A stretch of 32,673 nt of DNA. It comes from Geitlerinema sp. PCC 9228 (GTDB lineage: Bacteria; Cyanobacteriota; Cyanobacteriia; Cyanobacteriales; PCC-9228). The notes under the pieces were generated by a model that did not search any database, had not been told where the DNA came from, and saw only the letters and a list, made by a program, of their open reading frames with translations. Location: contig NZ_LNDC01000172.1 in the NCBI RefSeq assembly GCF_001870905.1, positions 1 to 32,673 on the forward strand, in the 5' to 3' direction. Shown piece after piece: positions 1 through 32,673 of this stretch (the first letter of the stretch is position 1; each line of letters opens with the position of its first letter). The position numbers and the translations under genes are program-made.

Positions 1-76
1 TTGATTTTGACGGCGGCTAAAGCCGCACGGGTCGCTTTTCATCCCTGCTTTAAAAAGTCAGGGCTTTCAAGCTCCT
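1..76 (-). mobile_element. Left end of an IS200/IS605-type element (copy A)
   Basis: On the minus strand this stretch reads from a GGAGCTTGAAAGCCCTG start, through a GGGATGAAAAGCGACC block, to a GCGGC-rich hairpin and GTCAAAA. The same order occurs at 21489-21565, where it precedes a broken tnpB, and at 25393-25465. I therefore read it as the left end of the same element family, with the body continuing off the left edge of the window. The hairpin here is GCGGCT-tt-AGCCGC; its last pair is T-A where the other two copies have G-C. Whether the element is complete cannot be told from this window. Confidence 0.6.
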
Positions 77-92
77 GACTCACACTCGTAAA

Positions 93-112
93 CATCGGAT
101 TTCATATTAGCT
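93..112. repeat. Terminal-inverted-repeat-like sequence next to copy A
   Basis: Read on the minus strand this is TAATATGAAATCCGATGTTT. It closely resembles both ends of the MITE-like element at 14764-14930 (TAATACCAAATCCGACATG and the inverted partner TTATACTAAATCCGATGTAC). It is probably a solitary end of that family, next to which the IS200/IS605-type element lies. Only one end is visible here. Confidence 0.4.
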
Positions 113-122
113 CTTTCCCCAA

Positions 123-791
123 CTAATCTTCTGGCGTGGGAGTTGGCGTTGCTGGAGACTCGCCACTGGTAGTATTGGATTCTGCAGAACCATCAGCTTG
201 CCATTGAGAAATTGGTTTTTCTACCGCTTGCTGAAAACTTTTGGGAACCAACAAAACCGTTTTTTGATTGTCCGGCGTCTTTTGCGGGTTTACCTGAGCG
301 TAGAGAAACTGACCGCTAAAATCAGTACCGCCCAAAACCATCTCGTGAAACTCTTTGTTTTGCAAGCGAATTTGCAGCCTTGCTAGTGGTTCGCGCAACC
401 CGTAACTCTCCAACTCCTTTTGCGGACTGCCCATTGGCACCGAGCGATCGCTTTTTTCCGTCGCCAATAAATTTAACAAAAAAGCCACCGCCCCCTCACT
501 AGCTGGTGTTGGATTTTCTGCCAAAGGTTCTATCCCTTCCGGATAGTCAACCACCCGAAGCATCCACTGACTTTCCCCATCGGATTTCTCTCGTCGTCGT
601 AACTGCAACGTGCGATCGGACATAGTAATTTTAACCGAAGCAACCTGGTCCTCGCTAAACCCAAACAACTGTTTTTGCTTTGCCTCCGCCGCCTCCCGTT
701 GGGGAACCACCCTGGTTTCGTACCAAGTCACCACCCCACCAAAAGCCGCAGCTACAATCAGAAGCGCTACTGTAGACCGTCTAATCTTCAT
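123..791 (-). CDS. DUF4340 domain-containing membrane-anchored protein
   Basis: This 222-residue protein has one N-terminal membrane segment (about residues 8-26, ending in VVTWYE). An extracytoplasmic domain of mixed strands follows, with a Thr/Pro/Ser/Glu-rich tail. The layout and position fit the DUF4340 family, which in many bacteria is encoded last in GldG-type ABC operons. The start is the ATG at 791 because a GGGAGGAACC ribosome-binding site lies just before it; an upstream in-frame start at 812 would skip that site. It follows the GldG-like gene by 108 bp on the same strand and is probably the last gene of the four-gene operon. The molecular role is unknown; a periplasmic accessory of the ABC complex is inferred from context. 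Confidence 0.75.
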   Translation of the reverse strand: MKIRRSTVALLIVAAAFGGVVTWYETRVVPQREAAEAKQKQLFGFSEDQVASVKITMSDRTLQLRRREKSDGESQWMLRVVDYPEGIEPLAENPTPASEGAVAFLLNLLATEKSDRSVPMGSPQKELESYGLREPLARLQIRLQNKEFHEMVLGGTDFSGQFLYAQVNPQKTPDNQKTVLLVPKSFQQAVEKPISQWQADGSAESNTTSGESPATPTPTPED

Positions 792-899
792 AGGTTCCTC
801 CCCCAAAACCAAACAAACTTTCTGTATGTCGTTCGTACAAAAACCGCCAACTTACCTAGGATTCAGACTATCTCCCAAACTCCCATGCTTTCTAACCCA

Positions 900-2558
900 T
901 CACCGCCGAACCCACCAAAACAGACCGGAAGCTATAAAGCCAAGTACGGGAAACAATAAAGCCAAAAAGCCTATCAAACGTATATCTTGGGAGTTTAAAT
1001 TGAGACGGCGATTTTCCGGTTTGTTTGGTTGAATCGATAGCAATTGTTCTTCTTGTCGGCTTAACCAACCTATGGCATTGGCAAACAAGTCGCCGTTTAA
1101 GTTTCCAGAAATCAATCCATTGGTGGCAAAATCAGAATCTCCCAATACCACCAATCGCGATTCTGGTTGGGATTTGGGTTCCGAATCTGTTGCTGGCGTT
1201 TCTCCATCTTCTGCATTGGGAGATGGCGATGGTGTTGGCGATGCTTCTGGTGATGGTTCCGGCGATGGTTCGGTTGTGGTGGAATCTTCTGCAATTGATT
1301 CTCCCAAGGGTTTGCTAAAAGCAACTCCCAATACTAACGGACCCCTGATATCTTCTTCGGCATTAAATTCCCAATTGGGTCCTTCATCCATATTTTGTTC
1401 GGCCCAACTTTTGGGACTGGTAAGCAATAATGGGGTATCGTTGACGCCTTCTTGGGGTTCCACTTCCAAGGGACTCGCCAAAACAAAAAAGGTATAATTT
1501 TCGCCAAAGTCTTGGGTGATGGGATGGTTGCCGTAATCGGTAACCACAGGTGCTACAGGACCAAATCCTTGTACCCATTGTGAAGGATCCACCGCCACGC
1601 GATCGCTACGAGAAACTCCCCATTCCGATAAAAATTCCGACAATCCCGCCTCTTGTTGGGGGTCTACTGCGAGGAAAACGCTGCCGCCGTCGTCGAGATA
1701 TTCCTGCAAAGCTTCCAGTTCCGATTCTAGAAAATTCTGTTTCGGTCCCACGATCGCGATCGCAGAGGCATTATCGGGAATTTCCTTGCCACCGGCTAAA
1801 TTCAGGGTTTCTACACTGATGTTGTTGTTTTCCAGCCGCGTAACGGCTTGCGACAAGCCACCATCCCCTTGATTGTTGGGAGAATGTTCCTGGTGACCAA
1901 GGAGAAAATAAACCGTACTTTGCCGACCTCCCACCAATTTGGCGATGCTGCTGGTGAGTTTAGCTTCTTCTAAGGATTCTCGCTTGGTACTTTGTACGAA
2001 CTGGCGTTGGTCGCCATATTCCACGTAAACTTCCCCAAACTCCTCCACACCAAATCGATCGGCGATCGCGGGTTGTTGGATGGGATCGACATACTCGTAT
2101 TGAAAGCCACGATTGGCAAGACGCTGGTAGTTTTCCAACAATTCTTGGTTGTTGGATTTTGGTTGGTCGCTGAAGACCCATACTTTCACCGGTTGGTCTA
2201 GGGAATCTAGCAATTTTTCCGTTTGGGGAGCCAAGGTAAATCGCTGGCTTTCGGTTAAATCGATGGGTTCGCTGTAACGAACGCCGACAAAATTCACCAA
2301 CCCCACAATTGCCACCACCGCTATGGTGGTTAGCAAGGCATTGGTTCCGGCTTCTGCGGAACGGGGAGACCCCCCAGCCAGCAAGGCATCCCCTTGGAAA
2401 ATGAGCCACAATCCCAGAAAAACTGCACCGCCGATCGTCAATCCAACTGCGATCGCATTCCACTCGCCAGATACTGCTTGCATACTCAGACCCGCCGCTA
2501 GCAAAAACAGGCCCAGCAGAAAAATATATTTCCAATAACCCTTAAATGGCTTTTTCAA
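900..2558 (-). CDS. GldG-like ABC transporter auxiliary protein
   Basis: This 552-residue protein has about three membrane segments in the first 110 residues. A large extracytoplasmic domain follows, with stretches such as ESQRFTLAP, VWVFSDQP and LVVLGDSDF that are typical of the GldG / ABC_transp_aux family. There is then a low-complexity Pro/Ser/Glu linker (about residues 425-465) and a final membrane helix ending WWVRR. The start is a TTG at 2558, chosen because AGGAGGT lies 6 nt upstream and the sequence MKKPFKGYWKYIF leads directly into the first helix. It lies 51 bp after the permease gene. GldG proteins act with GldA and GldF in gliding Bacteroidetes; the cyanobacterial relatives have no settled function. 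Confidence 0.8.
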   Translation of the reverse strand: MKKPFKGYWKYIFLLGLFLLAAGLSMQAVSGEWNAIAVGLTIGGAVFLGLWLIFQGDALLAGGSPRSAEAGTNALLTTIAVVAIVGLVNFVGVRYSEPIDLTESQRFTLAPQTEKLLDSLDQPVKVWVFSDQPKSNNQELLENYQRLANRGFQYEYVDPIQQPAIADRFGVEEFGEVYVEYGDQRQFVQSTKRESLEEAKLTSSIAKLVGGRQSTVYFLLGHQEHSPNNQGDGGLSQAVTRLENNNISVETLNLAGGKEIPDNASAIAIVGPKQNFLESELEALQEYLDDGGSVFLAVDPQQEAGLSEFLSEWGVSRSDRVAVDPSQWVQGFGPVAPVVTDYGNHPITQDFGENYTFFVLASPLEVEPQEGVNDTPLLLTSPKSWAEQNMDEGPNWEFNAEEDIRGPLVLGVAFSKPLGESIAEDSTTTEPSPEPSPEASPTPSPSPNAEDGETPATDSEPKSQPESRLVVLGDSDFATNGLISGNLNGDLFANAIGWLSRQEEQLLSIQPNKPENRRLNLNSQDIRLIGFLALLFPVLGFIASGLFWWVRR

Positions 2559-2609
2559 CTTCGCACCTCCTGCTTTGTTTGGGGATTTGGGAATTTGGCT
2601 TGGGGAAAT

Positions 2610-3398
2610 TTAATAGCGTTGGAAGCGGAATGTTTCAATGGATTGTGCGGTTAGGAAAATCCCTAGAAAAATATAGCTGAGAAATAGAACAATACTGCTG
2701 GGGTCGAGAATCCCCTGGGAAATATTTTGGAAATGTTCCACCAGGGATAAATGGCTGAGAATGTTACCTACCGCACCGCTGAGGTTGCCAGCAATAATGT
2801 CTATTACCCACAAAAACAAAACCAAGGCAAAGGTCAAAATCGCCGCCAAAATGGTTTTATCGGTGAGGGAGGAAACAAACATTCCCAAAGACAAAACGCT
2901 GGTTCCTAATAATAACAGTCCCACGTGGCCGGAAACGATTAAAGTAGCACTTAATGGTGGACTGGAAGCGGTTAAAGCCATGACCTCGTAAATAATTAAA
3001 GGCAGTAACATGGTGAGGTAAAAAGTCGCCACTGCCAGCAATTTTCCCAACGCGATCGCCCAATTGGTCAGCGGGGAAGTCGCCAAAAGTTCTAAGGTTC
3101 CCAGCTTTTTCTCCTCGGTATACAAATTCATGGAAAGCATGGGCAATAAAAATAAGGAAAGCGATCCCAAGGTTCCTAAAAACAAACGCAATGCCTCGTA
3201 GGGAACGTCCAAAGGTTCGCTAATCCCCAAGCGATCGCGATAGGCTGCCTGGGCAATAATTCCCTGAGGTCCAAACAAAATACTCAGAAAGAAAAATCCA
3301 GCAATCAACCAAAAAATACCGGCGATGGCATAGGCAAACGGCGAGGCAAAATATCCTTGAAGTTCTTTGCGGTAAATGGCAATAATACTGCTAAACAT
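2610..3398 (-). CDS. ABC-2 type permease, GldF-like
   Basis: This 262-residue integral membrane protein has about six hydrophobic segments. It begins MFSSIIAIYRKELQGYFASP, the amphipathic 'RKEL..YF.SP' opening characteristic of ABC-2 permeases of the NosY/GldF type. A cytoplasmic loop carries TEEKKLGTLELLATSP, the conserved contact region for the ATPase. The length is normal for a half-transporter, which would dimerise. It sits between the ATPase gene (93 bp upstream) and the GldG-like gene (51 bp downstream) on the same strand, so it is almost certainly the membrane partner of both. The substrate is unknown. ATG at 3398 is used; no strong ribosome-binding site is visible. Confidence 0.85.
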   Translation of the reverse strand: MFSSIIAIYRKELQGYFASPFAYAIAGIFWLIAGFFFLSILFGPQGIIAQAAYRDRLGISEPLDVPYEALRLFLGTLGSLSLFLLPMLSMNLYTEEKKLGTLELLATSPLTNWAIALGKLLAVATFYLTMLLPLIIYEVMALTASSPPLSATLIVSGHVGLLLLGTSVLSLGMFVSSLTDKTILAAILTFALVLFLWVIDIIAGNLSGAVGNILSHLSLVEHFQNISQGILDPSSIVLFLSYIFLGIFLTAQSIETFRFQRY

Positions 3399-3491
3399 AG
3401 GTCGTTGTTCGTCTGTAAGTCAATGAATGTTTTGCTGATAGGGTGAGGAGGTGCTGGGGAGGATAGGAGAAGTAATTTCTTACTCTTTTCC

Positions 3492-4484
3492 TCATCCTAG
3501 CTTTTTCTCGCCAACTCCCTTTTCCGAAATCTTATTTTCTTCAGTAGTTAGCTGCAAGAATACATCTTCTAAACTGGCGCGAGTTCGTCGCATCTCGTAC
3601 AAACCAATTTGATGCTTGGCGAGAATCTTGGCAATATCTTTTCCGGGTTCTTTTTCCGAGCGAGCAGTGATGTGGATTCGGCGTCGATTCTTGGCTAATT
3701 CTGGTTCGTCTACAATTTCCACTGACCGTACCCCCGCCACTTGTCGCAGTAAAGCAAGTACAGTTTCCCAGTTGCTGGTTTCTGGTTCCACTTCCAACTC
3801 GTATCCCGAACCCAGCGCTAGTTCCGACATTAGGTTGTCGGGGGTATTGGTGACCACCACTTTGCCTTGGTTAATAATGGTGACTTTTGTGCAAGTGGCG
3901 CTGACTTCCGGTAGGATATGCGTAGATAGGATAATGGTGCGATCGCCCGCTAAATTTTTAATTAAATCGCGCACTTCAATGATTTGGCGTGGGTCCAACC
4001 CCACAGTGGGTTCGTCTAAAATAATCACCGGCGGGTTATGAACGATCGCTTGGGCAACACCGACCCGCTGCCGGTAGCCTTTAGATAGTTTGCGAATCAG
4101 CAAATGGCGTTTGCTTTGTAGGTAGCAGTTTTGGATCGCTGCATCGACCATAGCCGCGCGATCGCCAGCTCTGACGCGCTTAATCCGAGCCACAAAATGC
4201 AAAAACCCTTCCACCGTCATATCCGGATACAAAGGCGGATTTTCCGGCAAATAGCCAATATTTTGACGTACAGCCATGGAATTTTCGTGTACTTCGTAGC
4301 CGGCTATCTTGGCCGTACCGCGGGTGGCTGGCAAATATCCCGCCAAAATCCGCATGGTAGTAGTTTTTCCCGCTCCGTTGGGACCGAGGAATCCCAAAAT
4401 TTCACCAGCTTCCACCGAAAAAGTGACATTTTCGATAGCTGGTGTAGAACCGTAAATTTTACTTAAATTTTCTACTTCAATCAT
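3492..4484 (-). CDS. ABC transporter ATP-binding protein, GldA-like
   Basis: This 330-residue ATPase has Walker A GPNGAGKT (residues 34-41), the signature LSKGYRQRVGVAQA, Walker B VIILDEPTVGLD and a switch His in LSTHILPEV. The divergent LSKGYRQR signature is typical of ATPases paired with ABC-2 permeases, including GldA and NosF. The C-terminal roughly 100 residues form the extra domain common in this group. ATG 4484 is preferred over an upstream in-frame start at 4751 because the family begins MIEVENLSKIYG and AAGGTGAC precedes it; the extra 89 residues look non-coding. It is the first gene of the minus-strand operon and is divergent from the S-layer gene. It would energise the permease encoded next; the substrate is unknown. 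Confidence 0.88.
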   Translation of the reverse strand: MIEVENLSKIYGSTPAIENVTFSVEAGEILGFLGPNGAGKTTTMRILAGYLPATRGTAKIAGYEVHENSMAVRQNIGYLPENPPLYPDMTVEGFLHFVARIKRVRAGDRAAMVDAAIQNCYLQSKRHLLIRKLSKGYRQRVGVAQAIVHNPPVIILDEPTVGLDPRQIIEVRDLIKNLAGDRTIILSTHILPEVSATCTKVTIINQGKVVVTNTPDNLMSELALGSGYELEVEPETSNWETVLALLRQVAGVRSVEIVDEPELAKNRRRIHITARSEKEPGKDIAKILAKHQIGLYEMRRTRASLEDVFLQLTTEENKISEKGVGEKKLG

Positions 4485-4805
4485 GTCACCTTGAGTTAAA
4501 ACGGTTGAAGCTGACTTGGTAGCACTGCCACGGGCAAACCGCCACGATCGTATCAGATACATCAGCAGATCGGATAGGTTGGACCTTTCTACTGATGTTA
4601 CGGTTGGCAGAGAATCCATTCTCAGCAAATTTCCTGAAAAACTTGGTTGGGTAGGATCCCAGCAATGTAGCAACTTCAGCACGCAGAGCTGGGAATATCC
4701 ACCTCCCCAACCACCATTGTACGTTTTTGGAACGCTTGCCAAACCACCCAAGCAAGCGAACGAACCTATTGTCCATATTTTTAGTTAATCGGGGGTTCAT
4801 TGTTT
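4485..4805. other. Divergent intergenic region, 321 bp
   Basis: This gap separates the start of the minus-strand ABC operon from the start of the plus-strand S-layer gene, so promoters for both must lie here. Open frames in it extend the neighbouring genes upstream but have no protein-like composition. A short hairpin GAGAAT-cc-ATTCTC lies near 4609-4622. No convincing -35/-10 pair was found on either strand. Confidence 0.5.
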
Positions 4806-7034
4806 ATGGCTACGCTTTACGTTAATCCCACCAGTGGCAGCGATTCCCAAGATGGATCGCAGGGCGCACCTTTCAAAACCATTAGCAAAGCTCTTTCCCA
4901 AGCCAGTGCCGGAACCACTATCCAACTAGCTACAGGAAATTATACGGCAGACAGTGGCGAAACATTCCCCCTGGAAATTCCCCCTGAGGTGAAAGTCATT
5001 GGCAACGAAAACACCAAAGGAGAAGGCATCACCATCAATGGTTATGGGGAACATGTCGCTTCTACCCTCAGCTTTCGCAACCCCAACATTACCGTTTTAC
5101 CCAAAGATAGAGCGGAATTGCGCGGTGTTACCGTCACCAACACCGGCGATCGCGGTACGGGGGTATGGGTGGAAACCACATCCAGCAGCCAAGAAGTTTC
5201 CCCCACCATCGCCAACAACACCCTGACCAACTCGGTGCGGGAAGGTTTAACAGTCACCGGGCAAGCCAAACCCAAAATTCTTAAAAACAAGTTCCGAAAA
5301 AATCAGGGGAACGGTCTGACCTTCGTAGACAAAGCCAAAGGAGAAGTTAAAGGCAACACCTTTGAAGATACCGGTTCTGGAGTAAACATCGGCGGCGAAG
5401 CAGCTCCTTTCCTAGAAGGCAATCTCATTCGTTCCAATCGGACCGGCATTTTGGTACAAGCCGATGCCCGACCCGTCTTGCGCAACAACGAAATTCTCAA
5501 CAATACCGACAACGGTTTGACGCTAATTTCTAACGCCCTGGTCGATTTGGGTCAGTCTTCCGAACCGGGGAACAATCTATTTCGCGACAACGGCAACTAC
5601 GACCTGGAAAATGGTTCTTCCAATCAGTTGGTATCGGTAGGCAACCAACTCAACCCTGCCAATGTCAAGGGAGACATCGAATTTGCCAGCAGCGACGTTC
5701 CTACCCCCACGCCAGAACCCACACCTTCACCAGAACCTACCCCCTCTCCCACCCCCACACCACCTGCTTCCGAGCAACCTTCTCCAGCGCCTACGCCAGA
5801 ACCTACCCCCTCTCCCACCCCCACACCACCTGCTTCCGAGCAACCTTCTCCAGAGCCTACACCGGCACCTGACGGACAGCTGACGGATATCCAAGGACAT
5901 TGGGCAGAACGGTTCATTCAAGCTATGGTCGATCGAGGGATCGTCAGTGGTTTCCCGGACAATACCTTCAAACCAGAGAGCAACATGACCCGTGCCCAAT
6001 ATGCTGCTATTCTGGCGAAAGCCTTCGATTTGCCTTTGGAAAAAGATGAAATTACCTTTTCCGATGTGAGCAACGATTTCTGGGGCCAAGACGCCATTAC
6101 CAAAGCCACCCGAATGGGCTTTATTTCAGGATTCCCCGATGGTACGTTTCGACCCAATCAAAATTTAACTCGGGTTCAGAGTATTGTATCGTTGGTTAGC
6201 GGTTTGGGGATGAGCGGCGGACCGGAAGATATTTTGGCTTTATACAAAGACCGCGCCCAAATTCCCAGCTACGCCACTGATGAAGTGGCAACTGCCACCG
6301 CCAAACGGATTGTGGTTAATGCCCCCGAAAAACGCGATCGCCTCGACCCCATGCGCGATGTCACCCGCGCCGAACTAGCAGCTTTGACCTATCAAGCCAT
6401 GGTTTCCCAAGGGCAAGCCGACGCCATTGCCTCCGATGCGATCGTCATGTTCTCCGATATTGACGGTCACTGGGCAGAAGACTTCATCCGCGGCATGGCA
6501 AAAAATCCCGACGTTCTCTCCGGCTTTCAAGACGGCACCTTCAAACCCGACGATAAACTCACCCGCGCCCAATTTGCTGCCCTGTTAAACAGCAGCTACA
6601 ACCTAGATGCCATGGTCAAAAACGACCCCACCACCTTTAGCGACGTACCGAAGGACTTTTGGGGCAGCGAAGCCATTCAAAAAGCCTACCGCGCCGCCTT
6701 TCTGTTGGGATATGGAGACGGTACCTTCCGCCCCAACAACACCATCAAAAAAGTAGAAGCGATCGTTTCTCTGGTGAATGGTTTGGGGTTAGAAGCCAAA
6801 AATCCCGACAGCAGCCTGCAAAAACTCAGCGACGCCGATTCCGTTCCTGATTGGGCGCGCGAACCAATCGCGGCAGCAATTGAAAACCAAATTTTGGTCA
6901 ACCATCCCCATCCATCGCAGCTCAATCCCAACCAAGAGGCTACCCGGGCTGAGGTGGTCGCTGTTATGTATCAAATGCGCGTCAACAGCGGTACGGAAGT
7001 TGCCATTAACTCCGACTACATTTTGACCGCCTAA
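4806..7034 (+). CDS. DUF1565 beta-helix protein with six S-layer-homology units
   Basis: This 742-residue protein has three parts. Residues 1 to about 290 resemble DUF1565/right-handed beta-helix proteins, starting MATLYVNPTSGSDSQDGSQG and followed by N/G-rich rungs. Residues about 296-357 are a Pro/Thr/Ser/Glu linker with a 22-residue repeat. From about 358 to the end are six S-layer-homology units in two triplets: units 1, 2, 4 and 5 are clear (for example DIQGHWAERFI with SGFPDNTFKP), while 3 and 6 are degenerate. SLH units in cyanobacteria bind the peptidoglycan layer. There is no signal peptide, and an in-frame TAG at 4782-4784 rules out an N-terminal extension beyond the TTG at 4800. 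I chose ATG 4806; the TTG would add only two residues. Export route and ligand are unknown. Confidence 0.85.
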   Translation: MATLYVNPTSGSDSQDGSQGAPFKTISKALSQASAGTTIQLATGNYTADSGETFPLEIPPEVKVIGNENTKGEGITINGYGEHVASTLSFRNPNITVLPKDRAELRGVTVTNTGDRGTGVWVETTSSSQEVSPTIANNTLTNSVREGLTVTGQAKPKILKNKFRKNQGNGLTFVDKAKGEVKGNTFEDTGSGVNIGGEAAPFLEGNLIRSNRTGILVQADARPVLRNNEILNNTDNGLTLISNALVDLGQSSEPGNNLFRDNGNYDLENGSSNQLVSVGNQLNPANVKGDIEFASSDVPTPTPEPTPSPEPTPSPTPTPPASEQPSPAPTPEPTPSPTPTPPASEQPSPEPTPAPDGQLTDIQGHWAERFIQAMVDRGIVSGFPDNTFKPESNMTRAQYAAILAKAFDLPLEKDEITFSDVSNDFWGQDAITKATRMGFISGFPDGTFRPNQNLTRVQSIVSLVSGLGMSGGPEDILALYKDRAQIPSYATDEVATATAKRIVVNAPEKRDRLDPMRDVTRAELAALTYQAMVSQGQADAIASDAIVMFSDIDGHWAEDFIRGMAKNPDVLSGFQDGTFKPDDKLTRAQFAALLNSSYNLDAMVKNDPTTFSDVPKDFWGSEAIQKAYRAAFLLGYGDGTFRPNNTIKKVEAIVSLVNGLGLEAKNPDSSLQKLSDADSVPDWAREPIAAAIENQILVNHPHPSQLNPNQEATRAEVVAVMYQMRVNSGTEVAINSDYILTA
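5730..5853 (+). repeat. Two-copy 66-bp direct repeat in the Pro-rich linker
   Basis: Bases 5730-5787 recur identically at 5796-5853, a period of 66 bp or 22 residues. Each unit encodes a PEPTPSPTPTPPASEQPSP-type stretch. Near-perfect DNA identity points to recent duplication or slippage rather than old repeats kept by selection on protein alone. Copy number may vary among strains. Confidence 0.85.
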
Positions 7035-7050
7035 AACCACGAGCGAGCAG

Positions 7051-7067
7051 GGTGGGCATTGCCCACC
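7051..7067. repeat. GTGGGC hairpin repeat after the S-layer gene
   Basis: GGTGGGC-att-GCCCACC forms a perfect 7-bp stem 17 bp after the stop codon of the S-layer gene. This hairpin type is common between genes in cyanobacteria. It has no T-run after it, so it may be a transcript 3' end or simply a dispersed repeat rather than a classical intrinsic terminator. Confidence 0.5.
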
Positions 7068-7152
7068 TTACTTGCGTTGTCGAGGTTCATTCACTGTTTA
7101 AAGACCCCGAATCAAGGATTGGGTTTCTAGTCAACCTTCTTGCCACCAGCAT

Positions 7153-7386
7153 CTACCGATTTTCTTCCCGCTTTGGTTCGTACTCCGTACAGGTTTCGCA
7201 GGGTCCGGAAGGATTGACAGCACACAGTAAAAATGACGAATGGGCGTTAAACCTACAAGTGGATCTTTTATCGGGTTTTCCAGAAATGAGACGCATCCGT
7301 TGCTCGTAGGCTTCCTTTTGGCGTTTGATGCGGGTATAGGTTTGCAAGCGCATGCGTTGGTAAAGCGTATGTAAAGAAGTAGACAT
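7153..7386 (-). CDS. Short DUF6464-like four-cysteine protein
   Basis: This 77-residue protein has a basic N-terminal half (MSTSLHTLYQRMRLQTYTRI, then Lys/Arg-rich) and a C-terminal motif TCRFNAHSSFLLCAVNPSGP followed by CETC and YEP. That motif, with Cys at 44, 55, 63 and 66, matches the conserved end of cyanobacterial DUF6464 proteins as I remember them and could bind a metal. Function is unknown. No hydrophobic segment is present, although many family members have one, so this copy may be short. It lies between the S-layer gene (convergent) and the cobalamin riboswitch (divergent). The ribosome-binding site before ATG 7386 is weak. The conserved cysteine motif is the main reason for calling it real. 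Confidence 0.6.
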   Translation of the reverse strand: MSTSLHTLYQRMRLQTYTRIKRQKEAYEQRMRLISGKPDKRSTCRFNAHSSFLLCAVNPSGPCETCTEYEPKREENR

Positions 7387-7590
7387 AATGAAAACAGTTA
7401 TAGAAAATCTTCATCTTTATTCGTAGTATCTCGTTTTTTTCTCAGAAATTCCGCCCCTCAATGGAGGGTATGCCGATAAAAAATAATAAGTTTTTTTAAG
7501 ATATTCGCAACGTCTACGAAAGCCGGCATAGCAACGATAATCTCTGCATTCCATAGTTGCAAAAACTTGTGGTAGGATAGCTGGTTAGCG

Positions 7591-7711
7591 CCATCGGTTC
7601 TGTTGGGGAGCAGCCAGCAGAAGCAATGGGGAAAGCCCGGTGCGAGTCCGGCACTGTCCCGCAGCTGTGATGGGATTGTCGCCAATCCCTAAGTCAGAAT
7701 GCCCGCCGATG
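7591..7711 (+). promoter_or_regulatory. Cobalamin (adenosylcobalamin) riboswitch
   Basis: The order of conserved blocks fits a cobalamin riboswitch: an outer stem (CATCGG near 7592 paired with CCGATG near 7705), then GGGAAAGCCCGGTGCGAGTC, GGCACTGTCCCGCAGCTGTG (the B12 box region), and AAGTCAGAATGCCCGCC at the 3' side. When cobalamin is bound, such elements reduce expression of downstream B12 uptake or synthesis genes. The next large gene on the same strand is a TonB-dependent receptor starting at 8291, consistent with B12 uptake. The distance of about 580 nt is unusually long. Confidence 0.93.
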
Positions 7712-8290
7712 GATGTTTGTGTTGTGTCCACATCTGCGAGGTACGGATGATGGGAATTTCGATCGATTCCAGTGGTTCGTTTTCATCAATAATGGTGCCA
7801 ATTGCTTTGGCATTTGCTTGTTGGCTAAATATTAACCAACAAGCACAGCGATACCGTTTTTTTACCAGTTTTGAACGCCGCTTCGCGATTCTCCCGAGCA
7901 GACCTGGGGCGAAGCGGTTGGCTTATTTTGGGGAAACAACGTTCCCTGTGGGAAGCCTGGCAAATTTTTTGGCCAACGCTACGGCAGTCTTGGTTGCAAC
8001 CAAGGTTTTGCACTTATTACCGCCAGCTCTCCTGGAAAACCATCCCCAACCTTGGCGCTGGGTGGCAATCCGCTGCTACCTGCCTCCTCGCTGGTTGATG
8101 CGTACCCTCGTTTGAAATTGTACGCGCAACTGTTACCGCTAATTCATTTGACGCAGGTAAGAAAATAACGGATATTTACAGAGAATTGTGACAGCCTGCG
8201 TTGAGGAATATTCGATCCTTGCGATCGCCTTTTGGCGGCGCGATCGCCCATTGATGGACCTTTGACTTTTTGCAAACCCCGACAACTATC
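7712..8290 (+). other. Long hairpin-rich leader between riboswitch and receptor gene
   Basis: No recognisable gene is seen in these 579 bp. Three inverted repeats stand out. 7816-7844 has GCTTGTTGG arms with an almost complete 13-bp stem and a run of seven T starting 13 nt later (7857-7863). 7878-7917 has CCGCTTCGC/GCGAAGCGG arms. 7989-8004 is the perfect palindrome CTTGGTTGCAACCAAG. An open frame at 7699-8115 starts inside the riboswitch and matches nothing I know. Two GCGATCGC boxes lie near 8221 and 8240. The region may be a decayed gene, an inserted element or a regulatory leader. Confidence 0.5.
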
Positions 8291-10333
8291 ATGAAAACCA
8301 GGAAAACCAGCATACATACCTTATCAAAATTCACCCTAACCGCGATCGCACTTCCCCTGAGCTGGGGAAATATATTGGCAGTGCAAGCCAACGAAACCAC
8401 AGAACCAAACCAAACCAACGAAGACGACATCGAAATCACCGTCATCGAAGAAATTCTCGAACAACCCATCTACACCCCCTTCCGCAGCGAAGGAATCTTA
8501 CGAGAATCCAGCCGCCCCGCCTACATCATCGACCGCCAGGAAATGCAAGCCCAAGGTGCCACCACCGTGCAAGAAGCCCTGCAATACTTACCCGGCATCA
8601 TCAGTGCCGGCACCACCGGCGGTGAATTAGGCTCTCGACCCAGTCAATTCATGCGCGGTGCCAACAGCGACCAAGTCTTAATTTTGCTTGACGGTCGCCC
8701 CATCAACAACACCGGTTTTAGCGGTAGCTTCGACCTTGCCAGCATCACCACCGACAGCATCCAACAAATCGAAGTAGTGCCTGGTGGCGGTTCCACCCTC
8801 TACGGTTCCAATGCCATCGGCGGCATCATCAACATCGTTACCCGCCAACCCAGCGACGAACCCACATTCAGCACCAATTTAGAAGTGGGAAGTTTCGGCT
8901 ACAACCAACAGCAAATTTCCTCCACCGGCACCATTGGTGATGTTAGCTGGGTGGTGGGATACAACCGCACCGCCGCCGCCAACGATTTTCCCTTTTCCCT
9001 AGAAACCTTTGATTTCCAAGATACCCGCAACAACGCCGACGTTCTCTACCACAATGTCAATCTAAAACTATCGGCGGATATCGACCAACACAACCAACTT
9101 ACCTTTACTGGTTTGTATAATACCCGCGATTTGGGCGTTGCCGGTGGGGTTGCCATCCCCGACGAAGACAGCGTGGGCGCTTTTAACAGCTTAACCTCTG
9201 AAGCCCGGCAGTATACCGACGAACTCATGCTCGACCTCACCTGGGAGTCGCAATTGGGAAGCAACGACGATTCCCTTTTGACTGCCAGAGTGTATCGGGA
9301 TTCCTTTTTCTATCGCTTTAGCAACCCCGATCCAGAGAACCCCGGCACCCTTGACAAAGTGCGTAGCAACATCACTGGCTTGCAAGTGCAGCACAACTGG
9401 GAGTTTGCCGACAATCAGACGATTACCTACGGCGGCGATTACCGTAATGTCAACGCCGAAAACACCACCTTTGATTTTCAAACCGGTGTGGAAGCGGAAA
9501 ATTACGACGACAATATTTCTCAAGGAGCGATTTTTGCTCGCTACGAAGCCGATGTGACCCCAGAATTTAGCGTGAACGCTGGTTTGCGCCAGGAATTTAG
9601 CAATTTAGAGGAAGGGGATTTTACCTCGCCTTCGGTGGGATTTCGCTGGCAAGCCACTGATTCCACAGTAATTCGCGGTAACTATACCCGCAACTTCCAA
9701 CTGCCCCTGATTCGCGAAACTTCCGGCTTGGCAGGGTTGGATGTAGAGGGCAATCCCGATTTAGACCCGGAACGGGGCAACAGTTTTGATGTTGGTATCG
9801 ACCAGCAGTTGGGGGATTTTGGCTTGCTACGTCTGACGGGGTTTTTTAATGATGTTTCCGATTTGATTGCTTTTGAGTTTGGCAATCCCAGCACCTATCG
9901 CAATGTAGGTCGGGTGCAAACTTGGGGGTTGGAAGCAGCGTTGGATGTGCAGTTGGCAAGGAATGTTTACGCTTTTGGTAACTATACTCTCAACGAAACG
10001 GAGATTATTGACGATGCCACGGAAGCCAATGAAGGCAACGAACTGCCTTTTCGCGGTGCCGATACGTTCAATTTGGGGGTGGCTTACGAAACCCCCGGTC
10101 GCTTTTATGCGGCGTTGCTGCTACACGGTGTGAGCGATTTTTATGTGGATGATGCTAATGATGAGTCGCTCGACGGTCGCACGACGTTGGATTTGAAGGT
10201 GCGGGTGCCGGTAAGCGATCGCTTTGCGGTCAATGCCAGTTTGAACAATATTCTCGATGAGGAGTTTGAGCTTTATCCCGGATTTCCAGGGATGGGGATT
10301 AACTTCCGGTTGGGAGTGCGTTCCACGTTTTAG
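8291..10333 (+). CDS. btuB: TonB-dependent outer-membrane receptor, BtuB-like
   Basis: This 680-residue protein has a signal peptide (basic start MKTRKTSIHTLSKFT, hydrophobic core, probable cleavage after AVQA near residue 34). A TonB-box-like DIEITVIEE follows, then a plug domain (about residues 55-190) with QEALQYLPGI, RGANSDQVLILLDGRP and GSTLYGSNAIGGIINIVTR. The C-terminal barrel ends in Phe (RSTF), the outer-membrane assembly signal. Length is normal for the family. The upstream cobalamin riboswitch makes cobalamin or a precursor the best guess for the ligand; siderophore receptors look similar. ATG 8291 is used because an upstream TTG (8270) adds nothing to the signal peptide. No clear ribosome-binding site is visible. 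The ATPase gene follows 81 bp downstream. Confidence 0.9.
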   Translation: MKTRKTSIHTLSKFTLTAIALPLSWGNILAVQANETTEPNQTNEDDIEITVIEEILEQPIYTPFRSEGILRESSRPAYIIDRQEMQAQGATTVQEALQYLPGIISAGTTGGELGSRPSQFMRGANSDQVLILLDGRPINNTGFSGSFDLASITTDSIQQIEVVPGGGSTLYGSNAIGGIINIVTRQPSDEPTFSTNLEVGSFGYNQQQISSTGTIGDVSWVVGYNRTAAANDFPFSLETFDFQDTRNNADVLYHNVNLKLSADIDQHNQLTFTGLYNTRDLGVAGGVAIPDEDSVGAFNSLTSEARQYTDELMLDLTWESQLGSNDDSLLTARVYRDSFFYRFSNPDPENPGTLDKVRSNITGLQVQHNWEFADNQTITYGGDYRNVNAENTTFDFQTGVEAENYDDNISQGAIFARYEADVTPEFSVNAGLRQEFSNLEEGDFTSPSVGFRWQATDSTVIRGNYTRNFQLPLIRETSGLAGLDVEGNPDLDPERGNSFDVGIDQQLGDFGLLRLTGFFNDVSDLIAFEFGNPSTYRNVGRVQTWGLEAALDVQLARNVYAFGNYTLNETEIIDDATEANEGNELPFRGADTFNLGVAYETPGRFYAALLLHGVSDFYVDDANDESLDGRTTLDLKVRVPVSDRFAVNASLNNILDEEFELYPGFPGMGINFRLGVRSTF

Positions 10334-10414
10334 CTCTCACTTGTGGGAAGCGATTTTTCCGCATACTGGCGAACTTGCTTGGTTTTTGATTTTGTTTGAC
10401 GAGGATGGAAATTT

Positions 10415-11266
10415 ATGCTGATTCAAACACGTAATCTCACTGCTGGCTACGGCGACAATCCGGTTCTTGATAGGATTCAATTTCACCTCCATCCAGGGGA
10501 ATGGGTGAGTATGGTTGGGGCGAATGGTTCGGGCAAATCGACCCTGTTGAAGTGTTTGAGCAAACAGCTTTCTCCACGGCGCGGCAGTGTGGTGTTGGAT
10601 GGCAAAAATATCCATCATCTCTCGCCCAAAGCGATCGCGAAAAAATTAGCTCTGGTTCCCCAGCATCAGGATGCCCCAGAGGGGTTAACGGTGAACCAGT
10701 TGGTGGAAATGGGGCGCACGCCGTATCAAGCTTGGTGGCAGTGGGATTTGGATTGGGAAAATCGCTCTCCGGTGGAGGCAGCGTTGGTGCAAACGCAAAT
10801 GCGGCACTTGCGCGATCGCCCTTTGTCAGATTTGTCGGGTGGTGAGCGTCAAAGGGCCTTTTTGGCGCTGGCTTTGGCACAAGACCCCCAAGTGTTGCTG
10901 CTTGACGAACCAACGACGTTTTTGGATATTCGCTATCAGTTGGAGTTATTAGAATTGCTCAAACGCTTGAAACAGCAGCGGCAACTATCTGTGGTGACGG
11001 TGTTGCACGATATTAATTTGGCAGCTCGCTATAGCGATCGCTTGGTGTTGATGCATGAGGGAAATATTTGGGATGCGGGCACCCCCGAACAAGTGCTCAC
11101 CCCAAGCAATATTGCCAGTACCTTTGGCGTGGAAGTCGCGATCGCGCCGACGCCTGTAGGTTTGCAAATTATCCCTCTTTCTCCTTGCGGCGATGGCAGC
11201 AACGGTGGCGACTCCCAGGAAAATTGTTCGTTTCTTTCTACTGTTCGGGGAGAATCGTTTGGGTAG
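10415..11266 (+). CDS. ABC transporter ATP-binding protein, BtuD/FecE type
   Basis: This 283-residue protein has Walker A GANGSGKST (about residues 36-44), a Q-loop in LALVPQHQ, the signature LSGGERQR, Walker B VLLLDEPTTFLD and the switch His in VLHDINLAARY. These are the motifs of FecE/BtuD/HmuV ATPases that drive uptake of cobalamin, haem or ferric siderophores across the inner membrane. The last roughly 30 residues, rich in Gly/Ser/Asn, extend past the usual end and look unstructured. It follows the riboswitch-controlled receptor by 81 bp on the same strand, with GAGGA before ATG 10415, so B12 import is likely. No permease or periplasmic binding protein is encoded nearby, so partners must be elsewhere. 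Confidence 0.88.
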   Translation: MLIQTRNLTAGYGDNPVLDRIQFHLHPGEWVSMVGANGSGKSTLLKCLSKQLSPRRGSVVLDGKNIHHLSPKAIAKKLALVPQHQDAPEGLTVNQLVEMGRTPYQAWWQWDLDWENRSPVEAALVQTQMRHLRDRPLSDLSGGERQRAFLALALAQDPQVLLLDEPTTFLDIRYQLELLELLKRLKQQRQLSVVTVLHDINLAARYSDRLVLMHEGNIWDAGTPEQVLTPSNIASTFGVEVAIAPTPVGLQIIPLSPCGDGSNGGDSQENCSFLSTVRGESFG

Positions 11267-11778
11267 GTAGAAAGCTATTTCTCCCAATGGTGTTTTTTCG
11301 GATTTGTCCGCGCGTCTAGTTTTATTTTGTGGGTCAAGCGATGGTCCGAAGGACCGGTGCCCGATCGTCAAAAAATCATATTATTGCTACTAGCCAAAAT
11401 TGGAAATTGGGTGTATAATAGAGAGGACATAGGGCGAGGGGACTCGTCGTAAAAAAGGGGGAGTTTAATGGGACACTTCAACCCAAACATCTAACCTGCT
11501 CGAAAATATTTCAATTATTTTTGCCCTGCCTAAATGTTTGAGCGAAACGTCTGCAGAAAAAAGCTGTTTCCCCTACCGGGCAGGGAGGAAAAAATTTTTC
11601 CTTTATCCCAAAAACTTATAAAATTGTTTGTATTTTTATAGTAGCGCCACGAGGGAATTTTGTCAAGGTTTTGCGTCAATCGATCGAGAAAAGCTGGCCA
11701 GCGCGATCGCGCCCGCAAGTAAAAACAAAAACGACAAAAACGATAAGATATCAGAAAGTCTCATTCGGTGTTTGGTCG
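11267..11778. other. Intergenic region before the first MscS gene
   Basis: 512 bp without a convincing gene. It holds a small hairpin GGTCC-gaa-GGACC near 11343, a TATAAT at 11414-11419 that could be a -10 box (no clear -35), and an AGGAAAAA/TTTTTCCT inverted repeat near 11586-11602. The G-rich stretch after the TATAAT (about 11430-11470) could be a short transcript, but nothing there matches an RNA family I recognise. Confidence 0.4.
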
Positions 11779-12870
11779 ATGGGCATAACCTTAGATCCGC
11801 TCAAACTCAGCGTTTTATTTTTCCTGGCATTGGTGGTTTTCCTGGGATTTCTGTTGGTTGCCGGGCTGTCGTATTTGCCCATGTCGCGGCTGTTCGATGC
11901 CCTGGTCACCCGCTTTTCCCCCCAGGATATTTACCAGGAAATCATTGCTCCCTACCGCATTTGGTTAACCTTGACCATCGTTGCCATCGTCTTGGATACG
12001 GTGGTGGTTGCCCTACCCAACCCTGATTGGTTGAACTGGCTGGAATTTCCCATTGGTATTTTCATCGCCTTAAACGTAATTATTCTTGCCTTTCAATTAT
12101 TTGAGAAGCTATTCAACAACTATTTCCTCGGAGTTGCCTTAGAAGACCAAAGCAAAATTAACAGCGAACTCATTGCCCTCGGTCAGTATTTAGGCAAAGC
12201 CAGCATTATTTTAACCATTATCTTTTTCTTCGCCCAAACCCACCACATCAATCTCATTGGCTTGGTGGCTAGTTTGGGGGTCGCTGGGGCAGCGATCGCT
12301 TTTGCTTCCCAGAAAATTATTGAAGAAGTGTTGTGGAGTATCGTTCTATTTCTCGATCGCCCCTTCAGCGTTGACGAATACATTCACTTACCCGACCGCA
12401 CCTTGGGCAAAGTCGAATCCATAGGATGGCGCTCCACCAAAATTCGTCTCTCCGGGAAAAACACACTCGTCATCATTCCCAACAGCCATTTAGCTCAAGA
12501 CCGTATCGAAAATCTCACCCGAGCTAAGCGTGTTATTTCCATGGTCACCCTACGGTTTTTCCGTAGCATGAGCGAACAGGAAAAAGCCCTCATTCAAGAT
12601 TTAATTACCGACAGCACCAGCGATATTCTGGGCATCGATCGCGATCTAACCCAAGTTACCTTCCAAGAAATCGTTGACCGCGAAGGTCGCAACTGCGTTC
12701 GCGCCCAGGTAATTTTCTTTATCTTGGGCACAACAGAAGGTTCCATGGAACTACGCCGCGGCTTGTTGGAAATTGCCCGAGAAAATATGGTGGAAAAACT
12801 GCAAAAACACGGCATCGCCTTCGACTGCGAGCAAAGTACAGTAGATGTGGTGCAGCCTATGAACATCTAA
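11779..12870 (+). CDS. MscS-family mechanosensitive ion channel (first of two)
   Basis: This 363-residue membrane protein has four or five predicted helices. The pore-lining segment LVASLGVAGAAIAFASQKII is followed by LFLDRPFSVDEYIHL, and the beta domain contains GWRSTKIRL and LVIIPNSHLA, all landmarks of MscS channels. Such channels sit in the inner membrane and release solutes on hypo-osmotic shock. ATG 11779 (MGITLDPLKLSVLFF) is chosen over a TTG at 11671, because the extra 36 residues are basic and look non-coding. It is larger than E. coli MscS, with additional N-terminal helices. A second family member follows 197 bp downstream on the same strand. Confidence 0.87.
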   Translation: MGITLDPLKLSVLFFLALVVFLGFLLVAGLSYLPMSRLFDALVTRFSPQDIYQEIIAPYRIWLTLTIVAIVLDTVVVALPNPDWLNWLEFPIGIFIALNVIILAFQLFEKLFNNYFLGVALEDQSKINSELIALGQYLGKASIILTIIFFFAQTHHINLIGLVASLGVAGAAIAFASQKIIEEVLWSIVLFLDRPFSVDEYIHLPDRTLGKVESIGWRSTKIRLSGKNTLVIIPNSHLAQDRIENLTRAKRVISMVTLRFFRSMSEQEKALIQDLITDSTSDILGIDRDLTQVTFQEIVDREGRNCVRAQVIFFILGTTEGSMELRRGLLEIARENMVEKLQKHGIAFDCEQSTVDVVQPMNI

Positions 12871-13067
12871 TGCCATTTTCTGAAAATTTTGCCAGAGACG
12901 CTCGAGACGTTTTTGCAAAGGCGCAACCCGCGATCGCCTCTACCAGGGCAATTGAAAAATTTCAGACAATTATTGCTTTTAGAAATGGCATAAGCCACTG
13001 AAAAATTTTCGCTACAATTTTTGCACGCCCACCCCAACTCTTTCCCGGCATCTTTGCTTGTTCGCCT

Positions 13068-14201
13068 ATGCAGCTTTTGGAAGTTGTTCGCGTTGAATGG
13101 GATATCCTGCGGGATGTTCTCGAGTTAATGTTGCGCCTGGCACTGTTTTCTTTAGGGGCTGCGATCGCGCCTTTCATCGGGCGATCGTTCCCGCGCACCC
13201 TATGGCGTTTTTTACAGCTATTGCAGCGCTACGTAGAAATTGACGCAAAACACACCTACGAACAATTTGTCAAACCCTTCCAAAATTTAATCACCATCGC
13301 CGGTACATTTTTCTTCATTGCCCTTTCCCTGAACTGGCTGCTGCCCTACGAAGAGCTGTATAAATTCCTAGGGTTTTTCATTTACCTCGCCCTATCGGTT
13401 ACCATGGCTTGGACAGCTTTAAAACTGGCTCGACAAATTATCCGTCGCACTGTCATTACCCTCGTGCAGCGTTGGTTTGGCGAAGTCAACGAAGTAGTGC
13501 TGATTTTTGAAACCCTCATCTACGTCGCCATTGTGTTGCTTGCCCTCATTGTCTTTGCTGTCGGATTGCAGGTAAACTTAGTGGCGTTGGTTGCTAGTTT
13601 GGGCATTAGCGGGGTTGCTGTTGCCTTCGCTGCCCAACAGACCCTCAGCCGGTTGTTTGGTACTTTAGAAATTTTCCTCGATCGCCCCTATCGCCCTGGC
13701 GAATACATTCGGGTAAATTTCAATCCCTATGCAGAAGATGCCTACGGTCGCATCGAATCCATCGGCTTGCGTTCTACGAAAATTCGTTTGGTGGCCAAAA
13801 ATACCATTTCCATCGTACCCAATTCATTTATGGCCAGTGCCAACATTGAAAATATCAGCCGCGGCAATAAATTGATGGCGTTACTGTGTTTGGATTTTGA
13901 ACGCATACTTTCTGAAGGGGAACAAGCCTTGGTCAAGCAAATTGTGGAAGAAGCCACCAAAATCTTTTGGGGATTCGATCGCGCCAGTACTAGAATTCAA
14001 TTTTGCCCCACAGAAACCCAAAAACAAACCCGCGCCCGCATTATTCTGTTTATCTCCAGTGCCGACCAAAGTTCTCTGGGATTGCGCAAGCGTTTGCTAG
14101 AACTTGCCAACCACGCGATCGCGGATAAACTCGCTGCCTACGGTCTGCATTTTACCACCCCAGAACCTATGGTCTATATAGACTCGCCCATGTCTCTATA
14201 G
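13068..14201 (+). CDS. MscS-family mechanosensitive ion channel (second of two)
   Basis: This 377-residue membrane protein has several N-terminal helices and an MscS core: pore helix LVALVASLGISGVAVAFAAQ, then EIFLDRPYRPGEYIRV and GRIESIGLRSTKIRL followed by ISIVPNSFMA. It is clearly related to the protein at 11779-12870 through the pore and beta domain, but the N-terminal halves differ greatly, so this is an old paralogous pair rather than a recent duplication. Role: membrane-tension-gated channel of the inner membrane. ATG 13068 gives the shortest sensible N-terminus, with no strong ribosome-binding site. The small coiled-coil protein gene follows 58 bp downstream and may be co-transcribed. 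Confidence 0.87.
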   Translation: MQLLEVVRVEWDILRDVLELMLRLALFSLGAAIAPFIGRSFPRTLWRFLQLLQRYVEIDAKHTYEQFVKPFQNLITIAGTFFFIALSLNWLLPYEELYKFLGFFIYLALSVTMAWTALKLARQIIRRTVITLVQRWFGEVNEVVLIFETLIYVAIVLLALIVFAVGLQVNLVALVASLGISGVAVAFAAQQTLSRLFGTLEIFLDRPYRPGEYIRVNFNPYAEDAYGRIESIGLRSTKIRLVAKNTISIVPNSFMASANIENISRGNKLMALLCLDFERILSEGEQALVKQIVEEATKIFWGFDRASTRIQFCPTETQKQTRARIILFISSADQSSLGLRKRLLELANHAIADKLAAYGLHFTTPEPMVYIDSPMSL

Positions 14202-14259
14202 TCAAGTTCGATCCTTTTTCCATACAATTTTTATTGTTTCCAATTTACGGGAGCGCACT

Positions 14260-14754
14260 ATGAATCCCCAATCTCCTTCGCAACCCAGTTCCGAACCCAG
14301 CCAATCCGAATCATTTCCCGAACATCCCCCCGAGTTTCAACAGGAACTAGAACGATTGGAGGGAAGATTAGAACGCCTGCGTGGATTGGCACAAACTTTG
14401 GTGGGTGGTTTGGCGATCGCGCTGGTCATTTCTATTGGTATTTCTGGCTGGTTTGCCTATCGTTCTTTACTTCAAGAACGTCTCAACCGCCAACAAGCAG
14501 AAGAAGCCCAAAACCAATATTCAGAAATTCAAGAAGAACTCGATCGCTTGGAACAAGCACTTCAAAGCCAACAACGACAAGTCGAGCGTCTGAACGAAGA
14601 AATTCCGCCGGAACTGCAAACCCTTACCGATTCAGTCAATAGCAACCAACGCCAGTTGCAACTGCTACGCGAACGACTCTCGCAAATCGAAACCGAAGTT
14701 ACTACATCCGCAGACACCGACGGTGAGGAAAATAACAACAATGAAAACAATTAA
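14260..14754 (+). CDS. Membrane-anchored coiled-coil protein, unknown function
   Basis: I do not recognise this 164-residue protein. It starts with a Ser/Pro/Glu-rich segment (residues 1-25), followed by a charged helix (EFQQELERLEGRLERLRG). One membrane helix (about residues 48-66, LVGGLAIALVISIGISGWF) comes next, then a long Gln/Glu/Arg-rich coiled coil (about 72-150) and an acidic Asn-rich tail. GGGAG lies just before ATG 14260. It is 58 bp after the second MscS gene on the same strand, which suggests joint expression; it could be a membrane scaffold or partner of that channel, but this rests on position alone. Confidence 0.75.
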   Translation: MNPQSPSQPSSEPSQSESFPEHPPEFQQELERLEGRLERLRGLAQTLVGGLAIALVISIGISGWFAYRSLLQERLNRQQAEEAQNQYSEIQEELDRLEQALQSQQRQVERLNEEIPPELQTLTDSVNSNQRQLQLLRERLSQIETEVTTSADTDGEENNNNENN

Positions 14755-14763
14755 CAAACAATC

Positions 14764-14930
14764 TAATACCAAATCCGACATGGAAAAACCACAATTTTTT
14801 GGTCGGGGCATCCCCCACTGTGGGTTCCTTTTGCAAGGGTAAGCACGGGGGCGCTACCCCTATGCTTCGGCAGGCTCAGCACAAGCATTTTTGTGGGTTT
14901 ATGTACATCGGATTTAGTATAATCCCATTT
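14764..14930. mobile_element. MITE-like element with inverted termini
   Basis: The left end TAATACCAAATCCGACATG and the right end (complement TTATACTAAATCCGATGTAC) form imperfect terminal inverted repeats around about 130 bp that encode nothing evident. The interior is rich in short G/C hairpins and contains a copy of the 23-bp dispersed repeat at 14863-14885. A related single end lies at 93-112. The structure fits a miniature inverted-repeat element mobilised in trans; target duplications were not established. Confidence 0.5.
14863..14885 (+). repeat. 23-bp small dispersed repeat (copy 1)
   Basis: The sequence begins TGCTTCGGC and ends GCTCAGCACAAG, matching copies at 21658-21680 and 21976-21999. 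Here the repeat is bounded by ATGCTT and AAGCAT, an outer inverted pair. It lies inside the MITE-like element at 14764-14930. Confidence 0.75.
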
Positions 14931-14966
14931 CCTTAATAATATGCAAGAGATAATAGAAGCATTTTT

Positions 14967-14994
14967 GTAGGGGCGCAACGGGTTGCCCCCCTAC
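14967..14994. repeat. GTAGGGGCG hairpin repeat overlapping a stop codon
   Basis: GTAGGGGCGCAAC pairs with GTTGCCCCCCTAC to form a 13-bp stem with one mismatch. It overlaps the stop codon of the histidine kinase gene (14991-14993). This is a common intergenic hairpin type in cyanobacteria. A variant lies at 32539-32560. It lacks a T-run in the kinase direction. Confidence 0.5.
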
Positions 14995-16718
14995 TGAGTT
15001 TCGGCATGATTTTCGTCAAATGCTGCCTCTACCTGCTTTTGGAATCGAATAGGAAGCTCAATAATAAATTTTGTACCGCGATCGCTAGCCGAGATACATC
15101 TGAGATCGCCACCGTGTTTCTCGCAGACAATTTGATAGCTCACCGCCAGACCCAATCCCGTACCTTTGCCGACGGGTTTGGTGGTAAAGAACGGATCGAA
15201 TAACTTGCTTTGCAAACTTTTGGGAATCCCCGGTCCGTTATCATCAATCTCAATAAAAATGCGATCGCGACCTGCTAGAAAACCATTTTCGTGAGCTTCT
15301 GCTTTTTGATAGCGGGTGGTAATGGTAATGCGACTGGGATCTTCTTGAATTTCTTGTGGTTGGCGTTTGGCATCGCGCTCTTGTAACACATCAATGGCAT
15401 TGTTAATCACGTGCATAAATACTTGATTGAGCTGCTTGCCGTAACATTCTACCTTGGGGAGATCGCCGTATTGTTTTTCCACCTGAATCGCCGGGCGATC
15501 GCTGGTCGCTTCCAACCGGTGTTGCAAAATTGAAAGCGTACTATCCAACCCCGCATGAATATCAAACAGTTTCAATTCCGCCTCATCATGGCGCGAAAAC
15601 GTACGCAAAGACTGTACGATATCCCAAATACGCTCCGAGCCAGCCTTCATAGAATCCAGCAAATTGGGCAAATCTTCCAAAACAAACGTCAGATCCACCT
15701 GATGGATTTTCTCTTGAATTGCCTCAGTAGGGTCGGGATATTCTTGTTGGTATGCATTTAGCAATGCCAGCAAGCTTTGTATGTAATCTTCTAAATAAGG
15801 AAGATTTCCATAAATCGCATTGATAGGATTGTTGATCTCGTGGGCAATCCCCGCTACCAATTGCCCTAAACTAGACATTTTTTCAGATTGAATCAGCTGA
15901 GCTTCCGTGCGTTGTAACTCATGTAGGGTTTTTTGGAGTTCACTAGTTTGTTGGCGTAAGCGCTCTTCGTTACGACGCAAAGCCGCTTCCGCCCGTTTGC
16001 GATCGGTGATATCCTGTTCTTCCACTAAAAAAGCATGTTCTCCCGTCACCGGGTCTCGAGTTAGCCGCGCCTCGATGCGATGCCAACGAACTCCCATCAG
16101 GGTCCACATTTGGGCTTCCGTTCGGAATAGTTCTCCCGAGTGCAAGCAATTGACCGCCTCCTGGGCAACCCGACGATTGACAAACCGCTGTTGGAACATC
16201 TCCGGTTCCGGTTGAATCAAAAAATTGCCGTAACAGTTAGTAGCAGCAGGATTTTGGGAAATTGGCGTACCATCAGTGGCATACAGGGAAATTAACACCG
16301 TGGTGTGGCGTAGGGCTTCGATAGCGCGCAAAGCATCGCGGTCTTGTGGTTGGGAAACCACTTGTCTGCCTTCTACCAACATAGCAAAATGCCCAGGCTG
16401 GATGGTCACTCCAGAACAGACACATTCCATAGTGACGCTTCTGCCTTGGGGATAAAAAGTCCACTGCTCCACCACAGTTTCTCCCTGGCGGAAGTATTCT
16501 AAGTACGTAGCCAGGCGAATGCGCGTGGTGTGGGAAGCATCGCTAAAATCGCGATTGAGTAAGTCTTGGTAGCTGGCAGCATCCCAAAGTTCCACAGCAG
16601 CTTGGTTCGCCCACCATATTTTCCAAGCGTGGGGATCGAAAATCCAAATGGGTGTATGCAACCTTGCTAGTAGGTTGAGTTGTGATGGGGTGATGGGGGA
16701 TTCGCTAGGGGAAAGCAC
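14991..16718 (-). CDS. PAS-domain sensor histidine kinase
   Basis: This protein of about 575 residues has a first PAS-like domain (HTPIWIFDPHAWKIWWANQA near its start) and a second PAS/PAC domain ending HAFLVEEQDITDRKRAE. A coiled coil follows, then the dimerisation/phosphoacceptor box GIAHEINNPINAIYGN with the phosphorylated His, the N box NQVFMHVINNAIDVL, and the ATP-binding boxes DNGPGIP and FFTTKPVGKGTGLGLAVSYQ. There is no membrane segment and no receiver domain, so it is a cytoplasmic kinase needing a separate response regulator, which is not adjacent. The start is uncertain: GTG 16718, with AGGA upstream, is preferred; a TTG at 16838 would add 40 residues of unlikely composition. The signal sensed is unknown. 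Confidence 0.85.
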   Translation of the reverse strand: MLSPSESPITPSQLNLLARLHTPIWIFDPHAWKIWWANQAAVELWDAASYQDLLNRDFSDASHTTRIRLATYLEYFRQGETVVEQWTFYPQGRSVTMECVCSGVTIQPGHFAMLVEGRQVVSQPQDRDALRAIEALRHTTVLISLYATDGTPISQNPAATNCYGNFLIQPEPEMFQQRFVNRRVAQEAVNCLHSGELFRTEAQMWTLMGVRWHRIEARLTRDPVTGEHAFLVEEQDITDRKRAEAALRRNEERLRQQTSELQKTLHELQRTEAQLIQSEKMSSLGQLVAGIAHEINNPINAIYGNLPYLEDYIQSLLALLNAYQQEYPDPTEAIQEKIHQVDLTFVLEDLPNLLDSMKAGSERIWDIVQSLRTFSRHDEAELKLFDIHAGLDSTLSILQHRLEATSDRPAIQVEKQYGDLPKVECYGKQLNQVFMHVINNAIDVLQERDAKRQPQEIQEDPSRITITTRYQKAEAHENGFLAGRDRIFIEIDDNGPGIPKSLQSKLFDPFFTTKPVGKGTGLGLAVSYQIVCEKHGGDLRCISASDRGTKFIIELPIRFQKQVEAAFDENHAETQ

Positions 16719-17723
16719 GATTGTTGGTCCTGGAAATAGCAACCAAAGGCAAAATGAGTGGTTGGTGGTAGGAGGCTTGCTTGTTGCTGGGTATGGATGG
16801 GTGCTGGGGCAACTCCAGTGATTTGGTTCGTCGTACAAACCAACTCGATCCTAGGCAACTATAGGAGTCCCTGCCTAATTCGGCAACCGCAAGAAAACGG
16901 ACAAGTAGACTGGCATGATTTGACGAACATGTTATAATTCAGTATTTTTACATAGGTGGGCATTTCAGTAAATATACGGTGGCGTGATGAGGATTTCTGG
17001 ATGGCGCGATCGCTTGGGCGGCGATCGCATCAATAGAAAGCTGGGAAAACTGGGGAAGGGACAAGCGTGCAATTGGTTATCTTCCATCCTCCCATGTTTG
17101 ACGATCCCCCCAACGGAAATTCAAATTGCTGCTATAGATGCGCCGGTCAAGTTTATGTTAAATTATACAATAAGATAATAGCAGAAAAAAACAACAAGAA
17201 TCGGATGCGCGATCGCTATCTTTAAATAATTTTTAAATTTTGGGTGAATTGGGAAAACCGTTCAAACCGGCACCAGGGAATCCTGGCAATTCCCCGGAAC
17301 TAGGTAATTTGGAGTTTGGTTGTAACCGGAGAGTTGGCAAAGATACTCGTCAAAATACCAGCGTCGTTCTAGTTTCGTTCTAGTTTTGTTGTTGGCAGCA
17401 AATATATTTTGCCAACCATCCCAACTGAAGACAAACATTTTACCTGCCAAAAACTTGATTGCCGGCAGGGCAGCCTAAAATGCAGAAGCCTCTGCTAAAA
17501 AAATCAAAAGTAAACCATTCCCCACCCCATTGTCTTGAAGTCAAAGAGAACCATGAACGTATCGCTAACATCTTTTCCATTCCGATGATTGGATGTTCCT
17601 AAAATGGCAATATTTCTGTTTGTCCATTTTATAGTTATATAAAAATAAAACAATTCCAGCAAGGTCAAATCCCCGAATTGTCCATACATTGGTAGCAATT
17701 GGAAATTGATTTGGAGGGATGAG
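16719..17723. other. Intergenic region of about 1 kb without a convincing gene
   Basis: Short open frames here (16984-17178 plus, 17262-17450 minus, 17504-17698 minus) lack ribosome-binding sites and family motifs. Features seen are a TATAAT at 16933-16938 without a clear -35, three GCGATCGC-type boxes (near 17007, 17021 and 17209), and a perfect tandem pair of an 11-bp unit CGTTCTAGTTT at 17365-17386. The divergent promoters of the kinase and the methyltransferase should be in this region. Confidence 0.45.
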
Positions 17724-19010
17724 ATGATGAACTATGCTGCTCCTCCTGCCAGTATTCAGAACTGGTTGCAAGAAACATTATCCACCTTACCAATTAATTT
17801 ACAAGTTGAGTTTTGGAATTCCCAAAAACTGCTCATTCAAGGAAATAGAGATCGAACCGAACCAGCTTTAACCTTACGAATTTACCATCCAGGCGTTTTG
17901 CGCGCTTTGCTGTTGCAGCGAGATCCTTTGGTACTAGCAGAAGCCTACCTACAGGGATTTTGCGACTTTGTGGGGTCCATCGATGCCTTGTTGCTGTTTC
18001 GACAAAACTTACCCCAAGTTGCCCGCCAACCCATCCAAACTGTAAAAACTTGGCTGCAAGCCATTACCCTGCCACCGCTGCCATTTTCTAACAAAAACAA
18101 CAATTTTTGGAACTTTTGGCAACCCCGCCACCGCCAGCAAGACTTGGAAGCAGTACAGCATCACTACGATTTGGGTAACGATTTTTATCGTCTTTGGCTC
18201 GATCCGCACATGGTATACTCCTGTGCCTATTTTCCCCACGAAAACGCCACCCTGCAAGAAGCGCAAGAAGCCAAACTCGATACCATCTGTCGCAAACTGC
18301 AACTGCAACCCGGCGAAACCTTGTTAGATATTGGTTGCGGTTGGGGATCGCTATTGCATTGGGCAGCAACGCGCTATGGTGTAAAAGCCTATGGCATCAC
18401 CCTCAGCCAAAATCAAGTAGACTACAACCGCCAGTGGATTGCCAAACGGGGATTGCGCGATCGCATCCAAGTTGAATTGCGAGACTACCGGGATTTGCCA
18501 ACAGAACCCACCTTCGACAAAATTGTTTCTGTGGGCATGGTAGAACACGTGGGCATGAAAAACTATCCTACCTACTTCCAAAGTGCTTTATCCTGCCTGC
18601 AACCGGGTGGCTTGTTCCTCAACCACGGTATTACCTGTACCCAAAAACCAAACCAATCCGAAGCCGGCGAACGATTTATTCACCGCTATATCTTTCCCAA
18701 CGGTGAGTTGGCGCGTTTGTCTACCATCTTGACTGCTGCCGAAGATGCTGGCTGGGAAATTGTAGACGTAGATGCCTGGCGACCCCACTATGCCAAAACC
18801 CTGCGTCATTGGGCACATAATTTAGAACGGGTTCGCGATCGCGCTTTGGAACATATCGACCAACGCTGGTTGCAACTGTGGAAATTATATTTGCTAGGTT
18901 CGGCAGAAGGATTCGAGCGCAACTACATGGGCATTTCCCAAACCTTGCTGCGCCGTCAAGCCGATACCCAATGGAATCTACCCCTCACCCGGCGCAACTG
19001 GCTTGGTTAG
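17724..19010 (+). CDS. Cyclopropane-fatty-acid-synthase-family methyltransferase
   Basis: This 428-residue S-adenosylmethionine-dependent enzyme has the family block HHYDLGNDFYRLWLDPHMVY (from about residue 145), the SAM-binding motif LDIGCGWGSLLHWAA (about 201-215) and the VEHVGMKNYPTYF active-site region (about 272). Relatives transfer a methylene or methyl group to the double bond of membrane phospholipid acyl chains. The N-terminal roughly 140 residues form the SCP2-like lipid-binding part. GGAGGG lies 5 nt before ATG 17724 (a second ATG follows directly), which fixes the start; an upstream TTG at 17706 is rejected. Whether the product is a cyclopropane or a methyl-branched acyl chain cannot be told. 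pheS follows 87 bp downstream on the same strand. Confidence 0.87.
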   Translation: MMNYAAPPASIQNWLQETLSTLPINLQVEFWNSQKLLIQGNRDRTEPALTLRIYHPGVLRALLLQRDPLVLAEAYLQGFCDFVGSIDALLLFRQNLPQVARQPIQTVKTWLQAITLPPLPFSNKNNNFWNFWQPRHRQQDLEAVQHHYDLGNDFYRLWLDPHMVYSCAYFPHENATLQEAQEAKLDTICRKLQLQPGETLLDIGCGWGSLLHWAATRYGVKAYGITLSQNQVDYNRQWIAKRGLRDRIQVELRDYRDLPTEPTFDKIVSVGMVEHVGMKNYPTYFQSALSCLQPGGLFLNHGITCTQKPNQSEAGERFIHRYIFPNGELARLSTILTAAEDAGWEIVDVDAWRPHYAKTLRHWAHNLERVRDRALEHIDQRWLQLWKLYLLGSAEGFERNYMGISQTLLRRQADTQWNLPLTRRNWLG

Positions 19011-19097
19011 ATTGTCAAACAACAACTGCGTTCAAATCGCGATAAACTGAAGCAGATTGCCTTTAGCGATAGCCGGAACACACTTACCAGCAAAATC

Positions 19098-20099
19098 ATG
19101 ACCACACAGGTAAACGATTTGCAAGAGCAGTTGGAACAACTGCGCAGCAACGCCCAAAACGCGATCGCGCAATGTCAAAATCTCGACGATCTAGAATCTC
19201 TACGGGTCAACTATCTCGGCAAAAAAGGACAGCTCTCGCAAATATTGCGCAACCTGGGCAAATTAGGTCCGGAAGAACGTCCGAAAATTGGCGCGATCGC
19301 CAACGAAATCAAAGAAGCCATCCAAAACAGCCTACAGCAGCAGCGAGAAACCCTGCAAACCGCCCAAATCGAGGCACAACTGCAAGCCGAAGCCCTCGAC
19401 GTCACCATGCCCGGGGTATATCGCCCCCAAGGCAAAATCCATCCCCTCAACGGCGTCATCGATCGCATTATCGATATTTTCGTGGGATTGGGTTATACCG
19501 TCGCCTCCGGTCCAGAAATCGAAACCGACTACTACAACTTTGAAGCCCTCAACACCCCAGAAGACCACCCCGCCAGGGATATGCAGGATACCTTTTATCT
19601 GCCAGGGAACAAACTCCTGCGTACCCACACTTCCTCCGTACAAATCCGCTATATGGAACGCCACCAACCCCCCATGCGCGTGGTTGCCCCCGGTAGGGTA
19701 TATCGCCGCGACACGGTGGATGCCACCCACTCGGCGGTGTTCCATCAAGTGGAACTATTGGCAGTAGACGAAGGGCTGCGGTTTACCGACCTCAAAGGCA
19801 CCATCCACGAATTTCTCCGGCAGATGTTTGGCGATTTGCCCCTGCGGTTTCGCCCCAGCTACTTCCCCTTCACCGAACCTTCGGCAGAGGTAGACATCCA
19901 GTGGCAGGGCGACTGGTTGGAAGTGCTAGGCTGCGGCATGGTTGACCCCAACGTATTGGAAACCGTCGGTTACGACTCGGAGAAATATACGGGATTTGCC
20001 CTGGGATTGGGGGTAGAACGGTTTGCCATGGTTTTGCACCAGTTAGATGATATCCGCCGTTTGTACAGCAGCGATTTGCGGTTTCTCAATCAGTTCTAG
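19098..20099 (+). CDS. pheS: Phenylalanine-tRNA ligase alpha subunit
   Basis: This 333-residue protein is the catalytic alpha subunit of the cytoplasmic alpha2beta2 phenylalanyl-tRNA synthetase. An N-terminal coiled-coil arm (residues 1-90, with [17 protein letters not shown]) is followed by the class II core. That core has [29 protein letters not shown], motif 2 around [20 protein letters not shown], the zinc-free core region [13 protein letters not shown], and motif 3 [14 protein letters not shown] (about 299-312). Length and ends are normal. The beta-subunit gene pheT is not adjacent, as is usual in cyanobacteria. A strong hairpin with a T-run follows the stop codon. Confidence 0.96.
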
Positions 20100-20110
20100 G
20101 CATGAATTTT

Positions 20111-20163
20111 TGGGAGGGTTACAATCGCATTGAAAAGAGTTTTCCAAAACCCTCCCATTTTTA
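20111..20163 (+). terminator. Intrinsic-terminator-like hairpin after pheS
   Basis: TGGGAGGGTT (20111-20120) pairs perfectly with AACCCTCCCA (20148-20157) and is followed by TTTTT. The 27-nt loop is longer than usual. It lies 11 bp after the pheS stop and 19 bp before the rhomboid gene, so it probably separates the two transcripts. Confidence 0.7.
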
Positions 20164-20181
20164 AGAAGGAATTCTGGTTGC

Positions 20182-20775
20182 ATGTTAGAAGAACAAAACG
20201 CGCCCCAACCCGCCAAACCCCAATACAATGGCGTTTTTATTTTAATTGCAATTAATTTAATTTTATTTGTGCTGGATGAAATTCTCCAAATTGGGCTGAT
20301 GCGGAATTTATACCTCAATCACGCTCGCCCCCAATGGTATCAGTTCGTTACGTCTATGTTTTGCCATGCCAACTGGGCGCATATTTCGGGGAATCTCTTC
20401 TTTTTGTATATTTTTGGCAAGTTGGTGGAAGAGGAAGAGGGTTTGACGGGGATTTTGGGTAGCTATCTGATTTGCGGGTTGGGTGCCAATTTGGTGAGTT
20501 GGTGGTTGCAGCCGAATATTGTTTCGTTGGGGGCTTCGGGTGCGGTTTTTGGCTTGTTTACGGTTAGTATTTTGCTGAAATTAAGCTGGAACTGGCGCAA
20601 TCTGCTAGAAATTTTGATTCTCGGTCAGTTTGTTCTGCAGCGGGTGTTGTTTGAAATTCAGAATTTGGGAGAGGGGGGCCAGATCAATCGTGTTGCCCAC
20701 CTCAGCGGTGCTTTGGTGGGCGTGGTGTTGGTTTTGTTGTTGATGCGTTTTTCTAGTTCTTCCAAGCGTAACTAG
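20182..20775 (+). CDS. Rhomboid-family intramembrane serine protease
   Basis: This 197-residue protein has six hydrophobic segments. Catalytic landmarks are present: HANWAHISGN (His67 and Asn71 in the oxyanion region), the nucleophile Ser119 in GASGAVFG, and His173 in VAHLSGALVG. Rhomboids cut single-pass membrane proteins within or near the bilayer. The N-terminus is short and cytoplasmic. AAGGA precedes ATG 20182 at 11 nt. The terminator-like hairpin after pheS lies just upstream, so it likely has its own promoter. The substrate is unknown. The bilin lyase gene converges from the other side, with only 17 bp between stop codons. Confidence 0.88.
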   Translation: MLEEQNAPQPAKPQYNGVFILIAINLILFVLDEILQIGLMRNLYLNHARPQWYQFVTSMFCHANWAHISGNLFFLYIFGKLVEEEEGLTGILGSYLICGLGANLVSWWLQPNIVSLGASGAVFGLFTVSILLKLSWNWRNLLEILILGQFVLQRVLFEIQNLGEGGQINRVAHLSGALVGVVLVLLLMRFSSSSKRN

Positions 20776-20792
20776 GCTCGCTCGACATCAAA

Positions 20793-21332
20793 CTATGATA
20801 TGCGCTTCTCTAAATACTGCCCTACCATTTGCTGTTCGCCGGCGCGGGAAATAATGGTTTGCCGGGTGCGGTATTTGTGGGAAATTTGCTTGATTTCTTC
20901 TTCAAAGACTGAGCCTTGATATTCGGTTTTCAGGCATAAGGTATTGGGTTGCAGGAAATAGAAGGTGGCGGTGACGGGTTTGGAGGTAGCAAAACCGCGA
21001 TCGCGATAGAGAATATTGCCCGCAGCGCCGAAAATGGTAGAACCGGAGGAAGCTTTGCGACCGGAAAGGGTATAGTTGCTCTCCCAAGCAATTTCTGCCC
21101 CACAAACCAATTCCTGAGGATTTTCCAGTTGGTGTAGTTGGGCAAGCTGTTGCAGTTGGGGGGCACCTGCTTCTAAAAACCGTACGGTAATTTTACTGGC
21201 TACCTCTTGCACTTGCCCATCTGGCAAAGTGTAGTAGCGTCGCTGGGAATACCATTGACCCTGGGATTGACGGAAAAAATCAGCAATCTGCTGTTCGTTG
21301 GCTCTCTTGGTGGATTGAACCGTTGCACTCAT
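20793..21332 (-). CDS. CpcS/CpeS-family phycobiliprotein lyase
   Basis: This 179-residue protein begins with the family pattern FFRQSQGQWYSQRRYYTLPD (residues about 19-38). Later blocks are AEIAWESNY, GSTIFG, LYRDRGFATSKPVTATFYF and EYQGSVFEEEI. Members form a lipocalin-like barrel that holds phycocyanobilin or phycoerythrobilin and attaches it to a Cys of phycobiliprotein subunits, usually the Cys-82-type position. Length is normal. Which subunit or bilin it serves cannot be decided from sequence by eye, so no gene symbol is given. The bilin precursor biliverdin would come from the haem oxygenase encoded at 24643-25359; the two genes are not in one operon. Confidence 0.85.
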   Translation of the reverse strand: MSATVQSTKRANEQQIADFFRQSQGQWYSQRRYYTLPDGQVQEVASKITVRFLEAGAPQLQQLAQLHQLENPQELVCGAEIAWESNYTLSGRKASSGSTIFGAAGNILYRDRGFATSKPVTATFYFLQPNTLCLKTEYQGSVFEEEIKQISHKYRTRQTIISRAGEQQMVGQYLEKRIS

Positions 21333-21657
21333 TTACAAAAAGCCTCGCGCTATCAACAGGGCAAAACGCAACCATCGTCCAGCCCTTTGCTTGAAATTGT
21401 AACATTACTTAATATTAAGCAACATTACTTATTTCCATGGGAAGCGATCGCTTTTCAAAATTCCGTAGTCAAATTTACCGCATGAATCGGGAGCTTGAAA
21501 GCCCTGACTTTTTACGCGCAGGGATGAAAAAGAACCCGTGCGGCGGTCGCCGCCGTTACAATCAAGTTGAGGTGCTAAAATCTAAAAAAGCAGGCGAAAT
21601 TTTTTTAATCTATGTTCGTACATCATGTTGACTCTCAGCTACGAGTTTAAACTCAAA

Positions 21658-21680
21658 TGCTTCGACCGGCTCAGCACAAG
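21658..21680 (+). repeat. 23-bp small dispersed repeat inside tnpB (copy 2)
   Basis: Removing exactly these 23 bases joins CTC AAA to CCG ACA, restoring the common TnpB sequence KLKPT in one frame. The repeat begins TGCTTCGACC and ends GCTCAGCACAAG, matching the copies at 14863 and 21976. No duplication of flanking bases is visible. Confidence 0.8.
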
Positions 21681-21975
21681 CCGACATGTCACCAGGCTCA
21701 AACGATGGAGTCGTGGTGGGAAATCTATCGGCAAGTTGGGAATAATGGGCTGAGAGAACGCCAAGATGGGGTCAAATCCCGAAAATCGCCTGTCAACACC
21801 TGTCGCCAAATTATACGAACATGTAACCAAATCTCGAAAAGACTTTTTCTTGAAGTGGGCTCACTATTTGTGTAACCAAGCTGACAGCATTTTTGCCGAG
21901 GCGTTGAATCTGAAAGCACTGGGGCGAAGTCGGTTAGCCAAATATTGTCTCGATACGGCTTGGGGCGAGTTTCTA

Positions 21976-21999
21976 TGCTTCGGCGTAGCTCAGCACAAG
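21976..21999 (+). repeat. 24-bp small dispersed repeat inside tnpB (copy 3)
   Basis: Removing these 24 bases joins GAG TTT CTA to TCC ATT TTG, giving GEFLSILSWVCLKRG, as expected for TnpB. The insert itself encodes CFGVAQHK in frame. It begins TGCTTCGGCG and ends GCTCAGCACAAG, one base longer than the other copies. Confidence 0.8.
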
Positions 22000-22335
22000 T
22001 CCATTTTGTCTTGGGTCTGTTTGAAGCGTGGTAAATATGAAGCCTGCAGTAGAGGCCAAACAGACCAGTCAAATTTGTCCCCATTCTGGTGTCCATACGG
22101 GGAAAAAGCCGCTTTCTCAAAGAACCCATTCCTGCTCCCACTGCGGCAGGGGAACCCATCGAGACGTGGCAGCAGCACAAGTGGTTTGGAATCGAGCTGT
22201 CGCAAGTACGTCCACCACAGGGCGGAAAAATGCTCGTTGAGGGGAATGTTGCCGGGGATGGGTTACATAGCGAATCTCTTCACAGGCACACCCGATGAAG
22301 TGAGAATCTCATGAATTCTATTCGTGAGAGTGTCA

Positions 22336-22872
22336 ACTCTGCACCCAATTGCCCAAATCCATTTTTTCCGAAGCGAGCGAGCCCTAACCACCAGCAAACC
22401 ACCAACAAACAGGCGTATTTGGGTATAGAAAACCCCAACGCAAGTTTTTCAGTGTCGTTTTTCCTTTCCTGCGAGTAGATTTTCCCCGCCATTTCCAGCA
22501 ACAGTAACGGCGCTGTTGGGCATCAATCCTGCTTTTTGACAGCTACAGGGAAATTTTTAGAAATATTTCAACTTATATCGCTATTTATTCCAAAAATTTT
22601 CAACTTTTGCCCAACAATCTTCATGGCCCCATTTTCAGCCCCTGGAACCGCCAATGTCAGCTATGACCAGCTTTTGACAGCGCGCCCCTATGCAAAAAAC
22701 CAGCTGCCACCCCAAAAGCAACCACCGGAGACCATCGAGTTTTTGCGGTATAAAATACAACTTTAGATTTTTTTGTAAAAGTTAAATAAACCCGAAATTT
22801 TGGAGATGTTTTTGCATTTGTTTTTAGTATAGAGAGGGAAGAAAATCTCAGGAGGGCTGTTCGCAGCAATTT
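22336..22872. other. Intergenic region after the IS remnant
   Basis: About 540 bp with no convincing gene; small open frames on both strands have no family motifs or ribosome-binding sites. A TATAAAAT at about 22750 and a TAGTATAGAG near 22826 could be promoter elements for the small coiled-coil gene at 22873, whose AGGAGG site lies at about 22851. Confidence 0.4.
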
Positions 22873-23268
22873 ATGGATTCGTTACAAGTTCAAGTAACCA
22901 ATTTAAGTCGAAAAGTAGACGCGCTCTACCAAATTACCGAGCAACTCTCACAGCAGATGTCGGAAATTTTGGCCGAGCGCCCGTCTCACCAACATGCAAG
23001 CGTACAAGCGACGCCAAACACGCAAATTTCCACCGTGGAAGAACCGGCTACCCAACAATCCGCCAGAAACAGTTCCACCCACCTATTCGATGAGTATAAA
23101 GACATCCTCCTAGAGGAAACCAGCGATTTAGAAGGTGGCTACCATCAAGGAGATCGTGCCATTACCCCAGAAATCCAAGTACAGCGTTTAACAGCTCAAC
23201 TAACGGCAGCCTACAACCGCATTGCCGTTCTGGAAGAGCAGTTGCTCTCTTTGCGACATCATTCCTAA
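22873..23268 (+). CDS. Small conserved-looking coiled-coil protein, unknown function
   Basis: This 131-residue protein has an N-terminal heptad-rich helix (VTNLSRKVDALYQITEQLSQ), a low-complexity Gln/Thr/Pro/Ser middle (about 38-68), an acidic segment (LFDEYKDILLEETSDLE) and a C-terminal helix with EIQVQRLTAQLTAAYNRIAV. It has no membrane segment. I recall similar short cyanobacterial proteins with the VQRLTAQLTAAYNRIA ending, but no function. AGGAGG lies about 17 nt before ATG 22873, rather far. Its stop codon overlaps that of the convergent CobT-family gene by 2 bases. Confidence 0.7.
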   Translation: MDSLQVQVTNLSRKVDALYQITEQLSQQMSEILAERPSHQHASVQATPNTQISTVEEPATQQSARNSSTHLFDEYKDILLEETSDLEGGYHQGDRAITPEIQVQRLTAQLTAAYNRIAVLEEQLLSLRHHS

Positions 23269-24389
23269 TGCTGGCGGGAAAATCGTGCAGCTAGAGATTC
23301 GATCGCGTGTAGCAAATCCGATTGGTTCCATCCCCGATACAGATGGGCTGCTGCTGCACAACCGCCAGCCCCCATTCCCTCTTTTACATATCCCAACTCG
23401 TAAGCCCGCAGCTGCGGGTAAGCGGAACCAGCAAAACTCAGCTGGCTGGCGAGTAAAGGTACACCACCAAGCATTTGGGCCAGCCCCACCGTATCCGCAC
23501 TGGCATCGGCTACCACCCAGCGTGTTGTGCCCACGACTACCTGTTCTGGTTCCCACTCTATATTCTCAACATCTGCGATCGCACTGGCTAACGCATACAC
23601 GGCCAGCATTTGCGTGCCACCGGCTAACAACACGCCACTGGTGCGACTAGCCGCCAGTGCCATCCCTGCCACCGCAATTTGCATGGGATCGCCCACCGAC
23701 GCCACAATCTCCCAAGGCGAACCCGCATCCAACGCCATCCCCCATTTTTCTTGGGCGGCTGCCAACCCCCGACGGACCACCATTTCTTTTTGACTGTGGT
23801 TGCAGGTGGGATGGCTGCTGTTGATTTTGCCGTAGGCTGCTTTCCCCAAAGCACTCAAAATTGCTAAAGCGGTGGTCGTACCGCCAACAACACACTCGCC
23901 AAGGAGCAAATAGCTATGTTGGGCGGCGAGTTTGCTTCCCCATTGCCATCCTTGGTGGAATAGATGGCGCACAGTTGACATTTCCATGGCTTGAGCGGTG
24001 GTGAGACAGCGAGCTGCTTTCCCATTGAGAGAAATATGGGGAACGGGTAGAGGTTGGGGCAAGCCTGCATCAAATAAGTACAACGGCAACGACAACTGTT
24101 CTACTACTGCCCGAGAGATCAATACCGGCGAGGCACCTGCTGCCAGGGGGGGTAGCGGAAACTGCGGTACTGGATTGGGACCGTGGTAAAGAAATTCCGC
24201 ATCGGCAAGGGCTGTATATTTTCGATCTTCTGGGGTGGCACCGGCCGCGGAAATCCCTTCAATCAATCCCGTGTCGGTAAATCCCAAAACGCATGCAAAG
24301 GCAGGTTGCTTGTCTGCATAGCGATGCAGCCACTGTTGCCCTTGCGCCATGCTGGTATGAACTCGGATCGAATCAAAAAATTGGGCCAT
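23265..24389 (-). CDS. cobT: CobT-family nicotinate-nucleotide phosphoribosyltransferase
   Basis: This 374-residue protein resembles the cyanobacterial/archaeal CobT-like family. It has an N-terminal ACVLGFTDTGLIEGISAAGA, a middle LLLGECVVGGTTTALAILSA, then ASVGDPMQIAVAGMALAAS and LLAGGTQMLAVYALA, and a C-terminal GYVKEGMGAGG. Members transfer phosphoribose from nicotinate mononucleotide to the lower-ligand base of cobamides (5,6-dimethylbenzimidazole or adenine). The family is more distant from enterobacterial CobT, so the exact base is open. It is a single gene, not near the riboswitch at 7591, and has no riboswitch of its own in the 250 bp upstream. ATG 24389 gives the natural N-terminus. 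Confidence 0.8.
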   Translation of the reverse strand: MAQFFDSIRVHTSMAQGQQWLHRYADKQPAFACVLGFTDTGLIEGISAAGATPEDRKYTALADAEFLYHGPNPVPQFPLPPLAAGASPVLISRAVVEQLSLPLYLFDAGLPQPLPVPHISLNGKAARCLTTAQAMEMSTVRHLFHQGWQWGSKLAAQHSYLLLGECVVGGTTTALAILSALGKAAYGKINSSHPTCNHSQKEMVVRRGLAAAQEKWGMALDAGSPWEIVASVGDPMQIAVAGMALAASRTSGVLLAGGTQMLAVYALASAIADVENIEWEPEQVVVGTTRWVVADASADTVGLAQMLGGVPLLASQLSFAGSAYPQLRAYELGYVKEGMGAGGCAAAAHLYRGWNQSDLLHAIESLAARFSRQH

Positions 24390-24642
24390 CTCAATTCCAC
24401 TATAGAGCCAGGGATAAATTGTAAATTTCTCTCAAAAAGCCAGTTCTGGAAGCACGGTTGTCCAATGCGATCGCCAACAACTCTTAAAAATTTGTAATGA
24501 ATTTTCTCAGCAAATCGGACTAACGTAGCGTAGTAGTAGGGGCAATAGCTTCCCCGACACCTGCCAAAGGGGGTTCGCCCTCCCCATAGCTTTTTGGATC
24601 AACCGTAGCTCGTCGTCCACCTATAAAGTAGAGAAATTTAAC

Positions 24643-25359
24643 ATGACTTGTAACCTAGCAGCTCAATTACGTGAAGGCACTAAGAAATCCCATACTATGG
24701 CAGAAAACGTGGGATTTGTCAAATGTTTCTTAAAAGGTGTCGTTGAAAAAAATTCCTATCGCAAGTTGGTGGCGAACCTGTATTTTGTCTACGCCGCCAT
24801 GGAAGAAGAGTTCCAACGCCATCAAAATCATCCCATTGTCTCCCAAATTTACTATCCCGAACTCAACCGCAAAGAAAGCCTAGAAGAAGACTTAAGCTTC
24901 TACTACGGTTCCAATTGGCAAGAAGAGGTCAAACCTTCTAAAGCCGCCCAAGAATACATAGCCCGCATTCGGGAAGTTTCCCAGCAAGACCCGGAACTGC
25001 TCATTGCCCACGCCTATACCCGCTACCTAGGCGATCTGTCTGGGGGGCAAATTCTGAAGAAAATGGCCATGCGCGGTATGAATCTATCCGACGGTCAGGG
25101 CACGTCTTTCTATGAGTTTGACCAAATCGAAGATGAGAAGGCGTTTAAGGCGACCTACCGCAACGCGATGGATAGTTTGCCCTTCGACCAAAGTCAGGTA
25201 GACAAGGTGGTGGATGAAGCCAATTATGCCTTCAAACTGAATATGAATCTGTTTAAAGAATTGGAAGGCAATTTGGTGAAAGCCATCGGGCAAATGCTGT
25301 TCAATACCATTACCCGCCGCCGTTCCCGCGGCAGCACCGAATTTGCTACTGCTGAGTAG
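24643..25359 (+). CDS. ho1: Haem oxygenase (biliverdin-producing)
   Basis: This 238-residue soluble enzyme opens haem with oxygen and ferredoxin-derived electrons to give biliverdin IX-alpha, CO and iron. Biliverdin is the precursor of phycocyanobilin and so of phycobilisome pigments. The proximal haem ligand is His17 in TKKSHTMAENVGFVK. The distal helix is YTRYLGDLSGGQILKKMAMR with the Gly pair that kinks over the haem. The length matches cyanobacterial HO1. The upstream 250 bp contain G/C-rich hairpins (near 24540-24595) and TATAAAG at about 24621, just before the gene. It is transcribed alone; downstream lies the tnpB-less IS derivative. Confidence 0.95.
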   Translation: MTCNLAAQLREGTKKSHTMAENVGFVKCFLKGVVEKNSYRKLVANLYFVYAAMEEEFQRHQNHPIVSQIYYPELNRKESLEEDLSFYYGSNWQEEVKPSKAAQEYIARIREVSQQDPELLIAHAYTRYLGDLSGGQILKKMAMRGMNLSDGQGTSFYEFDQIEDEKAFKATYRNAMDSLPFDQSQVDKVVDEANYAFKLNMNLFKELEGNLVKAIGQMLFNTITRRRSRGSTEFATAE

Positions 25360-25392
25360 TTCCCTTTAGTAAAAACGCTTGCACTGAAAGAC

Positions 25393-25557
25393 GGGAGCTT
25401 GAAAGCCCTGCCTCTTTTCCCACAGGGAGGAAAAGCGACCTGTGCGGCGATCGCCGCCGTCAAAAATGTGCTACAATAACATTCGTCGCGAATCCATCTA
25501 GGCACACCCAAGGGAGGGGGAGGGGGAATCTCATGAATGGAATTCGTGAGAGGGTCA
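25393..25557 (+). mobile_element. tnpB-less IS200/IS605 derivative (copy C)
   Basis: The left end (25393-25465) begins GGGAGCTTGAAAGCCCTG and carries GCGGCG-at-CGCCGC, here itself containing GCGATCGC. The right end has CTCATGAAT-gga-ATTCGTGAG (25530-25550) followed by AGGGTCAA. Both ends align with copy B (21489-22335), including a shared AGGCACACCC before the right end, but only about 60 bp lie between them. Such palindrome-bearing miniature derivatives of IS200/IS605 elements could be moved in trans by a TnpA elsewhere. Confidence 0.75.
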
Positions 25558-25581
25558 ATGCTACCATCTAAGTAATGAAAG

Positions 25582-25609
25582 GCCACGCAACCGCTACGGA
25601 TTGCGTGGC
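25582..25609 (+). other. Perfect 9-bp hairpin upstream of queE
   Basis: GCCACGCAA (25582-25590) pairs perfectly with TTGCGTGGC (25601-25609) around a 10-nt loop, 24 bp before the queE start. No T-run follows. Its position in the probable 5' leader suggests either an RNA control element or the 3' boundary of the adjacent mobile element. It lacks the A-rich tail expected for a preQ1 riboswitch. Confidence 0.45.
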
Positions 25610-25633
25610 AAATTGTATTATCTCTTGCTCGTT

Positions 25634-26260
25634 ATGACTTCTTCGGCGATCGCTTCCCCAACGCCAACCAACTATCCCGTGGTGGAAACCTTTGCCTCTA
25701 TCCAAGGGGAGGGAGCATTTAGTGGTACCAGCGCCTTTTTTATTCGTTTGGGCGGCTGTGATGTGGGTTGTTGGTTTTGCGATACCAAAGAATCTTGGAA
25801 TCCCAAACGCCACCCGCAGATGGCTGCTGGAGATTTGGTACGAGATGCGGTGGCGGCAAAACCGGCGATTGTGGTGGTGACGGGTGGGGAACCGCTGATG
25901 CACGATCTGTTGCCACTGACCCATTCGTTGCGCCAAGCCGGATTGCCGGTGCATTTGGAAACATCCGGTGCCCATCCCTTTACTGGGAGTTTTGATTGGG
26001 TAACGCTCTCGCCGAAACGGTTTAAACCGCCAGTTGGGGAAATTTATCCCCACGTCAGCGAATTGAAAGTGGTGGTTGCCGGTTGTGAAGATTTAGAATG
26101 GGCCGAACAAGAAGCAGCGAAAGTTAATAAATCGACTCGTTTGTATTTGCAGCCGGAATGGGAAACGTCTGGGAGCGAACAGTTGGTGTTTGATTATGTA
26201 TTAGAGCATCCCCAATGGCGGGTAAGCCTGCAAATCCATAAATTTTTGCAAGTGCGATGA
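25634..26260 (+). CDS. queE: 7-carboxy-7-deazaguanine synthase
   Basis: This 208-residue radical-SAM enzyme converts 6-carboxytetrahydropterin to 7-carboxy-7-deazaguanine, the ring-contraction step toward preQ0 and queuosine. The iron-sulfur cluster motif is CDVGCWFC (Cys42, 46 and 49, the CX3CX2C form), preceded by the typical [24 protein letters not shown]-binding [10 protein letters not shown] and LETSGAHP follow. ATG 25634 is used because an upstream TTG (25601) lies in the hairpin. The stop overlaps the queC start (ATGA), indicating translational coupling. The product is the direct substrate of QueC, encoded next. Confidence 0.93.
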
Positions 26261-26955
26261 AACCACGTGCGGTTGTTTTACTTTCTGGCGGATTGGATTC
26301 GGCGACTTCGGCGGCTCAAGCGATCGCCGATGGGTATGAAGCGATCGCGCTGTCTTTTCGCTACGGTCAGCGCCACGAACGAGAACTGGAAGCTGCCAAC
26401 ACCATCGCCCAGCATTTGGGGATGGAAAAACATTATACGGTGGATGTGCCCATCGGTCAGTGGGGCGGTTCTTCCCTCACCGAAGCCAACCAGGAGATTC
26501 CCACCGAAGGGGTCAATCCCAACGCCATTCCTTCGACTTATGTTCCTGGGCGCAATACGGTGTTTATCGCGATCGCCCTTTCCCTCGCCGAAGCCGTTGC
26601 CGCCGAGACTATTTATTTAGGTATCAACGCCATCGATTATTCTGGCTATCCTGATTGTCGCCCTGAATATCTAGAAGCCATGCAAAAAGTAGCGGGGCTA
26701 TCTTCTAAAGTCGGGGTAGAAGGCAAACCACCTAAATTGGTCGCGCCGTTGGTACGGGATAGCAAAGCCGATATTGTGCGCCGCGCCCTGCAATTGGGAG
26801 TTCCCATCGCCGAAACTTGGTCTTGCTATCAAGGGGGAGAACAACCCTGTGGCGTGTGCGATTCCTGTCGCCTGCGCGATCGCGCTTTAATCGAAGCTGG
26901 CGTTGAAGAGTTGGCAACGCCTACGGGAAGACAGTTATATGCCGAACCAGGATAG
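26257..26955 (+). CDS. queC: 7-cyano-7-deazaguanine (preQ0) synthase
   Basis: This 232-residue enzyme uses ATP and ammonia to turn 7-carboxy-7-deazaguanine into preQ0. The PP-loop is [12 protein letters not shown] (residues 8-19). The C-terminal zinc site is [15 protein letters not shown], with Cys at about 190, 198, 201 and 204. [15 protein letters not shown] is the conserved family block. Its start overlaps the queE stop by four bases and its end overlaps the tilS start by 17 bases, so all three are probably made from one message. Length is normal. Confidence 0.95.
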
Positions 26956-27937
26956 CTGGACCCTCCTGCACGCACAAATCCACCAAACGTTACGAGAAAA
27001 ACAGTTATTGCCCCGCCGCCAGAGCGTTTTGATAGCGGTTTCTGGCGGTCAAGATTCCCTATGTTTGGCGAAGTTGCTGTGGGATTTGCAACCGAAATGG
27101 GAATGGCAGTTGGGAATTGCCCACTGCGACCACCGCTGGCATACAGATGCGGGAATGGCGGAACATGTGGAAGCGATCGCCAATCAGTGGCAGTTGCCTT
27201 TTTATATCAAAGTAGCCCCAACGGGGGGCAGCCACACCATCAATCTCCAGAGCGAAGCGGCAGCGAGAAAATGGCGTTACCAAGCGCTAACGGAAATGGC
27301 GATCGAGGTGGGTTATGGTTATTTGGTGGTGGCTCATACCCTCAGCGATCGCGCCGAAACGCTGCTGTACAATTTAATGCGGGGAGCAGGTGCCGATGGA
27401 TTGCAGGCGCTCACCTGGCAGCGGTTTTTACAACCAAACCTACAATTGGTGCGTCCTTTGTTGGAGATTTCTCGCCAACAAACAGGAGACTTCTGCCGCC
27501 AGATGGGGTTGCCGGTTTGGGAAGACCCGCAAAACGAAAATTGGCAGTACGCTCGCCCGCGCATTCGCCACCAGTTACTGCCCTATTTGCAAACCCATTT
27601 CAATCCCAAGGTGGAACAATCCCTGGCACAAACCGCAGAATTGCTACGTGCGGATGTGGCGTATTTAGAAACCGCCGCCCGAGATTTGCGCCAGCGCGCC
27701 CTATACCAGCACAATACCTTCGACCGCCAGATTTTACAAAAAGCTCCTTTGGCGCTCCAACGGCGTGCTTTGCGTCAATTCTTACAAGATATGCTGCCCC
27801 ACACCCCTCGTTTCGAGCATGTGGAGAAGCTGGTGGCTTTAATTAATGCTCCCAACCGTTCCCGTACCGATCCTTTTCCTGGAGGTGCGATCGCAGAAGT
27901 TTCTGGCAATTGGATTTTGTGGCAAGAAGCACAGTGA
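26939..27937 (+). CDS. tilS: tRNA(Ile)-lysidine synthetase
   Basis: This 332-residue enzyme attaches lysine to C34 of the CAU-anticodon isoleucine tRNA using ATP, changing both its codon reading and its charging. The PP-loop is [18 protein letters not shown] (SGGQDS at 35-40). Other family blocks are [50 protein letters not shown] and [15 protein letters not shown]. It is shorter than E. coli TilS, lacking most C-terminal domains, as is common in cyanobacteria. ATG 26939 lies inside the queC end; an upstream alternative at 26903 has no merit. The stop is 82 bp from the convergent hmpF stop. Confidence 0.93.
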
Positions 27938-28019
27938 GGAGTGTACCGAGCTTACCGAGCGTGGGAGATCCAATTGGTTGTTCGATCCGACGCTCCGACG
28001 CTCCCATCCTCTCTAAAAT

Positions 28020-29753
28020 CTAATTCCCCAAATCTTGCACGGTTCGCTGCAACTCTGCAATTGACTGCAACTGATAGTCTCCCGTTTCCTGAACTTGGTT
28101 CAAAGCGCGAATGGCACTTTCTAGTTGGGAACGGAGTTGGTTGAGGGCGTCTTGTATGGGTTGTAGGATTTCGCGATATAGGTTGACGCGACCCCAAATT
28201 TGGGCAACGGCGATGCTTTGTTCGTGCCACTGCTGGCGCATTTGGTCCAGTTCGTTTTGGAGTTCTTGATGCTCTTGTTCTTGATGGGCGATCGCGTCTT
28301 CAGCTTGTTGGATGCCGGAGCGCATATTTTCTACTTCTGCTTCCAAATTTTTGGATTCTTGCTCTTGTTCCTGACGCTGTTCGTCAAGGCGTCGCAAAAT
28401 GGGACCCAAGTCGATTTTCTTTTCCACCGGCTTCATGTCGGGATTGCCCAGCCGTCGCCACAGAACTTCTTGGTGTTGGGCTAAAATTTCCTGTCTTTCC
28501 CGCAAATTGCGACGCTGACCGACTAGGGTTTCGTTGAGCATTTGGTAGTGGTCTTGTTCGTCGGCGAGTTCGGTTTCGAGGCGATCGCGTTCGTCGTTGC
28601 TGCCAGCTTGTTCTAGCTGCTGTTGGAGCTGGGAAATGGTGTCTCGTTCCAGATTTAATTCCTCTTCCTGGTCGTTGACAAACCGTGACATGCGTTCCAA
28701 CTCTTGCTGCAACTGCTGTACTTTGCCTTGGATTTCCTCCAAAGACATATTTTCCAGCTCCGCCATATCCACCCGTTCGCTAATATTGACTTCGTCGGTG
28801 GTTTCTACGAGTTGGAAAATTTGCTGGTATAGTTCTTCTTGATTGCGCAGCTGGTTGGCAGCGCTTTGAGCGTATTCCTGTTTGATATGTAGGGTTTCGC
28901 GCTGTACTCGCAGGGCACTGCGGGCATTTTCTAAGGAATCTTGGGATTGGCGTAGCTCTTCTACTTTTTTGTCAATTTCCCCTTGCAAGCGATCGACTTC
29001 TGCCTGTTGCTGTTCGGCTTGAGCTTGTTGGTTTTCCAGGTCTTGCCAGTAGCCGTCGAGAAGGGATTGGTGGCTGTCAACCCCATTGAGGGCTTCGTTC
29101 ACCGCTTCGCGTACCGTGTCGGTGGGGGCAACCGCGCCGGAGATTTGATTGAGTAGCTCTTGGATGCGCTGGACTTGTTCGCTATTTAACGACGATGCCT
29201 GTTGCAGGTGCTGTTGTTGTTCTTGCAGCTGGCGTTTTTCGGCTTCAATGCGTTTGGCGGCTTCGTCGAGTTCTTTTTGTCGCCTTTGGGCTTCTTCCTG
29301 GAGTTGCTGGGCCTGTTGCTGGGCGTTTTCAATTTCTTGGCGCTGTGCCTGTAGTTGCTCTACCTCCTGCTGCATTTGCTCCAGTTCTTCCCGCCGCGCT
29401 TCCATTTCGGCTTCGCGACGGTTGAGTTCCTGGCTTTGGAAGGTGAGCGACTGTTTCCACTGCTCGATTTCTTCTTCTTGGTTTTTATATTTTTCTTGGA
29501 GGCGGGAGAAATTTTGGAGGATGCTGACCAATCCCCGCCCGGCTTCTTGGGGGGGTTTTTTGATGCGATCGTTACTATCTAGCTCGACTAGAACCAGCGC
29601 TCCCGAGTTGAATCCGTTTGCTTCCTCTGCTGGTATGGGATTTTTGTTGACTGCATTCCAGCTTTGCTCGCCACGCTGACAAGCAAGAAGCTTTAACTGG
29701 GCTTTACCGCCAAAAACGCCCTTACTTTTCTGTACTTCCGCTAGATACAACAC
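28020..29753 (-). CDS. hmpF: Pilus motility taxis protein HmpF
   Basis: This 577-residue cytoplasmic protein has a short N-terminal globular domain (LYLAEVQKSKGVFGGKAQLK through ANGFNSGALVLVELDSNDRI, about residues 1-80). A very long Gln/Glu/Arg-rich coiled coil follows (about 95-480), and the C-terminus is helical. The N-terminal domain plus coiled coil identifies HmpF, which in filamentous cyanobacteria is needed for type IV pilus-driven motility and localises to cell poles or junctions. The start is GTG 29753 (or TTG 29750) because the family begins M-LYLAEVQ and GAGGA lies upstream; an in-frame ATG at 29846 adds 31 unlikely residues. The gene is alone, convergent with tilS. Confidence 0.85.
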   Translation of the reverse strand: MLYLAEVQKSKGVFGGKAQLKLLACQRGEQSWNAVNKNPIPAEEANGFNSGALVLVELDSNDRIKKPPQEAGRGLVSILQNFSRLQEKYKNQEEEIEQWKQSLTFQSQELNRREAEMEARREELEQMQQEVEQLQAQRQEIENAQQQAQQLQEEAQRRQKELDEAAKRIEAEKRQLQEQQQHLQQASSLNSEQVQRIQELLNQISGAVAPTDTVREAVNEALNGVDSHQSLLDGYWQDLENQQAQAEQQQAEVDRLQGEIDKKVEELRQSQDSLENARSALRVQRETLHIKQEYAQSAANQLRNQEELYQQIFQLVETTDEVNISERVDMAELENMSLEEIQGKVQQLQQELERMSRFVNDQEEELNLERDTISQLQQQLEQAGSNDERDRLETELADEQDHYQMLNETLVGQRRNLRERQEILAQHQEVLWRRLGNPDMKPVEKKIDLGPILRRLDEQRQEQEQESKNLEAEVENMRSGIQQAEDAIAHQEQEHQELQNELDQMRQQWHEQSIAVAQIWGRVNLYREILQPIQDALNQLRSQLESAIRALNQVQETGDYQLQSIAELQRTVQDLGN

Positions 29754-30355
29754 GCCTAATATTCCTCGCCTGTGACGTTCTTTATGGTGGGGATTGTCCC
29801 ATTTGTCGGTAAGCGGACTAGCGTCCCTTGTCAACCAAGTTGTCAAGTGCAGCTATTTTTGGTGCCCCCCTAGCCACCTCCAAGCCAAATTCCTGAGAGA
29901 GGAACCACTGGGTGTGTTGGCTTCTACTTGCGATTGTTAGCGGGAATCGAAACAGACAACAAGGGCACGGGGGCTCGTCAGATGGCCCAAACTCCCTGCT
30001 TGGTTGGATAGGGGAGGCGCGGATGCCAATCGAGACTCTGGCTGTGGCGATCGCGGGGGAGCGATCCGAGAGAGTCGTTTCTACTTTATCCACCCATTCA
30101 GTATAGTCAATCTTGAGCGCGATCGTCATGGATGTGGGCACACCCAATGTCTGAGCAGGCAGGGATAGCCAGTGGGAGGGACGCCCACGTACTGGTTCGG
30201 CATCCTAGTTTATTGTTCCACAATTTGGGAATGGCTATCGCAGCAAAATACTAGAAATTGTTGGTTTGCCGATCGCAGCGAAGACGATGGCTGCTTGCCA
30301 CAGAGGTCTCAGTCATGGTAAGATGATCGATTGTGTTATTAAAGTACGCTTGACC
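29754..30355. other. Divergent intergenic region between hmpF and rpmI
   Basis: About 600 bp without a convincing gene. A minus-strand frame at 29818-30147 has no family signature. A TGGG/CCCA hairpin lies near 30171-30187. Promoters for hmpF and for the ribosomal protein operon must be here, but no clear -35/-10 pair was identified. No infC is present upstream of rpmI. Confidence 0.4.
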
Positions 30356-30559
30356 ATGCCAAAAACCAAAGTAAAGACTCGCAAAGCTGCTGCCAAGCGT
30401 TTTCGAGCCACTGGAAGTGGTAAAATCGTACGTCGCAAAGCGTTCAAAAGCCACTTGCTCAAGCACAAAAAATCCGTACGCAAGCGTCGTTTGTCCAAGC
30501 CGGCCTTGGTCCACAAAACCGATGAGGACAACGTACGGAAAATGATGCCGTATCTATAG
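30356..30559 (+). CDS. rpmI: 50S ribosomal protein L35
   Basis: This 67-residue, strongly basic protein starts [20 protein letters not shown] and continues with [16 protein letters not shown], the standard bacterial L35 pattern. It binds 23S rRNA in the large subunit. The start at ATG 30356 gives the standard N-terminus; an upstream in-frame start at 30266 is rejected. rplT follows 59 bp downstream, the usual order, although infC is not upstream. The ribosome-binding site is weak. Confidence 0.97.
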
Positions 30560-30618
30560 GGCGCTTGCGGCACCAGTTCACGTGCACAAAGCATTGAAAT
30601 TTTAGGATGGGATCAACC

Positions 30619-30972
30619 ATGACCAGAGTAAAACGCGGCAACGTAGCTCGCAAACGCCGCAAAAAGATTCTCAAACTCGCCAAAGGATTTCGCGGCGGCA
30701 ACTCGAAGCTATTTCGCACCGCCAACCAGCGCGTCATGCGGGCGCTGTCTTATGCCTATGCCGACCGGCGTCGGCGCAAGCGCAATTTCCGTCGCTTGTG
30801 GATTACCCGCATCAATGCGGCCGCCAGGCAAAATGGTATGAGTTACAGCCGCCTCGTAGATGGCTTGCGCAAAGCCAATATCCAGCTCAACCGGAAAATG
30901 CTGGCACAGATGGCGGTCATGGATCCGGAAAGCTTCCGCCAAGTGGTGCAAGTCGCCAGCCAAAGCAAATAA
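30619..30972 (+). CDS. rplT: 50S ribosomal protein L20
   Basis: This 117-residue basic protein has the canonical sequence [20 protein letters not shown], then [20 protein letters not shown] and [20 protein letters not shown]. It binds 23S rRNA early in large-subunit assembly and in many bacteria represses its own operon. ATG 30619 is the conserved start with AGGATGG upstream; an ATG at 30607 would add four residues. It is co-directional with rpmI and with the solute-binding protein gene that starts about 15 bp later. Confidence 0.97.
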
Positions 30973-30986
30973 GGGAACCTGCGAAG

Positions 30987-31877
30987 GTGTTGACCGGGCG
31001 CGCGAAATTGGGACATCAAAAAATCGGGGTAGGAGTGTTCCTATCCCGAGTTGTTTTTCCCCGTGGGGGCATTGCCATCGTTCAGATGGCGATCGCGTTG
31101 GTGGTGGGCATCGGCGATGGCAGGCATGGGGTAGAAGCAGCAGAATGGAAAGAGATCCAAAAGCGGGGATATTTAATTGTCGCGGTCAAAGAGAATCTCC
31201 GGCCGTTGGGATTTCGTAACGCCCAAGGGGAATTGCAAGGATTTGAAATCGATATTGCCAAACGGCTAGCCGAGCGATTGTTGGGGAGTGCCGAAGCAGT
31301 GCGGTGGTTACCTGTAAGCAACCAACAGCGGTTGGCTGTGGTTTTGCGCGGTGAAGCCGACATGGCGATCGCCCACGTAACCGCTACAGAAATGCGATCG
31401 CGGGTGGTGAGCTTCAGCCTCCCCTATTACGTAGACGGTGCCGCAGCAGTAGTCAAAGACCCCACCATAGACAGCTGGCAAGAACTATCAGAAGCCACCA
31501 TTGGCGTTTTAGCGGGTTCGAGTACCGCAGCGACAGTGAAATATTTTTATCCCGAGGTGACGCTAAAAAAAGTAGATTCCTACCAAGCCGGGCGATCGCT
31601 GTTGGTAGCCGGACAAGCCGATGCGTTCGCCGCCGATATGAGCATTTTGGCAGGCTGGGCACAAACCGACCCCCAGGTAAGTCTGCTATCACAACGCCTA
31701 TCCGCCCAACCCATTGCCGTGGTGATACCCAAAGGATTGCAGTATCAACCCTTACGCCAACAGATCGATCGAGCCATTCGCGAATGGTGGGAAAGTGGCT
31801 GGCTGCGTTCGCGCGCCCAACACTGGCAAGTGCCTTTTAGCGACTGGCGCAAATTGTGGGAAGATCGACTAAGATAA
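30987..31877 (+). CDS. Amino-acid-type ABC transporter substrate-binding protein
   Basis: This protein of about 296 residues has an N-terminal hydrophobic segment (GGIAIVQMAIALVVGIG, about residues 27-43) that looks like a long signal peptide or anchor. A family 3 solute-binding domain follows: KRGYLIVAVKENLRPLGFRN, GFEIDIAKRLAERLLG, VSNQQRLAVVLRGEADMAIA, FSLPYYVDGAAAVV and IGVLAGSSTAATV. Such proteins deliver amino acids or related molecules to an ABC importer. No permease or ATPase is adjacent. The start is uncertain: GTG 30987 (or TTG 30990), 15 bp after rplT, is preferred because frames upstream lie within rplT; an ATG at 31086 would shorten the signal region. Confidence 0.8.
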   Translation: MLTGRAKLGHQKIGVGVFLSRVVFPRGGIAIVQMAIALVVGIGDGRHGVEAAEWKEIQKRGYLIVAVKENLRPLGFRNAQGELQGFEIDIAKRLAERLLGSAEAVRWLPVSNQQRLAVVLRGEADMAIAHVTATEMRSRVVSFSLPYYVDGAAAVVKDPTIDSWQELSEATIGVLAGSSTAATVKYFYPEVTLKKVDSYQAGRSLLVAGQADAFAADMSILAGWAQTDPQVSLLSQRLSAQPIAVVIPKGLQYQPLRQQIDRAIREWWESGWLRSRAQHWQVPFSDWRKLWEDRLR

Positions 31878-31950
31878 CAGCCACACACCGGTTGTTTTGC
31901 ATTTCTTATCGCAGCAGTTTGTTTTTAAATTATCTGACGGTGGAATATCT

Positions 31951-32487
31951 ATGCTGGACAGCAATCTGTTAGCCATTATGTACTTGGTGTTGCTGCTTGT
32001 TTTCCTTTCTGTATCGGGTTGGTTTATCGTACGGCAAATTTTGCGCACCCGACGCAAAGAAAGCAACCTCGCCCAACTGCAAAAGAAAGTGAAAAACGGC
32101 GAAGCCACAGCAGCAGAACGCTACGCCCTAGGCAGTATTTTTTTAGAGAAAAAACTGTATTCGCAAGCGATCGAGCAATTTCAGAAAACCCTCAAATCCA
32201 AAGACCTAGAAGCAGGGGCCGATACCGCCGCGGTGTGCAACGCCTTGGGATTTGCCTACGCCGCCACCGAACAATACGACCTTGCCATTCGCCAATACAA
32301 AGAAGCGCTCCAACAGTATCCCGAATACGTGACCGCGTTGAACAATCTGGGATTTGCCTACGAACGCAAGCAGCTCACAGCCCAAGCTTTGGCTTGCTAC
32401 GACCAAGCCTTAGAGTACGACCCCAACAACGCCACTGCCAAAAAACGGGTAGAACCATTGCGCAAACTAGTCAGTCCATCCAACTAA
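31951..32487 (+). CDS. ycf37: Ycf37-like TPR protein, photosystem I assembly
   Basis: This 178-residue protein has one N-terminal membrane helix (LLAIMYLVLLLVFLSVSGWF, about residues 5-27), a basic RQILRTRRKES stop-transfer segment, and about three tetratricopeptide repeats (ERYALGSIFLEKKLYSQAIE, VCNALGFAYAATEQYDLAIR, ALNNLGFAYERKQLTAQALA). Size and architecture match Ycf37, a thylakoid TPR protein that assists photosystem I assembly or stability. ATG 31951 is chosen over a start at 31897 because it leads directly into the helix. It follows the solute-binding protein gene by 73 bp. A generic TPR protein is the alternative, but the N-terminus favours Ycf37. Confidence 0.78.
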   Translation: MLDSNLLAIMYLVLLLVFLSVSGWFIVRQILRTRRKESNLAQLQKKVKNGEATAAERYALGSIFLEKKLYSQAIEQFQKTLKSKDLEAGADTAAVCNALGFAYAATEQYDLAIRQYKEALQQYPEYVTALNNLGFAYERKQLTAQALACYDQALEYDPNNATAKKRVEPLRKLVSPSN

Positions 32488-32538
32488 TCTCATTTCTAAA
32501 AAACCGTGATTTTCTGAAACTCACCAATAGCTGTGGTA

Positions 32539-32560
32539 GGGGTGTTTTGCAAAGCGCCCC
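32539..32560. repeat. GGGGTG/CGCCCC hairpin repeat after ycf37
   Basis: GGGGTGTTTT pairs with AAAGCGCCCC (two G-U pairs) to form a 10-bp stem, 51 bp after the ycf37 stop. It resembles the GTAGGGGCG hairpin at 14967-14994 and is a common cyanobacterial intergenic repeat. No T-run follows. Confidence 0.45.
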
Positions 32561-32673
32561 TGCAAAAATTGGGACAACGTAGTCCCTATAGACTAACCCA
32601 ATCACTGGACAAAAATCGACATTCGTGTTGATTGCGTTCGGTTCGTCCAGCCTTGGTCTCGTAGCAGACTCCG

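Follow-up and report, generated by a model that had tools for sequence, protein, structure and literature searches.

Leaderless DUF1565-SLH proteins form a cyanobacterial clade with an intact wall-binding signature

The locus and its product

The window, a 32,673-nucleotide stretch of the Geitlerinema sp. PCC 9228 genome, encodes a protein that combines a DUF1565 domain with SLH units and whose gene lies head-to-head with a cluster of GldA-, GldF- and GldG-like genes and a DUF4340 gene (123-4484, minus strand; Table 1). The products of this cluster are Gld-like only, with scores below the respective equivalog cut-offs (302.8/402.6, 125.3/288.5 and 70/389.85 bits). Pfam membership of the window protein is clear for both DUF1565 (PF07602, 149.5 bits against a cut-off of 20.3, E-value 1.4e-43) and SLH (PF00395, 193.7 bits against 20.8, E-value 3.8e-58). 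Five SLH stretches pass in Pfam, while an HMM built on this protein's own units identifies six, arranged as two sets of three, in agreement with the two full sets originally predicted. A search for plasmid carriage yielded zero matches across 72,556 records.

Table 1 Features at the DUF1565-SLH locus (window coordinates).
Feature	Coordinates	Strand	Basis or remark
DUF4340 protein, last gene of Gld-like cluster	123..812	-	cluster member
GldG-like auxiliary protein (ABC_transp_aux)	900..2558	-	below cut-off
GldF-like ABC-2 permease	2610..3398	-	below cut-off
GldA-like ABC ATPase, divergent neighbour, likely start ATG at 4484	3492..4484	-	below GldA cut-off
In-frame TAG, 7 codons upstream of ATG 4806, closing the frame	4782..4784	+	sequence
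Alternative start TTG, two codons 5' of the ATG	4800..4802	+	sequence
Leaderless DUF1565-6xSLH gene	4806..7034	+	742 aa, pI 4.69, no Cys
DUF1565, right-handed beta-helix, residues 10-285	4833..5660	+	Pfam; AlphaFold strands; fold matches
Pro/Thr/Ser/Glu-rich linker, residues 286-358	5661..5879	+	pLDDT <50 over most
First SLH set, units 1-3, about residues 359-534	5880..6407	+	Pfam and own-unit HMM
Second SLH set, units 4-6, about residues 545-727	6438..6986	+	Pfam and own-unit HMM
C-terminal tail INSDYILTA	7005..7031	+	common to signal-peptide SLH homologues

The 742 amino acid product begins directly with MATLYVNP. Its reading frame is closed by the upstream TAG, and between this codon and the ATG the only other start is the TTG, so that a leader cannot fit before the domain; the N-terminal signal peptide of a Sec-exported SLH protein was not found from either start. 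The original prediction of a protein without room for a leader is thus confirmed at the level of the frame itself.

An AlphaFold model based on seven sequences is of modest quality (mean pLDDT 76.1, pTM 0.44) and places a first strand at residues 3-6, followed by a long right-handed beta-helix, the disordered Pro-rich linker and the SLH helices. Among the 50 fold matches shown, the beta-helix resembles polysaccharide lyases and epimerases such as RbmB, Pel9A and the A-module of the Azotobacter mannuronan epimerase AlgE4. AlgE proteins likewise consist of a leaderless N-terminal beta-helix followed by repeats, which in their case are RTX repeats associated with a type I route, whereas the window protein carries SLH units and no RTX. 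The SLH triads match those of Sap and SpaA in both sequence and fold (TMt 0.74-0.80), and some of these structures were, according to their titles, solved with pyruvylated wall-polymer ligands. Sap and SpaA are Gram-positive S-layer proteins with signal peptides. Membership in the NosD subfamily is not supported: the general NosD profile PF05048 is matched (45.7 bits against a cut-off of 23.6), the subfamily profile TIGR04247 reaches 31.4 bits against a cut-off of 300, and no NosD structures are among the 50 fold matches shown. Residues 2-151 also match the NCBIfam model of the Leptospira LIC10774/LIC10365 surface family (6.4e-29) at 101 bits, below its cut-off of 380; LIC10365 is termed a lipoprotein in PMC11635480.

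Leaderless and signal-peptide homologues

A first sample of 120 different DUF1565 frames, drawn from 201 loci, was classified by eye and by the distance to the upstream stop. Under a strict rule requiring an in-frame stop no more than 20 codons upstream of the domain, 75 of the 120 are leaderless, which bears out the earlier statement that cyanobacterial DUF1565 proteins often begin in this way. Another 27 have a longer upstream reading without a convincing signal peptide, and 18 carry a signal peptide (12 with and 6 without SLH). A wider sample of 164 frames with hand-corrected class labels comprises 121 leaderless SLH proteins and 42 signal-peptide proteins (22 with and 20 without SLH), the one remaining frame, leaderless and without SLH (L321), being left uncounted. 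The only other DUF1565 protein of the window's own genome (L002) shares the beta-helix but carries a signal peptide and lacks SLH. In that genome, the four further SLH proteins identified (L003-L006) have signal-peptide-like N-termini as judged by eye, making the window protein exceptional among the SLH proteins of its genome.

The possibility that a leader is present but was missed, through a wrong start, a frameshift or a sequencing error, has some footing in the 27 longer upstream frames and in an open hydrophobic stretch found in another frame in 6 of the 75 strict rows. These stretches are confined to few rows and none is shared clade-wide, 75 of the 120 frames are closed within 20 codons, and an error creating the TAG, once named as a possible refutation, is ruled out because many relatives are leaderless as well. 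We consider a missed leader highly improbable, and the leaderless state of the window protein is, as far as comparison of sequences goes, genuine.

The leaderless clade spans many families and reaches beyond the order of the window's organism. Six SLH units are found in 63 of its 121 frames and three in 58, compared with three in 22 of 22 signal-peptide SLH frames, and going by these counts the doubled set is normal for the clade. Seven leaderless proteins (L340, L343, L193, L324, L332, L338 and L339) show a further arrangement in which a tandem DUF1565 pair precedes three SLH units.

Phylogenetic analysis of 81 of the 120 DUF1565 domains, after removal of near-copies at 80%, separated proteins with and without a signal peptide by one change, and a branch with an SH-aLRT of 98 sets all 64 leaderless rows apart. 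A second tree of 103 rows included more signal-peptide rows and omitted long-branch rows. Its free search nested the signal-peptide SLH clade within the leaderless rows (two changes, weak support), a topology that the clade test did not favour: when the leaderless rows were constrained to form one group, the likelihood rose 43 log units above that of the free search (p-AU 0.943). Proteins of the L002 type served as the outgroup. The best reading of the first split and the constrained likelihood is therefore that the leader was gained or lost once, the direction depending on the root. Homologues with a clear signal peptide, which the original prediction had named as potentially refuting, do exist, including L002, but they form separate clades and do not mark the window protein as a truncated Sec substrate. 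The signal-peptide DUF1565-3xSLH proteins (for example L341 and L112) share with it the domains and their order, the SLH signature and the C-terminal tail, and differ by the signal peptide, by their uniform three SLH units, by the lack of a Pro-rich linker in the test used and by the absence of Cys in 22 of 22. We take the leaderless DUF1565-SLH clade of cyanobacteria to be old, with the window protein a genuine member of it.

Cysteine content separates the two classes. Counted downstream of the leader, 41 of 42 signal-peptide proteins are Cys-free (22/22 with SLH, 19/20 without), whereas 115 of 121 leaderless SLH proteins contain Cys, 31 of them exactly one; the window protein is among the six without. 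After removal of near-copies, 19/19 and 17/18 signal-peptide proteins with and without SLH, respectively, are Cys-free and 64/68 leaderless proteins are Cys-bearing. On the 103-row tree, Cys changed 55 times within the leaderless part (length 23.8) and never within the signal-peptide part (length 13.6), a split with a chance probability of about 1.5e-11 if Cys changes follow branch length, although the comparison of the clades draws on a small number of evolutionary events affecting the leader. The residues are concentrated in the beta-helix, which holds 144 of the 162 Cys of the leaderless rows; it has 144 in 19,720 amino acids there and 0 in 10,730 in signal-peptide rows, and one column (P143) is Cys in 83 of 102 rows. 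The envelope as such does not exclude Cys, since 2-4 are present in each of four Sec-type SLH proteins from the window's own genome; a TonB receptor and a binding protein encoded in the window have none.

We read this pattern as folding of the leaderless beta-helix in a reducing compartment, unlike its Sec-exported relatives. The contrast is independent evidence of a different fate and argues that the leader is truly absent, and that the compartment in which the helix folds differs. The pattern could equally accompany residence in the cytoplasm. That the clade lost its leader and took on a new role in the cytoplasm, such as binding pyruvylated glycan precursors ahead of their export, perhaps together with the adjacent ABC-2 transporter, is a possible but less probable explanation, in keeping with the way Cys arises and changes freely in the leaderless helix.

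Wall-binding signature, gene neighbourhood and secretion

The SLH signature is nearly invariant in the 121 leaderless rows (W366, R396 and G442 in 121, W426 and R521 in 120), and these wall-binding residues are conserved as strongly as in exported homologues. PMC9388160 names W and TRxE-type motifs as important for wall-polymer binding. From these residues, the window protein is predicted to bind peptidoglycan. Such conservation weighs against a cytoplasmic protein, as do two further features. One leaderless DUF1565-SLH frame among the 121 (L121:850-3693, minus strand) is fused, after its SLH sets, to an N-acetylmuramoyl-L-alanine amidase domain (Amidase_3, 1.3e-42) in which the motifs DPGHGG, SLHLNA and ELGYLTGE can be recognized by eye; fusion to this peptidoglycan hydrolase is most readily understood for a protein at the wall. 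Linkers rich in Pro, which are usual in surface proteins, were recognized in 72 of the 121 leaderless SLH frames, against 0 of 22 with a signal peptide. Together, SLH conservation, the amidase fusion and the linkers favour export. A second leaderless SLH type looks cytosolic in its make-up and leans the other way: in genome G097, beside a leaderless gene (L276/L119), a frame without a visible signal peptide (L180:426-3215, plus strand) joins FAD_oxidored (9.2e-14) to SLH sets, and a similar frame occurs in G086. We know of no cytoplasmic use of SLH in print.

A literature search for DUF1565 gave six papers, one of them with cyanobacteria, and among those listed no treatment of leaderless SLH proteins. 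A DUF1565 protein with three SLH units has been reported from Spirulina vesicles (PMC11635480). Two Limnospira-type genomes (G422 and G423; genus inferred from a phycocyanin identical to 1ha7) each carry one protein of either kind, a leaderless tandem-DUF1565-3xSLH form and a signal-peptide DUF1565-3xSLH form, so the vesicle protein could belong to the tandem-DUF1565 class (803-811 amino acids) or to the signal-peptide class (567-569 amino acids) and was not assigned to one.

The head-to-head Gld-like cluster would suit a cytoplasmic role. In a census of the own genome and 60 relatives, whose fragmented assemblies can hide neighbours, the leaderless gene is present in 29 genomes; 27 of these have the permease, which lies within 5 kb of the gene in 12. 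Near signal-peptide SLH homologues the permease was found in 0 of 10 genomes. Across 58 neighbourhoods, it is always on the opposite strand when near a leaderless gene and is missing at all eight signal-peptide loci. The GldF-like permease is, however, a core gene that 55 of the 60 relatives possess whether or not the leaderless gene is present, and is thus independent of that gene, a point against a joint cytoplasmic function. The association is positional, perhaps reflecting common regulation, and not one of need. An analogy to NosDFY, drawn from the general NosD score and the adjacent ABC-2 set, serves as no more than a lead, given the subfamily score far under its cut-off, the lack of NosD structures among the fold matches shown and a permease that does not depend on the leaderless gene. 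At seven other loci (L264, L267, L268, L290, L297, L299 and L300), the leaderless gene is followed by the same two genes on its strand, which we take to be psb28 and moaB; genes upstream of it in other loci are presumably YtxH-like and DUF948-like.

Type I secretion through ABC, HlyD and TolC components with an uncleaved C-terminal signal, as in HesF and RTX proteins, was also considered. The own genome is rich in RTX, with 156 PF00353 repeat matches in 4.8 Mb, and encodes an HlyD above its family cut-off that adjoins a partly read ABC exporter frame. RTX repeat frames are very many, on C101, C95, C146, C177 and other contigs, and many share similar C-termini of the TEEDFxxxSSL type. RTX C-termini frequently close on acidic-aromatic-hydrophobic motifs (e.g., SNDFIAV) that resemble the tail INSDYILTA of the window protein. 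A precedent is HesF (Alr0267), a cyanobacterial exoprotein of Anabaena that likewise has no identified signal peptide and for which PMC4390845 describes export demonstrated via the TolC-like HgdD; no connection of the window protein to this route emerged.

The tail was rejected as a type I signal by itself, since its motif is common to 12 of 12 signal-peptide SLH homologues tested; by a loose pattern, 11 of 102 leaderless rows lack it, so that a C-terminal signal conserved in and specific to the clade was not found. No RTX family is among the Pfam matches of the window protein, and the RTX frames of the own genome are Cys-poor (none in 19 of 24; 9 Cys in 21,778 amino acids), unlike the leaderless clade. 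With the own-genome HlyD as query, no homologue was found in 58 neighbourhoods, which contain a single ABC frame of more than 480 amino acids. Classical RTX-type secretion of the window protein is thus not supported by its sequence or surroundings, and we regard type I secretion as unlikely; the associated type I genes and C-terminal signal suggested as checks at the outset were not found in the neighbourhoods and rows covered. The lack of a secretion signal and of a neighbouring exporter is also what a cytoplasmic protein would be expected to show.

Proposed fate and significance of the leaderless clade

Our preferred explanation, to which we assign a probability of about one half, is that the window protein reaches the wall by non-Sec export after folding in the cytoplasm. 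It draws on the missing leader, the single clade, the SLH residues, the Cys contrast and the amidase fusion in a relative, with HesF as a precedent for export without a signal peptide. The protein would be made and folded in the cytoplasm, would be exported neither by Sec nor, probably, by classical RTX type I secretion, and may reach the peptidoglycan by vesicles, lysis-like release or a dedicated exporter. At the wall, one or two SLH triads would hold a wall polymer and display the beta-helix, which probably binds or processes polysaccharide. The original prediction posed the choice between a non-Sec route and work inside the cell; this was the right dilemma, and it is narrowed here, not settled.

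A broader and rather doubtful proposal is that cyanobacteria possess a non-Sec, non-RTX route for cytoplasm-folded wall proteins whose cargo includes several leaderless SLH kinds: beta-helix-SLH, beta-helix-SLH-amidase (L121) and perhaps flavoenzyme-SLH (L180). If so, the Gld-like ABC genes lying head-to-head with the leaderless gene would offer a first candidate partner.

An ordinary domain pair is thus found in what appears from sequence to be an unusual state, that is, an old leaderless clade with an intact wall-binding signature and a cytoplasm-like Cys content. The two sister clades share their domains but contrast in leader and Cys content, one being Cys-free behind a signal peptide and the other leaderless and Cys-bearing. 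They provide a natural controlled comparison, sometimes within one genome as in the Limnospira-type strains, that bears on leaderless export from cyanobacteria. Should the leaderless clade instead be cytoplasmic, it would represent a use of SLH without a precedent known to us from print.
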